DNA of 57,965 nt from an uncultured Bacteroidia bacterium. Lineage in GTDB: Bacteria; Bacteroidota; Bacteroidia; Bacteroidales; UBA932. The stretch lies in contig CADAOB010000009.1 of NCBI GenBank assembly GCA_902789445.1, forward strand, positions 1-57,965, read 5' to 3'. The notes beneath the pieces are model-generated. The model ran no database searches and had not been told where the DNA came from. It saw only the letters and a program-made list of their open reading frames with translations. Each line of letters opens with the position of its first letter. The stretch's first letter is position 1. Shown piece after piece: positions 1-57,965 of this stretch. The position numbers were made by a program, and so were the translations under genes.

Positions 1-24
1 AAAAATATTATTGTCCGTAAGGAC

Positions 25-243
25 ATGAAAATGAATAAATTAAGATTAACCAACGTGATCGAGAACCATTTTTATTTGGATTTCAACTGGAAAGATGGAG
101 GTGCCGTTTTGTCTGTGTCGCAAAGAGTTTCATTGCTTAAAACGCAGTCTTCGCGCCGCGACACTGACGAAACAGACGAATGGTCAGTGTCGTGGCAGAG
201 AAAGCACACCAATACCCAGCGCGCGCAAGACATACCTTCGTGA
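25..243 (+). CDS. Doubtful small ORF, 72 aa
   Basis: This is an open frame with an ATG eight bases after a TAAGGA-like stretch. The first 43 codons are AT-rich and read like plausible protein, with a hydrophobic and aromatic patch around residues 14-22. The second half is low-complexity, charged sequence that overlaps a 10-bp hairpin (159-192). I recognise no family. It could be a short real gene, the end of a decayed one, or chance. No promoter is visible because the window begins here. Confidence 0.2.
   Translation: MKMNKLRLTNVIENHFYLDFNWKDGGAVLSVSQRVSLLKTQSSRRDTDETDEWSVSWQRKHTNTQRAQDIPS
159..192. repeat. 10-bp inverted repeat (hairpin)
   Basis: CGACACTGAC (159-168) and GTCAGTGTCG (183-192) form a perfect 10-bp stem with a 14-base loop. 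No T-tract follows on either strand, so this is not an ordinary intrinsic terminator. It may be a protein site, an RNA structure or a mobile-element trace. Its role is unknown. Confidence 0.5.
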
Positions 244-287
244 AAGGCGCCCCGGAATTGAAGTTGGCTGCCGGCTTCGGCTAAAAT

Positions 288-313
288 CTTTCTGTCCCGG
301 ATGGAACAGAAAG
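288..313 (-). terminator. Weak intrinsic terminator for the barrel gene
   Basis: CTTTCTGT (288-295) pairs with ACAGAAAG (306-313), giving an 8-bp stem with a 10-base loop. Read on the minus strand it lies just after the stop codon of the beta-barrel gene and is followed by ATTTTAG, a modest U-tract. Confidence 0.45.
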
Positions 314-326
314 CGCGAAAGAGGTT

Positions 327-770
327 CTAAAAGTAATACGTAAACCCGGCACCCAGGTCAGCTTGATAGGGCTTGTAAAAGAGCCGGAAATCGCAATGGC
401 TGCCTGCCAGGCCGACTTGGAATTTTGCAGCGCCCCAATAGGTTCCGATGAAATCGAATTCATAGCCGCCTCCGAGATAAGCGGTAACCTGTCGCCCTTT
501 GATCAAGTTCAGATTCAAGAGAAGCGGAACCTGGATGCCGGACAGGCGCGTACCATAGATATAACGGACGCCACCCAGCAGATTAAGCCACTGGTCAGGC
601 CTGCCTACGCGGGCACGCACCCCAAGCCCGAAACTGGGCGTAACGGAAGGGCTACTTGGAAGGAAACAGTCGAGACTGGCATCGATTCCCACACGGAGAA
701 CCTTGTCGTTCTGCCCCATCAGCAAGAGTGGCAGCAAAAGTGCCGCAAACAGAACAAGCATCCTTTTCAT
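327..770 (-). CDS. Small outer-membrane beta-barrel protein, 147 aa
   Basis: The first 19 or so residues (MKRMLVLFAALLLPLLLMG) form a signal peptide, so I start at the inner Met rather than 25 codons upstream. The mature part alternates short amphipathic strands with Gly/Asn turns and ends in FTYYF. That terminal aromatic residue is typical of outer-membrane barrels recognised by the Bam machinery. The length suits an 8-strand barrel of the Bacteroidota 'outer membrane beta-barrel' type. Function unknown. It is transcribed divergently from the beta-helix gene at 881 and shares a 110-bp promoter region with it. Confidence 0.75.
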   Translation of the reverse strand: MKRMLVLFAALLLPLLLMGQNDKVLRVGIDASLDCFLPSSPSVTPSFGLGVRARVGRPDQWLNLLGGVRYIYGTRLSGIQVPLLLNLNLIKGRQVTAYLGGGYEFDFIGTYWGAAKFQVGLAGSHCDFRLFYKPYQADLGAGFTYYF

Positions 771-835
771 CGGAAATGATCGCTTTCGTTTACACAAAAT
801 TAACAAAAAGAGTGGTGTTTTTGACATTTTTTCGA

Positions 836-842
836 TAACTTG
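836..842 (+). promoter_or_regulatory. Probable -7 promoter element for the beta-helix gene
   Basis: TAACTTG, followed by C, approximates the Bacteroidota -7 consensus TAnnTTTG and lies 38 bases before the start at 881. The same TAACTTGC occurs at 23406, ahead of another barrel operon. No clear -33 TTTG sits at the expected spacing, so the call rests on the -7 box alone. Confidence 0.4.
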
Positions 843-880
843 CACAGAATTAAGCGTGCAAATTCTTAAAAATACCTCTT

Positions 881-2419
881 ATGAAGAACTTTTTCGTCAA
901 ATGCATGGCTGTCGCGGTGATGCTTTTCTTAGCCTGCGGCACCCAGATCCAAGCCCAGAACCTTTTGAAAGGGCTCAAGGAGAAAGCTGAAAAAGCTGTC
1001 AAGCAGACTGTTAACAACGGAAACAAGCCGTCTTCCGGGACGAATGCAGTTTCCGGTGCCCTCAACAAAGCCACCTCGGCCATCCCGGCCGGCAAAGGCA
1101 AGACCTACTATGTGAGCGTATCGACCGGTTCGGCCCGCGCCGACGGCCTGACGCCCGCTACCGCAATGAAAGACCTGCAGAAGGCCATTGACGCAGCGGA
1201 AGACAACGACCAGATCTTTGTCGCCGAAGGCAACTACCTGGGCAACATGGACCGCGGCTACATCGAGTGCGGCAAATTCGGAAACGCCCAGAACGACCGC
1301 GGCAAATTCATCAGTTTCTACGGCGGCTACTCCACCGATTTCACGGAACGCGACGTCATCAAACACGTGACCAAGTTCCAGCCGACCAGCCAGAAATTCA
1401 TCGCCCCGCTGTTCAACATCAACGCCCGCAGGCCTTACGGCTACACCGGCCCGATGGGCACCGTGGTCATCGACGGCTTCGTCTTCGACCTGGGCGAGAA
1501 CAACCTCTACTGCGCAGCCAACGTGGATGACGACCGGACCGGCACCCCCAACACGGGCGTGCTCACCGGCCGCTTCATCGAGCCGGACGGCGCACCGGCC
1601 GTCCCCAAGGTCGGCTATGCCAACGGCGACGAGTATGGCCTGCACATGGATGTTGAAGGCAACGTGCGCGTCTCCAACTGCATCTTCGTCAACTGCCGCG
1701 ACTACGGCATCGCCGCGATGATGGGCAAGGGCCACATGGAAATCTGCAACAACATCTTCATTTCCTGCCGCTACGCTTCCTGCCAGGTCAGGGGCACCAC
1801 GAAAGACAGTGAAATCGACCAGGTTTCGCTGGACTTCCACCACAACACCGTCCTCTTCACCTGGACGCGCACCAAGGTATTCGAGGACATGGGCCAGGGC
1901 TTCCGCTTCATGAACGGCATCCGCACGATCGATGTCCACAACAACATCTTCGGCTGCAACAGCAACTGCGGTGTCGAGCGCGTGTACTATGAGACCAATG
2001 CCTCGATCGAGAAACTCAAACAGAGCAATCTCTACGACAACTACTTCTTCGCCAACAAGCGTGACCTCGAGATCGCCTCGATGGGCGCCGCCACCATTTC
2101 CGTTCCGGCCGCCCGCATCGAGGAAGCCGAGCAGATCGGTCCCAAATACGAAGGCAACATGGAACTGCCCGCCGGCAACGAGGCGTTCCTCAACGCCATC
2201 GACCAGCCGTATCTCCAGGGCTACATGAACCTGACGATCATCTCTTCCCAGAGCTACGACGCCAATTCCACAGCCAACCAGATCAATCGCATCTTCGGCA
2301 TGAACCAGACCGGCAGTGAGATTGTCCGCCCGAACATGTACTGCAACAAGTATCCTTGGGAAAAAGCCAAAGACCTCTTCGGCAAAGTTCCCGGCTACGG
2401 CGCCCAGATGCCGCAGTAG
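881..2419 (+). CDS. Secreted right-handed beta-helix protein, 512 aa
   Basis: An N-terminal signal of about 25 residues is followed by a charged, helical stretch (28-70). At about residue 75 comes a start typical of pectate-lyase-like folds (YYVSVSTGSARADG, then P-T-A plus an A-D-A-A helix and 'IFVAEGNY'). Such motifs open many parallel beta-helix domains of the DUF1565 type. Repeated short rungs with stacked Asn (NNIF, HHNTVLF, HNNIF) run through residues 200-400. A Cys at position 19 sits in a poor lipobox, so SPase I cleavage after AQA is as likely as lipidation. No catalytic residues of a known polysaccharide lyase can be identified. A polysaccharide-binding or degrading role is possible but not shown. 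Confidence 0.75.
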   Translation: MKNFFVKCMAVAVMLFLACGTQIQAQNLLKGLKEKAEKAVKQTVNNGNKPSSGTNAVSGALNKATSAIPAGKGKTYYVSVSTGSARADGLTPATAMKDLQKAIDAAEDNDQIFVAEGNYLGNMDRGYIECGKFGNAQNDRGKFISFYGGYSTDFTERDVIKHVTKFQPTSQKFIAPLFNINARRPYGYTGPMGTVVIDGFVFDLGENNLYCAANVDDDRTGTPNTGVLTGRFIEPDGAPAVPKVGYANGDEYGLHMDVEGNVRVSNCIFVNCRDYGIAAMMGKGHMEICNNIFISCRYASCQVRGTTKDSEIDQVSLDFHHNTVLFTWTRTKVFEDMGQGFRFMNGIRTIDVHNNIFGCNSNCGVERVYYETNASIEKLKQSNLYDNYFFANKRDLEIASMGAATISVPAARIEEAEQIGPKYEGNMELPAGNEAFLNAIDQPYLQGYMNLTIISSQSYDANSTANQINRIFGMNQTGSEIVRPNMYCNKYPWEKAKDLFGKVPGYGAQMPQ

Positions 2420-2440
2420 GCGGATTGAACGCCAATAAAA

Positions 2441-2472
2441 AAGCGCTTGCAGTGACCTGCAAGCGCTTTTTT
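2441..2472. terminator. Bidirectional intrinsic terminator
   Basis: AAGCGCTTGCAG (2441-2452) and CTGCAAGCGCTT (2457-2468) form a perfect 12-bp stem with a 4-base loop. It is followed by a T-run on the plus strand and preceded by an A-run that gives a T-run on the minus strand. It lies between two convergent genes and can serve both. Confidence 0.9.
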
Positions 2473-2486
2473 TAGAGTCGACCGGC

Positions 2487-2870
2487 TCACTCCTCGGTAC
2501 CGAGTCCCAGGTCTTTCAGGAAGTTCCCGATGCCTTCCAGTAAGGAAGGGAGTTGTTCGATCACGCCGTTGACGGCGTCCACCGCCGACTTGATGCCACT
2601 CTTGGCAGCCAGGCCGACATATTTGGTGATGGCCGAGCGGATCTGCTTCTGCTGGTCCGCATTGTAGGAACTCCGGTTCTGGGTGTATTCATCGACCAGC
2701 TTCTCGAACTGGGCGTTCGCCTTTTTCCAGTCATCTTCCGAGAACTTGTCGCAGCGCTTCTCGACATAGCCGACAAACTTATCGAAGCGTGCCGGGAGCG
2801 TCTCCTTGCAGGAGGTCATCGCGATGACGGCCACCGCCGCCATCAGCATCAGGGCAAAAAATCTTTTCAT
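2487..2870 (-). CDS. Small helical lipoprotein, 127 aa
   Basis: The signal sequence ends in a lipobox MTSC with the lipidated Cys at residue 21. The start is the ATG at 2870; an upstream in-frame extension would bury the signal peptide. The mature part is mostly alpha-helical (KFVGYVEKRCDKFSEDDW, then two more amphipathic helices) with one further Cys. Similar short lipoproteins with a DUF of unknown role are common in Bacteroidales. A TAnnTTTG box lies at 2910-2917. Role unknown. Confidence 0.8.
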   Translation of the reverse strand: MKRFFALMLMAAVAVIAMTSCKETLPARFDKFVGYVEKRCDKFSEDDWKKANAQFEKLVDEYTQNRSSYNADQQKQIRSAITKYVGLAAKSGIKSAVDAVNGVIEQLPSLLEGIGNFLKDLGLGTEE

Positions 2871-2909
2871 ATCGCAGGGTTTAATTGGTTTCAATGGGTT
2901 TCCGGTCTT

Positions 2910-2937
2910 CAAAGGTAGTAAAATTCTTGATCTACAA
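2910..2937 (-). promoter_or_regulatory. Bacteroidota promoter for the small lipoprotein
   Basis: On the minus strand TACCTTTG (2917 to 2910) fits TAnnTTTG exactly, and a TTG lies 17 bases upstream (2937 to 2935). The predicted leader to the start at 2870 is about 35 bases. The promoter overlaps the first bases after the stop codon of the esterase gene, so the lipoprotein can be transcribed independently of the upstream pair. Confidence 0.55.
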
Positions 2938-4524
2938 CACCATCTCCTCCCGGAAAGTGGCGCCGGAGGGGTAGATGCCGGTGAGGGTGATGCGGTGTGC
3001 GGGTGCATCGGGGAAGAGGAGGATGCGGATGCCGTCTGGCGCGGTTTCGCGGATCAGGCCGCCTTCGACGCGCCAGGAGAGCGATCCTACGGCCTTGCTT
3101 CCGACGCGGATCCATTGCCCGGATTCGAGGTGGACGCGGACAGGATCGTCTTCCATTTCAGCGGAGAAGAAATCCGCCATCAGGTGTTCGAATTCGTAGA
3201 AATGTGGCGTCAGATTGCCTTCCGGGTCCTGATGCAGGGCGTGGGCCGGTTCGGTGTAGGTGTACAGCTGGGTGCGGTAGCCCAGCGTGCGGGCCCGCTG
3301 GTCGATCATGCTAGAACCATACATCTTACTGAAGACCACGCCATTCAGCGGCTCAAAAGGCTTGTCTTTGAACAAGATCCGGAACGGATGGTCATAGCCG
3401 TAAGGGACGATCGGGTCATTTTTGCTATGGAAAGAAATGATGGAAACATTGTCATTGCCGAGCAGGGAAAGATCCGAAAGCGCGCCCCACATATTGCCCA
3501 CAGCCCGGATGCGGAAGGATGCCGTATCCTGGGGGTTGATCTTGTCGATCGGTCCTTCGTCCACGGGATTGCTGCCAAAAATGCCGAGGATATCCCCCAC
3601 CACGCCGCCACGGGAACTTTTCGGACGGTCTTTCTCGCGCATGAAGGCCAGATTCAATGCCGTAATGGCCCCGGCGCTCGTACCTGCCACGAATACCCGC
3701 TGCGGATCGACCCCGTAGCGGTCTTGTGACACGAGAAAGCGCACCGCCGCACTGGCGTCCTGCAGCGCCCGGTAACCGGCCCGTTCGACTTCATCCGACA
3801 AGAGCCGGAATCCCATCCGGTAATTGATCGACGCGGCCACATAGCCCAGCGAGGCAAAGTAGCGGCACCAGCCTTCGAATTCAGGCTCCGCCTTGTCGCC
3901 ATTATAGAAAGCGCCTCCGTGAATCATCACAAACAGCGGCCGCGGGCGCACACCACTGTCCTCCGGGAGATAGACATCCAGGGTGAGCGGACAGTCCCGT
4001 TTCCGCGTCAACTCGCCTGCCCGGTCGAAATAGATCTTGGAAAAGCGCTGGTTCCCTACCGGCGGATAACTGGTCCAGAAGCCGCTTGCATGGCCATAGA
4101 CCACATCTTTTTCAACCCGTACACCGTAAGAGGGATCATGATACGCTTTTACCGCAGGGCGGTCTTCGAACGGAGGGGCTTCATAGGGACGGCAAGAGAA
4201 AGCGCGCACACGGCCGTCCGGAAACCGCATCCGGAACGCGCCGCGTTTCCAAAATGCGGTAACACGCACTGTATCGGCATACACCGCGCCGGTGTCCCGG
4301 TAAAAAAGGCCCTCCAGCCTGCCTTTCGGATGAATGGCCGAAAACACGACAACTCCGCCCGAATCGACCGGCGCAGCGTTCTTTACATCATCGGAAAAGC
4401 TGAGCTCATAAATCCGGAACAAGTCCAATGAAGCCGTATCTTTCTGGCAGGAAGCCAGGAAAAGCAGCACGGCTCCCAGCAGCAAACGGGTGGCAAAACG
4501 CTTTATGGCACTTGCTGCAGACAT
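2932..4524 (-). CDS. Lipoprotein alpha/beta-hydrolase (carboxylesterase-like), 530 aa
   Basis: The signal ends in LASC (Cys 26), so the protein is a predicted lipoprotein. Residues about 40-115 form a beta-rich N-terminal part of unknown kind. The hydrolase domain carries the oxyanion-hole motif HGG (202-204), the nucleophile elbow GTSAG with Ser 283, a likely acid in SKND (Asp 370) and a catalytic His at 428 or 431 (EPAHALH). This layout fits the BD-FAE/carboxylesterase type B group of esterases. The substrate cannot be read from the sequence; acyl or feruloyl esters on polysaccharides are reasonable guesses. Its ATG follows the flavodoxin stop with no gap (4524/4525), so the two are one operon. 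Confidence 0.85.
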   Translation of the reverse strand: MSAASAIKRFATRLLLGAVLLFLASCQKDTASLDLFRIYELSFSDDVKNAAPVDSGGVVVFSAIHPKGRLEGLFYRDTGAVYADTVRVTAFWKRGAFRMRFPDGRVRAFSCRPYEAPPFEDRPAVKAYHDPSYGVRVEKDVVYGHASGFWTSYPPVGNQRFSKIYFDRAGELTRKRDCPLTLDVYLPEDSGVRPRPLFVMIHGGAFYNGDKAEPEFEGWCRYFASLGYVAASINYRMGFRLLSDEVERAGYRALQDASAAVRFLVSQDRYGVDPQRVFVAGTSAGAITALNLAFMREKDRPKSSRGGVVGDILGIFGSNPVDEGPIDKINPQDTASFRIRAVGNMWGALSDLSLLGNDNVSIISFHSKNDPIVPYGYDHPFRILFKDKPFEPLNGVVFSKMYGSSMIDQRARTLGYRTQLYTYTEPAHALHQDPEGNLTPHFYEFEHLMADFFSAEMEDDPVRVHLESGQWIRVGSKAVGSLSWRVEGGLIRETAPDGIRILLFPDAPAHRITLTGIYPSGATFREEMVL

Positions 4525-5088
4525 TTATTTAAAAATCCCCAATCCGTCGACCCAAGTCTGGATGTCGCCGTCGATGACGTTGTTCAGCACCTTGCCGTCC
4601 ACCCAGTTGATCTTCGGATAGGCTGCCTTGAAATCGGCGTTGGCCTTGTCGATGCTGCTTCCGCCGGAAGTGGCGAAGAAGACAACCGTCTTGCCTTCAA
4701 AGCCATAGGCCTCGATGAAGGTGTTGATGATGGTCGGCGCCGTGTACCACCAAACCGGGAACCCGATGAAGACGACATCATAGCTATCGGCATCGGCCAG
4801 ATCTTTCACGATAGCCGGACGGGAGGCTTGGTCCTGCATTTCGAGGGTACTGCGGGAGGTTTTGTCGGTCCAGTCGAGGTCGGCGGCGGTGTATTTCACC
4901 TCCGGCTTGATTTCATACAGGGTGGCACCGGTCACTTTGGCCAGGTCCTTGGCGACGGCCTGGGTCGTTCCGGTGGCGGAGAAATATGCGACGAGTGTTT
5001 TCATTTCAGCAGGTTTGTTTTGTTTTTTCTGTCCGCAGGCCACCACGACCAGGGCGATGGCTGCAAGGAGGATCAAAGCTCTTTTCAT
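4525..5088 (-). CDS. Flavodoxin-family lipoprotein, 187 aa
   Basis: A lipobox VVAC (Cys 18) is followed, from residue 29, by a flavodoxin-like domain. It starts [13 protein letters not shown], where S-A-T-G-T-T (37-42) is the FMN phosphate loop. FPVWWYTAP and FFATSGGSS match the loops that flank the isoalloxazine ring in long-chain-like flavodoxins used as quinone or flavin reductases. Electron transfer on the periplasmic side of a membrane is inferred; the partner is unknown. The directly abutting esterase may act in the same process. A partial -7 box (AACTTTG, minus strand) lies near 5131-5137. Confidence 0.85.
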
Positions 5089-5172
5089 ACGGTGAAGGTT
5101 TTACAGGATTTCATTGTAAGCTAATCAGGACAAAGTTCGGAATTATACCCTTAAATTGTTCGGTAAATTGAT

Positions 5173-5180
5173 TATTTTTG
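5173..5180 (+). promoter_or_regulatory. -7 promoter box for the DUF362 gene
   Basis: TATTTTTG fits TAnnTTTG exactly and lies 31 bases upstream of the ATG at 5212. A TTG at 5156-5158 is only 14 bases upstream, short of the usual spacing. Confidence 0.5.
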
Positions 5181-5211
5181 CAGCAAAAGAACAAAAAAAC
5201 AAGTAAAAAGT

Positions 5212-6237
5212 ATGAAACGGATTCTTATTCTGATTGCCGTGGCAGCCAGTGCACTGCTGGCCCTCAGCTGTGGCAGGAACGCCAAGAAGCAGGCTGCGGA
5301 CAGCGCGACGCCGGCTGAGACGGCTTCCGTCGTCTATTTTACCACCGAGATTACGCCCGAGAGCCTCGTCAAAATCTACGAAGCGGTGGGACGGCCTGCC
5401 ACGGGCCGCGTGGCCATCAAGATATCCACCGGTGAAATGGGCGGAAACAACTACCTGAAACCGGAACTGATCGCACCCCTTGTCAAGAAAGTAAACGGCA
5501 CCATCGTCGAGTGCAACACCGCCTACGGCGGATCCCGCGCAACGACGGCCGTCCATAAGGAGACCATCCGCGCCCACGGTTTCTATGACGTGGGCGACGT
5601 GGACATCATGGATGAGGAAGGCGAATTCCAGATTCCCGTCAAGGACGACAAATGGATCAAGTACGACATCGTCGGCTCCCATCTGAAGAACTACGACTTC
5701 ATGATCAACCTGGCCCATTTCAAGGGACACGCGATGGGCGGCTTCGGCGGCGTGCTCAAGAATGCCTCCATCGGCGTGGCTTCGCCCAACGGCAAAGTCT
5801 ATATCCACTCCGCCGGCGCCGTCCAGGAGGCGAACCCCGAGGGCAATCTCCACGCACCGGAAGGCTGGTCCGAATCGCCCGAGAAAAACACGCCGTTCAT
5901 CGAATCGATGGCGGCGGCAGCCCAGGCCGTCCATGAATTCTTCGGGGAAGGCAAGAACATCCTTTACATCGACGTGATGAACAATATCTCCATCGACTGC
6001 GACTGCGACTCCCATCCGGCCGACCCGACCATCCAGGACATCGGCATCGCCGCCTCGACCGACCCCGTCGCCCTCGACAAGTTCTGCCTCGACCAGGTCT
6101 TCAACCTGCCCAACGACGAACACAACGACACGAAGGCCCTGCTGGAGCGCATCAACGCCCGCCACGGCACCCACATCGTGGACCGCGGCCAGGAGATCGG
6201 CCTCGGCACGAAGAACTACACCGTTGTCCGACTCTAA
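5212..6237 (+). CDS. DUF362 domain lipoprotein, 341 aa
   Basis: The signal ends in ALSC (Cys 20). The rest matches the DUF362 layout: an N-terminal 'VAIKIS.GE' strand, a central region with INLAHFKGH and GGFGGVLKN (about 166-184), and a C-terminal part with 'DIGIAASTDPVALD'. A short cluster DCDCD (Cys 263, Cys 265) could bind metal. The 4Fe-4S ferredoxin motifs found in some DUF362 proteins are absent. Biochemical role unknown. It is a single-gene unit with its own promoter and terminator. Confidence 0.85.
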   Translation: MKRILILIAVAASALLALSCGRNAKKQAADSATPAETASVVYFTTEITPESLVKIYEAVGRPATGRVAIKISTGEMGGNNYLKPELIAPLVKKVNGTIVECNTAYGGSRATTAVHKETIRAHGFYDVGDVDIMDEEGEFQIPVKDDKWIKYDIVGSHLKNYDFMINLAHFKGHAMGGFGGVLKNASIGVASPNGKVYIHSAGAVQEANPEGNLHAPEGWSESPEKNTPFIESMAAAAQAVHEFFGEGKNILYIDVMNNISIDCDCDSHPADPTIQDIGIAASTDPVALDKFCLDQVFNLPNDEHNDTKALLERINARHGTHIVDRGQEIGLGTKNYTVVRL

Positions 6238-6264
6238 GCCAAACGTTGCACAAAATTTCGGATA

Positions 6265-6290
6265 AAGCCGGCCCTATCAGCCGGCTTTTG
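6265..6290. terminator. Intrinsic terminator between DUF362 gene and prmC
   Basis: AAGCCGGC (6265-6272) pairs with GCCGGCTT (6280-6287) across a 7-base loop, followed by TTG and TTGTTT. It separates two convergent genes and probably serves the plus strand; on the minus strand a shorter A-derived T-run also follows. Confidence 0.7.
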
Positions 6291-6295
6291 TTGTT

Positions 6296-7186
6296 TCAGC
6301 GGACGACGAAGCGGTCGCGGCCGGAGATGTCGGGGAGGAGACGCGCGCCGGGGAAGAGGGCGGCGACTTCGGGGCCGAAACGTTCGTTGATCTCAAGATA
6401 GACGTGGCCGTCGGGGCGCAGGAGCGCATCGGCCCAGCGGGCGATGGCGCGATAGAACTTCAACGGATCGTCATCGGGGACGAAAAGGGCTTCGGCCGGT
6501 TCGAAATCGAGGACATTGGGCCGCATCGCGGCGCGCTCGCTGTCACAGATGTACGGTGGATTGGAGACGATGACATCGAACTTCGGCAAGCCGGCCGGCG
6601 GCTCCGCCAGCACGTCGGCGCTGAAGAAGATCGGCTTGGCCCCCCGCACCTTGACGCGCTGCTTGCAAGCATAGCGTAGCGCCGCTTCCGACAGGTCGCA
6701 GCCATAGACCATCGCCTCCGGAAACTCAGCCGCCAGCGACCAGGCGATACAACCCGATCCCGTGCAGATGTCGAGGATGCTGAAAGGGCCATCCTCCTCA
6801 TCGTCGGAGAGATGCCCGGTCGCGCCGGGCATGACGGGAGCATCCTCGTCGGCATAGAGGTCGTCGATGATGCGGGACACCAGTTCCTCCGTTTCCGGAC
6901 GGGGAATCAGACAGCCCTCGCCTACCTTGAAACGATGGCCGCAGAACTCCGTGAAGCCCAGCACATACTGCAGCGGCCGGCCGGTCACCAGTTCGTCCAG
7001 TGCCGACGACATTTCAGATGTCCGGTCCGAGCCGGGCAAGACAGAGTCCGGATCCGAGATATACTTATAAGAAGGTATTTCCGTGAAATGCTCCAGCAGG
7101 CGGAAGGCGATGGCCTTCGACTCCGGCTCGGGATAGAGGGCCGACAGCCGGTCGATGCACTGCCTGACAAATCCAGCGAGGGTCAT
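6296..7186 (-). CDS. prmC: Peptide chain release factor glutamine methyltransferase PrmC/HemK
   Basis: This enzyme methylates the Gln of the GGQ motif in release factors RF1 and RF2, using S-adenosylmethionine. The sequence shows the N-terminal helical domain, PRPETEELV (95-103), the SAM-binding loop LDICTGSGCIA (138-148) and the diagnostic NPPY (209-212). The length of 296 aa is normal. Between the two domains is an acidic insertion (about 112-134, DEDAP and DDEEDG) that most homologues lack. The start at 7186 is set by an ATGA overlap with the ddl stop, so prmC is the last gene of a pbp1A-ddl-prmC operon. Confidence 0.95.
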   Translation of the reverse strand: MTLAGFVRQCIDRLSALYPEPESKAIAFRLLEHFTEIPSYKYISDPDSVLPGSDRTSEMSSALDELVTGRPLQYVLGFTEFCGHRFKVGEGCLIPRPETEELVSRIIDDLYADEDAPVMPGATGHLSDDEEDGPFSILDICTGSGCIAWSLAAEFPEAMVYGCDLSEAALRYACKQRVKVRGAKPIFFSADVLAEPPAGLPKFDVIVSNPPYICDSERAAMRPNVLDFEPAEALFVPDDDPLKFYRAIARWADALLRPDGHVYLEINERFGPEVAALFPGARLLPDISGRDRFVVR

Positions 7187-8151
7187 GCGGACAGGGCTTC
7201 GTCGATCAGGACATCCAAGACCTCGCTGACGGAGAGGCCGGCGGCGCGGATCTGGGCCGGGACGAGCGACATCTTCGTCATGCCCGGAACCGGATTGATC
7301 TCCAGGAAATAGACCTTGCCCGATTCCGTCATGATGTAGTCGCAACGGATCAGGCCACGGCAGCCGAAATGCTGGTAGATGCGGCGCGTCTGCTCCCGGA
7401 TGGTATGGGCCTGCTCTTCCGTGATCTGCGCCGGGCAGACCTCGTCGCTCTTGCCCAGATACTTCGCCTCATAGTCGAAATACTCGTTGTGCGAAATGAT
7501 CTCCGTGACCGGCAGCGGGACAATCAGGCCGTCCCGGTTGAAAACGCCCTCGGTCATTTCCCGGCCGGGGATGTAGCTCTCGATCAGGACATCGTCACTT
7601 TCGGAGAAAGCAGCGGCAACCGCCGGCGCCAGGTCTTCGATGCGCTTGACCTTCGTCACGCCGAACGAACTGCCGCCGTCGTTGGGCTTGACGAAGACCG
7701 GCAGGCCCAACTGCTCCACGACCGCTTCGGCATTGAGCGGTTCGCCGCGGTGCAGGAAGATTTCAGGCGCCAGGGGAATGCCCAGTCCCTGCAGCGCCTT
7801 CTTGCAGGCGTGTTTGTCGAAAGTCAGGGCCGCCACACGCGACGAGCAGGTGGTGAAGGGTACCCCGTGCTTCTCCAGTTCCGCCTGGAGAATCCCGTTC
7901 TCGCCCGGCGTTCCGTGGATCATGATCAGCGCCACGTCGAATTCCTTCAGACGGGAAGGGATGAAAGGCGCGATCGGAACAGCCACATCCGTCACCGCCG
8001 GGTCGCACACCGACCACTGCCCGTCGCGCAGCAAGAGTTCGGTCACTTCATAGCGGGCCGGGTCCAGGCAGGTCGCCACATATTTTCCGCTGAGTACAGA
8101 AATACCCCATTCGGAGGAGTCGCCTCCGTAAATCAATGCTATTTTTTTCAT
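7183..8151 (-). CDS. ddl: D-alanine--D-alanine ligase
   Basis: Ddl joins two D-Ala molecules with ATP in the cytoplasm, for the peptidoglycan pentapeptide. ATP-grasp motifs are clear: HGTPGENG (79-86), FVKPNDGGSSFGV (153-165), RCDYI, and EINPVPGMT (284-292), which holds the Mg and D-Ala ligands. The first motif reads SEWGIS, where EHEVS is usual, and the 322-aa length is on the short side but within the family. It sits 10 bases after the class A PBP gene and overlaps prmC by four bases. Confidence 0.95.
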   Translation of the reverse strand: MKKIALIYGGDSSEWGISVLSGKYVATCLDPARYEVTELLLRDGQWSVCDPAVTDVAVPIAPFIPSRLKEFDVALIMIHGTPGENGILQAELEKHGVPFTTCSSRVAALTFDKHACKKALQGLGIPLAPEIFLHRGEPLNAEAVVEQLGLPVFVKPNDGGSSFGVTKVKRIEDLAPAVAAAFSESDDVLIESYIPGREMTEGVFNRDGLIVPLPVTEIISHNEYFDYEAKYLGKSDEVCPAQITEEQAHTIREQTRRIYQHFGCRGLIRCDYIMTESGKVYFLEINPVPGMTKMSLVPAQIRAAGLSVSEVLDVLIDEALSA

Positions 8152-8161
8152 TATCTATCTA

Positions 8162-10498
8162 TCAGTTAAAATAATCGTTGCCCGTAGCGGTAGCATCGGC
8201 CGTGTCGTCCGAAGAGCCGTCGCAGAGTTGGTCCAGGGTCCAGCCTAGCGGCGGGACAAACACGTCGCTGGCCCCGATCGGAATGGAGGGATCGTTGTAA
8301 ACCTTCTGCATGAAGAGCGCCCAGATGGGCAGCGCCATGTTGGCGCCGGCACCCTGCGCCGTACTGGAGAAGTGGACCTGCCGGTCCTCGCCTCCGACCC
8401 ACGCGCCAGCCGTGATCTTGGGCGTGTAGCCGATGAACCAGCCGTCGGAGTTGTCGTTGGTCGTACCGGTCTTGCCGGCGATGTCACCCTGGATGTTGTA
8501 GCGCCAGCGGATGCGGCCGGCCGTACCGTCGTTGACCACGCCCTGCATCATATTGATCATCTTGTAGGCCGTGATCTCGCTGATGGCCTCCCGCTTGCGC
8601 GTAGAGAAGGTAGCCAGCACGTTACCGGCGTTATCCTCGATGCGCGTGACGAACATCGGATAGCAATAGACGCCGCGGCCGGGATAGGTGTTGTAGGCCG
8701 CCACCATTTCCATCACGCTCAAGTCGCAGGAACCCACGCAGAGCGAGACCACCGGATCGAGGTAGCTGCTGATGCCCATCTTCCGGCAGATCTCCACCAG
8801 CGCGAAGGGTCCGAACTGTTTCATCAAGTAGGCGGAGATGTTGTTGCGGCTGTTGGTCAGACCCCATTTGAGGGTCACGATGCGGTCGTCCACCTCGGCC
8901 TTCGGGGCCCAGTCGGTGCCGTTCACGTCGATGGTATAGGTCGTATTGGCCACCTTGTCGCAGGGCGTGTAGCCCTCCTGCATGGCCAGCGTATAGAGGA
9001 AGGGCTTGAAGGTCGAACCGACCTGGCGCTTGCCCTGTCCGATGTTGTCGTATTTGAAGAAACGGTAGTCGGGTCCGCCCACATAGGCTTTCACGTTACC
9101 GGTATTGGGTTCGATGGCCACGAACGCGGCCCGCAGGAACGACTTGCAGTAGCGGATCGAGTCGTTGGGGGTCATCGTGGTATCGACATAGCCTTTGTTG
9201 TTCCAGGCGAAGACCCGCATCTGCACGGGCGTGTCGAAAGCCTTGGCGATCTCGGCATCGGAGGCGCCCTCCGCCTTCATGTTGCGGTAGCGGTCGCTCC
9301 AGCGGCGGCCGTTGCGCATGAGCCGGTCCACTTCCTCCTGCGGCACGTCGTTGGCGAAGGGGAAGTTCTTGCGGTATTTGAGTTCTTTGTTCAGGGTCGC
9401 CTGCAGTTCCTTGCCCAGATGCTGGGCCACGGCCTGCTCGGCGTATTTCTGCATCCGGGAATCCAGCGTGGTGTAGATGCGCAGGCCGTCGCGGTCCAGG
9501 TCGTACTGCGTCCCGTCGGGCTTGCGGTTCTTGTTGAGCCAGCCGTAGAGGGGATTGTCGCGCCAGGCCAGGGAGTCGGCCCGGTAATCCTCCACCTGGG
9601 CATAGCTGGAGCGCTTGGGCTGGGTGGCGTTCATGAACTTGCGGAGCATGTCGCGGAAATAGGGTCCGTAGCCGGAATTGTGGTCCTGCTGCTTGTAGGT
9701 CACCACGATGGGGATGGCGGAAATGGAATCCCGCTCGTGCTTCGAGAGATAGTCGTTGCGCTCCATCTGCCGCAGCACATGGTTGCGGCGGGCCAGCGAC
9801 TGCTCGGGATTGAGGGCCGGGTTGTAACGGGTCGGCTTGTTGACCATGCCGATCAGGCAGGCGCCTTCCTCCACGGTCAGGTCGGCGGGATCTTTGGCGA
9901 AGAAGGTATTGGATGCGGCCTTGATGCCGTAGGCGTTGCCGCCGAAGAAGATCTGGTTGAGATACATCGTCACGATCTCCTCCTTGGTATAGTTGCGCTC
10001 GATCTTGACGGCGGTGATCCACTCTTTGAGCTTGATGCCGATCATCTTGAGCTGGCGGCCGCCGGGGATGCGGCTGCGGACGTCCTGGCGGGGATAGAGG
10101 GTCTTGGCCAGCTGCTGGGTGATGGTGCTGCCGCCGCCCTGCGAGGAGTCACCCAGCAGGAGGGTTTTCACGGCCACGCGGCCCAGGCCGCGGAAGTCGA
10201 TGCCGGAATGGCGGTAGAAGCGCGCGTCCTCGGTGGCGATGGCCGCATCGATCACGTGTTTCGGGATCTGGTCGTAACTCACATAGGAGCGGTTCTCGAT
10301 ATGATAGGTGTTGAGCACCTTGCCGTCTTCGGAGATCAGCAGCGTTGCCAGGTTGCTGTCGGGGTTCTCGATCTGTTCGAAGGAAGGGATCTTGGCGAAC
10401 AGGGCGACCAGCAGCAGGGCCAGCACCAGCACAGCCACGGGCAGGGTGATCAGGATCCAGAACCACTTGGTTATTTTCTTCTGTAGGCTCTCTTTCAT
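8162..10498 (-). CDS. mrcA: Class A penicillin-binding protein (PBP1A-like), 778 aa
   Basis: This bifunctional membrane enzyme polymerises glycan strands and cross-links peptides. A membrane helix spans about residues 10-35. The glycosyltransferase domain has EDARFYRHSG with catalytic Glu 90 and GGSTITQQLAK (122-132). The transpeptidase domain has STFK (Ser 495, Lys 498), SRN as the SxN motif, and KTG at 676-678. I start at MKESLQKK because the 15 upstream in-frame codons lack a membrane or functional feature and overlap the promoter. It heads the operon with ddl and prmC, a coherent peptidoglycan group. Confidence 0.95.
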   Translation of the reverse strand: MKESLQKKITKWFWILITLPVAVLVLALLLVALFAKIPSFEQIENPDSNLATLLISEDGKVLNTYHIENRSYVSYDQIPKHVIDAAIATEDARFYRHSGIDFRGLGRVAVKTLLLGDSSQGGGSTITQQLAKTLYPRQDVRSRIPGGRQLKMIGIKLKEWITAVKIERNYTKEEIVTMYLNQIFFGGNAYGIKAASNTFFAKDPADLTVEEGACLIGMVNKPTRYNPALNPEQSLARRNHVLRQMERNDYLSKHERDSISAIPIVVTYKQQDHNSGYGPYFRDMLRKFMNATQPKRSSYAQVEDYRADSLAWRDNPLYGWLNKNRKPDGTQYDLDRDGLRIYTTLDSRMQKYAEQAVAQHLGKELQATLNKELKYRKNFPFANDVPQEEVDRLMRNGRRWSDRYRNMKAEGASDAEIAKAFDTPVQMRVFAWNNKGYVDTTMTPNDSIRYCKSFLRAAFVAIEPNTGNVKAYVGGPDYRFFKYDNIGQGKRQVGSTFKPFLYTLAMQEGYTPCDKVANTTYTIDVNGTDWAPKAEVDDRIVTLKWGLTNSRNNISAYLMKQFGPFALVEICRKMGISSYLDPVVSLCVGSCDLSVMEMVAAYNTYPGRGVYCYPMFVTRIEDNAGNVLATFSTRKREAISEITAYKMINMMQGVVNDGTAGRIRWRYNIQGDIAGKTGTTNDNSDGWFIGYTPKITAGAWVGGEDRQVHFSSTAQGAGANMALPIWALFMQKVYNDPSIPIGASDVFVPPLGWTLDQLCDGSSDDTADATATGNDYFN

Positions 10499-10540
10499 TT
10501 TTAACTTCGTTAAAGGCCCGGCGTCGGGCGATATATCCTG

Positions 10541-10548
10541 CAAATTTA
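10541..10548 (-). promoter_or_regulatory. -7 promoter box for pbp1A-ddl-prmC
   Basis: On the minus strand TAAATTTG (10548 to 10541) matches TAnnTTTG and lies about 42 bases before the ATG at 10498. It supports the inner start chosen for the PBP gene. Confidence 0.5.
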
Positions 10549-10584
10549 GAAAAAAAGATTTGGAAATTTGCCCCCTTTATCCCT

Positions 10585-10591
10585 TACTTTG
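10585..10591 (+). promoter_or_regulatory. Probable -7 promoter box for topA
   Basis: TACTTTG followed by C is one base short of TAnnTTTG and lies 17 bases before the topA ATG. TTTG copies occur upstream at 10559-10562 and 10567-10570, but at imperfect spacing. It is back to back with the pbp1A promoter. Confidence 0.4.
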
Positions 10592-10608
10592 CACTTCCAA
10601 AACCAAAA

Positions 10609-12900
10609 ATGAACGAGATGGGAGAGAATTTAGTCATTGTGGAGTCTCCGGCGAAAGCCAAGACCATTGAGAAGTTTCTGGGAAAAGCCTACACGGTAAA
10701 ATCGAGTTTCGGCCACATCCGTGACCTGAAGAAGAAGGGACTGGGGATCGACATCGAGCACGGTTTCCTGCCCCAGTATGAGATTTCAAGCGACAAGAAA
10801 AAGACGGTGACAGAGCTCAGCGCAGCGGCCAAGAAGGCCCAGACGGTCTGGCTCGCCTCCGATGAAGACCGCGAGGGAGAAGCCATCGCCTGGCACCTCT
10901 CCGAAACGCTCGGCCTGCCGGCGGACAAGACCCGCCGCATCGTATTCCACGAAATCACCAAGAACGCGATCCTCGAGGCCATCGAGAACCCGCGCGACAT
11001 CGACATGAACCTGGTCAAGGCCCAGCAGGCACGCCGCGTCCTGGACCGGCTCGTGGGCTTCGAACTCTCCCCGATCCTGTGGAAGAAAATCCAGCCCAAG
11101 CTTTCAGCCGGCCGCGTCCAGTCGGTCGCCCTCCGGCTGATCGTGGACCGCGAACGCGAGATCGCCGCCTTCGAGGCCAAGGCCTATTTCCGTGTGGAAG
11201 GCCTTTTCTATGTGGAAGGCTCCAAGCGGCCCATCCGCGCCACGCTCGACCGCAAGTTCGAGACGGAGGCCCAGGCCCGCGAATTCCTCGAGCGCTGCCG
11301 CGGCGAGCAGTTCCAGGTCACTTCGGTCGAGAAACGCGAAGCCCGGCGCAGCCCGGCTCCGCCGTTCACCACCTCCACGCTCCAGCAGGAAGCCGCCCGC
11401 AAGCTCGGCTATTCCGTGAGCCAGACCATGTCGATCGCCCAGCGCCTCTACGAAGCCGGTCTGATCACCTACATGCGTACGGACTCCATGAACCTGTCCA
11501 CGCTCGCCTTGGGCACGACCAAGGAGATGGTGACCAAGCTCTACGGCGCCGAATACTCGAAAACGCGCAACTACCACACCCGCGTCAAAGGCGCCCAGGA
11601 AGCGCATGAGGCCATCCGCCCCACCTACGTCAGCAACCAGGACATCGAAGGCACCGCCACCGAGCGGCGGCTGTACAACCTCATCTGGAAGCGCACCGTC
11701 GCCTGCCAGATGGCCGACGCCGTGATTGAGAAGACGGACGTGGAGATCTGCGGTTCGAAGCTGGACGGGAAATTCCTCTGCAGCGGCGAACAGATCCTCT
11801 TCGACGGATTCCTGAAGGTTTACATCGAAGGACGCGACGACGAGGAAGACGAAGTCAAGGCCGTCCTGCCGCGCATCGCCCAGGGACAGGCACTCCGCTG
11901 TGAAAGCATCACCGCCTCGGAAAAATACACCCAGCACCCGCCGCGCTACAGCGAGGCGAGCCTGGTCAAGAAGCTCGAAGAACTGGGTATCGGCCGCCCG
12001 TCCACCTATGCCTCGACCGTGAGCACCATCACCACGCGTGGCTACATCATCAAAGGCGACAAGCCCGGTTCGGTACAGGACTGCTGTGACCTGACGCTCC
12101 GCGACGATGAGATCCGCCGCAGCGTCCGCCAGGAAAAGATCGGCGCCGAGAAGAAGAAACTGCTGCCGGAAAACATCGGCATCGTGGTGACCGATTTCCT
12201 GGCCGCCAATTTCGCCGACATCCTCAATTACGGCTTCACGGCCGACGTGGAGGAATCCTTCGACAAGGTCGCCAAAGGCAAGCTGGCCTGGGACAAGCTG
12301 ATCAGCGATTTCTACGGCCCGTTCCACAAAGAGGTCGAAAACAGCCTGCAGGACCGCGAGCACACCAACAGCGAACGTTTCATCGGCAACGACCCGGCCA
12401 CGGGCAAGCCCATCTCCGCCCGCATCGGCCGCTTCGGCCCGCTGCTCCAGAAAGGCGCTTCCGACGATCCCGACAAGCAGTTCGTCAGCCTGGGCAAGGG
12501 CCAGCTCATCGAGACCATCACGCTGGAAGAAGCCCTCAAACTGTTCGTCCTCCCGCGCACGGTCGGCTCGCTCGACGGAAAGGACATCATCACGGCCATC
12601 GGCCGCTTCGGACCCTATGTAAAATACGACGGGAAATACGTCTCGCTGGCCAAGGGGCAGGACCCCTATTCGCTGACGGAGGAACAGGCCATCGCCCTGA
12701 TCCGGGAGAGCCGCGACAAGGAGGCCCGCCGCGTGATTGCCGATTTCCCCGCTTCGGGCATCCAGGTGCTCAACGGCCGCTACGGACCCTATATCAAGCA
12801 GGGAAAAGGAAATTATAAGATTCCCAAGAAATCCGACCCCGCCACCCTAACGGAAGAGGACTGTCTGGCTATCATATCGAAAGCCGAAAAGAAAAAATAG
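10609..12900 (+). CDS. topA: DNA topoisomerase I (type IA)
   Basis: TopA relaxes negative supercoils through a 5'-phosphotyrosine intermediate. The Toprim domain opens with NLVIVESPAKAKTIEKFLG, and ASDEDREGEAIAWHL carries the acidic Mg site. The active-site Tyr is residue 288 in LITYMRTDS. The C-terminus has three repeats of the kind 'xIGRFGPY...K' (about 605-760) and no Cys4 zinc fingers. This topA C-terminal repeat layout is the one seen in Bacteroidota rather than the E. coli form. The length of 763 aa is normal for that group. Confidence 0.97.
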   Translation: MNEMGENLVIVESPAKAKTIEKFLGKAYTVKSSFGHIRDLKKKGLGIDIEHGFLPQYEISSDKKKTVTELSAAAKKAQTVWLASDEDREGEAIAWHLSETLGLPADKTRRIVFHEITKNAILEAIENPRDIDMNLVKAQQARRVLDRLVGFELSPILWKKIQPKLSAGRVQSVALRLIVDREREIAAFEAKAYFRVEGLFYVEGSKRPIRATLDRKFETEAQAREFLERCRGEQFQVTSVEKREARRSPAPPFTTSTLQQEAARKLGYSVSQTMSIAQRLYEAGLITYMRTDSMNLSTLALGTTKEMVTKLYGAEYSKTRNYHTRVKGAQEAHEAIRPTYVSNQDIEGTATERRLYNLIWKRTVACQMADAVIEKTDVEICGSKLDGKFLCSGEQILFDGFLKVYIEGRDDEEDEVKAVLPRIAQGQALRCESITASEKYTQHPPRYSEASLVKKLEELGIGRPSTYASTVSTITTRGYIIKGDKPGSVQDCCDLTLRDDEIRRSVRQEKIGAEKKKLLPENIGIVVTDFLAANFADILNYGFTADVEESFDKVAKGKLAWDKLISDFYGPFHKEVENSLQDREHTNSERFIGNDPATGKPISARIGRFGPLLQKGASDDPDKQFVSLGKGQLIETITLEEALKLFVLPRTVGSLDGKDIITAIGRFGPYVKYDGKYVSLAKGQDPYSLTEEQAIALIRESRDKEARRVIADFPASGIQVLNGRYGPYIKQGKGNYKIPKKSDPATLTEEDCLAIISKAEKKK

Positions 12901-12926
12901 TTACATTCCGTAACTTACACAAATTA

Positions 12927-12967
12927 GACGTCCGGTGCATAAAGTTCGCATAAATCGGGCGTCTTTT
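12927..12967 (+). terminator. Intrinsic terminator after topA
   Basis: GACGTCCG (12927-12934) pairs with CGGGCGTC (12956-12963), with one G-T pair, across a 21-base loop. TTTTGTGTT follows. The rest of the 135-bp gap between topA and the Lrp gene holds only the Lrp promoter. Confidence 0.65.
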
Positions 12968-13019
12968 GTGTTATTTTGGAATTTTTGTCATTTTCCGATT
13001 ACAAATTGAAATATTTTTT

Positions 13020-13027
13020 TATATTTG
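13020..13027 (+). promoter_or_regulatory. -7 promoter box for the Lrp-type gene, very close to the start
   Basis: TATATTTG fits TAnnTTTG exactly. Only eight bases separate it from the ATG at 13036, which implies a leader of just a few bases if this box is used. Confidence 0.5.
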
Positions 13028-13035
13028 CAAGCATT

Positions 13036-13545
13036 ATGGCAAAAATCAACTATCAAGTCGACGAAATTGACCAGAAAATTCTGAGTTTCCTCGTCAAAAA
13101 TGCACGGATGCCCTTCCTCGAAATCGCCCGCGAATGCGGCGTATCCGGAGCTGCCATCCACCAACGGGTCAAAAAAATGGAAAACGCTGGGGTCATCACC
13201 GGATCCCGCCTGCTCGTCAAGCCGGAAGCACTCGGTTTGAACGTCTGCGTTTTCGTTTGCGTGTCGCTCTCGGAGGCCAGCAGCTACAACAAGGTGGTCG
13301 AAACCCTGAAGAACATTCCCGAAGTCGTGGAATGCCACTTCGTGACGGGTGTCCACTCCCTCCTGCTGAAGCTCTACTGCTTTGACCACGACCACCTGAT
13401 GAAGACCCTGATCGACACCATCCAGAACATCCCCGGCATCAGCCGTACGGAGACGATGGTTTCGCTCGACCAGGCCATCGAGCGCCAGGTCTGGGTCAAG
13501 GACTACGACTACATCAAGGCCGTTCCCCGCAAGCGGAGAGGCTAA
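13036..13545 (+). CDS. Lrp/AsnC-family transcriptional regulator, 169 aa
   Basis: The N-terminal winged helix-turn-helix spans about residues 8-60 (DEIDQKILSFLVKNARMPF, then the recognition helix around GAAIHQRVKKME). The C-terminal RAM/ligand-binding domain follows (about 75-150), with the usual 'V.ECH.VTG..slLLK' strand. These proteins sense amino acids or related small molecules and act as dimers or octamers. The start MAKINYQ is chosen because upstream codons lie in the promoter. The last four bases overlap the end of the convergent ispD. Its targets are unknown. Confidence 0.9.
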   Translation: MAKINYQVDEIDQKILSFLVKNARMPFLEIARECGVSGAAIHQRVKKMENAGVITGSRLLVKPEALGLNVCVFVCVSLSEASSYNKVVETLKNIPEVVECHFVTGVHSLLLKLYCFDHDHLMKTLIDTIQNIPGISRTETMVSLDQAIERQVWVKDYDYIKAVPRKRRG

Positions 13546-14222
13546 AGCGCGCGCTCCTGCCCCAGCAGGGCCGCCGCCACCTGAAGGTCGTCAGGCGTTG
13601 TGATCTTCAGGTTGGTGTTTTCTCCCAAAACGGCGTGCACGCGCACGCCGAAGGCTTCCACCACCGAGGCGTCGTCTGTGAAACTTGTCATAAAAGGCTG
13701 CCGGTAAGCCTCTTTCAGAATTCCGGCATCAAAGATCTGGGGTGTTTGCACCCGCACCATTCCTTCGCGGCTTACGGGAACCGACAGTTCCTCCCCTTCC
13801 ATCCGGCGCAAAGAGTCCACGACCGGGACAACCGGTATGACCGCCTTGCAGCGGGCCGCGGCGTCGAACAGCCGCGAGAGCATCGCGGCACCCGCCATCG
13901 GCCGGACGCCGTCGTGGACCGCCACCAGCCCCTCATCGCCCACATAGCGGAGGGCATTCTGCACCGAATGGAAACGGGTGATTCCGCCCGAGACCATCGT
14001 ATAGCGGTCCAGAAAGGCATGCTGCCGGCAGTAGTCCCGCCACCAGTCCTTCTGGGCGGCCGGCAGCACCAGGATCAGTTCGACCGAAGGATCGAACGCG
14101 AGGAAATGTTCGATGGTATGCCGCAGAATCGGCTTGCCGCCGATCTCCAGGAACTGTTTGGGCCGGTCTGCGCCCATCCTGACGCCCTGCCCGCCGGCCA
14201 CGATTACCGCATAGCGTTTCAT
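13542..14222 (-). CDS. ispD: 2-C-methyl-D-erythritol 4-phosphate cytidylyltransferase
   Basis: IspD makes CDP-methylerythritol from MEP and CTP in the non-mevalonate isoprenoid pathway. Motifs are VAGGQGVRMGADRPKQF near the N-terminus (CTP binding), the HDGVRP loop, and the TPQ.F segment with the later TDDAS loop. The length of 226 aa is typical. The start MKRYAV was picked over an 11-codon extension that has no conserved content. It is monocistronic and convergent with the Lrp gene, overlapping it by four bases. It is divergent from mreB. Confidence 0.95.
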   Translation of the reverse strand: MKRYAVIVAGGQGVRMGADRPKQFLEIGGKPILRHTIEHFLAFDPSVELILVLPAAQKDWWRDYCRQHAFLDRYTMVSGGITRFHSVQNALRYVGDEGLVAVHDGVRPMAGAAMLSRLFDAAARCKAVIPVVPVVDSLRRMEGEELSVPVSREGMVRVQTPQIFDAGILKEAYRQPFMTSFTDDASVVEAFGVRVHAVLGENTNLKITTPDDLQVAAALLGQERAL

Positions 14223-14283
14223 CCGTAGATAAGATGTTGAAAAAATGATGGACAAAAATAATTAATAATCGCGAGATTATTCC

Positions 14284-14291
14284 TATTTTTG
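14284..14291 (+). promoter_or_regulatory. -7 promoter box for the mre-rod operon
   Basis: TATTTTTG fits TAnnTTTG, 37 bases before the mreB ATG. It is the only clear promoter signal for the five-gene elongasome operon that ends at 19926. Confidence 0.5.
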
Positions 14292-14328
14292 TCTCGTCTA
14301 TCCTAAACCGAAAAAAAAGAAAATAAAT

Positions 14329-15345
14329 ATGGCATTTTCATTCTTACAGCAGGAGCTCGCCATCGACCTGGGAACGGCCAACACCGTGATCTTCATGAAT
14401 GACAAGAAGGTCATCGACGAACCCTCCATCGTCGCCATCGACAAACTGACGGGGCGTTGCGCCGCCGTCGGCACCAAAGCCAAGGCGATGCAGGGCAAGG
14501 AGAACCAGAACATCAAGACGATCCGACCGCTCAAGGACGGCGTGATCGCCGACTTCGACGCCTCGGAGCAGATGATCCGCGAGTTCATCAAGATGATCGG
14601 AAACAAGCGCTCGATCTTCTCCCCGAGCCTCCGTATGGTGGTCTGCATCCCCTCCGGTTCCACGGAAGTGGAGAAACGCGCCGTGCGCGACGCCGCCGAG
14701 CACTCCGGCGGCCGTGACGTCCAGATGATCTTCGAGCCGATGGCCGCGGCCCTCGGCATCGGGCTCGACGTCACCGCCCCGATGGGCAACATGATCGTGG
14801 ATATCGGCGGCGGCACCACCGAAGTGGCCGTCATCTCCCTGGGCGGCATCGTGGCCGACGAAAGCATCAAGACCGCCGGTGACGTGTTCACCAGCGAAAT
14901 CCAGCAATACATGCGCCAGCAGTACAACATCCGCATCGGCGAACCCACCGCCGAGCAGATCAAGATCCGCATCGGCGCCGCCATCTCCGAACTCGAAGAG
15001 CCGCTCGAGCCCTTCGTGGTCAAGGGACCGAACCTGATGACCGTCCACCCGGTCGAGGCGCCCGTCACCTACCAGGAGATCGCCCACTGCCTGGACAAAT
15101 CGCTGGTCAAGATCGAATCGAGCATCCTGACGGTCCTCGAAAAGACCCCGCCGGAGCTTTACAGCGACATCGTCCGCAAGGGTATCTTCCTGACCGGCGG
15201 CGGTGCGCTGCTGCGCGGCCTGGACATCCGCCTGTCGAAGAAGATCAACATCCCCTTCCACGTGGCTGAAGACCCGCTCCGCGCCGTGGCCCGCGGTACC
15301 TGCATCGCCCTCAAGAATCCCCAGTATCCCTTCTTGATGCGATGA
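14329..15345 (+). CDS. mreB: Rod shape-determining protein MreB
   Basis: This bacterial actin polymerises under the membrane and guides the elongation complex. Actin-fold ATP-binding motifs are visible: AIDLGTANTVIF (phosphate 1), DIGGGTTEVAV (phosphate 2), and LTGGGALLRGLD near the C-terminus (adenosine). The length of 338 aa is typical. The short N-terminus (MAFSFLQQEL) precedes the first motif. It leads the operon, and its stop overlaps the mreC start as ATGA. Confidence 0.97.
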   Translation: MAFSFLQQELAIDLGTANTVIFMNDKKVIDEPSIVAIDKLTGRCAAVGTKAKAMQGKENQNIKTIRPLKDGVIADFDASEQMIREFIKMIGNKRSIFSPSLRMVVCIPSGSTEVEKRAVRDAAEHSGGRDVQMIFEPMAAALGIGLDVTAPMGNMIVDIGGGTTEVAVISLGGIVADESIKTAGDVFTSEIQQYMRQQYNIRIGEPTAEQIKIRIGAAISELEEPLEPFVVKGPNLMTVHPVEAPVTYQEIAHCLDKSLVKIESSILTVLEKTPPELYSDIVRKGIFLTGGGALLRGLDIRLSKKINIPFHVAEDPLRAVARGTCIALKNPQYPFLMR

Positions 15346-16157
15346 AAAACCGCTACGGACTCCTCTCGAGCCTTACCGCCATCGCCCTGTTCATCGTTCT
15401 GGAAACCGTCGCCATCCTCATGGTGGTGAACGGGTCCGTTGTGCAGCGGTACAAGGTCCTGGGAGCCGTGCGCAGCATCGAGTCCTGGTTCTGGGCCCGC
15501 ACCAGCAAACTCACCTACCACCTCAACTACAAGACGGAAAATGAACGGCTCGCGGCTGAAAACCTGCAGCTGCGCCAGCAGCTGGCGGGTTACGCCGCCG
15601 CCCAGGCACAGCTCGACAGCGTGGTGCGCATCATCGAGCCGGAATACACCTATATCGGCGCCACCGTCATCCGCAACTCCGTGGACCGGCAGCACAACTA
15701 CCTGATCCTCGACCGGGGCGAGAAGGAAGGCGTCGAGCCCGGGATGGGCGTGGTCACCGCCCGCGGCGTGGTCGGCATCGTCAGTGCCGTCAGCCGCCAC
15801 TACGCCTATGTCATCTCGCTGCTCAACACCGAGCAGTCGGTCAGCGCCAAGCTCGCCGGGAGCGGGGCCTTTGGCCCCATGACCTGGCCGGGCAAGGACC
15901 CCGGCCGGGCCGTCCTGGCCGAGATCCCCGTCCACATCGAAGCCGCGCCGGGCGACACGGTGCTCTCCAGCGGATTCTCCACCATCTATCCGCCCGACAT
16001 TCCCCTGGGCCGCGTCATCGAATCGAAGATCAGCCAGGGCTCCTCGCAGGAACTCTCCGTAGCCCTGTTCGAGGACTTCCGCTCGCTGCACAATGTCTAT
16101 ATCGTCCGCAACAACCGCGGAGAAGAAATCCAGGAACTGTATGAAAAGGCCCGCTGA
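15342..16157 (+). CDS. mreC: Rod shape-determining protein MreC
   Basis: MreC is a bitopic membrane protein whose periplasmic part activates the PBP2-RodA pair. There is one membrane helix at about residues 8-30 and a coiled coil at about 62-92 (TENERLAAENLQLRQQLAGY). Two beta-barrel subdomains follow, with GEKEGVEPGMGVVT and GD.VLSSGFS typical of the family. It starts inside the mreB stop (ATGA) and overlaps mreD by 17 bases. Confidence 0.93.
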   Translation: MKNRYGLLSSLTAIALFIVLETVAILMVVNGSVVQRYKVLGAVRSIESWFWARTSKLTYHLNYKTENERLAAENLQLRQQLAGYAAAQAQLDSVVRIIEPEYTYIGATVIRNSVDRQHNYLILDRGEKEGVEPGMGVVTARGVVGIVSAVSRHYAYVISLLNTEQSVSAKLAGSGAFGPMTWPGKDPGRAVLAEIPVHIEAAPGDTVLSSGFSTIYPPDIPLGRVIESKISQGSSQELSVALFEDFRSLHNVYIVRNNRGEEIQELYEKAR

Positions 16158-16647
16158 CATCATCTACTGCTTCCTGCTGTTCCTGCTGCAGCTGGTCATC
16201 TCCGACTATGTGCACCTGGGACCGTGGATCACACTCTGCCTGCTGCCGCTGCTGATCCTGCAGATTCCCCGCTCGCGCAGTCCGCACGTAGTGATGCTCA
16301 TCGCTTTCGGACTCGGCCTGGGCCTGGACATCCTTTCCGACGGCGTACCCGGCCTGAACGCCTTCGCCGCCGTCCTGGCCGCCGCCCCGCGCAAGTTCTT
16401 CTACCGCCTGCTGGTGAACGCCGACCGGCAGGACAAGACCGAAGTGCCCCTGCTGCGTGAAACCGGCCTGCTCAAGTACCTCAAATATCTGGGCGTGCTG
16501 ACGGCCATCTACCTGGCAGCCTATACGCTGGTGGACTGCATCAGCGTCCGCCCGCTGGGATACATCGCGGCCAAGTTCCTCATCAGCTGGGTGGCCAGCA
16601 CGGCCCTGTGCCTGCTCCTGGCCCTCCCCATCCAGAACCGCAGCTGA
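16141..16647 (+). CDS. mreD: Rod shape-determining protein MreD
   Basis: This small polytopic membrane protein of 168 aa has about five hydrophobic segments and the conserved 'G...DILS.G..GLNAF' type loop (GLGLDILSDGVPGLNAF). MreD belongs to the elongasome and binds MreC. The ATG at 16141 is chosen because it starts exactly at the first membrane segment and fits the overlapping gene order; the in-frame Met 16 codons earlier lies deep in mreC. Confidence 0.9.
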   Translation: MKRPADIIYCFLLFLLQLVISDYVHLGPWITLCLLPLLILQIPRSRSPHVVMLIAFGLGLGLDILSDGVPGLNAFAAVLAAAPRKFFYRLLVNADRQDKTEVPLLRETGLLKYLKYLGVLTAIYLAAYTLVDCISVRPLGYIAAKFLISWVASTALCLLLALPIQNRS

Positions 16648-16651
16648 AGTC

Positions 16652-18499
16652 ATGTCGCCCTACCAGAACCGCAAGACCATCGTTGCCGGAGCCATCATCC
16701 TGGCCTTTGCCGTGATGGCTTTCCGCCTGTTCCAGGTGCAGATCCTCAAGAAGGAATACCGGGTGACGGCCGACAACAACGCCTTCAAATTCGAGACCAT
16801 CTACCCGGCCCGCGGCCGGATCCTGGATCGCAACGGCGAAGTCCTGGTGGACAACAAGCTGACCTACGACATCATGGTCACGCCTTTCGACGTGAAGGAA
16901 TTCGATACGCTCGCCTTCTGCCGGATCTTCGACCTGGACACCGCCTTCGTCCACGAGAAATTCCGCGAATACCGCCGCTACCGTACCCGGATCGGCTACC
17001 AGAGCCTGGTCTTCAAGCGGCAGGTGACCGGCGAGCAGTACAACATGTTCGTCGAGAAGAGTTTCCTCTTCCCCGGCTTCTCGGGCGTGCCGCGCACCTC
17101 GCGGACCTATCCCTTCAATGCCGGCGGCAACCTGCTGGGCTACATCTCGGAAGTGGATGCCGACTACATCAAGGCGCACCCGGAGTACCGGAGCGGCGAC
17201 TATGCGGGCAAAACCGGGATGGAGGAAGCCTATGAGACGCAGCTGCGCGGCGAGAAGGGCTACAGCATCTACCTGCGCGACGCCCGCGGCCGGCTCAAGG
17301 AACACTACCTCGACGGGGCCGAAGACAAGACCGCCGTGCCGGGCGTGGATGTGACCACGACCATCGACGGCGTGCTGCAGGCTTACGGCGAAAAGCTGAT
17401 GAAGAACAAGGTCGGCTCGCTGGTGGCCATCGAACCGGCCACGGGCGAAATCCTGACGATGGTCTCCAGCCCCGGCATCGACGTGAGCCAGCTCTCCGAG
17501 ATCAACAAACACTACCGCGACCTGGTGACCGACCCCTACAAGCCGATGTACAACCGGGCCGTGATGTCGCCGCAGCCGCCGGGCTCCGTCTTCAAGCTGG
17601 TCAACGGCCTGATCGGCCTCCAGGAAGGGGTCCTGACCCCGAACACGATGTACGGCTGCCACCGCGGCTACGTGGTAGGCGGCCTGCGCGTGGGCTGCCA
17701 CGGCCACCCGAGCCCGATCAACCTCTACCAGTCGATCATGATGTCGTGCAACGCATACTACTGCTATGTGTTCCGCTCCATCCTCGACAATCCGAAATAC
17801 AATTCCGTGCAGGAGGGCTTCGAACGCTGGAAGGATTACACGGCCAGCTTCGGTTTCGGCCGCAGGCTCGAGACCGACATCCCGGGCGAAAAAGCCGGAA
17901 CGATGCCCACGTCCGAACGCTACGACCGCCTCCACGGAAAAGGGCGCTGGCGCTCGATCTCGATCATCTCGCTTTCGATCGGCCAGGGCGAGATCGGCTG
18001 CACGCCGCTTCACCTGGCCAACCTGGCCGCCACGATCGCCAACCGCGGCTTCTTCTACACGCCCCATCTGCAGAAAGACACGCCGGAGAGTCCCATCGAC
18101 GAACGTTTCAAGGAACGGCATTACACGATGGTCGATACCTCCCATTTCGCCGACATCGTCAAGGGCATGGAACTGGCCGTCAACTATACGGGCGGCGGGG
18201 CCACGGCCACGGTCGCCCGCATCCCCGGCGTCATCGCCTGCGGCAAGACCGGCACGGCCCAGAACCCGCACGGCGACGACCACTCGGTGTTCATCACCTT
18301 CGCCCCGAAGGACGATCCGAAGATCGCCGTGGTCGCCTATGTGGAAAACGGCGGATTCGGTGCCACCTGGGCCGCCCCGATCGCCTCGCTGCTGGTGGAA
18401 AAATACCTCAACGGAGAAATTTCCCCGGAACGGAAACCCCTGGAGCAGCGCGTCTTCGACGGAAACCTGCTCCATAAAGTCAGAGTAAGGAGACGCTGA
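16652..18499 (+). CDS. mrdA: Penicillin-binding protein 2 (elongation-specific transpeptidase)
   Basis: This class B PBP cross-links peptidoglycan during side-wall growth together with RodA. It has one membrane helix (about residues 9-30) and a pedestal domain with RGRILDRNGEVL. The transpeptidase motifs are SVFK (Ser 312, Lys 315), SCN as the SxN motif, and KTG (532-534). The length of 615 aa is normal. It begins four bases after mreD and ends two bases before rodA, in the order usual for Bacteroidota. Confidence 0.96.
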   Translation: MSPYQNRKTIVAGAIILAFAVMAFRLFQVQILKKEYRVTADNNAFKFETIYPARGRILDRNGEVLVDNKLTYDIMVTPFDVKEFDTLAFCRIFDLDTAFVHEKFREYRRYRTRIGYQSLVFKRQVTGEQYNMFVEKSFLFPGFSGVPRTSRTYPFNAGGNLLGYISEVDADYIKAHPEYRSGDYAGKTGMEEAYETQLRGEKGYSIYLRDARGRLKEHYLDGAEDKTAVPGVDVTTTIDGVLQAYGEKLMKNKVGSLVAIEPATGEILTMVSSPGIDVSQLSEINKHYRDLVTDPYKPMYNRAVMSPQPPGSVFKLVNGLIGLQEGVLTPNTMYGCHRGYVVGGLRVGCHGHPSPINLYQSIMMSCNAYYCYVFRSILDNPKYNSVQEGFERWKDYTASFGFGRRLETDIPGEKAGTMPTSERYDRLHGKGRWRSISIISLSIGQGEIGCTPLHLANLAATIANRGFFYTPHLQKDTPESPIDERFKERHYTMVDTSHFADIVKGMELAVNYTGGGATATVARIPGVIACGKTGTAQNPHGDDHSVFITFAPKDDPKIAVVAYVENGGFGATWAAPIASLLVEKYLNGEISPERKPLEQRVFDGNLLHKVRVRRR

Positions 18500-18501
18500 C
18501 C

Positions 18502-19926
18502 ATGCCGGAACTCAACTACAAGAAACTCGACTGGGTCGTAGTGGGGCTCTACCTGCTGCTGCTGGTATTCGGCTGGATGAACATCTTCTCCTCGTCCGTC
18601 AAGGAGACGGGCTTCCTGTTCAAACTGTCGGAGAAATACGTGATGGACCTCATCTGGATGGGCTCGGCCGCCGTGATCGCGATCCTCATCCTCTTTGTCA
18701 TCCCCTCGAAAGTCTATCCGGCCATTTCCTGGCCCCTGTACGTCCTGATGGTCGTCCTGTTGGTGGCCGTCGCCTTTGTCGGCAAGGAGGTCAACGGATC
18801 CAAATCGTGGTTTGCCATCGGCCCCTTCAGCATCCAGCCGGCCGAGTTCTCGAAGATATCGACCTCCATCCTGCTGGCCTACCTGATGAGCAAATACGAG
18901 TTCCGCTTCAGCAATCCGAAAGATTTCATCCGGATCGCCCTGGTCATCGGCATCCCCATCCTGGCCATCCTCCTGGAAAAGGAGACCGGATCGGCCCTGG
19001 TCTATCTGGGCTTCCTGGTGGTCTGCTACCGCGAGGGGATGACGGGCTGGATCCTGGTAGCCGGCATCCTCGCCGTCCTGTTCTTCATCCTGACGCTGGT
19101 ACTCTCGCCCTTTGCGGCCATCCTGATCCTGACGGCCCTGGCGGGCGTCACGACGGGTTATTACAGGCGCAAGTTGATCCCCGCCGCAGCCGTCACGGCC
19201 GCCGTCGTCACGCTGCTGGCCTTCCTTCCGCGCCTGATGCGGATCGAATCGCTTTCTTTCCTGGGCCGTCTCGAACCCGAGGTCTGGGCCGCCCTCCTCA
19301 CAGGCCTGGCCGCCATCGTGCTGACGGTCTCCAGCATGATCCGGCGCCGCAGCACGGTACGCAACCTGATGATGGGCTTCCTGCTGGGCCTGATCCTGAT
19401 CTTCTCGGTGGAATTCGTATTCGAGCACGTGCTCAAGGAACACCAGCGGGCCCGCATCGAGGTCCTGCTGGGCATCCGGGAGGACCCGATGGGCGTGGGA
19501 TACAACGTCCACCAGTCGCTGGTGGCCATCGGCTCGGGCGGTTTCGCCGGAAAAGGCTTCCTGGGCGGCACGCAGACCCGCTTCGACTTCGTTCCGGAGC
19601 AGAGCACCGACTTCATCTTCTGCACCATCGGCGAGGAGTGGGGCCTGCTGGGCACGCTCTTCGTACTGGCGGTCTATCTGGCGCTGATCCTGCGCCTGCT
19701 CGCCTCGGCTGAGAAGAACAAGGACGGATTCGTACGCATCTACGGCTGGTGCGCCGCCATGTGCCTGCTGATGCACGTGGTGATCAACATCTGCATGACC
19801 ATCGGCCTGATGCCGGTCATCGGCATCCCGCTGCCGCTGCTCAGCTACGGCGGCTCGTCGCTGTGGGCTTTCACGATCTTGCTTTTCATCTACCTGCGGC
19901 TCGATATGGAAGAGAAAAGTTACTGA
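18502..19926 (+). CDS. rodA: Peptidoglycan glycosyltransferase RodA, 474 aa
   Basis: RodA is the SEDS-family polymerase that works with PBP2. Typical SEDS segments are GSKSWFAIGPFSIQPAEFSK, EKETGSALVYLGF and the C-terminal 'GIPLPLLSYGGSSLW'. The protein is about 80-100 residues longer than E. coli RodA because of extra hydrophobic segments in the middle (about 175-295), a feature also known from other Bacteroidota RodA proteins. About twelve membrane helices are likely. It is the last gene of the mre-rod operon. Confidence 0.94.
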   Translation: MPELNYKKLDWVVVGLYLLLLVFGWMNIFSSSVKETGFLFKLSEKYVMDLIWMGSAAVIAILILFVIPSKVYPAISWPLYVLMVVLLVAVAFVGKEVNGSKSWFAIGPFSIQPAEFSKISTSILLAYLMSKYEFRFSNPKDFIRIALVIGIPILAILLEKETGSALVYLGFLVVCYREGMTGWILVAGILAVLFFILTLVLSPFAAILILTALAGVTTGYYRRKLIPAAAVTAAVVTLLAFLPRLMRIESLSFLGRLEPEVWAALLTGLAAIVLTVSSMIRRRSTVRNLMMGFLLGLILIFSVEFVFEHVLKEHQRARIEVLLGIREDPMGVGYNVHQSLVAIGSGGFAGKGFLGGTQTRFDFVPEQSTDFIFCTIGEEWGLLGTLFVLAVYLALILRLLASAEKNKDGFVRIYGWCAAMCLLMHVVINICMTIGLMPVIGIPLPLLSYGGSSLWAFTILLFIYLRLDMEEKSY

Positions 19927-19941
19927 TAATTGTTTTTTCAT

Positions 19942-19949
19942 TACATTTG
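19942..19949 (+). promoter_or_regulatory. -7 promoter box for gcvP
   Basis: TACATTTG fits TAnnTTTG, 36 bases before the ATG at 19985. It lies in the 58-bp gap after rodA, so gcvP is probably transcribed separately. No glycine riboswitch-like structure fits in this gap. Confidence 0.5.
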
Positions 19950-19984
19950 TAAGATTTTTTGTCAAACCAAACAAAACCTACGAT

Positions 19985-22798
19985 ATGCCTCTTTCCTTTG
20001 TAGACAGACACAACGGCCCGAGACCTTCCCAGGAGCAGCAGATGCTCGAGGTGCTGGGCGTCAAATCGCTCGACGAACTCATCGGCCAGACCGTCCCGCA
20101 GGACATACTTCTTAAAGAACCCCTCAAGCTCGATCCGCCCATGAGCGAGCAGGCCTACCTGGCCCGCCTCAAACAGATTGCCGGCAAGAACCGCAATCTC
20201 CGCTCGCTGATCGGCCTGGGCTTCTACGGCACGGCTTCCCCGGCCGTGATCACCCGCAATGTCTTCGAGAATCCCTGCTGGTACACTTCCTACACGCCGT
20301 ACCAGGCTGAGATCTCCCAGGGCCGTCTGGAAGCCCTCATCAACTTCCAGACGATGATCTCCTCGCTCACCGGCTTCTCGCTGGCCAACTGCTCGATGCT
20401 CGACGACGCCACGGCAGCCGCCGAGGCGATGCGCATGATGTTCGAGCTCCGGCCGCGCGACGCGGTCAAGGCGGGCAAGAACGTGATCTTCGTCGATGAA
20501 GACATCTTCCCGAACGTCCTGTCGGTGCTCCGTACCCGCGCTTCCGGCCTGGGCATCGAGATCCACACCGGGAAAGCGCTCGAATATACTTTTGAAGAAA
20601 AATGCTATGGCGCCCTGGTCCAGTACCCCGCCGCCGACGGCGAAGTGCGCGACTATACGGAATTCTGCACCCGCGCCCACGCCGCCGGCTGCCTGGTGGC
20701 CGCCTGGTGCGACATCCTGGCCCTCGCCCTGCTGAAGGAGCCCGCCGCCTGGGGAGCCGACATCGCCTGCGGCACCGCCCAGCGCTTCGGCCTTCCGATG
20801 GGCTTCGGCGGCCCGACCGCCGGCTGGATGGCCTGCGCCGACAAATACAAACGCAACCTCCCGGGCCGCATCATCGGCATCTCGGTGGGCCGTCTCGGCG
20901 AGCGTGCCGTGCGTCTGGCCCTCCAGACCCGCGAGCAGCACATCAAACGCGAGAAAGCCACGTCGAACATCTGCACCGCCACGGCCCTGATGGCCACGAT
21001 GACCGGCATGTTCGCCGTGTGGCACGGCCCGAAAGGCATCACGGAAATCGCCTGCAACGCCTGGGGCTACGCCCATGCCGTCGCCGCCAAGCTGAAAGAG
21101 GCCGGCTACAAGCTCGCGGCTGAGAACTTCTTCGACACGATCCGCATTGTGGACGTGGATGCCGCCGCCATCTGCAAGAAAGCGCAGGCCGCCGGATTCA
21201 ACTTCTGCTATCCGGATGCGAAGACCGTCCAGATCTCCTTCGACGAACTGTCCACCTGCGAAGAGGCCCGCGCCATCGGGGAGATCTTCGGCTGCAAGGA
21301 AGGATGCCCGGCCCAGCCCGAGGCGCCTGTCTTCATGAAGCGCGAAAGTCCGATCCTCACCCAGAAGGTCTTCAACAGCTACCATTCCGAGACCGAGATG
21401 ATGCGCTACATCAAGATGCTCGAGCGCAAGGACATCTCGCTCGCCCACTCGATGATTCCGCTGGGCAGCTGCACGATGAAACTCAACGCGGCCGCCGAGA
21501 TGCTCCCGCTCAGCTGGAGCGAATTCGCCAACCTGCACCCCTATGCCCCCGCCGACCAGGCCGAAGGCACCCTGCAGGTGATCCGCGAACTGGAGCACGA
21601 CCTGGCCGTGATCACGGGCTTCGACGCCTGCTCGCTGCAGCCCAACAGCGGCGCCGCGGGTGAATATGCGGGCCTGATGACCATCCGCCGCTACCTGAAC
21701 GCCAATGGCGGCACGGGCCGGCGCGTGATGATCATCCCGACCTCCGCCCACGGCACCAACCCGGCCTCCGCCGCGATGGCCGGCTTCGACATCGTCCTGG
21801 TCAGCTGCGATGACAAGGGCAACATCAACGTCGAGGAACTCGCCGAAAAGGCAGCTGCCGCCGGTGACACGCTGGCCGGCATGATGATCACCTATCCTTC
21901 CACGCACGGCGTGTTCGAAGTCCGCATCCGCGAGATCGTGGACATCATCCACCGCCACGGCGGCCTCCTCTATATGGACGGTGCCAACATGAACGCCCAG
22001 GTGGGCCTGACCAATCCGGGCTACATCGGCGCCGACGTGTGCCACCTCAACCTCCACAAGACCTTCGCCATGCCGCACGGCGGCGGCGGCCCGGGCGTCG
22101 GCCCGATCTGCTGCACGGCCGCGCTCAAGCCGTATCTGCCCGGTCACCCGGTGGTCAGCGCGTGCGGCGGAGCCGGCATGGACGCCGTCAGCGCCGCTCC
22201 CTACGGAAGCCCGCTGCTGCTGCCCATCACCCACGCCTACATCAAGATGCTGGGCGCCGAAGGCCTGCGCAAGGTCACGGAGATCGCCATCCTCAACGCC
22301 AACTACATGTCGGCCAAGTTCCTGCCGGAACTCAAGACCCTCTATACCGGTGCCACGGGCCGCGTCGCCCACGAGTGCATCATCGACCTGCGCCACTTCA
22401 AAGCCGAATACGGCGTGGACGCCACCGACGTCGCCAAGCGCCTGATGGACTTTGGCTTCCACGCCCCGACCCTCTCCTTCCCGGTCCACGAGACCCTGAT
22501 GGTTGAGCCCACCGAGAGCGAGCCGCTGAGCGAACTGGACCGCTTCGTCGAAACGCTCAAGACCATCGTCGCCGAGTGCGAAGCCATCAAGGCCGGCAAG
22601 CTCGACGCCGAGGACAATCCGCTCAAGATGGCCCCGCACACGCAGGACGAAGTCTGCGCCGACAGCTGGAACCACGCCTACAGCCGCACCCAGGCCGCCT
22701 TCCCGCTCGAATGGATCCGCGAGAAGAAGCTCTGGCCGGCCGTCAGCCGCGTGGACAACGGCTACGGCGACCGCAACCTGGTGACCAGTGTTGAATAA
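19985..22798 (+). CDS. gcvP: Glycine dehydrogenase (decarboxylating), P-protein
   Basis: The P-protein of the glycine cleavage system decarboxylates glycine with PLP and passes the aminomethyl group to the H-protein. It is the single-chain form (937 aa), with the two halves fused. The N-terminal half starts with the typical 'DRHNGPRPSQEQQMLE'. The C-terminal half carries the PLP Lys 692 in NLHKTFAMPHGGGGPG. Other conserved pieces are GYCTAEI-like 'PYQAEISQGRLE', and GTNPASAAMAGF. The T and H genes are not in the window. Confidence 0.97.
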   Translation: MPLSFVDRHNGPRPSQEQQMLEVLGVKSLDELIGQTVPQDILLKEPLKLDPPMSEQAYLARLKQIAGKNRNLRSLIGLGFYGTASPAVITRNVFENPCWYTSYTPYQAEISQGRLEALINFQTMISSLTGFSLANCSMLDDATAAAEAMRMMFELRPRDAVKAGKNVIFVDEDIFPNVLSVLRTRASGLGIEIHTGKALEYTFEEKCYGALVQYPAADGEVRDYTEFCTRAHAAGCLVAAWCDILALALLKEPAAWGADIACGTAQRFGLPMGFGGPTAGWMACADKYKRNLPGRIIGISVGRLGERAVRLALQTREQHIKREKATSNICTATALMATMTGMFAVWHGPKGITEIACNAWGYAHAVAAKLKEAGYKLAAENFFDTIRIVDVDAAAICKKAQAAGFNFCYPDAKTVQISFDELSTCEEARAIGEIFGCKEGCPAQPEAPVFMKRESPILTQKVFNSYHSETEMMRYIKMLERKDISLAHSMIPLGSCTMKLNAAAEMLPLSWSEFANLHPYAPADQAEGTLQVIRELEHDLAVITGFDACSLQPNSGAAGEYAGLMTIRRYLNANGGTGRRVMIIPTSAHGTNPASAAMAGFDIVLVSCDDKGNINVEELAEKAAAAGDTLAGMMITYPSTHGVFEVRIREIVDIIHRHGGLLYMDGANMNAQVGLTNPGYIGADVCHLNLHKTFAMPHGGGGPGVGPICCTAALKPYLPGHPVVSACGGAGMDAVSAAPYGSPLLLPITHAYIKMLGAEGLRKVTEIAILNANYMSAKFLPELKTLYTGATGRVAHECIIDLRHFKAEYGVDATDVAKRLMDFGFHAPTLSFPVHETLMVEPTESEPLSELDRFVETLKTIVAECEAIKAGKLDAEDNPLKMAPHTQDEVCADSWNHAYSRTQAAFPLEWIREKKLWPAVSRVDNGYGDRNLVTSVE

Positions 22799-22831
22799 GT
22801 TATTGTCATATAAATTTTAAACATTCATCTT

Positions 22832-23275
22832 ATGAAAAAGATTCTGATTTCCCTTTTCGCAGTGCTTGCCCTCACTACGGCGGCACACGCCCAGTACAAC
22901 CACGCGCTTGGTGTCCGCGTAGGTGCCGGCTCCGCCTTCGGAGCTGAACTCTCCTATCAGGGCTTCCTGACCGACATCAACCGCATCGAACTCGACCTGG
23001 GTGCCAACTTCGGCAGCTACAGTGCGGTCTCCCTGGCTGCTGTCTATCAGTGGCATTGGTTCCTGGCCGGCGGCTTCGGCTTCTTCGCCGGTCCCGGTGT
23101 CCAGGGTTACATCGTGGAGAGCCACGCCGGCCTGGGTGTCGGCGGCCAACTGGGTTTCGACTACCAGTTCAGCGCGCCGATCCAGCTGTCGCTTGACTTC
23201 CGCCCGATGTGGAATCTCTTCTCCAACACCGGCTTCAACTACGGCGCCGCCCTCGGTATCCGCTACGCGTTCTAA
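22832..23275 (+). CDS. Small outer-membrane beta-barrel protein, 147 aa
   Basis: A signal peptide (about residues 1-20, ending AHAQ) is followed by Gly-rich amphipathic strands, ending in IRYAF with a terminal Phe. An eight-strand barrel is likely. It resembles the 147-aa barrel at 327-770 in size and style but not obviously in sequence. It lies 33 bases after gcvP with no clear promoter, and ends just before a strong terminator. Role unknown. Confidence 0.8.
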   Translation: MKKILISLFAVLALTTAAHAQYNHALGVRVGAGSAFGAELSYQGFLTDINRIELDLGANFGSYSAVSLAAVYQWHWFLAGGFGFFAGPGVQGYIVESHAGLGVGGQLGFDYQFSAPIQLSLDFRPMWNLFSNTGFNYGAALGIRYAF

Positions 23276-23283
23276 GCTTTTTA

Positions 23284-23367
23284 CCGGGGCGCTGCCCCGG
23301 ACCCCGCGCCTCCCGGCCTAAGGCCGGGTATCTGTCAGCCAGCCCCCTCGGGCTGGCTGATTTTTTT
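23284..23367 (+). terminator. Triple-hairpin terminator region
   Basis: Three hairpins follow each other: CCGGGGC/GCCCCGG (23284-23300), CCCGGCC/GGCCGGG (23312-23328) and TCAGCCAGCCC/GGGCTGGCTGA (23335-23360). A run of seven T follows the last. Only the third has the classic terminator form. The first two are GC-rich palindromes of different sequence. Confidence 0.85.
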
Positions 23368-23405
23368 GAAGGAAGAATATAATTTGTCACCCCAAAAAAA
23401 ATCGC

Positions 23406-23412
23406 TAACTTG
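23406..23412 (+). promoter_or_regulatory. Probable -7 promoter box with long leader
   Basis: TAACTTG followed by C is identical to the box ahead of the beta-helix gene at 836. The next start is 127 bases downstream, which leaves a leader of about 120 bases that can fold (next entry). Confidence 0.4.
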
Positions 23413-23420
23413 CACCCCAA

Positions 23421-23491
23421 ATGAAGTTACGCTTCATACGGCGCAGTTTCGGGAGCACAATTCACTTGTGATTCCGACGGCGGAGCCGTAT
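23421..23491 (+). promoter_or_regulatory. Structured 5' leader of the barrel/OmpA operon
   Basis: Three nested or adjacent pairings are visible. ATGAAG/CTTCAT (23421-23437) forms a small hairpin. ATACGGC (23436-23442) pairs with GCCGTAT (23485-23491) as an outer stem. Inside it, CGGGAGCACAA (23450-23460) pairs with TTGTGATTCCG (23466-23476) with one mismatch and one G-T pair. I match it to no known riboswitch class. It may be a regulatory leader, an mRNA stabiliser or a protein site. Confidence 0.4.
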
Positions 23492-23538
23492 CCCGGCACC
23501 GCCAACCAACACTTGAAATAACAGAAAATTAAGAATTT

Positions 23539-24294
23539 ATGAAGAAAATCACTTTGATTTTCGCGGCCCTGCTCATCGGGGCAGCGACATTGTCGGCACA
23601 GAACGCCTTCGTCGGCGGCCACAGGGCATGGACCTTTGCCCTGCAGGGCGGGCCGATGTATTCGGTCAATGAGAATGGTTTCTCGTACCGGGAAAACGGC
23701 TATGGGAGCAAACTCTTCACCCTGCAGGGAGCTGCAGCCGTCGGCTTTGAATTCACCGAAGCCCTCGGCCTCCGCCTGTCCGTTGCATACGGCGACAACC
23801 GCAGCGCCGCCAATACGCGCCAGACCGCCGCTCACGGCTTCTATCCGTACAATTTCCGCAGTGTGAACGGTTTCCTCGACGGCACCCTCGACCTCAACGG
23901 CAACTATGCCGTCGAACGCGCCTTCCGGCCGCGCCTCTATGCCGGCATCGGAGTCGGCCACACGTTCCATTTCACCAAGCCGACCGGCTACGGCACGCCG
24001 AAGCCGACGGACAATGTCGGCTGGGAAGCGGCCAACCCGTTCCACCCCTGGCAGGACATCTGCGAGAAGAACACCGTGTTCGGTTTCCGTGCCGGCTTTA
24101 TCGCGGAATATGACTTCAGCCAGTCGTTCGGCATCTTCGCCGACCTTTGCGGCGAAGCCTACAACGACCAGTACAACGGCCTGCAGCCGACCGAGCAGGA
24201 CCAACAGGCCTACGCCGGTTACGCCGGTTTCCCGCTCGACCTGCGCGCCTCGCTTTCTTTCGGCGTCATTTTCCGCATCAATACCACGAAATAA
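23539..24294 (+). CDS. Outer-membrane beta-barrel protein, 251 aa
   Basis: The signal peptide ends in LSAQ (about residue 21). The mature protein is made of Gly/aromatic amphipathic strands (for example LYAGIGVGHTFHF and LRASLSFGVIFRI) consistent with an 8-10-strand barrel. The pattern matches N-terminal domains of OmpA-like proteins without the C-terminal peptidoglycan-binding part. The gene lies nine bases before an OmpA-family gene, so they are co-transcribed and may sit in the same complex. Function unknown. Confidence 0.8.
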   Translation: MKKITLIFAALLIGAATLSAQNAFVGGHRAWTFALQGGPMYSVNENGFSYRENGYGSKLFTLQGAAAVGFEFTEALGLRLSVAYGDNRSAANTRQTAAHGFYPYNFRSVNGFLDGTLDLNGNYAVERAFRPRLYAGIGVGHTFHFTKPTGYGTPKPTDNVGWEAANPFHPWQDICEKNTVFGFRAGFIAEYDFSQSFGIFADLCGEAYNDQYNGLQPTEQDQQAYAGYAGFPLDLRASLSFGVIFRINTTK

Positions 24295-24303
24295 ACGAAG
24301 ACT

Positions 24304-25326
24304 ATGAAATACAGCAAACTCCTTCTTGTCCTTCTGAGCGCGCTGATGGCTTTCAGTGCCGTCGGACAGGAAAAATATGAAAACAAATGGTTTGGCGGCG
24401 CAGGCGGCGGTATGAACTTCGGAACCGACGGTTTCGACCGCAGCCTCCGCGAGATCTCCCACCTGGGTGCCGGTACGGCCGTTGACGCCTGGGTCGGCAA
24501 GCGCTTCAACGACTGGTTCGGTCTGCGCGCCGGCTACCAGGGACTGGGCATTTCCAAACGCTATGTCGAATACGGGCAGTTCCCGTTCATGTATGTCCAC
24601 GCCGACGCCATGCTGATGTACAACCGTTTCATCATGCCCTATGTCCACGCCGGCTTCACCAAGATTGACAAAGGCTCGCCGGCCGGCGGTATCGGTGTGA
24701 TGGTCCCCATCCACCTGAGCAAGACCGTCAGCATCGTGCCCGATATCAAGGTCACGGCTTATAGCGACAAGGCCTATAATACGGGCGACAAAGGCTTCGC
24801 CGCCAATGTGAGCGGCACTGTGGGCCTGGCCGTCAACCTGGCCCGGCCGCGCGCCAAGAAGGCAGAACCGGTCTTCGTGGCCCCCGAACCGGAGCCGCAG
24901 CCCGAGCCGCAGCCGGTCGTCGTTCCCGAACCGGAGCCGCAGCCCGAACCGGAACCGGTCATCGACCTGGTGCAGAAGTCGGAAGAATTCACCGCCCGCA
25001 TCGCCGGCATCACACTCTTCGACTTCGACAAGTACAGTCTCCGCCAGGAAGCCTTCCCGGTCCTCGACGAAATTGCGGCCTGGATGCAGGAGAATCCGGA
25101 GCGCATCGCCATCATTGAAGGTTACACCGACAATCGCGGTACCGACGCCTACAACCTCGTTCTCTCGCAGCGGCGTGCCGAAGCGGTTATGAACTACCTG
25201 GTTGCCAACGGCGTTGACAAAGCCCGCCTGACGGCGGAAGGCCACGGCAAAGGTCACTTCACCGAAGGAAAGACCGACGCCGAGATCCGTCAGCAGAACC
25301 GCCGCGTAGTCATAACGCTCAAGTAA
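24304..25326 (+). CDS. OmpA-family outer-membrane protein, 340 aa
   Basis: A signal peptide (about 1-21) is followed by a beta-barrel domain to about residue 180 and a Pro/Glu repeat linker (PEPEPQPEP type, about 198-222). The OmpA-like domain that binds peptidoglycan diaminopimelate follows; its signature is [20 protein letters not shown]. The C-terminus RRVVITLK is typical. The protein anchors the outer membrane to the wall. The stop is two bases before the TTG start of gmd, so this operon may read into the polysaccharide locus. Confidence 0.92.
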
Positions 25327-25328
25327 CC

Positions 25329-26435
25329 TTGGGCAAACGCGCACTGATAACAGGAATTACCGGACAGGATGGCAGCTTCCTGTCCGAATTCCTTTTGAAT
25401 AAGGGTTATGAGGTTCACGGAATCATCCGCCGCAGTTCGGTGGATTTCCGTGAGCGCATCGCTCATCTGGAGGGAAAGCCCGGCTTTCACCTCCACTTCG
25501 CCGACCTGGGCGATTCGATGAGCATCGTCAAGGTCGTGGGGCAGGTGCAACCCGACGAGATCTACAACCTGGCGGCCCAGAGCCACGTACAGGTCAGCTT
25601 CGACGCGCCGGAATTCACCGCGGACGTCGATGCCGTGGGCGTGCTCCGTATCCTGGAAGCGGTCCGGGCCTGCCATCTGGAGAAACGCTGCCGCATCTAC
25701 CAGGCATCGACTTCCGAGTTATACGGCAAAGTAGAGGCTGTTCCGCAAAACGAAGAAACACCTTTCCACCCGTACAGTCCCTACGCCGTAGCCAAACTCT
25801 ACGGCTACTGGATCGTGAAGGAGTACCGCGAAGCCTACGGAATGTACTGCTGCAGCGGCATCCTGTTCAACCACGAGAGCGAACGCCGCGGCGAGACTTT
25901 CGTCACGCGGAAGATTACACTGGCCGCCGCCCGCATCGCACAGGGCCTGCAGGACCGGCTGCTGCTCGGCAACCTGTCCAGCAAACGCGACTGGGGCTAT
26001 GCCCGCGACTATGTGGAATGCATGTGGCTGATGCTCCAGCAGGAGCGTCCCGACGACTATGTCATCGCCACCGGCGTCCAGCATACCGTGCGGGAATTCG
26101 CCGACCTGGCTTTCCGCCACGTCGGCATCACCCTGCGCTGGGAAGGAGAAGGCGCCGACGAGAAAGGCATCTGCACGGCGGGCCCCGACCGGCTGGTCGG
26201 CAAAATCCTCGTGGCCGTCAGCCCGGATTTCTACCGGCCGACCGATGTGGTCAACCTGCTCGGAGACCCTTCGAAAGCCCGCCGGGAACTGGGCTGGGAC
26301 CCCGCCCGGACGAGCTTCGAACAGCTGGTCGCCCTGATGGCCGAAGCCGACATGGCCAAAGTGGCGGCAGAAGGTGCCGCCGCCAAGGTACGGACCAACC
26401 TGGCCGAGTACCTTGAAAAAGGCATTGTGAAATAA
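25329..26435 (+). CDS. gmd: GDP-mannose 4,6-dehydratase
   Basis: Gmd converts GDP-D-mannose to GDP-4-keto-6-deoxy-D-mannose. This short-chain dehydrogenase-type enzyme has the NADP-binding loop GITGQDG (9-15), the active-site segment STSELYG (127-133; Thr 128, Glu 130) and YSPYAVAK (Tyr 152, Lys 156). The length of 368 aa is normal. The start is TTG: the nucleotide-binding loop begins nine codons later and no ATG exists before it. It follows the OmpA stop by two bases and overlaps fcl by one base (TAATG). Confidence 0.95.
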
Positions 26436-27376
26436 TGGAGAAAGACAGCAAGATCTATGTGGCAGGGCACCGCGGGATGGTAGGCTCCGCCATCGTGCGG
26501 GAACTGCAGCGGCAGGGCTACACGAACCTCGTGACCCGCACGCACCGGGAACTCGACCTGTGCCGGCAAGCCGACGTGGAAGCTTTCTTCGCCGCCGAAA
26601 AGCCCGAATACGTGTTCCTGGCCGCCGCCAAGGTAGGCGGCATCGTCGCCAACCAGAGCGCCCTCGCGGATTTTATGTACGACAATATGATCCTCGAGAT
26701 GAACGTCATTCACGCCGCCTGGCAGAATGGCTGCCGCAAACTCGAATTCCTGGGATCGTCGTGCATCTATCCGCGTCTGGCGCCGCAGCCCATGCCCGAA
26801 AGCTGCCTGCTCACCGGCGCGCTGGAAAAGACCAACGAAGCCTATGCGCTGGCCAAGATTTCCGGTCTGAAATACTGCGAGTTCCTCAATCGCCAGTATG
26901 GCACGGACTACATTTCCGTGATGCCGACCAACCTCTACGGGCCGAACGACAATTACCACCCGGAACACAGCCACGTGCTGCCGGCCCTCATCCGCCGCTT
27001 CCACGAAGCCAAAGTCGCCGGCACGCCTTCCGTCACCTGCTGGGGCGACGGTTCGCCGCTGCGCGAATTCCTCTATGTCGATGACCTGGCCAACCTCTGC
27101 GTCTTCCTGATGAACCACTACTCCGGCAACGAGACTGTCAATGCCGGAACCGGCAAGGAACTCAGCATCAAGGCGCTGACCGAGCTTGTCGCCAAAGTCG
27201 TCGGCTACACGGGACGCATCGAGTGGGACACTTCCCGCCCCAACGGCACCCCGCGCAAACTGCTCGACGTAAGCAAGGCCACCGCCCTCGGATGGACCTA
27301 CAAGACAGAACTCGAAGACGGCATCCGCCTGGCCTACGACGATTTCCTGAACAATCCGATGAGAGCGGAGCGGTAG
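26435..27376 (+). CDS. fcl: GDP-L-fucose synthase
   Basis: Fcl epimerises and reduces the Gmd product to GDP-L-fucose with NADPH. Motifs are GHRGMVG (11-17), the catalytic Ser 108 in LGSSCIYP, and Tyr 137 and Lys 141 in YALAK. The length of 313 aa is typical. Together gmd and fcl supply L-fucose, or a fucose precursor, for one of the downstream glycosyltransferases. Confidence 0.95.
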   Translation: MEKDSKIYVAGHRGMVGSAIVRELQRQGYTNLVTRTHRELDLCRQADVEAFFAAEKPEYVFLAAAKVGGIVANQSALADFMYDNMILEMNVIHAAWQNGCRKLEFLGSSCIYPRLAPQPMPESCLLTGALEKTNEAYALAKISGLKYCEFLNRQYGTDYISVMPTNLYGPNDNYHPEHSHVLPALIRRFHEAKVAGTPSVTCWGDGSPLREFLYVDDLANLCVFLMNHYSGNETVNAGTGKELSIKALTELVAKVVGYTGRIEWDTSRPNGTPRKLLDVSKATALGWTYKTELEDGIRLAYDDFLNNPMRAER

Positions 27377-28201
27377 ATGAAAGGCATCGATACGCTGAAA
27401 TTCCTTTTCAGCCTGGTCGTGGTCTGGATTCATACCGGGATCGGTAATCTGTGGGGACTTACACCCTGGGCCGTCCCATTCTTCTTTTTGGCATCCGGCT
27501 TCTTTCTTTTCGGGAAATTATTCAAGGCCCCTGATAGCCAGAAGAAGACAGATGTTGTCGCTTCCTGGTGGAAAAAAACACTGCGACTCTACCTGCTCTG
27601 GTCTTTGATTTTCCTGCCTTTTGCCATCATCGGATTTGCGAACGACCATCTGGGTGTTTTAAAGTCCATTGCTGTCTATTTGCGCAATTTGTTTCTGGTT
27701 GGGGAGAACTACCTTTCCTGGCCATTATGGTATTTGCTGGGACTTCTCTGGGCCGGGTTCCTTATCTGGATCGCAGGTAAATTGAGGCTTCCGTTCTGGA
27801 GTCTTTGTGTACTTGCTGTTTTCTTGTTCTTTCTTCCCCGGCTGCTGCACCTGGAAGAAAACGAGGTCTATTTGCGACTCTTCAAAACAACACGCAACGG
27901 CTTATTTGTAGGTTTCCCTTTTATGGTACTTGGCGGTTTGATCCGCCGCATCTTTCCTGAAACGAATTTCTGGGAATCGGGCAGTTGGCAGCAAAAAACA
28001 GCCTTCAGTTTCAGATATCTCAGCACCCATATCTATCTTACCCATATGCTCTGGGCGGGATTGTTGATTCTGATCTGGGGATTTGAACGCAGCCTGCTGT
28101 TCTGGGGCATTACCTGTTCGATTTCCATTGTGAGCGGCCTGTTGATCCGGCCTTGTGGAGGCTTGGTGAAGTTCTTGTATGGAAGTACCTACCAAACTTG
28201 A
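27377..28201 (+). CDS. Acyltransferase-3-like membrane protein, short form (274 aa)
   Basis: The start (MKGIDTLKFLFSLVVVWIHTG) matches acyltransferase-3 family membrane enzymes that O-acetylate surface sugars, including the His of helix 1 (His 19). A hydrophobic N-terminal two-thirds is followed by 'LGGLIRRIFPETN' and then directly by STHIYLTHMLW, which is normally the last part of the fold. Family members usually have about 330-380 residues and ten helices; here roughly two or three helices seem to be missing from the middle. The frame is intact, so either an in-frame deletion or a compact subfamily is possible. It starts on the base after the fcl stop. Confidence 0.7.
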   Translation: MKGIDTLKFLFSLVVVWIHTGIGNLWGLTPWAVPFFFLASGFFLFGKLFKAPDSQKKTDVVASWWKKTLRLYLLWSLIFLPFAIIGFANDHLGVLKSIAVYLRNLFLVGENYLSWPLWYLLGLLWAGFLIWIAGKLRLPFWSLCVLAVFLFFLPRLLHLEENEVYLRLFKTTRNGLFVGFPFMVLGGLIRRIFPETNFWESGSWQQKTAFSFRYLSTHIYLTHMLWAGLLILIWGFERSLLFWGITCSISIVSGLLIRPCGGLVKFLYGSTYQT

Positions 28202-28206
28202 CGGAC

Positions 28207-29103
28207 ATGAAGCGTATAGCCGTTTTGATGACTTGCTATAACCGCAGAGACAAAACCCTGCGATGCCTTTCTTCGTTGCAGGAAGGATGGGAAAAGGCCG
28301 GGAACGGCCTTTCCGTGTCTATTTTCCTGACGGATGATGGTTGCAGCGACGGAACGGCAGAGGCCATCCGTGAACGTGCATTCCATTTCCCGATACACAT
28401 CCTCCAAGGTTCCGGCGACCTTTTCTGGAACGGAGGGATGATCAACTCCTGGAAAGCGGCACTTGCCGAAGGCGGCTTTGATGGCTACCTCTGGCTAAAC
28501 GACGACACATACTCCCTGCCCGAGTTTTGGGAAGACCTCGTAGCGGCCGACAAGTACAGCATAGCGACTTATGGCAAACACGGAATATATGTAGGCTCCA
28601 CAAAAGACTCCGAAACCGGAGCATTCACTTACGGCGGCTTCAACTATGTGAGCAAAATCACCCTTCTGGACCAGTTGCTCCCCCCTGACGGAAAGACCTT
28701 CCAGCCTTGTATGGCCGCGCACGGCAACATCACTTTCGTATCGCAGGAAGTAGTCGACAAAATGGGCATTTTCTGCGAAAAGTACTGGCACGGCGGAACC
28801 GACCACGATTACACGTATCTCGCACACAAAGCCGGGTTCCCCATTCTGGTTTTACCCCACTATTCGGCCGTCTGTGAAAACGATCATATCGGGAAGACGC
28901 GCGACCACACGAATCTTCCCCTGCGGGAGCGAATGAAACTGTTTTACCCCGAAAAGGGGTACAACATGCACAACACCCTGCTGTTCAGCCGCCGTTGTTT
29001 CCCTTGGCGGACGCCATTTGTTTTCCTATCCGGCATTATCAAGCTTCTCTTCCCGGAGTTGGGCTACGGCGGATATCTCAAACTCCGGAAACACGGCATC
29101 TGA
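28207..29103 (+). CDS. Family 2 glycosyltransferase, 298 aa
   Basis: The GT-A fold is indicated by AVLMTCYNRRDKTLRCL at the N-terminus, FLTDDGCSDGT (first acidic pair), WLNDDTY as the DxD-like metal site, and GGTDHDYTYLAHKAG near the C-terminus. The ATG at 28207 begins the first strand; an upstream in-frame start would overlap the acyltransferase. It overlaps the next gene by one base (TGATG). The sugar is unknown. Confidence 0.85.
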   Translation: MKRIAVLMTCYNRRDKTLRCLSSLQEGWEKAGNGLSVSIFLTDDGCSDGTAEAIRERAFHFPIHILQGSGDLFWNGGMINSWKAALAEGGFDGYLWLNDDTYSLPEFWEDLVAADKYSIATYGKHGIYVGSTKDSETGAFTYGGFNYVSKITLLDQLLPPDGKTFQPCMAAHGNITFVSQEVVDKMGIFCEKYWHGGTDHDYTYLAHKAGFPILVLPHYSAVCENDHIGKTRDHTNLPLRERMKLFYPEKGYNMHNTLLFSRRCFPWRTPFVFLSGIIKLLFPELGYGGYLKLRKHGI

Positions 29104-29936
29104 TGAAAAGAATCTTCATAGCCTACGCGGACGCAGCACTTGCCTATTCGCTCAAACGGATTGGCCGGCAGGCCCGTCGCTTGAAGGTTTTCGACGAAGT
29201 GATCCTCTATACGCCGGCCGACTTGCCGGAAAATATCAAGGTACATCCGCTGATGCAGTATAGCCGCGGCGGCGGATACTGGCTCTGGAAGCCCTGGCTG
29301 ATTCAAAAGACTCTCCGCGACCACACACCGGGTGATGTGGTCGTTTACGCCGATGCAGGTTCCACTTTGCGGAAATCCCCCGAATGGGAACGCCTGTTCG
29401 GGCTGATGGACCGCTACGACACGCTTTGTTTCCAATACGCCGAAACCGTTCCGGAATTTGCCCGCTGGGGCAATGCTTCCACGAAGATCAAATACTGGAC
29501 GAAGAAAAGCGCTCTGACGTTCCTCGACGAATACTTTCACGACAACGCCTACCGGGAGAACTGTAAAATCATGGGCGGACTTCTGTTTATGAAGAATCCC
29601 GACAACAGCCTGCTCCGGCAGTGGCTCGACATCTCGCTGAACCATCCGGAACTGATTGTTGATCCGACAGAGGAAGAAATGAAAGACCAGGAACCGGGAT
29701 TTGCTTACCATAAACACGAACAGTCTATTATCACAGCATTGGCCTATTACGATAAGACCGTCTTCATGATTCCGGAAACCTACGAGAAGTATAGCCCCGA
29801 CACTTTCGCCTGGGCCTCCCGCTGCAGAGCCGCCAACTTCCGGGAATATCTGCCCTGGGCCATCAAGATGCAGATGCGCCACCTGCTGGGCGACGAAACG
29901 TTTGAAAAAGGAAAGAAATTACTGGGAATCCGTTGA
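29103..29936 (+). CDS. Putative glycosyltransferase of unusual type, 277 aa
   Basis: I do not recognise the family with confidence. Visible signals are WLWKPW (60-65) and VVYADAG (80-86), where the Asp residues could form a DxD-like nucleotide-sugar site, followed by CKIMGGLLFMKN. These match the general pattern of retaining GT-A enzymes that act on surface polysaccharides. There is no signal or membrane segment. Its place between two glycosyltransferases supports the call. Confidence 0.55.
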   Translation: MKRIFIAYADAALAYSLKRIGRQARRLKVFDEVILYTPADLPENIKVHPLMQYSRGGGYWLWKPWLIQKTLRDHTPGDVVVYADAGSTLRKSPEWERLFGLMDRYDTLCFQYAETVPEFARWGNASTKIKYWTKKSALTFLDEYFHDNAYRENCKIMGGLLFMKNPDNSLLRQWLDISLNHPELIVDPTEEEMKDQEPGFAYHKHEQSIITALAYYDKTVFMIPETYEKYSPDTFAWASRCRAANFREYLPWAIKMQMRHLLGDETFEKGKKLLGIR

Positions 29937-29937
29937 A

Positions 29938-30897
29938 ATGACACGGGACTGCACGGCCATTCTGATCCTGACCTACAACACCTCGAACGATACGATCCAG
30001 TGTATCCGGAGTATCGAGGCCTGTAATTCAGCCCCCGTCAAGTACATTGTCGTTGACAACGGTTCGCGGGACAAAGCGGAGGCAGAAAAACTGGATGACT
30101 TCTTCTCCCGGAGCGGACGCAGTTATCGACGGTGGAGCGATTCCGACACCCCGGAAGGAGAACTTCCCCATTTCTCCCTTTTGGCCAGCCAAAGCAACGA
30201 CGGATATGCCCGGGGGAACAACAAGGGGCTCCGGCTCGCTTTTGCAGATCCCGCTGTCAGCCAGATCCTGGTCCTCAACAGCGACATCCTCTTTACCGAG
30301 GACATGATTCCGACACTATTGGGTTTCCAAAAGAAAACCGCTGACTGCGGACTCTTGACGCCGCTGGTTGTTTCCAGGAACGGCACCGTCGACCACTGCT
30401 GCGCCAGACGGATACCGACCAACCGGGAAATCATCCGGCTCTTCGGATACTTCAACCGAGATTACCACCACCGGCTTTCCCAAGCGGAAAAACGACAGAA
30501 GATCTTACTGAACAAGCCGGAGCTGACGCAACAACCCTCTTTCCCGGTCGATGTTCCCAGCGGTGCCTGTATGCTGATCGAAAAAGACTTATTCCGGCAG
30601 ATCGGCGGATTCGACCCCGACACGTTTCTGTATTATGAGGAAAACATCCTCTACCAAAAACTACGCGTCCTTTCCCGGACCAACTATTGCGTCCCGTCCG
30701 TCCGATGCACCCATCTGGGCGCAGGAAGCACACAGAATCAGAATAGCCGGTTCCTTCAGCGCTGCAACCTGGAAAGTGCCGACCACTACCTGTCCAAGTA
30801 CGGGAAGATGACCATCCCTCAGCGATTGGCCTGGTTCCTCGTCAAAGGCTTGTGGCTCCTGAAATTCAGAATTACCGACACCCCGAAGAAAAGTTGA
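29938..30897 (+). CDS. Family 2 glycosyltransferase, 319 aa
   Basis: The N-terminus has ILILTYNTSNDTIQCIRSI, then YIVVDNGSRD and VLNSDILF (DxD-like). SGACMLIEKDLFRQIGGFD is the usual acceptor-side strand of rhamnosyl/galactofuranosyl-type GT2 enzymes, and YYEE supplies the catalytic base. The start is set one base after the stop of the previous gene. The donor is unknown. Confidence 0.87.
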   Translation: MTRDCTAILILTYNTSNDTIQCIRSIEACNSAPVKYIVVDNGSRDKAEAEKLDDFFSRSGRSYRRWSDSDTPEGELPHFSLLASQSNDGYARGNNKGLRLAFADPAVSQILVLNSDILFTEDMIPTLLGFQKKTADCGLLTPLVVSRNGTVDHCCARRIPTNREIIRLFGYFNRDYHHRLSQAEKRQKILLNKPELTQQPSFPVDVPSGACMLIEKDLFRQIGGFDPDTFLYYEENILYQKLRVLSRTNYCVPSVRCTHLGAGSTQNQNSRFLQRCNLESADHYLSKYGKMTIPQRLAWFLVKGLWLLKFRITDTPKKS

Positions 30898-30904
30898 CTG
30901 CCTG

Positions 30905-31702
30905 ATGGGTATCCTGGACCTGCTTCCCATGAAATACCGCCATCGCGTGGCTGACCCCGTCCGCAGCGTCACGATGCGGGTCAAGCATGTCGTCTGGTAC
31001 TGTTTCCACCCCAAGGATCCGGACTATCACCAGATTCCGATCATCATCAACAATTATAACCGACTCGACTGTCTGCAACAATTGATCAAGGCACTCGAAG
31101 ACAGGGGCTATACGGACATCCACATCCTGGATAACCTATCAGATTATCCACCGCTGCTGGCCTGGTATGAAACCTGTCCGTACGACATCATCCGACTGGA
31201 TCGGAATATCGGCTATCAGGCCATCTGGGAGTCCGGTGTCTACGACCGGTTCAAACGGTCCTTCTATGCTTACACCGATTCGGACGTGGTTCCAGACGAA
31301 AACTGTCCGGAGGATTTCATGAAACGGTTCCTGCAGGTTTTACGCAAGTACCCCCGCTGCTTGAAAGTCGGGTTCGGCTTGCGGATTGACGATTTGCCCG
31401 ATTGCTTTGACCACAAAGATGCGGTCCTCCGTAACGAAGAACGTTTTTGGAAGATTCCCCTGGGCGACGGACTCTACAAAGCCCAGATCGACACGACATT
31501 CGCTCTCTATCGCCCGTTCTGCTGGGGCCCGGCCAACGACCATCACTTGATGATCCGGACCGGCGAACCCTATGTCGCAAGACACCTGCCATGGTATGTC
31601 GACTCGGGCAACCCTTCGGATGAAGATTTGTACTATATCCGGACTTCGCGCCAGTCCACCCATTGGACTTCACAAATGAAGAAAAAGGAAGATGGACAAT
31701 AA
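30905..31702 (+). CDS. GT2-like glycosyltransferase, 265 aa
   Basis: PIIINNYNRLDCLQQLIKAL opens a GT-A domain at about residue 45. HILDNLS and FYAYTDSDVVPDE (metal site) follow, then a conserved 'DTTFALYRP' segment. The 40-residue N-terminal extension is basic and may be membrane-associated. It overlaps the next gene by eleven bases. Confidence 0.8.
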   Translation: MGILDLLPMKYRHRVADPVRSVTMRVKHVVWYCFHPKDPDYHQIPIIINNYNRLDCLQQLIKALEDRGYTDIHILDNLSDYPPLLAWYETCPYDIIRLDRNIGYQAIWESGVYDRFKRSFYAYTDSDVVPDENCPEDFMKRFLQVLRKYPRCLKVGFGLRIDDLPDCFDHKDAVLRNEERFWKIPLGDGLYKAQIDTTFALYRPFCWGPANDHHLMIRTGEPYVARHLPWYVDSGNPSDEDLYYIRTSRQSTHWTSQMKKKEDGQ

Positions 31703-32644
31703 ACAGCCGGTCAAACAGCGACTCTCCAATATGGAACTGGCCCGGATCGTCGCGATGTTGATGATCGTGATCGGGCATTTCATCCTGACGTACGGTTTGT
31801 GGAACGGATCCGATTTCATCAGCCGCCAGGATGTCATGCAACCGGTTTCCTGCTATCTGTACGTGATGTTCTATGGCCTCTGTGTCATCGGAGTCAATGT
31901 GTTCATCCTCATTTCGGGATACTTTACGATCCACCTGACTTGGAAATCCTTCCTGTCCTACTATTTTCTCTGCATCTTCTACAATGCCGCCGTCTTCCTG
32001 ATCGACACTTTTATGTTCGATGCCTTTTCCTGGAAGGCTTTGGTCAAGGTCTTTCTGGTCGACAAAACGGTCAACTGGTTCTTCCGGGCGTATTTCTGGC
32101 TGATGCTCATCGCACCTCTGCTGAATAAAGCGCTCGAACATCTTTCCCTGCGGGAGCTCCGCATCGGAGTCGCGCTGCTGCTGTTCCTAAACTGCTTCAG
32201 CGGTTTTGTGCTTCAAGAATACAATACGAACGGCTATAACGTCTACAATTTCGTTTTCCTGTATGTGCTGGGAAACTGGATCCGAAAGGAATCATTTACC
32301 CAAAGAGTTTCACAGGGAGGTGCCATCGCGGTCTACCTGGGCGGATGCCTGCTTACCTCGCTGGCGGCCATTGTCATCCTGTTGAAAACCGATATGTCCA
32401 TCCGGCAGATTTTTGCCTACAACAATCCGCTGATTGTTTTCGCCTCGGCCGGACTCGTACTCTTTTCTCCCGCCTGCGTTTTACCAGCAAAGCGGTCAAC
32501 CACATCGCTTCGACGGTTGTCGCGACCCTGTTTGTCCAGCATATCTTCTTTATGGTGCATCCTGTAATTGCCTTTTTTGTCGAGTATCCACGTCGGAAAC
32601 TGGCTAACCTCATTATTGATTTATTCATCATTAAACAACGATGA
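31692..32644 (+). pseudogene. Acyltransferase-3 gene with a frameshift near the 3' end
   Basis: The first frame (31692 to about 32466) encodes an acyltransferase-3 membrane protein (NMELARIVAMLMIVIGHF, with the helix-1 His) and many hydrophobic helices. After VFASAGLVLF the frame runs into non-family sequence and stops at 32567. Shifting by one base at the T4 run 32463-32466 restores FFSRLRFTSK...VVATLFVQH, the normal last helix, and ends at 32644 in an ATGA overlap with the next gene. That overlap argues that the restored frame is ancestral. One missing T explains everything: it is either a real mutation, phase variation or a sequence error. Confidence 0.75.
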
Positions 32645-33480
32645 AACTTTCCATCATCACTATCAACCGCAACAACCGGGATGGTCTCCTATCGACGATA
32701 GACAGTGTGTTATTGCAGACAGCTCGCATTCAATTTGAATACATTGTCATTGATGGGGCGTCAATTGACGGGAGTATAGACTTGATACGTTCTCGTTCTG
32801 GCGAGATCGATTATTGGATAAGCGAAAAAGACGGAGGCATCTATAATGCTATGAACAAAGGCGTTGCACAGGCTCAAGGTGAATATTGTCTATTTCTGAA
32901 CTCCGGAGATACATTAAACGACTCTGATGTCGTTAGAGATGTACTGCCACATCTTGACGATCTTCATGATTTTGTCATCGGCAGTATCTTCGAAGGAAAG
33001 AACCGCACAACAGTCCCTGATCCAATCACATTTCTATGGATGTACAAGGCTAGCATCCCTCACTCCGGTGCGTTTATTCGAAGATCTCTGCTCCTCAAGT
33101 ATCCTTATGATGAAACACTGAAGATCGTTTCTGATTGGAAATTTTTTTTGAAGGCATTAATAATTGACAATGTCTCTTATAAACTTATTGAAAGGCCTAT
33201 CGCGTGTTTTGACAAGACCGGAATCAGTTCCACGCAGCCTCTGAAAGTGGAAGAAGAAAGAAGAAAGGTGCTGGATGAACTCATTCCGCCAAGAATCACG
33301 CTCGACTATCTGCAATTCACCCAAGGGAATGGTTATCAGAATACTGACTACGACCGATTCTACATCAAAATGAGAAAGTACCGCTATGGGAAAGTTTTCT
33401 ATAAACTCAATGTCTTGACCATGCGGTTCATTGCTTGTTTCCGGAAAGGAGCCCGCTTCGCCAGGGAGTATAAGTGGTAG
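32641..33480 (+). CDS. Family 2 glycosyltransferase, AT-rich, 279 aa
   Basis: MKLSIITINRNNRDGL, VIDGASIDGS and FLNSGDTLNDSD are standard GT2 signals, of the group acting in colanic-acid and capsule synthesis. The first two-thirds are more AT-rich than the flanking genes and use rarer codons for this window, a sign of separate origin. It starts within the stop of the acyltransferase (ATGA). Confidence 0.87.
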   Translation: MKLSIITINRNNRDGLLSTIDSVLLQTARIQFEYIVIDGASIDGSIDLIRSRSGEIDYWISEKDGGIYNAMNKGVAQAQGEYCLFLNSGDTLNDSDVVRDVLPHLDDLHDFVIGSIFEGKNRTTVPDPITFLWMYKASIPHSGAFIRRSLLLKYPYDETLKIVSDWKFFLKALIIDNVSYKLIERPIACFDKTGISSTQPLKVEEERRKVLDELIPPRITLDYLQFTQGNGYQNTDYDRFYIKMRKYRYGKVFYKLNVLTMRFIACFRKGARFAREYKW

Positions 33481-35024
33481 CAAACAAAACAGACAATACC
33501 AGAAGGCTGGCCAAAAATACGCTCTACCTGTATTTTCGGTCCATCTTCTGCCTTATCCTCTCGCTCTACAGCAGCCGGCTGATCCTCCACGCGCTGGGGG
33601 TCGACGACTACGGCATCAACAATGCCGTGGCCGGCTTCGCCTCCATGTTCACGCTGGTCACGGGTTCACTGTCTTCTGCCATCAGCCGTTTCCTCACCTT
33701 TGAACAGGGCACCGGAAACAAAGAAAGGCAACGGGACGTTTTCGCCATTTCCCTGAATATGATGATCGTCTTTTCGCTCATCATCCTGGTGTTGGCAGAA
33801 ACCTTGGGCGTATGGTTCGTCGGGAACAAGATGACCATTCCGGTGGGGCGTGAAACGGCAGCCCTCTGGGCCTTCCGGTTTGCCGTATGGACCGTGATGT
33901 CCGGCCTGATTGTGGCACCTTTCAACTCAGCCATCATCGCCCACGAAAAGATGGGAATCTATGCGGTGATCAACATCATCGAAGCGATTCTCCGGCTGGG
34001 GCTGGCCTTGTTCCTTACCTTCGGCCATTATTCGGCCGACCGGCTCATCCTCTTTGCGGGCGTATGGGCTTTCTGTACAATCGGACTTCAGGCAGCCGCC
34101 ATCGCTTATAGTTCGTACCATTTTTCCGAGTGCAGACTACGCCTGTTATTCGACAAGACCCTCTTCAAGGAAATGTTCGGCTATGCGGGATGGAACTTCG
34201 TGGGCAGCGTTTCCGGCACCTTGAGCGGACAGGGCGTAAACACCCTCATCAATATTTATTGCGGCCCCGCCATCAATGCAGCCAGGGGGCTGTCCAATAC
34301 AGTACATCAGGCCATAGCGATGTTCGTCAATAATTTCACCATCGCCCTGACACCGCAGATTACGAAAGCCTATGCCGCCAACGACCAGGAATACACGAAA
34401 TACCTCGCCTATCGAGGCGTACGGTTTTCGCTCTTCATCATGTTCCTCATCTCGTTGCCCGTCCTGCTGGAATCCGAGTTCGTTTTTACGCTCTGGCTGG
34501 GCGACGTACCGGCCCATACGGTCAACTTCAATCGCCTGACGCTGATCAACAGTCTGGTAGGCCTTACCTACGCTTCTTTCGGAACCGTTCAGAACGCGAC
34601 GGGTAAAATCCGGAACTACTCCCTGGCCATGAGCCTGATCATTTTACTGCAGTTCCCGGTTTCCTGGCTGTTCCTTTGGTTGGGATTTGCCCCGGAAGTC
34701 GTCTATTATTCCAGCATCGGCATTGCCGTCGTCAGCTTTTTTGCAGCTACGCAAATCGTCAAGAAGACCTTGCATTTCACCTACGCCGAGCTGATGAAGG
34801 ATATCTACTATCCCATTTTGAAAGTGATTGCGTGCTCTTCCGTCGTTCCCCTCGTGGCGGTTCTGCTGTTGCCCTACGGATGGTGGAGATTCCTCATCGT
34901 CGGTACGCTCTGCGTCCTGTGCACGATTCCCGCCATCCTATACCTGGGTTGCAGCGAGTCGGAAAGAGCTTTCATTTTCAAAATCGTCCGAAACAAGCTT
35001 CCCTTTTTGTTCCAGAATCAATAA
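33474..35024 (+). CDS. Polysaccharide flippase of the MOP/Wzx type, 516 aa
   Basis: The protein is polytopic with about 12-14 hydrophobic segments. The N-terminal YSSRLILHALGVDDYGINNAVAGF matches the flippase family that moves undecaprenyl-linked repeat units across the inner membrane. The start is GTG at 33474, overlapping the upstream TAG stop. No ATG occurs before the first helix. It is the only flippase in the locus, so it is the likely partner of the polymerase at 47964. Confidence 0.88.
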   Translation: MVANKTDNTRRLAKNTLYLYFRSIFCLILSLYSSRLILHALGVDDYGINNAVAGFASMFTLVTGSLSSAISRFLTFEQGTGNKERQRDVFAISLNMMIVFSLIILVLAETLGVWFVGNKMTIPVGRETAALWAFRFAVWTVMSGLIVAPFNSAIIAHEKMGIYAVINIIEAILRLGLALFLTFGHYSADRLILFAGVWAFCTIGLQAAAIAYSSYHFSECRLRLLFDKTLFKEMFGYAGWNFVGSVSGTLSGQGVNTLINIYCGPAINAARGLSNTVHQAIAMFVNNFTIALTPQITKAYAANDQEYTKYLAYRGVRFSLFIMFLISLPVLLESEFVFTLWLGDVPAHTVNFNRLTLINSLVGLTYASFGTVQNATGKIRNYSLAMSLIILLQFPVSWLFLWLGFAPEVVYYSSIGIAVVSFFAATQIVKKTLHFTYAELMKDIYYPILKVIACSSVVPLVAVLLLPYGWWRFLIVGTLCVLCTIPAILYLGCSESERAFIFKIVRNKLPFLFQNQ

Positions 35025-35027
35025 AGC

Positions 35028-36158
35028 ATGCTAGCACCCGCTCTCTTTTATGACACACTTTCCTCGCTGGGAATATCGTTCTATGTCGGAGTCCCCGATT
35101 CATTGCTGAAGTCGTTCTGCGCCTATGTTGCAGACCACAGCGACGATCGGCATCATATCATAGCCGCCAATGAAGGGGGTGCAATCGGCCTGGCGGCCGG
35201 TTACCACCTGGCTACGGGGAAGATTCCTGTCGTATATATGCAGAATTCCGGTATGGGAAATGCCGCGAATCCGATAATCTCCCTGATGGACAGAGATGTC
35301 TATCATATGCCACTCCTGCTGATCATCGGCTGGCGCGGCGAACCGGGACGGCACGATGAACCGCAGCACGTCAAACAGGGAAAAATCACCCTCCCGCTGC
35401 TGGACGCCATGCAGATCCGGCACGAAGTGCTGGCCGAAGAGCCAGCTGCCCTGGGTCCGCAGATGGACCGCGTGATTGCAGATCTGCGTACGAACCAGGA
35501 ACCCTTCGCGCTGGTTGTCAGAAAAGACACCTTCGAACCCTATAAGTTGGAGAAAAACGTGTCTTCCGGTTGGACGTTGCCCCGAGAACGGGCCCTGCAA
35601 CTGCTGACCGCCCGGTTGGGCAAGGACGACGTGATCGTTTCCACCACGGGCATGATCTCCCGCGAACTGTTCGAGTTCCGGGAACAGCGCCGGGAAGGGC
35701 ACGCGCACGACTTCCTGACCGTCGGATCGATGGGGCATGCCAGCCAGATTGCGCTGGGCATTTCCCTCTGCAAGCCAGAGCGGCGCGTCTTCTGTTTCGA
35801 CGGTGACGGCGCTTCGCTGATGCACCTGGGATCCTGGGCGATTACCGGCGCCAATGCCGCATCGAATTTCTATCACATCGTTTTCAACAACAGCGCACAC
35901 GATTCCGTGGGCGGGCAGCCGACCGTGGGATCCGCCATCGATTTCCCGGCAATCGCCAAGGCCTGCGGCTATCGCACCGCCTTGTCGGTTCAAACCGAGG
36001 AAGAGTTGACAAAGGCTATCGGTGCTTTCGACAGACTGACCAAGCCATTGCTGCTGGAGATCAAGGTCGCGAAAGGCGCCCGAAAAGACCTGGGGCGGCC
36101 GACCACGACACCCGTGCAGAACAAACAAGATTTAATGAACTTGCTTCAAAACCGATAG
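35028..36158 (+). CDS. aepY: Phosphonopyruvate decarboxylase
   Basis: This thiamine diphosphate enzyme converts phosphonopyruvate to phosphonoacetaldehyde, the step that makes phosphonate synthesis irreversible. The N-terminal half has ANEGGAIGLAAGYHLATG, with the Glu that activates ThDP, and NSGMGNAANPI. The C-terminal half has the ThDP/Mg motif GDGASLMHLG...NN from about residue 260, ending HDSVGGQPT. The length of 376 aa is normal. It sits two bases before the AEP transaminase gene and close to PEP mutase. Confidence 0.93.
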   Translation: MLAPALFYDTLSSLGISFYVGVPDSLLKSFCAYVADHSDDRHHIIAANEGGAIGLAAGYHLATGKIPVVYMQNSGMGNAANPIISLMDRDVYHMPLLLIIGWRGEPGRHDEPQHVKQGKITLPLLDAMQIRHEVLAEEPAALGPQMDRVIADLRTNQEPFALVVRKDTFEPYKLEKNVSSGWTLPRERALQLLTARLGKDDVIVSTTGMISRELFEFREQRREGHAHDFLTVGSMGHASQIALGISLCKPERRVFCFDGDGASLMHLGSWAITGANAASNFYHIVFNNSAHDSVGGQPTVGSAIDFPAIAKACGYRTALSVQTEEELTKAIGAFDRLTKPLLLEIKVAKGARKDLGRPTTTPVQNKQDLMNLLQNR

Positions 36159-36159
36159 T

Positions 36160-37278
36160 ATGCAATCCATCCAACGAAAAGTATTGCTCAATCCCGGCCC
36201 CGCGACAACCACCGACACGGTCAAGATGGCGCAAGTCGTTCCGGACATCTGCCCTCGGGAAAAGGAATTCGCCGGCAAAATGAAATCGCTTCGGGAAGAT
36301 TTGCTGAAAGTCGCCCACGCCGACCCAGCCCGCTATACCGCCGTGCTGTTCTGCGGATCCGGCACCATTAATATCGACATCTGCGTGAATTCCCTGCTGC
36401 CGGAAGGAAAAAAGATCCTGGTCGTCGACAACGGCGCCTATAACTCCCGCGCCGTCGAGGTTTGCCAATACTACGGATTGCCGCATATCGATCTGAAGAG
36501 TTCTGTCTTCGAACAACCGGATCTGAACCGGATCGAAGAAACGCTGAAAGCGAACCCGGACGTAGCGGTCGTCTATTGCGCCCACCACGAGACCGGCACG
36601 GGCCTGTTGAATCCCATCAGGGAGATCGGTGCCCTGGCACACAAATATGGCGCGATCTTTATTTCCGATACGACTTCCTCGTTGGGGATGATTCCGTTCG
36701 ACATCGAACGGGACAATGTGGATTTCTGCATGGCTTCCGCCCAGAAAGGACTGATGGCAATGTCGGGGCTTTCTTTCATCATCGGCCGGAAAGACATCAT
36801 CGAACAGTCCAAAGACTATCCGAAGCGGTCATACTACTGCAACCTCTATCTCCAGTATGCTTATTTCGAGAAAACGGGTGAAATGCACTTCACGCCACCC
36901 GTGCAAACGATCTATGCGACCATCCAGGCGCTGAAAGAATACTTTGCAGAAGGCGAAGAAAAGAAGTTTGCCCGGCATCGCGCCGTCTACGAAGCCATCC
37001 ACCGGGGGATCGACAAACTCGGATGGGAAACGGCCCTCCCCCGTGAAATCGAATCGGGGCTGGTCGTCTCCGTGAAATATCCGGACGACCCGAACTGGAA
37101 TTTCGAGAAAGTACACGATTACTGTTACGAGCGGGGCTTTACCATCTATCCCGGCAAGATTTCCACGACCGACACTTTCCGGCTCTGCTCACTGGGGAAG
37201 ATTTACCCGGAAGATATCGAGGCCTTCTTCACCGTTTTTACGGAAGCGCTCGACCATTTCGGAATCCGGCACAATTGA
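36160..37278 (+). CDS. phnW: 2-aminoethylphosphonate--pyruvate transaminase
   Basis: This class V PLP enzyme interconverts phosphonoacetaldehyde and 2-aminoethylphosphonate. The N-terminal LLNPGPATTTDTVK is diagnostic. PLP contacts are Asp 170 (FISDTTSSLG) and the Schiff-base Lys 196 (MASAQKGL). The length of 372 aa is typical. Because no phosphonatase (phnX) is present and PEP mutase is, the synthetic direction is likely here. The family is usually catabolic, so the direction is inferred from context. Confidence 0.92.
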   Translation: MQSIQRKVLLNPGPATTTDTVKMAQVVPDICPREKEFAGKMKSLREDLLKVAHADPARYTAVLFCGSGTINIDICVNSLLPEGKKILVVDNGAYNSRAVEVCQYYGLPHIDLKSSVFEQPDLNRIEETLKANPDVAVVYCAHHETGTGLLNPIREIGALAHKYGAIFISDTTSSLGMIPFDIERDNVDFCMASAQKGLMAMSGLSFIIGRKDIIEQSKDYPKRSYYCNLYLQYAYFEKTGEMHFTPPVQTIYATIQALKEYFAEGEEKKFARHRAVYEAIHRGIDKLGWETALPREIESGLVVSVKYPDDPNWNFEKVHDYCYERGFTIYPGKISTTDTFRLCSLGKIYPEDIEAFFTVFTEALDHFGIRHN

Positions 37279-37280
37279 TT

Positions 37281-38003
37281 ATGGTAACAACCGCCGTTAT
37301 TCTGGCTGCCGGCTTAGGCACCCGTTTCGGAAAAAGAACCGAAAAGATTCCGAAAGGTTTTATTCCTGTCGGGGGGAAACCCATGGTCATCCGTTCCATC
37401 GAAACGCTCCTTTCGTGCGGCATCACCCGCCTCATCATTGGAACCGGCTTCGGAAAAGAGGCTTACGAAGCGCTCGGCGACCGGTATCCCGGCATCGAAT
37501 GCGAATTCAGCCCCCGCTATGCGGAAACCAACAGTATGTACACACTGTTCAATTGCCGGAAAGTCATCGGCAACGATGACTTCCTGCTGCTCGAATCCGA
37601 CATCATTTACAATAAAACCGCAATTACGGAACTCCTCGAGGATCCGCATCCCGACATTATGCTCATCACTCCGGTCACGAAATTTCAAGACCAATACTAC
37701 GTGGCGCATGATGCGGATGGACGGCTGGTCAACTGCTCGACCGACCGGACGGCCATCGATGCGCAGGGAGAACTGGTCGGCATCCACAAACTGTCCTCCG
37801 CATTTTATAAGAGGATGTGCCGTGACTATGCGGCGAAAGCCGATGCTTCTCCGAAATTGGGCTATGAGTATGAACTGCTCCATATGTCACAGGCGCTCAT
37901 TCCTATGTACGTACTGAATTCCACCGGTACGCACTGGTATGAAATTGACGACGAACAGGATTTGAATTACGCGGAAAAGAATATCGTCCCTTATTTAGAC
38001 TGA
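37281..38003 (+). CDS. PntC/LicC-like nucleotidyltransferase (probable CMP-AEP synthesis)
   Basis: A sugar-nucleotide transferase fold is opened by VILAAGLGTRFGKRTEKIPKG. RYAETNSMYTL and LLESDIIY form the CTP and Mg sites, and YEIDDEQDL is near the end. The closest known relatives by motif are LicC (CTP:phosphocholine) and PntC (CTP:2-aminoethylphosphonate). Its place between phnW and PEP mutase makes 2-aminoethylphosphonate the likely substrate. I take the ATG at 37281; a TTG six bases earlier is possible. Confidence 0.8.
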   Translation: MVTTAVILAAGLGTRFGKRTEKIPKGFIPVGGKPMVIRSIETLLSCGITRLIIGTGFGKEAYEALGDRYPGIECEFSPRYAETNSMYTLFNCRKVIGNDDFLLLESDIIYNKTAITELLEDPHPDIMLITPVTKFQDQYYVAHDADGRLVNCSTDRTAIDAQGELVGIHKLSSAFYKRMCRDYAAKADASPKLGYEYELLHMSQALIPMYVLNSTGTHWYEIDDEQDLNYAEKNIVPYLD

Positions 38004-38010
38004 ACTATAT

Positions 38011-39318
38011 ATGGCAAAAAAGGTATATCTCGGCATGATCGCCGACATCATGCATCCCGGTCTGATCAACATCATCAACGAGGGCGCCAAGCACGGCGAC
38101 CTGATGATCGGGCTTTTTACTGACAGAGCCATCGCAACCCATAAAAGGATTCCTTACCTGACCTATGAACAGCGGAAAATGGTGGTCGAGCATATCAACG
38201 GCGTTAGTATAGTCGTACCGCAGGAAGAGTGGAGTTATGTCCCCAACCTACTAAAATACAAGCCCGATTATATTATTCACGGCGACGATTGGGTAGAAGG
38301 TCCCGATAAATGGCTCCGGAAAGAAGTCTTCGAGGTCATGAAGCAGATCGGCGGAGAGGTTATTGAAATTCCCTACACGCAAGGCATCACTTCATCCGGC
38401 CTGGACAAAGAGCTGAAGTCCTTGGGGACGACACCAGAAGCCCGTATGAAATCGCTTCGCCGATTAATCTCCGCCAAACCCGTCGTCCGCATCATCGAAT
38501 CGCACAATGGCCTTACCGGCCTGATTGCAGAACACATTTCCGTCGACGACGGCAGCGTGCATAAAGAATTCGACGGTATGTGGGCGTCTTCCCTGACGGA
38601 CTCGGTCTCTAAAGGAAAGCCGGATATCGAAGCCGTCGACCTGACGACCCGGCTACACGATCTGAATGATACGCTGGAGGTCACGACCAAGCCCGTGATT
38701 TTCGACGGGGACACTGGTGGGAAGATCGAGCATTTCCGCTTTACCGTCAAGACCCTGGAGCGTCTGGGTATCTCCGCCGTCATCATCGAAGACAAAGTCG
38801 GGCTGAAACAAAACTCCCTGTTCGGCACCGCCGCGGTGCAGAACCAGGACAGCATCGAAGGATTCTGCGCCAAAATCCGGGCAGGAAAGGAAGCGCAGGT
38901 TACCCGCGACTTTATGGTAATCGCGCGTATCGAGTCCCTGATTGCCGGGAAACCCGTGGCTGACGCTTTGGAACGCGCGCATGCCTATGTCGCGGCTGGC
39001 GCCGACGGAATCATGATCCATTCGAAGAACAAGGACGGTCAGGACATCAAGGCTTTTTGCGAGCAATTCCGCGCGACGGATGCGACGACGCCCATCGTCG
39101 CCGTCCCCACCACTTATAGCCAATTTACCGAGACGGAGCTTGCTGAATGGGGCGTCAATATCGTCATCTACGCCAACCATCTGCTTCGAAGCGCCTATCC
39201 GGCCATGGTCAATTGCGCGAAAAGCATCCTCCAGCACGAAAGGGCCAAGGAAGCTTCCGAACAATACTGTATGTCCGTCAAGGATATTCTGGAACTCATC
39301 CCCGGAACCAAGAACTAA
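38011..39318 (+). CDS. aepX: Phosphoenolpyruvate mutase with N-terminal cytidylyltransferase-like domain
   Basis: PEP mutase forms the C-P bond: phosphoenolpyruvate becomes phosphonopyruvate. The mutase domain (about 150-435) has the Mg residues in FDGDTGG (231-237) and EDKVGLKQNS (260-269), the EDKx5NS signature of true mutases. The N-terminal domain (1-130) looks like the TagD/GCT nucleotidyltransferase fold (YLGMIADIMHPGLINII, then ...HGDDW). Its first motif reads HPGL (15-18) in place of HxGH, so the second catalytic His is missing. A C-terminal mutase fused to such a domain is known in several bacteria. Confidence 0.93.
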   Translation: MAKKVYLGMIADIMHPGLINIINEGAKHGDLMIGLFTDRAIATHKRIPYLTYEQRKMVVEHINGVSIVVPQEEWSYVPNLLKYKPDYIIHGDDWVEGPDKWLRKEVFEVMKQIGGEVIEIPYTQGITSSGLDKELKSLGTTPEARMKSLRRLISAKPVVRIIESHNGLTGLIAEHISVDDGSVHKEFDGMWASSLTDSVSKGKPDIEAVDLTTRLHDLNDTLEVTTKPVIFDGDTGGKIEHFRFTVKTLERLGISAVIIEDKVGLKQNSLFGTAAVQNQDSIEGFCAKIRAGKEAQVTRDFMVIARIESLIAGKPVADALERAHAYVAAGADGIMIHSKNKDGQDIKAFCEQFRATDATTPIVAVPTTYSQFTETELAEWGVNIVIYANHLLRSAYPAMVNCAKSILQHERAKEASEQYCMSVKDILELIPGTKN

Positions 39319-40107
39319 ATGAGACTGATCGACAATGCTGAACTGAGATTGCTCCAGATGGAAATCCTGGACGATGTCCACCGTTTTTGCCAAACGGCCG
39401 GAATCCGTTATTCCCTGACGTACGGCACCCTGCTCGGAGCCGTCCGGCACAAGGGATACATCCCTTGGGACGACGATATCGATCTGATGATGCCTCGTCC
39501 CGACTACGAACGCTTCCTCAAGGAGTATTCCTCTCCGAAGAATGAAGTGGTCGTCCTGAAAGGAATCGACAGCTGCGTCGAGATGTTTTCCAAAGTATGC
39601 CGCAAAGGGACCCGGATGGTCGACAAGAAGCTGGGGCGGGACCAATGGGGTGTGAATATCGACATATTTCCCGTCGACGGCTGCCCAGCCGACGAAGCCC
39701 ACCGCGCCCTGATCGACCGGAAGATCAGCCTGCTGGCCAAAATCTGTCCCAGATACAAAGTCGTCAACCGGCAAAAATCCGCCTGGTTCCTGAAGTATCT
39801 GGCCAAACGCTGCCTGTATTTCTATCCGCATTCCGTCTTGCACCTGAAAGAAGAAATCGACAGGCTTGCCGCGTGCGATCCGGCGACCATGCCGTATGCC
39901 GGGGTTCTGATGGAAGGGTGTGACTCTTTCCTGACAGATTCTTCCGTCTATGAGGATTACATCCTTTTGCCGTTCGAAGACAAAGCTTATTGTGCAGTCC
40001 GGGAGTTCGACCGGCTGCTGACGACGAAATATGGAGATTATATGACGCCCCCGCCGCCGGAGGGAAGAATCAGCCTCCATCAGTATGATGTTTATATCGA
40101 AGACTGA
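39319..40107 (+). CDS. LicD-family phosphotransferase 1, 262 aa
   Basis: LicD proteins move phosphocholine or similar groups from a CDP carrier to a sugar. The motif YGTLLGAVRHKG followed by WDDDID (35-55) contains the nucleotidyltransferase-like Asp residues, and a second acidic site is NIDIFPVDG. It lies directly after PEP mutase, one base after its stop. I infer that it transfers AEP from CMP-AEP onto the growing polysaccharide. Confidence 0.88.
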   Translation: MRLIDNAELRLLQMEILDDVHRFCQTAGIRYSLTYGTLLGAVRHKGYIPWDDDIDLMMPRPDYERFLKEYSSPKNEVVVLKGIDSCVEMFSKVCRKGTRMVDKKLGRDQWGVNIDIFPVDGCPADEAHRALIDRKISLLAKICPRYKVVNRQKSAWFLKYLAKRCLYFYPHSVLHLKEEIDRLAACDPATMPYAGVLMEGCDSFLTDSSVYEDYILLPFEDKAYCAVREFDRLLTTKYGDYMTPPPPEGRISLHQYDVYIED

Positions 40108-40108
40108 C

Positions 40109-41047
40109 ATGACGCGTGTCCCCATTCTCTTTACCTTTGACCAATCGTTGGAAATGCCGGCGGGCGTCTGTATGACGTCGCTACTGGAGCATGCCGACGA
40201 GAGTACGTTCTACGACATCTTCGTCCTCCACGGCCCCGCGTGTGATTTCTCCCGCAGCCTGCTGAACAAACTGCCGGAAGTCTTCGGAAACTGCCGGATC
40301 ACGTTCCGCGAGGTGGTCGGCGAATTCGAAGGCGGGTATGAAATCCGAGGCATCCCCGAAACGGCGTACTACCGGCTGATTTCCCCGGAACTGATTCCCG
40401 AATATGACAGATTCCTTTATTCCGACGTGGACGTCATTTTCCGGGAAGACCTGAGCCGGTATTATCAGCTGGATCTGGGCAATTGTTATTTCGCGGCCGT
40501 CGACAACTGCTCCCGCCTGCGGCCCGACGTGCAAAAATATGTAGCCGACGCGCTGAAACTCGATTACCGCAACGGATACTACTATTCCGGCAATCTTGTG
40601 ATCAACGCGAAACAGATTCTGCAGGATAATAAAACGGCCGATTTCCGGAGATTGGGAAAGAACGAGTATGAACAGCAGGACATGGACATCATGAATATCG
40701 CCTGCAACAAACGATTCTATCCGTTAGGGCCGTCCTACTGTATGTCAAACTACCTCTATTCGCTGATCGTCAACCGGCGCAAAGAGATGGAATCCATCTA
40801 CGGGCCTGAGGAACTCGACCACGCACTCCGTTCCGGCATCGTCCATTACAACGGCGCCAAGCCCTGGAAAGAAGCCTGCATGAATATGGACATCTGGTGG
40901 GAATACTACCGGAGATCCATCTTTTTCGACGAGCGGTTCTGTCACGACTTCTGGGACGGCCGTCGAAAACTGCTCCTGAAACTCCCGCTGATCAAGCGGA
41001 TTAAAATGGTTTTACGTTATCCCCTCGACCGGAAATCCAATGAGTAA
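40109..41047 (+). CDS. Family 8 glycosyltransferase, 312 aa
   Basis: GT8 (LgtC-like) signals are PILFTFDQSLEMPAGVCMTSLL, FLYSDVDVIFREDL (the DxD site is Asp-Val-Asp), and HYNGAKPWKE near the C-terminus (HxxGxxKPW). A basic tail (KRIKMVLRYPLDRK) may bind the membrane. The donor is probably UDP-galactose or UDP-glucose by family. The start follows the LicD-1 stop by one base. Confidence 0.9.
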   Translation: MTRVPILFTFDQSLEMPAGVCMTSLLEHADESTFYDIFVLHGPACDFSRSLLNKLPEVFGNCRITFREVVGEFEGGYEIRGIPETAYYRLISPELIPEYDRFLYSDVDVIFREDLSRYYQLDLGNCYFAAVDNCSRLRPDVQKYVADALKLDYRNGYYYSGNLVINAKQILQDNKTADFRRLGKNEYEQQDMDIMNIACNKRFYPLGPSYCMSNYLYSLIVNRRKEMESIYGPEELDHALRSGIVHYNGAKPWKEACMNMDIWWEYYRRSIFFDERFCHDFWDGRRKLLLKLPLIKRIKMVLRYPLDRKSNE

Positions 41048-41837
41048 TCCTATCCCGCAAAGCGAAATCAAAGGAATGATGGTGGATATCCTGGCTGATA
41101 TCCACGACTTCTGCCAGAAGAACAACCTGCGCTATTATATGGCTTTCGGCACATTGCTGGGAGCCGTCCGGCACAAGGGCTTCATTCCCTGGGACGATGA
41201 CATCGACATCTGGCTGCCCCGGCCGGATTACGACCGCTTCCTGAAAGAATACAAAAGCGATCACTTTGAGGCTATTTGGGTCGGTAATCATCCGGACTAT
41301 CCCTTGGATTTTGCCAAAGTTCACGACATCCGCACGCGTCTTGTCGAAGATGGCGGCGACGGGGACTGGGGTGTTTTCGTAGACGTGTTCCCGCTCGACG
41401 GCGCGCCGGATGAGAAAACCTGGAAGCAGACGCTCAAACGCGTCGCCCTCGTCCGGCATCTGGTCGCCAACCAGCGTTTCACCCGAAAACTTGCTTTTTC
41501 CCGGAAAGCCGGCTGGAAAAAGAACCTGAGCATCCTGGCCGGACGGGTTATGCACCCTTTTCTGTCCTTGAAAAAACTGCTTCTGAGGGAAGACCGGATC
41601 ATGAAGAAAAACGCCTTTGCGGACTGCGACCATGTCTGCGACTATACGGACCTGACAGCCCAGTTCTTCGACAAGAAAATTTTCGCGGAGGCAGTCTTAC
41701 TTCCTTTCGAAGGACGCAAATTCCTCGCCCCGGTGGAATATGATAAGTGTCTGACCATGATGTTTGGGAATTATATGACCCCGCCTCCACCGGAAAAGCA
41801 GGTATCGTATCATGGATCAAAAGCTTACTGGAAATAG
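41040..41837 (+). CDS. LicD-family phosphotransferase 2, 265 aa
   Basis: It has the same core as LicD-1: FGTLLGAVRHKG and WDDDID (36-56), FVDVFPLDG, and the C-terminal 'FGNYMTPPPPEKQ' also found in LicD-1 (YGDYMTPPPPEGR). The two flank the GT8 gene, which suggests an ancient duplication around it. It overlaps GT8 by eight bases. It may move a second AEP or act on a different sugar. Confidence 0.88.
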   Translation: MSNPIPQSEIKGMMVDILADIHDFCQKNNLRYYMAFGTLLGAVRHKGFIPWDDDIDIWLPRPDYDRFLKEYKSDHFEAIWVGNHPDYPLDFAKVHDIRTRLVEDGGDGDWGVFVDVFPLDGAPDEKTWKQTLKRVALVRHLVANQRFTRKLAFSRKAGWKKNLSILAGRVMHPFLSLKKLLLREDRIMKKNAFADCDHVCDYTDLTAQFFDKKIFAEAVLLPFEGRKFLAPVEYDKCLTMMFGNYMTPPPPEKQVSYHGSKAYWK

Positions 41838-41855
41838 TTTTATCCCCTCTCTTCA

Positions 41856-42905
41856 ATGAAATCCTACGTTTTTCCCGGTGACATTGCCCCTCGGATCGCC
41901 GCCATCGGCTCCGAACCATTCATCTATATGCGGACTGACGCGTTCTCGCAAATTAATAAAGAGTCGGAACGCATGCTCCTCGATCTGATCCACTGCAAGG
42001 GTGGACGGACCATCATTTATACAGGTTCCGGGACGGGAGCCATGAGCGCCGTAGTTGAGAATTACGTTTCCACTAAGCAGAAAGCTTTCGTAATTGACGG
42101 CGGATCGTTCGGCCACCGCTGGTTTCAGCTCTGTGAATACTACGGCATCCCTGTCTTTGATTTCAAAGTACCCTTCGCGAAAGATATTGACTACACTTTA
42201 CTCGAACAGAAAGTCGCCTCAGAAAAACCCGACGTTTTCCTTTGCCAGCATCACGAAACATCTTCCGGCCAGTTGTTTGATTTGGAGAAAATCAGCGACA
42301 TCTGCCACCGATATGGAGTATCGCTTGTAGTTGATGTCATCAGCACTTTTTTGGCAGAACCGCTAGATATGGGTGCCTTGGACATTGACATCTGCATCAC
42401 CAGCACCCAAAAGGGCCTCAACATACCTCCGGGTCTCTCTATCCTGTTCTTCAGTCCGAAACTCGATGGCTACACTTTCAACCACAAGGGTTATTACTGG
42501 GACTTTGACGACAATTTCGCAAATCTGAAACGTGGACAGACGCCGTTCAGCCCGGCCACAATCCTATATCTGCAACTCCATGTCCGGCTTAACCAACTGG
42601 TCGAAGAAGGCGGAGAAAACAAGAACATCGCCGATGTCCGCCACCGGGCTCTTCATTTCCGGGCGCTTTGCCAAAAATATGGCTGGAATGTCCCGGCCGA
42701 AAACCCTTCCTATGCTATCACCGGCTTTCAGACGAAAGACACGGCCGACCGGGTCATCTTCAAAGGCCTGATCGAAGAATATGACACCTACATCATGCCC
42801 GGCGGCATCCCGGGATTCTACCGAGTTTCCCACATGGGACTGCAGAGCGACGAAGACCTCGACCGGCTGGCGGCGGCCATCCACGAATTTGAGCAGACAC
42901 TATGA
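41856..42905 (+). CDS. Class V aminotransferase of unknown substrate, 349 aa
   Basis: This PLP enzyme has IIYTGSGTGAMSA (phosphate binding), Asp 160 (LVVDVISTFL) and the Schiff-base Lys 186 (TSTQKGLN). It is related to the AEP transaminase but lacks its N-terminal NPGPATT signature and keeps FPGD instead. That makes a paralogue with a different aldehyde or keto substrate likely. Its stop overlaps the start of the cytidylyltransferase-oxidoreductase fusion (ATGA), so the two are translated together. Confidence 0.82.
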   Translation: MKSYVFPGDIAPRIAAIGSEPFIYMRTDAFSQINKESERMLLDLIHCKGGRTIIYTGSGTGAMSAVVENYVSTKQKAFVIDGGSFGHRWFQLCEYYGIPVFDFKVPFAKDIDYTLLEQKVASEKPDVFLCQHHETSSGQLFDLEKISDICHRYGVSLVVDVISTFLAEPLDMGALDIDICITSTQKGLNIPPGLSILFFSPKLDGYTFNHKGYYWDFDDNFANLKRGQTPFSPATILYLQLHVRLNQLVEEGGENKNIADVRHRALHFRALCQKYGWNVPAENPSYAITGFQTKDTADRVIFKGLIEEYDTYIMPGGIPGFYRVSHMGLQSDEDLDRLAAAIHEFEQTL

Positions 42906-44242
42906 AAAAAGTCATCACATACGGAACGTTCGATCTCTTTCACCAAGGACACTACAAGCTGCTGAAACGTGCCAAAGAACTGGGTGACTGGTTGATTGTC
43001 GGGGTCACAACCGATAATTTCGATTTGGAACGTGGCAAAATGAATACCTGCGACAACGTGATGGACCGCATCGCGGCCGTCCAAGCCACGGGTTTGGCGG
43101 ACCAGATCGTAATCGAGGAATACAAGGGCCAGAAGATTGACGATATTCAGAAATACAAGGTGGATGTCTTTGCCATCGGTTCGGATTGGACTGGCTATTT
43201 CGACTATCTGAAGGAATACTGCCAGGTGGTTTACCTTCCGCGGACTGAAGGAATCTCTAGCACACAGTTACGACAGGACAGGCCTACGGTCTCACTGGGC
43301 ATCATTGGAACAGGCAGCATCGCCCGCCGTTTTGTTCCCGAATCCAAATTCGTCAACAGTATTCCTGTCACGGCCGCCTTTAATCCCAATCAGGAAGAAT
43401 GCGCCGGTTTCTGCAAGCAGTTCGAGATACCCGTCGCCGCCAAAACACTTGATGAATTCTACCAGAACTGTTCGGCAGTTTATGTCGCATCCCCGCACTT
43501 CACGCACTACGAATATGTCAAGTCAGCGCTCAATGCCGGGAAGCACGTTCTCTGCGAAACCCCGTTCGTGTTCAAGCGGTCAGAAGCTGAAGAACTCTAC
43601 GGGATTGCGGAAAGCAAGAATCTGGTTTTGATGGTTGCTTTGAAAACGGCCTACTGTCCTGCCTTCGGCCATCTGATCACGCTGCTCAAATCGGGTATGA
43701 TCGGAGAGATTGTCGAGGTCAGTGCCTCGGTCACTACCCTGACTGACGAGAACTCCCAAAAAATGGACAGTCGCTACTTTGGTGGCAGTATGAGCGAAAA
43801 TGCCTGCTTCCCGTTGCTGCCCATTTTCAAACTGTTGGGTACGGACTATCGCAACATCAACTTCTACTCCAAGATCAAAAACGGCGTAGACATCTACACG
43901 AAAGCCGTATTCCGCTACGATTCCGCTGTGGCGTCATTCCAGGTTGGATTAGGCGCCAAGTCGGAAGGGAATATGGTAATATCAGGCACGAAAGGCTACG
44001 CTTACGTCCCGGCCCCTTGGTGGAAGACAGATTATTTTGAAATTCGATACGAAGACCAGAATCAGAATAAGAAGTATTTCTATCCTTATGCTGGCGAGGG
44101 TCTCCGATATGAAATAAAAGATTTCGTAACAGCTATCCTTCAAAAAAACAGTTTTTTTTCCAAAGTCTCAAAGAGGGAGAATCTCTACATGGCACAAGTC
44201 CAAGAGGCGTATCTATCTAAAAATCAATTATTTGTGTTATAA
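42902..44242 (+). CDS. Fusion of TagD-type cytidylyltransferase and Gfo/Idh/MocA domain, 446 aa
   Basis: Residues 1-125 are a complete TagD/GCT nucleotidyltransferase, with YGTFDLFHQGH (7-17, intact HxGH) and RTEGISST (114-121). Residues about 128-446 are a Gfo/Idh/MocA dinucleotide-binding protein, with GIIGTGSIA (133-141) in the Rossmann fold. The usual catalytic EKP motif reads ETP (219-221), and the usual Gly-rich motif with the catalytic His is replaced by SMSENACFPLL. The second domain may therefore be inactive or act differently. The product is probably a CDP- or CMP-activated small alcohol or phosphate. Confidence 0.85.
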   Translation: MKKVITYGTFDLFHQGHYKLLKRAKELGDWLIVGVTTDNFDLERGKMNTCDNVMDRIAAVQATGLADQIVIEEYKGQKIDDIQKYKVDVFAIGSDWTGYFDYLKEYCQVVYLPRTEGISSTQLRQDRPTVSLGIIGTGSIARRFVPESKFVNSIPVTAAFNPNQEECAGFCKQFEIPVAAKTLDEFYQNCSAVYVASPHFTHYEYVKSALNAGKHVLCETPFVFKRSEAEELYGIAESKNLVLMVALKTAYCPAFGHLITLLKSGMIGEIVEVSASVTTLTDENSQKMDSRYFGGSMSENACFPLLPIFKLLGTDYRNINFYSKIKNGVDIYTKAVFRYDSAVASFQVGLGAKSEGNMVISGTKGYAYVPAPWWKTDYFEIRYEDQNQNKKYFYPYAGEGLRYEIKDFVTAILQKNSFFSKVSKRENLYMAQVQEAYLSKNQLFVL

Positions 44243-44245
44243 CCC

Positions 44246-44857
44246 GTGGAATGCGTCATTAAAAGGATTGAAGATACCTCTTTCACTTACGAGGACATCA
44301 TCGCCTTGTTGCATCTTGCGTTTCAAGAAAGATTGGATCAAGGATTGGAGTTTACGACATCCCGGATGTCTGTGGATGAAATCAGGAGAAGGTCAACTAG
44401 CGGTATTCTACTGGTCGCTTATTCTCAAGAAACAAAAGAACTACTCGGAACCGGGATGATACATTTGATCAAAGATGAAAACGGTTTTCTATATGCCAAC
44501 GAGGAGCACAAGGGAGTTCATCCTTCGGTAAAACGTCTTGGAATTGGAAGTCGTCTGGAGGAGCAATTACAACGAATCGCTGCTGCAGAAGGTGCTGCTT
44601 ACATTATCAGCGACACTGCTGTCAGAGCAAGAAGTTCTGTCCTTTTTCATCTGCATCATGGGTTTTACAGATGGATGCTAGTTTCCTATTCTTCCACAGC
44701 CTACTATTCTATCGTCTTTAGAAAAGATATTCCCCTCCAAAGGAAAAAAGCATCGGTCCTTGCTCATGCCTTTCATTTCTGTTGCTCATGTATTTGGACT
44801 ATTTTAACGAAAAAAAAGAATGGGTCCTTTAGAAGATGGGTTGGTTTATTTCGATAA
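44246..44857 (+). CDS. GNAT-family N-acetyltransferase, 203 aa
   Basis: The acetyl-CoA loop is VHPSVKRLGIGSRLEEQL (R-x-x-G-x-G), followed by a core strand AAYIISDTAVRARSSV. The basic, hydrophobic C-terminus (about 165-203) may touch the membrane. The start is GTG three bases after the previous stop; the nearby ATG is out of frame. Placed after the aminotransferase and cytidylyltransferase fusion, it could N-acetylate the amino product. This is inferred from position only. Confidence 0.78.
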   Translation: MECVIKRIEDTSFTYEDIIALLHLAFQERLDQGLEFTTSRMSVDEIRRRSTSGILLVAYSQETKELLGTGMIHLIKDENGFLYANEEHKGVHPSVKRLGIGSRLEEQLQRIAAAEGAAYIISDTAVRARSSVLFHLHHGFYRWMLVSYSSTAYYSIVFRKDIPLQRKKASVLAHAFHFCCSCIWTILTKKKNGSFRRWVGLFR

Positions 44858-44863
44858 AGTTCT

Positions 44864-45694
44864 ATGGTAAGCCTAGGTATTAAAGATATTCAGCAAGTCA
44901 GCCTTGACATTCTTGTCTCTGTCCACAATTATTGTATCAAAAACAATATCAAGTACTCCTTAATGTATGGGACGCTTATTGGCGCAATCCGTCATCGAGG
45001 ATTCATACCGTGGGATGATGATATAGATATTATTATGCCACGTAAAGACTATGATCGTTTTTGTAAGACATTTTACCATGAAGACTTGGGAATAATCTCA
45101 GAAAAAAATGACGACTGTTATATAAATTACTGCCGCGTTTATGATAAAAAAAGGACCACCTGCTCATGTCTGATACCCTTCGCAAAAGACTACAAGGGCG
45201 GTGTATGGATAGATGTATTCCCAATAGATGGAGTCCCTGATGAGAGGTTTTCTTTTGAAGATAGCATAAACAAAATGCAAACCCTGTGGATTAAACAACT
45301 ACGATATCGCTTTTCAATGGCTAGTTTTCGCGAAATCGTCCAAACGTGTTCTTTTAAGGATTTCCTAATTTTATCTGCAATCAAATTATCGGGATCCGGC
45401 AGAAGCCTGCTCAAAAGAACCAATAAAGCGTTGCGAGCATTTGCAATCCGAGTTCCTTTATACGCCACCGGACACTGGTCACAGTTAACTTGTTTGGATG
45501 ACGGAGCAAAGAATTTTCAGGATATTGATGACATTAAAGACTTTACATTAATGCCTTTTGAGAACCATGATTTTTTCGTATTGAGCGGATTCCACAGAGT
45601 ACTCCAGAACATTTATGGGAACTATATGGAGCTTCCGCCTGAGAATCAACGTGTAAGGCATAATGTTACGACAACTTTTTTCTGGAATGAGTAG
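44864..45694 (+). CDS. LicD-family phosphotransferase 3, AT-rich, 276 aa
   Basis: The LicD core is YGTLIGAIRHRGFIPWDDDID (35-55, written here as the motif) with WIDVFPIDG and a C-terminal YGNYMELPPENQ. It is far more AT-rich than LicD-1 and LicD-2 and uses other codons, so it is not a recent copy of either. It is the likely transferase of the second activated group made by the genes just upstream. Confidence 0.85.
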   Translation: MVSLGIKDIQQVSLDILVSVHNYCIKNNIKYSLMYGTLIGAIRHRGFIPWDDDIDIIMPRKDYDRFCKTFYHEDLGIISEKNDDCYINYCRVYDKKRTTCSCLIPFAKDYKGGVWIDVFPIDGVPDERFSFEDSINKMQTLWIKQLRYRFSMASFREIVQTCSFKDFLILSAIKLSGSGRSLLKRTNKALRAFAIRVPLYATGHWSQLTCLDDGAKNFQDIDDIKDFTLMPFENHDFFVLSGFHRVLQNIYGNYMELPPENQRVRHNVTTTFFWNE

Positions 45695-46676
45695 CCATTC
45701 TCCCTACATCTCTATTATAGTCCCTGTTTATAAAGCTCAGCATTGTCTTTCAACATTAGTTGATAGCATTTTATCTCAAGCATTTACAGACTGGGAACTT
45801 CTGCTAATCGACGACGGCTCTCCTGACTCGAGTGGTGCAATTTGTGATTATTTTGCAGCACAAGATTCTCGAATTCATAGTTTCCACAAAAAAAATCAGG
45901 GTATCAGCTCAACATGTAATTTTGGTATCTTTCATGCGAATGGTTTGTGGTTTTTCTTTTGTGACCAAGACGATAAACTCCCTAAAGAGAGTTTATCCAT
46001 ATTCTTCAATGCTACTCTTTATAATACTGACCTTATTGCCGCTTCCTATATTCGATACGAAAACGGAAGTTTTGTACCCTATTGTCAAAAAACAGAAGAC
46101 AAGTTGATTCCTGTTCCCCAGTACCTAGAAGAAGCGGCTAATAGTAATAATGGAAATTCTTCGGCACGGTATGAGGAATGTTATCTTTGGAATAAGTTAT
46201 TATTAGCATCTATCGTAAAGGATAACAACCTCACCTTTAGAGAAGATCTGCACTATTATCAAGATGTCCTTTTCGTTTTTCAATATCTTACATACTGCAA
46301 AAAACCAATATTCTGCACTGATCAACCTGTCTATATTTATTATAAAAAGGGCATCGGCGAATCATCAAAAATCACTGCGCAATATTATCCGACAAAGAGC
46401 CCGGGGCGGTTCTATGCTGCAATTCACATTTATAATCTGGTCACAGAGTCTAACCTATCTCAGAAAGCATCCTCATCTTTAAAAGAGCAGATTCTTGAGT
46501 CTTATTATTCACTGATATACTTGATTCTACATTCAAATAAGCGTTCTTTTAAAGATATTCTATTATTTACCCGACTTGTCATGCGATATTTTACGATGAA
46601 AGAGATAGTGTCCACGTGGATTAGCCGCCATGTCAGGTTAAAAAGAAGAGCTAAGATAAATGCAAAAGTATGCTAA
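45687..46676 (+). CDS. Family 2 glycosyltransferase, AT-rich, 329 aa
   Basis: ISIIVPVYKAQHCLSTLVDS, LIDDGSPDSSG and FCDQDDKLP are the classic GT2 motifs. I use the ATG at 45687, which gives an eight-base overlap with LicD-3; a start 24 bases upstream is also possible. Base composition matches LicD-3, so both probably arrived together. The C-terminus is basic. Confidence 0.85.
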   Translation: MSSHSPYISIIVPVYKAQHCLSTLVDSILSQAFTDWELLLIDDGSPDSSGAICDYFAAQDSRIHSFHKKNQGISSTCNFGIFHANGLWFFFCDQDDKLPKESLSIFFNATLYNTDLIAASYIRYENGSFVPYCQKTEDKLIPVPQYLEEAANSNNGNSSARYEECYLWNKLLLASIVKDNNLTFREDLHYYQDVLFVFQYLTYCKKPIFCTDQPVYIYYKKGIGESSKITAQYYPTKSPGRFYAAIHIYNLVTESNLSQKASSSLKEQILESYYSLIYLILHSNKRSFKDILLFTRLVMRYFTMKEIVSTWISRHVRLKRRAKINAKVC

Positions 46677-46987
46677 TGCACCTATTTTGTTATAGCGGAC
46701 AAAAAGATTATTGAGTTTGTCGATAATAACCCTTATTGTATTCAGCAACTCGCGGAAATGGTCTGGAACCGCTCAGCGCCCGCATGCAAAGACGAAACCA
46801 TTGAAGATGCCTTTCATGCCCTAATCGATGCACAAGCCGGATTAAATCTAGCCCTGACCCAGACGCTGACACTTACACAACAGAACCTGTTGCATGCAAT
46901 TGTAGCAGGAGAAAAGCATTCGGGAAAGCCATCACGATGGAAGATCCCATCTATGCATGGTGGCTAAAAAACATTTACTTTGCATGA
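46677..46987 (+). pseudogene. Remnant of an AAA ATPase gene (C-terminal part)
   Basis: Directly after the glycosyltransferase stop the frame reads DKKIIEFVDNNPYCIQQLAEMVW and continues to LTLTQQNLLHAIVAGE, ending at 46967. In another frame the same DNA ends MEDPIYAWWLKNIYFA and stops at 46987. Both pieces resemble consecutive parts of the C-terminal half of Bacteroidota AAA/archaeal-type ATPases. The N-terminal ATPase core is absent, and the join carries a frameshift and probably a deletion. It lies across an ATGA overlap with the next gene. Confidence 0.65.
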
Positions 46988-47967
46988 CCGACATCAGTGT
47001 TTCCGTCATCATCCCCTTCTTCAAAGTAGCGTCCTTTGTCGAACGCTGCACCCGGTCCTTGCTGGAGCAGACGCTGCAGGATGTGGAATTTCTCTTCGTG
47101 GATGATGCGTCACCGGATGACAGCCGGGCGATCATCGAACGGGTCGCTTCGCAGTACAGCCGGAATGTCCGCATCCTGACGCATACGGAGAACAAGGGGT
47201 TGCCGGCGGCGCGCAATACGGGACTGGCCGAGGCGCAGGGCGAATTCATCTACCACTGCGACTCGGACGACTACCTGGAACCGACGATGCTGGAAGAAAT
47301 GTACCATGCTGCAACTGCACAGCAAGCCGATTTCGTGTATTGCGACTTTTACCTGGATTTCGGTACGTCGCGCCGCGTGATGACCAATCCGGACTACACG
47401 GATCCAGAACAGCTGGTCAAGGAAGGCTTCCTGGCCGGACTGATGAAATACAATGTCTGGAACAAATTGGTCGCACGCAAACTTTATACGGAGAGCGGAC
47501 TGCTGTTCCCGGCCGGGCACGGAATGGGCGAAGACATGACGATGATTGCCCTGGCCACGCACGCATCACGGGCGGCACACGTGGCCAAGCCGCTCTATCA
47601 TTATGTGAAACTCAACAGCAACGCCTTCTCCAACACCTTTTCGCAGCGGCACCTGGATGACATCCGCTTCAATGCCGACCGGACACTGACCCTGCTCCAG
47701 GATTGGAATGTGCCGGACAAGGAACGCTACCTCAACTTCTTCAAACTGAACCTCAAACTGCCCTTCCTCTTTTCAGAGGACCGCAGCCAGATCCGGCTCT
47801 GGAAGGCATGGTATCCGGAGGCGAACCGCTATATCCGGCGGAACACGCACCAGCCGCGCCGCACCCGGCTGGTACAGCAATGGGCGGCAGCCGGGCTTTA
47901 CCCGCTGGTAAGGCTCTATACTTTTCTGGTTAATCACCTTTACTACGGATTGCATTACAGACGATGA
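46984..47967 (+). CDS. Family 2 glycosyltransferase, 327 aa
   Basis: VSVIIPFFKVASFVERCTRS, FVDDASPDDS and HCDSDDYLEP are GT2 signals, with NVWNKLVARKLY in the acceptor region. The GC content returns to that of the main locus here. The start at 46984 is chosen because it overlaps the ATPase relic's stop as ATGA; an ATG nine codons upstream lies within the relic. It overlaps the polymerase by four bases. Confidence 0.87.
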   Translation: MTDISVSVIIPFFKVASFVERCTRSLLEQTLQDVEFLFVDDASPDDSRAIIERVASQYSRNVRILTHTENKGLPAARNTGLAEAQGEFIYHCDSDDYLEPTMLEEMYHAATAQQADFVYCDFYLDFGTSRRVMTNPDYTDPEQLVKEGFLAGLMKYNVWNKLVARKLYTESGLLFPAGHGMGEDMTMIALATHASRAAHVAKPLYHYVKLNSNAFSNTFSQRHLDDIRFNADRTLTLLQDWNVPDKERYLNFFKLNLKLPFLFSEDRSQIRLWKAWYPEANRYIRRNTHQPRRTRLVQQWAAAGLYPLVRLYTFLVNHLYYGLHYRR

Positions 47968-49271
47968 TCAAAGTCCTGAAAATCATATTGACCGTATTGG
48001 TCACCAGCTTTTTCTTCTTTCCGTTCTCCTTTTCGTTCCTCCCAAGTCAGAACACGAAGAACCTGTTGGCCGTCGTCGGCCTTGTCTTCGTCATCATAGA
48101 ACTGGTTCGACGAAAAGACCTTTCCGTCCCGCGCGAGCTTCTGATCTTACTGTTTATCAGCGGCATGGTCTCTCTCCTGTCCCTGATCTCCATCACATAC
48201 AACCAGACGCCGGACACAACCTATGTCTCTTTTATCCGCTCGACGGCCATCTGGTTGAGCAGTGCTTTTGCGTGTGTCTTCACCATCCGGGCCGTCCACG
48301 GAAGGATTGATGCGCCTTTGATTGTGCACTATCTGACCGGTGCGTGTCTGTTCCAGTGTGCAGCAGCGATGCTGATCGCGTTCGTTCCTTCTGTCCAATT
48401 GTTCGTTGACACCTATGTTCAACAAGGCCAGGGACTATTGAAGGACTTGGGGCGTCTTTATGGCATCGGGGCCTCCCTTGACGTGGCCGGCTCCCGATTT
48501 GCCGTCGTATTGACCGCTATCTCCTTCCTGCTGACTTCTCCTGCCCAGAAAAACACCAACGGAATGGCCGTCTTCTATACGCTATCCTTCATCGTCATTT
48601 CCGTCATCGGAAACATGATTGCCCGGACGACAACAATCGGTATGGCCATCGGTGTAGCCTGGTTCCTGGCGACACCCTTCATCACACGGCAGCGATTACA
48701 GTTGGACGGGCGTTTCGGGAAAGCATTCACAATCATCCTGACAGGAGCCGCCCTGGTTCTTGTCAGTGTCCTGCTCTACCGCGCATTCCCGGAAGTCAAG
48801 AAACTCTTTGAGTTCGGTTTCGAGGGCTTTTTCTCATTTTTTGAAACCGGCGAATGGAACGTTTCTTCAAACGATAAACTTGCAACTATGATGGTCTGGC
48901 CGGAAGAACTGAGGACTTGGATCATTGGAGACGGCTACTTTGCGAACTCCCGCTATGACCCCAATTACCTGGGTAACGCAACCGACCAGGGATTCTATAT
49001 GGGCACCGACATCGGCTACCTCCGCTTCATTTTCTACTTCGGAATTGCCGGACTGGTCTGGATCATCGCGCTTCTCGTCTATTCGACCTACGTCTGCTGC
49101 AAGTATTTCAAGGAATACACCTGGCTTTTCGTGATGGCATTGCTGGTCGGGCTCGTGGTCTGGGCAAAGGTTTCGACCGACGTCTTCCTCTTCTTCGCCC
49201 TCTTCCTTTGCGCCGCATTCCTGCAGGAGACGCAGGAAGCTATCCAGGTAAGTACAACAGATACGCCGTGA
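47964..49271 (+). CDS. Wzy-like polysaccharide polymerase, 435 aa
   Basis: This very hydrophobic protein has about 11-12 membrane segments and a large loop at about 260-350 (FETGEWNVSSNDKLATMM...GDGYF). That topology and loop are typical of O-antigen and capsule polymerases, which have little sequence conservation. It works with the flippase on undecaprenyl-linked units. It shares four bases with both neighbours: ATGA with the upstream gene and GTGA with the downstream one. Confidence 0.8.
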   Translation: MIKVLKIILTVLVTSFFFFPFSFSFLPSQNTKNLLAVVGLVFVIIELVRRKDLSVPRELLILLFISGMVSLLSLISITYNQTPDTTYVSFIRSTAIWLSSAFACVFTIRAVHGRIDAPLIVHYLTGACLFQCAAAMLIAFVPSVQLFVDTYVQQGQGLLKDLGRLYGIGASLDVAGSRFAVVLTAISFLLTSPAQKNTNGMAVFYTLSFIVISVIGNMIARTTTIGMAIGVAWFLATPFITRQRLQLDGRFGKAFTIILTGAALVLVSVLLYRAFPEVKKLFEFGFEGFFSFFETGEWNVSSNDKLATMMVWPEELRTWIIGDGYFANSRYDPNYLGNATDQGFYMGTDIGYLRFIFYFGIAGLVWIIALLVYSTYVCCKYFKEYTWLFVMALLVGLVVWAKVSTDVFLFFALFLCAAFLQETQEAIQVSTTDTP

Positions 49272-50356
49272 ACCTCGTTTACTGCATCAACGGATTCTAC
49301 CGGGCGGCCGGGATGGAGCGGGTGCTGGCCGACAAGGCCAACTGGCTCGCGGCGCACGGCTATGCGGTGACGATCCTGACGAGCGACCAACTGGGGCGGC
49401 CGGATGCGTTCCCACTGGATCCGCGCGTGGAGAAATATGATCTGGGGATCAACTATGAAAGCAACAATGGCGGTTCGCTGCTGGACAAACTGCTGCACTA
49501 CCCGGCCAAGCAGCGGCGGCATCGCCGCGCGCTGGCGGCAAAGCTTTCGGAGATCCACCCCGACATCACAATCTCGATGTTCTGCAACGAGGTGAACCTG
49601 CTGCCCCGGATGCACGACGGCGGCCGCAAAGTATTGGAAATCCATTTTTCCCGCTTCAAGCGCCTCCAGTATGGCCGCCGCGGGCTCTGGGCCCTGATCG
49701 ACCGTTTCCGCAGCCGGCAGGATGAGAAGTTGGCGGCCCGTTACGACCGCTTCGTCGTCCTGACCGAAGAGGACAAGGGCTACTGGCCGCAGATCCCGAA
49801 TCTGCGGGTCATTCCCAACCCCAGGCCCTTCACCTTGCCTGAGCCTGCCTCGCTGGATAGTCACACCCTGCTCGCGGTGGGAAGATACACGCATCAGAAA
49901 GGCTTCGACCTGCTGCTGCAAGCCTGGAAAATGATTGATACGCAGGGCTGGACCCTCCGGATTGCCGGCAGCGGCGATCCGCTGGGAGCTGTGCCGGACA
50001 ACGTAATCACGGGCCCTTCTGCCAACATTCAGGAAGAATACCGGAACGCAGCCTTCCTGGTCATGAGTTCCCGCTACGAAGGGCTGCCGATGGTGCTGCT
50101 TGAAGCCCAGGCGGCCGGCTTGCCCGTCGTTTCCTTTGCCTGCAAATGCGGGCCGAAAGATGTGATTACCGACGGGGAGGATGGGATCCTGATCCCGGAA
50201 GGGGATATTGTAGGCCTCGCCAGCGGTATGAAACGATTGATGGACGATATCGATCTGCGCCACAACATGGGCGCAGCCGCTTTCCGCAATTCCGTCCGTT
50301 ACGACAAAGAACGGATCATGACCCAATGGGACAGTCTCTTCCACGAATTATCGTAG
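49268..50356 (+). CDS. Family 4 glycosyltransferase, 362 aa
   Basis: The GT-B fold is shown by NLVYCINGFYRAAGMERVLADKA at the N-terminus. The C-terminal donor domain has LLAVGRYTHQKGFDLLLQAW and SSRYEGLPMVLLEAQAAGLP, the E-x7-E region. I choose the GTG at 49268 (GTGA overlap with the polymerase). An ATG 60 bases earlier would cover the polymerase C-terminus. The sugar donor is unknown. Confidence 0.88.
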   Translation: MNLVYCINGFYRAAGMERVLADKANWLAAHGYAVTILTSDQLGRPDAFPLDPRVEKYDLGINYESNNGGSLLDKLLHYPAKQRRHRRALAAKLSEIHPDITISMFCNEVNLLPRMHDGGRKVLEIHFSRFKRLQYGRRGLWALIDRFRSRQDEKLAARYDRFVVLTEEDKGYWPQIPNLRVIPNPRPFTLPEPASLDSHTLLAVGRYTHQKGFDLLLQAWKMIDTQGWTLRIAGSGDPLGAVPDNVITGPSANIQEEYRNAAFLVMSSRYEGLPMVLLEAQAAGLPVVSFACKCGPKDVITDGEDGILIPEGDIVGLASGMKRLMDDIDLRHNMGAAAFRNSVRYDKERIMTQWDSLFHELS

Positions 50357-51357
50357 TCTCGGCCGTCAATCTCCGCAAAGGAGGCACCTTGACGATTCTC
50401 CGGGAATGCCTGCAGTACCTGTCGCAACAGGAGGGTCTGAAAGTGTATGCGCTCGTCCACAATAAGGCACTTTGCGACTTTCCGGGCATCGAATACCTGG
50501 AATTTCCCTGGACCGTCAAGGGTTGGGCCCGGCGGCTCTGGTGCGAATATGTGACGATGCACCGCGTAAGCCTCGACATTGCGCGGAAAGAAGGACAGGA
50601 GATCGACACCTGGCTCTCCCTGCACGACACGACACCCCGCGTCAAGGCCCGGCATCAGGAAGTGTACTGCCACACCTCCTTCCCTTTCCTGAAATGGCGG
50701 CTGCGAGACCTGGTGATGGATCCGAAGATTCCGCTGTTTGCGATGTTCACGCGCTTTGCCTACCGCATAGGTGTCCGGCGGAACGACTGTCTGATCGTGC
50801 AGCAGGAATGGTTCCGCGACGGACTGAGCCGGATTACGGGCTTCCCGAAAGAGCGGATCCGGGTCATTCCGCCGAAAGTATCGGTCGAAGGCATCACGCC
50901 GGAGGCCGTTTCTTCGGAGGTCCCGATGTTCCTGTATGTATCCACGGCAGACTGCCACAAGAATTTCGAAACGCTCTGCGAGGCAGCCCGGCTGCTGGAA
51001 AAAGAAGTGGGGGCCAGCCGCTTCCGCGTGGTCCTGACCATCTCGGGCGAGGAGAACCGCTATGCCCGCTGGCTGAAGAAGCGCTGGGGCGACGTGTCCT
51101 CCCTCCATTTTGCCGGCTATATGCCGCGGGAGCGTCTGTTCGGTTACTACAAGGCCGCTGCCTGTTTCGTATTTCCGTCCCGCGTCGAGACCTGGGGACT
51201 CCCCATCACGGAATACCGGCTGCTGAACGGCGGGCCTATGCTGCTGGCCGACCTGCCGTACGCCCACGAGAGCAGCGAAGAAAAGGCTGTGTTTTTCCCG
51301 GCCACGGACGCCCGCCGGTTAAAAGAATTGATGTATGAAAGTCTTGCAACTCGGTAA
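50326..51357 (+). CDS. GT-B (family 4-like) glycosyltransferase, 343 aa
   Basis: The ATG at 50326 gives IIVVSAVNLRKGGTLTIL as a first beta strand and glycine loop. The C-terminal part has FLYVSTADCHKNFETL and the donor site FVFPSRVETWGLPITEYRLLNGG. It overlaps the previous gene by 31 bases and the next by 23. In one donor-site region TEY replaces the common LEA, a mild deviation. Function as a glycosyltransferase is likely, donor unknown. Confidence 0.83.
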   Translation: MGQSLPRIIVVSAVNLRKGGTLTILRECLQYLSQQEGLKVYALVHNKALCDFPGIEYLEFPWTVKGWARRLWCEYVTMHRVSLDIARKEGQEIDTWLSLHDTTPRVKARHQEVYCHTSFPFLKWRLRDLVMDPKIPLFAMFTRFAYRIGVRRNDCLIVQQEWFRDGLSRITGFPKERIRVIPPKVSVEGITPEAVSSEVPMFLYVSTADCHKNFETLCEAARLLEKEVGASRFRVVLTISGEENRYARWLKKRWGDVSSLHFAGYMPRERLFGYYKAAACFVFPSRVETWGLPITEYRLLNGGPMLLADLPYAHESSEEKAVFFPATDARRLKELMYESLATR

Positions 51358-52438
51358 ATTCTACCCCATCCGGGGCGGTGTGGAAAAGGTGGAGGCCAGC
51401 CTCACGGAAGGGCTTTCCGCACGCGGCGTGGACTGCGATATGCTCTGCGCAAGTTTTGACGGAGCCAAGGAAATGCGCGTCATTCCGCTGGGCAGACACG
51501 GCCGCATCCTCGTCGTCCCCACCCTGCTGAAAGCCGCCGGGACGATGATCGCCCCGAAGATGATCGGCTGGTTGCGGAAGCATCAGGCCGAATACGACAT
51601 CATCCACATCCACCATCCCGACCCGATGGCGGCCCTGGCCTTGAGGCTGAGCGGATTCCGCGGCAGGGTCATCCTGCATTGGCACAGCGACATCCTCTCG
51701 CAGCGCTTCTTGCTCCTTTTCTTCAAACCGCTGCAGAACTGGCTGATCCGCCGGGCGGAAAAGATTGTGGGGACCACGCCGGTTTACGTGCGGGAATCCC
51801 CGCATCTGGCCCATGCGCAAGCTAAGTGCACGGCCGTTCCCATCGGGATCGAGCCGCTTCAGCCCGACCCGCAGCGCACCGCGGCAATCCGCAGTCGCTT
51901 TGCCGGCAAGAAGCTGATTCTCAGCATCGGGCGCCTGGTCCCGTATAAAGGATATCCCTATCTGATCGAAGCTATGAAGTTGTTGCCCGAGGACTATCAT
52001 CTGGTCATCGGCGGCACCGGCCCCCTGCGGGAACAGCTTGAAAAACAGATCCAGGCCCTGAACCTGCAGAACCGGGTGACGCTCACCGGCTACATCGACG
52101 ATGCCGACATCCCGGCCTGGTTCGGCGCCTGCGACTGCTTCGTACTCACCAGCACGATGAAGACCGAGGCCTTCGGCATCGTCCAGCTGGAAGCCATGAG
52201 TTGCCACAAGCCGATCGTGGCCACCCGCATCCCGGGTTCCGGCGTCGCCTGGGTCAACGAAGACGGGGTCTCCGGACGCAACGTGACGCCCGGAAAACCG
52301 GAAGAATATGCCGCCGCGATCCAAGAAGTGACCGCAAATAGCGAAAAATTCGGAGAAAGTGCGTATCTTCGCTATTTGAATTGTTTTACCCGCAATCAAA
52401 TGATTGAAACAATCTTAGAAATATATGAAAACTCGTAA
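51335..52438 (+). CDS. Family 4 glycosyltransferase, 367 aa
   Basis: KVLQLGKFYPIRGGVEKVEASL is the GT4 N-terminus with its glycine loop. LILSIGRLVPYKGYPYLIEAM and the donor-binding TEAFGIVQLEAMSCHKPIVAT are standard GT4 motifs. It is the last glycosyltransferase of the locus and overlaps the export lipoprotein gene by 14 bases. Confidence 0.9.
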   Translation: MKVLQLGKFYPIRGGVEKVEASLTEGLSARGVDCDMLCASFDGAKEMRVIPLGRHGRILVVPTLLKAAGTMIAPKMIGWLRKHQAEYDIIHIHHPDPMAALALRLSGFRGRVILHWHSDILSQRFLLLFFKPLQNWLIRRAEKIVGTTPVYVRESPHLAHAQAKCTAVPIGIEPLQPDPQRTAAIRSRFAGKKLILSIGRLVPYKGYPYLIEAMKLLPEDYHLVIGGTGPLREQLEKQIQALNLQNRVTLTGYIDDADIPAWFGACDCFVLTSTMKTEAFGIVQLEAMSCHKPIVATRIPGSGVAWVNEDGVSGRNVTPGKPEEYAAAIQEVTANSEKFGESAYLRYLNCFTRNQMIETILEIYENS

Positions 52439-53204
52439 GTTGCTTGGAATGTTAACCCTCCTCGTGCTGCTGGCCGCCAGTTGCACGACCTCGCGCACAT
52501 TGGGATATCTCCTGGATATGGAATATAACAAAGACTATCCTGCTACGCCCGCGCCTGAATTGAAGATGCAGAAAGAAGACCGGCTGAGCATCCAGGTTCT
52601 CAGCGAGAATGCGGAATTGTCGGCACCCTTCAATACCCTGCTCACGATCACGGATCTGGCGAACAATACTGTCCACGAGCCAAAATTGACCTATGTGGTA
52701 GATAACGAAGGAAATATTGATTTCCCGATCTTGGGGAAACTGCATATTGAAGGAATGACGCTGAAGGAAATCGAAAACTTGATCGCCAGTGAGATCAAAG
52801 CCCGCGGCTATATCAAGGAACCCGTCGTGAACGCGGAACTTGACAATTTCCAAGTAACGGTCATCGGTGGTCAAGGTGGTGGTGTCATGCAGATCCAAGG
52901 GCACAGTTTCAATTTGCTTCAGGCTATTGCCCGCATCAACAATGGCAACGTAAACGAGCAGATCAACATCAAAGAAGTGACCGTCATCCGCACGGAGAAC
53001 GGGGTACGCACGGCTTATGCCGTGGATATGCAGAAAAAGAATCTTTTCGAATCACCGGTCTTCTACCTCCAGCAGAACGATGTGATTTACTACAAACCCA
53101 AAGTCTATCGGATGAGCCAGACTGCCAGCAACTTTATTGGATTTGTCGGCACACTGGCCGGATTTGCCAGTCTGGTTTTGTCTTATCTGGCTCTCACAAA
53201 ATAA
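52425..53204 (+). CDS. Polysaccharide export lipoprotein (Wza-like), 259 aa
   Basis: The lipobox is LAASC (Cys 20). A poly_export domain follows (VDNEGNIDFPILGKLHIEGMTLKEIENLI), then a SLBB-like part (VTVIGGQGGGVMQIQG...LLQAIARING). The C-terminal hydrophobic segment (FIGFVGTLAGFASLVLSYLAL) is the helix that lines the outer-membrane pore in Wza-type proteins. It acts with Wzc to push polysaccharide out. Usual length for Bacteroidota. It lies nine bases before the Wzc gene. Confidence 0.92.
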   Translation: MKTRKLLGMLTLLVLLAASCTTSRTLGYLLDMEYNKDYPATPAPELKMQKEDRLSIQVLSENAELSAPFNTLLTITDLANNTVHEPKLTYVVDNEGNIDFPILGKLHIEGMTLKEIENLIASEIKARGYIKEPVVNAELDNFQVTVIGGQGGGVMQIQGHSFNLLQAIARINNGNVNEQINIKEVTVIRTENGVRTAYAVDMQKKNLFESPVFYLQQNDVIYYKPKVYRMSQTASNFIGFVGTLAGFASLVLSYLALTK

Positions 53205-53213
53205 TGATCCGCT

Positions 53214-55580
53214 ATGCAAGCTAACAATACAAACCGCGTCAACCTCGTCGATCTGTTTCTCTATCTGCTGAGCCACTGGTACTGGTTCGTGCTCTGCGCA
53301 GCCTTGTGTGGCGGCTACGCCTACTACAAATACGCGCAGAAGCCTTTCATCTACCGCAGCGATGCCACCGTCATCATAAAAGACCCAAGTAATGCGCAGA
53401 CAACGGCCAGCATGACGACCTACAGCAGCCAGATCAACCGCATCAACATGACAAACGAGATCCTGCAGCTTCGTTCCAAACAGTTGATGGCTGAGGCGGT
53501 CAAGGCGCTTGATGCGGACATTGACTATACGATTCCCATCAAGCTGCGCAATGTGGAGCTGTATCGCCTGGCCCCGGTCAAGATGAACATCCTCCGCGAC
53601 GAGCATACACCGGAGGCATTCCAATTGACGGTCACAACGATAGATGCCAATTCCATCCAGGTGCAACTCACGGACGGCCGCAGTGCAACCGTGGCTTTGG
53701 GAGACACGATTCCGATTTACGGAACGAAAGTCGTTTTCACGCCGACCCCTTATTACAATGGAGAAGGCGCTGGAAAGCCGGTTACTATCAGCAAGCGACC
53801 TGTCACCAGCGCGGCATTGGGCTATCTGGGACGACTGCGTGTCGTGCAAAGCGAAGGTACCATTCTGCAACTTTCTTTACAGGACTATTCCGTATGGCGT
53901 GCCAGTGATATTCTGAACATGCTGATCACCAAATATAATGAGGACGCCATCCGTGAGAAGAACCGCATCGCCGTCAACACGGCCCAATTCATCAACGAGC
54001 GCCTGCTTATCATCCAGAGCGAACTGGGCGGGGTGGAAGATGAAATCGCACGGTTCAAAACCTCCGAGCGCATCATGAATGTCGATCAGGCCACCACGCA
54101 GTACCTGAACGAGAACAAAGGTTACAATGCAGAAATCGTCAAGGTCGAAACGCAGATCAAACTTGCGGAATACCTGCATGACCACATCACCAACTCATTC
54201 CAGTCGTACGAAACCCTCCCTATCAACACAGGGTTGGAGGATACGCGAATCAGCAATGAGATCACCCAATACAACAATCTCATCCTTCAACGTGACCGCC
54301 TGCTTGAGGCTTCAAGTGCAGAAAGTCCGGCTGTAAAACAAGTCGAAAACACTTTGCTTCCGTTGAGGCAGAATATTCTAGGCTCAATAAACAACCTGCT
54401 TACTTCGCTCAATGTCCGCCGCAACGACCTGTCAAACCTGGAACAGGAATCCCTTCGTAAATTCACCGCGATGCCGGCCAAAGCCCGGCAACTCCTTTCT
54501 ATCGAGCGACAGCAGAAAATCAAGGAAAGCCTGTATCTCTACCTGCTCAACAAACGGGAGGAAAACGCCTTGACCCAGGCGATGGTGGACAACAACGCCC
54601 GGATGATTGACAGCGCCGCCGGTTCCACGGTACCGATTTATCCTTCGCGCAACAAGATGTTGCTGACCGCCATTCTCATCGGCCTGCTGATTCCGGGCGT
54701 CGTTCTGGTAGCCCGCATCTTCATCGACCAGAAGATCCGCAGCCGGAAAGACCTCGAAGACAGTACCCGTATCCCGTTCCTGGCCGAACTTCCCAAATCC
54801 AAGATGAAGAAAGCGAAGAAGGGGGAAAAGGAAGATCCGAAACGGACGGCCTACGCGAATTCAAGCCAGAAGTCCTTCACCGAAGCGATGCGGCTCATGG
54901 TCACCAACCTCGATTTCATGAAGCCGGAGGACTGCAGCCATCCGGTCATCGTCACGACCTCGTTCAATACTTCCGCCGGCAAAACCTTCGTAACGACCAA
55001 TACGGCCGCCTGCCTGGCCGATGCCAAAAAGAAAGTCGCATTGCTCGACCTGGACTTGCGCAAACGGACGATTTCCGGTCACTTCGGACTAAAACACAAC
55101 ACAATCGGTTTAAGTAATTATCTCAACGACGAGGCCCTCACGCTTCAGGACGTCATCCACAAGGACGTGCTCGACGGCGTGGACTTCATTCCGGCCGGCC
55201 ACATTCCGCCAAACCCCGCCGCCCTGCTCAGCCGCCAGCGTTTCGACGACTTGATCGCCCAGCTGCGCAACGAATACGACTACGTGCTGCTCGACGGTGT
55301 GCCTTACAGCGCCGTGGCCGACATGATGGTCGTCCAGCGGCTGGTGGACATGAATCTCTTCGTGATCCGGAGCGGCCAGATCGACCGGCGCAACTTGCCT
55401 TCGCTTGATGAGATCTATGAGAAGAATCAGCTCCACAACCCGTGCATCGTACTCAACGACACGGATTACAAAGGCCTCTATGGATACGGTCACGGTTATG
55501 GATACGGTTACGGATACGGCTATGGCTACGGTTATGGCTACGGCGAAGAGAAGAAGGGCCGGCACAAGAAAAAAAGGTAG
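53214..55580 (+). CDS. Chain-length regulator with tyrosine kinase domain (Wzc-like), 788 aa
   Basis: Two membrane helices (about 19-38 and 481-501) flank a large periplasmic domain with coiled-coil parts. The cytoplasmic kinase domain has a Walker A-type loop SFNTSAGKTFVTTN and the Walker A' LLDLDLRKRTI, with the later LDGVP. The C-terminus is a Gly-Tyr repeat with ten Tyr followed by a Lys/Arg-rich end. Such Tyr clusters are autophosphorylated in Wzc to control chain length. Wza and Wzc together form the export complex. Confidence 0.93.
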   Translation: MQANNTNRVNLVDLFLYLLSHWYWFVLCAALCGGYAYYKYAQKPFIYRSDATVIIKDPSNAQTTASMTTYSSQINRINMTNEILQLRSKQLMAEAVKALDADIDYTIPIKLRNVELYRLAPVKMNILRDEHTPEAFQLTVTTIDANSIQVQLTDGRSATVALGDTIPIYGTKVVFTPTPYYNGEGAGKPVTISKRPVTSAALGYLGRLRVVQSEGTILQLSLQDYSVWRASDILNMLITKYNEDAIREKNRIAVNTAQFINERLLIIQSELGGVEDEIARFKTSERIMNVDQATTQYLNENKGYNAEIVKVETQIKLAEYLHDHITNSFQSYETLPINTGLEDTRISNEITQYNNLILQRDRLLEASSAESPAVKQVENTLLPLRQNILGSINNLLTSLNVRRNDLSNLEQESLRKFTAMPAKARQLLSIERQQKIKESLYLYLLNKREENALTQAMVDNNARMIDSAAGSTVPIYPSRNKMLLTAILIGLLIPGVVLVARIFIDQKIRSRKDLEDSTRIPFLAELPKSKMKKAKKGEKEDPKRTAYANSSQKSFTEAMRLMVTNLDFMKPEDCSHPVIVTTSFNTSAGKTFVTTNTAACLADAKKKVALLDLDLRKRTISGHFGLKHNTIGLSNYLNDEALTLQDVIHKDVLDGVDFIPAGHIPPNPAALLSRQRFDDLIAQLRNEYDYVLLDGVPYSAVADMMVVQRLVDMNLFVIRSGQIDRRNLPSLDEIYEKNQLHNPCIVLNDTDYKGLYGYGHGYGYGYGYGYGYGYGYGEEKKGRHKKKR
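55479..55544 (+). repeat. Hexanucleotide-like tandem repeat coding Gly-Tyr
   Basis: About eleven near-repeats of a six-base unit (GGN TAY) code for the Tyr cluster of the kinase. One unit reads Gly-His instead of Gly-Tyr. Both Tyr codons and all Gly third bases vary, so it is not a pure DNA repeat, but length change by slippage is plausible. Confidence 0.85.
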
Positions 55581-55583
55581 CGC

Positions 55584-55979
55584 ATGACCATTGCAGTCGA
55601 TTTCGACGGTACGATCGTCGAGCACAAGTATCCCAGGATCGGCAAGGAGATTCCTTTTGCCGTCGAGACGCTCAAGTCGCTCGCAGCAGAAGGGAACAAG
55701 TTGATCCTATGGACTTCCCGCGACGGAGAACTGCTCGAGGAAGCACTTGCCTTCTGCCGGGAACGCGGCCTGGAGTTCTATGCCGTGAACAGCAATTATC
55801 CACCGGGCGCCCTCTTCACACAGAAAGCCGGCCGCTCCTGCAAGGTTGTGGCCGACCTCTACATCGACGACCGCAATGTCGGCGGCCTGCCCGACTGGGG
55901 CACGATTTACGAGATTGTGACGGGCGTTCGGGCGGAAAAGCACAAACGCCGCGGCCTTTTCGGGCGGCGCAGGCAATGA
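55584..55979 (+). CDS. Small HAD-type hydrolase of the BT0820 family, 131 aa
   Basis: The HAD motif I is AVDFDGTIVEHKYP (Asp 6 and Asp 8), motif II is LWTSRDG, and the late acidic motif is YIDDRNVGG. The length matches the Bacteroidales BT0820-like phosphatase family, which often lies in capsule loci. The substrate is unknown; a sugar phosphate is a fair guess. It ends in a basic tail (KHKRRGLFGRRR). It follows wzc by three bases. Confidence 0.88.
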   Translation: MTIAVDFDGTIVEHKYPRIGKEIPFAVETLKSLAAEGNKLILWTSRDGELLEEALAFCRERGLEFYAVNSNYPPGALFTQKAGRSCKVVADLYIDDRNVGGLPDWGTIYEIVTGVRAEKHKRRGLFGRRRQ

Positions 55980-55986
55980 CACGGCA

Positions 55987-57012
55987 ATGAAGGTTGATTT
56001 ATTCCTGGCATTGGTCCGCAGCGGTCTCTATGAGAGGCCGCTTGCTGCAGAAGAACTGGCATCGGTACGCGCAGCGACGGATGCCGACTGGGCAGCCATC
56101 CTGAAGGTCGCCCGTCAGCAGACGGTGCTGGGGCAACTCTATCAGGCGCTTTTTCAGCTCCCGAACGATGTCCGGCCGCCCGAGGCTATCGTCACAGCAC
56201 TGATGTCGGATGCGCTGCGTGCCGTCCGGCACGCATATGCCGCAGCCACAGCCTCGCAAGACCTTGTGGAGCGGCTTCGTGCGGCGGGGCTGGCACCCGT
56301 CGTGATGAAGGGCGTTTCCGTGGCTGCGTTTTACAGGCATCCGGAATTCCGGACCGCCGGTGATATCGACATCTACTTGCCTGCCAGCGAGATCAAGCAG
56401 GCCGCCGCACTTCTTGACGAAAGCGCCGTCTCGCCCGACGGGAGCCGGACCGGTCGCTTCGAGGGCGTTGCCGTGGATCTGCACGACCGCTATTTCGACC
56501 TGCACTGCGGCACGCGGAAACTACCGGCCGTCGGCACACCCGAAGCGACGCTGCTGATGCTCTCCGCACACATTCTCAAGCACGCCATCGGGCCGGGCGT
56601 GGGCTTGCGGCAGCTCTGCGATATGACCATGGCCTGCCGCGGCCTCGCAAGGTCGTTTGACCCGACCCGGCTGCGCGAAATCTTCAGACGGACCGGCACC
56701 CTGCGCTGGAACCGGCTTCTCTTTTCTTTTCTGGTGGACTGGCTCGGGCTGGACGAATCTCTCTATGCCAAGCTCTTTGGCACAGCCCGCGTCGCTTCAG
56801 CGCCCCTGCTGGACATCATTCTGGAAGGCGGCAATTTCGGCCACTATGCGGCCACGCGCCGCGACACAATCGCCGCCGGCGCCGCGCACCGCAAGCGGGA
56901 CACGCTCCGCCGCTTCCTCCACCGCCTCCCCTTCTCCCTCCGCTTCGCCCCCCGCGAAACCCTCGCCACGATCTGGACCCTCATCCAGGGCAATCTCCGG
57001 CGCAGCAGATAG
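55987..57012 (+). CDS. Nucleotidyltransferase-family protein (NTP_transf_5-like), 341 aa
   Basis: A core similar to the uncharacterised nucleotidyltransferase family of polysaccharide loci is seen: VVMKG (105-109), GDIDIYLP (125-132) with the Asp pair that binds metal, then VAVDLHDRYFDLHCG with a third acid. The rest is helical and Arg-rich. The chemistry is unknown; some relatives sit in capsule loci. It is the last plus-strand gene of the locus. Confidence 0.8.
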   Translation: MKVDLFLALVRSGLYERPLAAEELASVRAATDADWAAILKVARQQTVLGQLYQALFQLPNDVRPPEAIVTALMSDALRAVRHAYAAATASQDLVERLRAAGLAPVVMKGVSVAAFYRHPEFRTAGDIDIYLPASEIKQAAALLDESAVSPDGSRTGRFEGVAVDLHDRYFDLHCGTRKLPAVGTPEATLLMLSAHILKHAIGPGVGLRQLCDMTMACRGLARSFDPTRLREIFRRTGTLRWNRLLFSFLVDWLGLDESLYAKLFGTARVASAPLLDIILEGGNFGHYAATRRDTIAAGAAHRKRDTLRRFLHRLPFSLRFAPRETLATIWTLIQGNLRRSR

Positions 57013-57042
57013 GTAGTTCCGCCAAACCACAAGGGGACAAAA

Positions 57043-57073
57043 GAGCCGGCCACCAGCGTCGGGCAGCCGGCTC
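57043..57073 (-). terminator. Terminator for the minus-strand peptide gene
   Basis: GAGCCGGC (57043-57050) pairs with GCCGGCTC (57066-57073) across a 15-base loop. On the minus strand TTTTG follows, so it ends transcription of the 44-aa peptide gene. On the plus strand there is no T-tract, but the hairpin may also slow the capsule transcript. Confidence 0.7.
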
Positions 57074-57116
57074 CCCGCCGGGCATCGGACAGTATCACAA
57101 TGGTGGTTCATTCACG

Positions 57117-57202
57117 GCAGTGTGAAAACCGACAGCACAGCTATCGGTATCGCCAGTAGCCGTGGACGAAGACCTTTCGGCCGTACTGCCTGCGCCAGTG
57201 GG
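57117..57202. repeat. Direct repeat copy A (86 bp), tail of the 44-aa peptide gene
   Basis: This 86-base stretch is repeated without gaps, with scattered substitutions, at 57694-57779. It includes the peptide gene's 3' half and its stop codon. Here the gene is complete; in copy B it is truncated. Confidence 0.8.
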
Positions 57203-57275
57203 CGCGGACGAACACGGGATTGCCATACGTACCTCGTACGAGAATAACAATCGTTACCTTTACACTTATTATCAT
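57141..57275 (-). CDS. Novel small basic protein, 44 aa
   Basis: The frame starts at the ATG at 57275 and stops at 57141. It encodes a hydrophobic N-terminus (MIISVKVTIVILVRG) and a basic aromatic C-terminus (residues 31-44: YGRKVFVHGYWRYR). Net charge is strongly positive and there is no Cys. I know no family for it. Support comes from a TAnnTTTG promoter, a terminator and a second copy of its 3' end whose reading frame is kept (GRKVFVYGYWRYR). It may be a membrane-active or RNA-binding peptide. Confidence 0.6.
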   Translation of the reverse strand: MIISVKVTIVILVRGTYGNPVFVRAHWRRQYGRKVFVHGYWRYR

Positions 57276-57443
57276 TGCTATTAGTTTAAAAAGGTGAAGG
57301 TGAAAGGGAGGATTGTCTTTTTAGTACCTGCCCGACGTATGGAACAAGAAAAGAGAGCATCGGCTCGTCTTTATCCGGGTTCCGATGCTCTCCTGCACAT
57401 ATTCGGTCAGGTATTGACCGGATCCTCTTTTAAACTAATAGCA
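57276..57443 (-). promoter_or_regulatory. Structured leader with 16-bp end-pairing repeat
   Basis: TGCTATTAGTTTAAAA (57276-57291) and TTTTAAACTAATAGCA (57428-57443) are perfect inverted repeats. In the minus-strand RNA the first arm lies at the predicted 5' end and the second directly before the ATG at 57275. Between them are a hairpin CGGTCA/TGACCG (57404-57420) and an 11-bp hairpin (57353-57392). The end pairing would hide the start region. It is a candidate cis-regulatory RNA. Confidence 0.6.
57353..57392 (-). terminator. Possible attenuator hairpin in the leader
   Basis: GAGAGCATCGG (57353-57363) and CCGATGCTCTC (57382-57392) form a perfect 11-bp stem. On the minus strand TTTTCTTG follows, as in an intrinsic terminator. 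Because it stands between promoter and coding sequence, it may act as an attenuator. Confidence 0.5.
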
Positions 57444-57446
57444 TTG

Positions 57447-57454
57447 CAAAGATA
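57447..57454 (-). promoter_or_regulatory. -7 promoter box for the 44-aa peptide gene
   Basis: On the minus strand TATCTTTG (57454 to 57447) fits TAnnTTTG. A start a few bases downstream would place the RNA 5' end at the outer arm of the inverted repeat. Confidence 0.6.
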
Positions 57455-57495
57455 AGCACGAATTCGCAAACAGCGTTGACAAAAAAGCAATTTAT

Positions 57496-57530
57496 GCGGG
57501 GTGATCCGAAATTATTTTCCAATCACCCGC
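57496..57530. repeat. Inverted repeat between promoter and copy B
   Basis: GCGGGGTGAT (57496-57505) pairs with ATCACCCGC (57522-57530), with one bulged G. There is no T-tract directly beside it. It may be a factor-binding site upstream of the peptide promoter. The next 160 bases to 57693 show nothing else I can support. Confidence 0.35.
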
Positions 57531-57693
57531 AGCATTCTAGAAATCTGGAAACATCATCGCATATTTTGCTTTTTTGTCCAAGCTCAGAGAAAAAAAGCGG
57601 TTAAATTTACAATGAAATAAAGCATCAATGATTTTATCAACGATGCCATTCGAAAAGCGCTGGCTGTAGCCGGATAGTATAGCTTCCGGACAA

Positions 57694-57779
57694 GCAGCGT
57701 AAGAACTGACGGCGGAGCTATCGATATCGCCAGTAGCCGTAGACGAACACCTTCCGGCCGTTCTGTAAACGCCAGTGGG
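57694..57779 (-). pseudogene. 5'-truncated second copy of the 44-aa peptide gene
   Basis: Direct repeat copy B. On the minus strand it reads HWRLQNGRKVFVYGYWRYR and then a TAG stop, in the same frame as copy A. An in-frame TGA lies two codons upstream of HWR, and the start region, leader and promoter of copy A are missing. Homology ends sharply at 57779, exactly where the IS66 sequence begins. Confidence 0.65.
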
Positions 57780-57965
57780 TTCAGCCGGAAAAACTATCTC
57801 TTCGCCGGCAATCACGCCGCCGCTGTCAGGGCCGCCATCGCATACTCCTTTATCACCTCCTGCAAGGCCGTCGGTGTCGACGTCCGCACATGGCTCGTCG
57901 ACGTCCTCGGACAGATCCCCTCCTACAAGGGCCCTTGGCGGGATCTTCTGCCTGCCCACTGGCAC
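57780..57965 (+). mobile_element. C-terminal fragment of an IS66-family transposase
   Basis: The plus strand encodes 62 codons without a stop to the window end, opening FSRKNYLFAGNHAAAVRAAI and continuing to LLPAHW. This matches the C-terminal IS66 domain (RKNYLFAG.H.AA.RAA..YS...SCKA.GV...WL.DVL). The catalytic DDE part is absent. The element is therefore a 5'-deleted relic, joined to the peptide gene copy, and it may continue beyond the window. Confidence 0.85.

What the first reader, a model, noticed from the sequence alone, without database searches (positions are those of the whole stretch)
57141..57454. Independent transcription unit for an undescribed 44-aa basic peptide with an end-pairing leader
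Between a TAnnTTTG promoter and the ATG is a leader of about 165 bases. Its two ends are perfect 16-bp inverted repeats: one at the predicted RNA 5' end, the other touching the start codon. Inside are two hairpins, one terminator-like. A terminator closes the unit. The coding end is duplicated nearby with its reading frame kept. Together this looks like a designed, regulated small gene that is easily missed because of its size.
Basis: partly seen in the sequence, partly recalled or inferred. Interest (0 to 1): 0.7.

Follow-up and report, generated by a model that had tools for sequence, protein, structure and literature searches.

The report
Self-locking mRNA for a tiny protein
A family of very small gut-bacterial genes makes an RNA whose front end folds back onto its own start signal, so that a tiny, positively charged protein is probably made only when something opens the lock.

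Summary
The window unit has a 16-bp perfect inverted repeat; 0 of 1000 shuffles reach that. Arm sequences differ between units but stay complementary. In 51 non-redundant units own arms pair at -24.5 kcal/mol, swapped arms at -12.7. In 8 leaders of the window's class own beats every swap 8 of 8 times. A covariance model shows changes on both sides in 26 of 27 pairs. The peptide is under purifying selection (71 of 71 pairs). 45 of 199 genomes of the bacterial family carry it; in an order-wide sample only members of that family do (3 of 393). Rfam, Pfam and NCBIfam do not name the window's RNA or peptide. Best reading: a stand-alone riboregulated microprotein gene, locked like hok or aapA toxin mRNAs. 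No conserved antisense promoter was found, so it is not filed as type I toxin-antitoxin. Function is untested.

The parts
57467..57488 (-). upstream promoter element GCTTTTTTGTCAACGCTGTTTG
   Evidence: exactly 3 sites in the genome (pattern with up to 3 mismatches; backwards control 0), one at each of three units of this family
57447..57454 (-). -7 promoter box TATCTTTG (Bacteroidota consensus, recalled)
   Evidence: sequence; a TAnnTTTG-type box 133-208 nt before the ATG in 64 of 65 units
57428..57446 (-). P1 5' arm at the predicted RNA 5' end
   Evidence: own-versus-swapped pairing with the window included
57404..57420 (-). small hairpin CGGTCA/TGACCG between P1 and P2
   Evidence: sequence by eye; not seen in all classes
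57346..57393 (-). P2, terminator-like hairpin with U-rich tail
   Evidence: window hairpin -22.3 kcal/mol; hairpin of -10 kcal/mol or better plus U-tail in 64 of 64 leaders, 3 of 64 shuffled leaders
57329..57336 (-). P3 5' strand GTCGGGCA (10-nt version 57328-57337)
   Evidence: compensated variants in other units; window computed
57323..57328 (-). motif GGTACT directly after P3
   Evidence: a GTRNY sequence within 9 nt after the helix in 33 of 51 units
57273..57291 (-). P1 3' arm, running into the start codon
57141..57275 (-). ORF of the 44-aa basic peptide
   Evidence: purifying selection in the family
57077..57084 (-). P3 3' strand TGCCCGGC, at the place used by sister units (8 pairs, one G.U)
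   Evidence: by eye; same place in the sister units L002, L010, L034
57057..57066 (-). alternative P3 partner CTGCCCGACG in the terminator loop (10 perfect pairs)
   Evidence: the strongest contiguous leader/3'-UTR helix of the window
57039..57073 (-). intrinsic terminator hairpin GAGCCGGC/GCCGGCTC with TTTT
   Evidence: by eye
57694..57779 (-). 3' end of a second, truncated copy of the peptide gene
   Evidence: 81% over 86 nt; 19 residues match the family model (G000:C9:57721-57777)

Best explanation
This is one member of a family of stand-alone microprotein genes whose mRNA locks itself. SHOWN by comparative sequence: a Bacteroidota-type promoter box; a 5'-terminal arm whose complement lies just before and often over the start codon (P1); a terminator-like hairpin (P2) in every leader examined; a long-range helix (P3) joining leader and 3' UTR, crossing P1 as a pseudoknot and in one class followed directly by the U-run of the terminator; a conserved basic peptide under purifying selection. 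INFERRED: as RNA polymerase leaves the leader, P1 forms at once and hides the start codon; many transcripts stop at P2; those that read through are closed by P3 when their 3' end appears. The full-length mRNA is therefore silent, and the peptide is made only after processing or a binding partner opens P1. This works like the fold-back control of hok and aapA toxin mRNAs. That, the different arm sequences of copies in one genome, the scattered sites, the patchy occurrence and the broken copies make a toxin-like, fast-turnover module the likeliest biological role. The releasing signal and the peptide's target are unknown.
For: P1: 51 non-redundant units (the window's leader was dropped from these as near-identical to L010), own arms -24.5 versus swapped -12.7 kcal/mol (sd 3.9), own best in 34 of 51 rows and 37 of 51 columns; three control window pairs 0-1 of 51 rows and 0-3 of 51 columns. 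Window class, window included: 8 of 8. 12 close leaders (11 distinct): outer helix 99% paired, 6 of 9 pairs changed on both sides, the three invariant pairs being the start codon. 45 distinct model-aligned leaders: 95.3% paired versus 33-43% when slid, 26 of 27 pairs changed on both sides. AUG pairing probability at least 0.5 in 51 of 64 leaders. Same-genome copies with usable leaders: own -24.9 versus cross -13.1 kcal/mol in 14 genomes. P2: 64 of 64 versus 3 of 64 shuffled. P3: compensated variants, own score 25.1 versus 19.8 (sd 4.6), at -75 to -55 in 47 of 51. Coding: dN/dS below 1 in 71 of 71 selected pairs. Turnover: 45 of 199 genomes, few recurrent neighbours, 19 inspected leader-model matches without the full-length peptide.
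Against: No expression, translation or toxicity data. No conserved antisense promoter: 7 of 51 units versus 7.45 in shuffles, so the usual type I antitoxin is missing. The peptide lacks a clear membrane segment by eye, and the predicted fold of a sister peptide is uncertain (helix, pLDDT 69.8, pTM 0.37). The first P3 test, with free duplex folding, was weak (own -38.3, swapped -33.8, own best in 4 of 51 rows), and in the window the strongest leader/3'-UTR helix is at another place than in its sisters. In 17 of 51 units own P1 was not the best of the row; in L031 and L111 a wrong promoter box was probably picked. The inner P1 helix of the close leaders is only 82.7% paired, and the number of further pair types there did not exceed shuffles (193 of 500 as high). 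Cutting off the 5' part opened the AUG clearly in only 28 of 51 units. Alignment A9 was fitted to the structure and holds a few partial or doubtful matches.
Confidence: 0.6

Rival explanations
1. Autoregulated RNA-binding peptide: the arginine- and lysine-rich peptide binds its own structured mRNA (P1, P3 or the motif after P3) and shuts off or releases its own synthesis, as some ribosomal proteins do with their leaders.
For: The peptide is very basic and its C-terminal half is the more constrained (pN 0.080, pS 0.359); leader box and peptide occur together in 64 units.
Against: A fixed binding site would conserve sequence, yet the P1 arms are the most variable part (mean identity 0.74 and 0.69 against 0.83 for the core and 0.86 for the ORF in 72 close pairs). 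Only P2, P3 and the following motif are conserved enough to be a site.
Confidence: 0.2
2. Ordinary attenuated leader: P2 is a regulated terminator, P1 and P3 only stabilise the mRNA, and the peptide is a benign accessory protein, for example ribosome-associated.
For: P2 looks like an intrinsic terminator in 64 of 64 leaders; a basic peptide would suit ribosome or RNA binding.
Against: Patchy occurrence (45 of 199 genomes) and decayed copies do not suit a housekeeping role.
Confidence: 0.15
3. Invertible DNA switch: the 19-nt arms are recombination sites and the 174-bp segment flips, as capsule promoters of Bacteroides do (recalled).
For: Arm length, spacing and neighbouring exopolysaccharide genes fit.
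Against: Arms differ between units, so there is no shared recombinase site. The promoter lies outside the segment. No inverted segment was noticed in the leader alignment shown (output cut before its end). The formal direction count is less clean: hairpin plus U-tail forward in 64 of 64 leaders, but also backward in 29, and stronger backward in 6.
Confidence: 0.03
4. Miniature transposon (MITE) inserted between a promoter and a gene, with the arms as terminal inverted repeats.
For: Terminal repeats, short size, scattered sites.
Against: Arms are not shared between copies; promoter, leader, peptide and 3' UTR form one conserved unit; the genome holds only one full-length match of the leader.
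Confidence: 0.02

Closest known systems
aapA/IsoA type I toxin-antitoxin mRNAs of Helicobacter (PMC6733600, passages read)
   Same: Short peptide gene; full-length mRNA silent through a 5'-3' long-distance interaction; compensatory changes in its helices; several copies on the chromosome.
   Different: There the long-distance helix hides the Shine-Dalgarno sequence and an antisense RNA (IsoA) is known. Here the 5' end itself pairs with the start codon, a second, crossing helix joins leader and 3' UTR, and no conserved antisense promoter was found.
hok/Sok mRNA (recalled; mentioned in the passages of PMC6733600)
   Same: 5' and 3' elements pair to make an inert full-length mRNA; compensatory changes across the family.
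   Different: No mok-like overlapping reading frame was noticed (looked by eye only), no conserved antisense promoter, basic instead of clearly membrane-spanning peptide.
Invertible capsule promoters of Bacteroides (recalled)
   Same: Inverted repeats of about 19 bp some 140-170 bp apart in an exopolysaccharide region.
   Different: Arms not shared between copies, promoter outside, no inverted form noticed.
[quoted passage not shown]
   Same: Thousands of candidate structured RNAs from many taxa, Bacteroidota among them; 99 may overlap small genes.
   Different: Their tables were not open to me, so overlap with this family can be neither shown nor excluded.

Membership tests
Type I toxin-antitoxin system | small peptide encoded by a structured mRNA with 5'-3' long-distance interaction | tested here: met
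   P1 and P3 with compensated variants
Type I toxin-antitoxin system | antisense RNA antitoxin with its own promoter | tested here: not met
   antisense TAnnTTTG in 7 of 51 units, shuffles 7.45 (sd 2.5); other promoter types and trans-encoded antitoxins not covered
Type I toxin-antitoxin system | hydrophobic, membrane-active toxin | tested here: inconclusive
   a short hydrophobic stretch near the N-terminus, then strongly basic (by eye); model of a sister peptide of low confidence
Type I toxin-antitoxin system | toxicity of the peptide when made | not testable with these tools
   needs expression in a laboratory strain
Known RNA family (Rfam 15) | match at gathering score | tested here: not met
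   0 matches in the window; in 8 related loci only tRNAs passed their cut-off
Pfam WXXGXW (PF12779) | match above curated cut-off | tested here: not met
   window peptide: no family; sister peptide B 18.1 bits at cut-off 18
phrog_21154 (phage protein, unknown function) | profile match | tested here: inconclusive
   14 of 15 peptides match at E up to 1, best 7.9e-9; the window peptide alone is not listed under it at E up to 10; the profile rings in 3 of 393 genomes of the order and in the E. coli control; a search of viral contigs with class I-like peptides found no relative
Invertible DNA switch | shared recombination site in the arms | tested here: not met
   arms not shared between units
Invertible DNA switch | both orientations occur | tested here: inconclusive
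   none noticed in the alignment shown; terminator-direction count forward 64 of 64, backward 29, stronger backward 6
MITE | shared terminal repeats across copies | tested here: not met
   target duplications not tested

The most novel reading that the evidence does not exclude
A toxin-antitoxin-like module made from one promoter and one strand. Transcripts that stop at P2 are RNAs of about 77 nt (median) consisting of the 5' arm plus a terminator hairpin, that is, the shape of a small regulatory RNA, and their arm is complementary to the start-codon region of the longer read-through mRNA. The short RNA would be the antitoxin and the long RNA, once processed at its 5' end, the toxin message. 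Each copy would carry its own private arm pair, so that copies in one genome do not silence each other. In class I the mRNA would in addition end at a split terminator whose two halves lie some 240 nt apart, in the leader and in the 3' UTR.
Probability: 0.15. Interest if true: 0.9.

Novelty: new variant of a known kind. Interest (0 to 1): 0.7.

Why it matters
It adds a covariation-supported RNA family and its microprotein to a group of uncultured gut Bacteroidales; the window's RNA and peptide have no match in Rfam 15, Pfam or NCBIfam at their cut-offs. It extends start-codon locking by the mRNA's own ends, best known from type I toxins of other phyla (recalled), and gives a ready test bed: arm pairs that change while staying complementary allow clean swap experiments. 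The split terminator of class I, if real, would be an unusual way to end a transcript.

Tried and rejected
Invertible switch and MITE: set aside because the arms are not shared; the direction count is less clean. Phage origin: viral contigs gave no relative for A3, which holds class I-like peptides and peptide C only, and tblastn of peptide C against phages none. Antisense antitoxin: no conserved promoter. Common neighbour: ORFs called by a simple rule; the largest groups are the sugar transferase/UpxY locus (5 of 51 units), one orthologous site (4), a loose group of three regulator-like proteins (3) and one further protein (3). Fold of the peptide: model too uncertain, no fold search run. MAFFT alignment of 25 class I leaders (A7) did not align the arms and was set aside for 12 close leaders (A8) and a covariance model. 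The first P3 test by free duplex folding was weak and was replaced by a contiguous-helix score. The 21-nt promoter match elsewhere in the genome (L048) lies, by eye, near rpsT and radC and is not a unit. Local pairing of the window's P3 strand inside the leader (minimum-energy fold) recurs by eye in two other leaders of this class. uORF in the leader: looked at by eye only. One search returned unrelated papers.

Dropped rows: of 78 peptide hits, 10 were left out (no ATG in frame, or too little upstream sequence) and 3 were duplicates, leaving 65; 1 of these had no promoter box. Of 64 leaders 13 were removed as near-identical before the pairing tests, the window's own among them, its ratio to L010 being 0.90; the window enters. 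Three units without usable ATG or box (L039, L011, the partial unit at L004:258) were used, which needs only the arms; the 8 leaders there were assigned to the window's class by eye. The 71 dN/dS pairs are equal-length ORFs with pS 0.05-0.6 and under 30% difference. Of the leader-model matches without a peptide hit I looked at 19, not at all of them.

Full report
WHAT IS THERE. The window is a whole contig (57,965 bases) of an 84% complete genome of 2.26 Mb. On the minus strand near its right end stands a -7 box TATCTTTG, then two 19-nt arms (57428-57446 and 57273-57291, 95% complementary) with hairpins between them, then a 44-codon frame (57141-57275) and a terminator. The longest perfect repeat is 16 bp; 0 of 1000 shuffles of the interval reach it (largest 12) and no other of 321 tiles of the window exceeds 13. 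The predicted leader fold pairs the U and G of the start codon with probability about 0.8, but not its A, which stands at a mismatch. Upstream lies the 3' end of a second copy next to the C-terminus of an IS66 transposase.

IT IS A FAMILY. The same genome has two more units in tandem on contig C5, behind a UpxY-type antiterminator gene (NF033644, 8.9e-34), plus a truncated one. The three full units share the upstream element GCTTTTTTGTCAnnGCTGTTTG, which has exactly these three sites in the genome. A profile of 18 peptides finds the family in 45 of 199 genomes of the same bacterial family (24 of 96 good ones), with up to six places in one genome, and in 3 of 393 genomes sampled from the order, all three in that same family. 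Named relatives are uncultured Bacteroidales and Candidatus Coprenecus (16 loci), a genus NCBI places in Rikenellaceae incertae sedis.

ONE PLAN, DIFFERENT LETTERS. I collected 78 hits, 65 distinct units with an ATG, and 64 with a TAnnTTTG-type box 133-208 nt before the ATG. Because the box was searched for over some 130 nt, some picks are wrong; L031 and L111 are likely cases. For 51 non-redundant units I paired the stretch after the box with the start-codon region. Own pairs score -24.5 kcal/mol, swapped pairs -12.7 (sd 3.9). Own is the best of its row in 34 of 51, of its column in 37 of 51, of both in 31. Three control pairs of windows give 1, 0 and 0 of 51 rows and 3, 0 and 1 of 51 columns. 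The window's leader is not among the 51: it was dropped as near-identical to L010. For 8 leaders of the window's class, the window included, the own partner wins 8 of 8 times both ways (own mean -25.4, swapped -13.2, strongest swap -23.1). The nearest leader among 61 genomes searched (G052, 89% over 207 nt) has different arms, again complementary.

On 12 close leaders (11 distinct) the outer P1 helix is 99% paired; 6 of 9 pairs changed on both sides and the three that never vary are the start codon and its CAU partner. The inner helix is 82.7% paired with 5 of 9 pairs changed on both sides. Over the whole structure four of five measures beat nearly all shuffles; the number of further pair types does not (193 of 500 as high). 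A covariance model from these gave 50 matches in 70 sources at E up to 1, a few partial or doubtful; of its 27 pairs 26 show changes on both sides and 95.3% of cells pair, against 33-43% when partners are slid. That second alignment was fitted to the structure and leans towards it; the swap tests do not have this bias. A second model finds leaders in 45 of 199 genomes of the family and in 1 of 393 of the order, that one in the family too. It is class-specific and gave no match in the window's own genome.

TWO MORE ELEMENTS. P2: each of 64 leaders has a hairpin of -10 kcal/mol or better followed by a U-rich tail; 3 of 64 shuffled leaders do. On the opposite strand 29 of 64 have one too, stronger in 6. 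A transcript stopping at P2 would be about 77 nt long (median of 51, range 68-141). P3: in 47 of 51 units the strongest contiguous leader/3'-UTR helix starts 75 to 55 nt before the ATG, with a GTRNY sequence within 9 nt after it in 33. Variants, each with its own complement in its own 3' UTR, include CCGAGGGGA, CCGAGGAGA, CCGAGAGGA, CCGATGGGA, GCCGCAGG, GCCGAAGG, GTCGGGCA, GGTCCGGAGG, AGCAGGAAAGGA, CACCGTCGG, GCCGGATG and CAGCTTGATG. The own score is 25.1 against 19.8 swapped (sd 4.6), and 17.0 against 17.1 for a control with the ORF. Because many units share one P3 sequence, own is strictly best in only 7 of 51 rows and 8 of 51 columns. A first test with free duplex folding was weak. In the class with CCGA-type P3, 26 of 29 units have at least 4 T in the 6 nt after the 3' strand, and the strands lie 236-252 nt apart: the terminator seems to have its other half in the leader. 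In the window two partners are possible: TGCCCGGC at 57077-57084, the place used by its sisters (8 pairs, one G.U), and CTGCCCGACG at 57057-57066 in the terminator loop (10 perfect pairs). P1 and P3 cross, so the mRNA would be a large pseudoknot.

THE PEPTIDE IS CODING. In 71 of 71 selected pairs dN/dS is below 1 (median 0.26); the C-terminal part is more constrained (pN 0.080, pS 0.359) than the N-terminal part (0.150, 0.268). These pairs share members and are not independent. The invariant residues of 18 diverse peptides are two arginines, a glycine and a valine. A structure model of a sister peptide is a helix of low confidence.

EVOLUTION. Units sit at many unrelated places; recurrent neighbours involve at most 5 of 51 units. 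Nineteen further leader-model matches without a peptide hit were inspected: none has the full-length family peptide. Two have short family-like frames (L172, 38 aa; L178, 34 aa); others are truncated or frameshifted. In L186, L187 and L188 little more than the P2 hairpin remains beside a tRNA-Leu gene, in L182 and L184 P2 and the P3 5' strand; L064/L015 has a full unit beside a tRNA-Leu with the same anticodon. One leader (L177) stands before an unrelated 214-codon frame. In 72 pairs with ORF identity of 0.80 or more the arms average 0.74 and 0.69 identity, the leader core 0.83 and the ORF 0.86; random unit pairs give 0.58 for the 5' arm. Fast, coupled change of the arms could reflect selection for private pairing or exchange of whole leaders between units; I cannot tell which. 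Copies within 14 genomes with two or more usable leaders are largely private: own -24.9 (33), cross -13.1 kcal/mol (48), with 8 of 48 cross pairs at -18 or stronger.

HOW IT PROBABLY WORKS. P1 forms as soon as its 3' arm is made and hides the start codon; P2 stops part of the transcripts; P3 closes the finished mRNA. The peptide should appear only after P1 is opened. This resembles hok and aapA toxin mRNAs; the passages I read in PMC6733600 describe an aapA3 mRNA made inert by a 5'-3' long-distance helix and activated by 3' trimming. Removing the part up to P2 in silico opened the AUG clearly in 28 of 51 units, so 5' processing is a possible but not general release. I found no conserved antisense promoter (7 of 51, shuffles 7.45). 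Toxicity was not tested, so the unit is said to work like such mRNAs and is not filed among them.

KNOWN OR NEW. No Rfam match in the window; in 8 related loci only tRNAs reach their cut-off. No Pfam or NCBIfam match of the window peptide. Literature searches listed no paper on such a system in Bacteroidales; they cover open-licence papers only, I saw listings, and one search returned unrelated papers. PMC8040213 (abstract and passages) describes thousands of candidate RNAs whose tables I could not open.

Noticed in passing
window 35028-45691 (+): The exopolysaccharide region carries a phosphonate pathway (PEP mutase, phosphonopyruvate decarboxylase, 2-aminoethylphosphonate aminotransferase, each above its NCBIfam cut-off) and three genes matching a cholinephosphotransferase model below its cut-off (LicD-like by recall), suggesting a phosphonate-decorated polysaccharide.
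   Followed up: partly
window 55470-55580 (+): The tyrosine-kinase-like chain-length protein (53214-55580) ends in a run of Gly-Tyr pairs, in part encoded by 12-bp direct repeats.
   Followed up: no
window 57786-57965 (+): C-terminus of an IS66 transposase at the contig end, next to the truncated second copy.
   Followed up: partly
L177, about 540-680 on the minus strand: A leader (promoter box, P2, P3 5' strand) stands directly before an unrelated 214-codon reading frame that begins like a lipoprotein (by eye), as if the leader had been captured.
   Followed up: no
L179, 56 nt after the leader match on the minus strand; neighbours of units L031, L034, L112: A RelB antitoxin gene (PF04221, 2.3e-13) follows a leader without peptide; a helix-turn-helix gene (PF01381, 1e-11) lies before unit L031, and HicB-like proteins (by eye; Pfam only marginal or none) near L034 and L112.
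   Followed up: partly
L182, L184, L186, L187, L188: Remnants of a unit (P2 with or without the P3 5' strand) beside a tRNA-Leu (anticodon tag); L064/L015 has a full unit beside a tRNA-Leu with the same anticodon.
   Followed up: partly
L061 54-71; L032 468-485; L174: A shared sequence ACGACAGTCCCTA abuts three units or their broken parts, probably one end of an insertion sequence.
   Followed up: no
L133 (G041), two units about 1.9 kb apart: The weakest-scoring members (units L098 and L133) have a GTCTA motif where others have GTACT.
   Followed up: no
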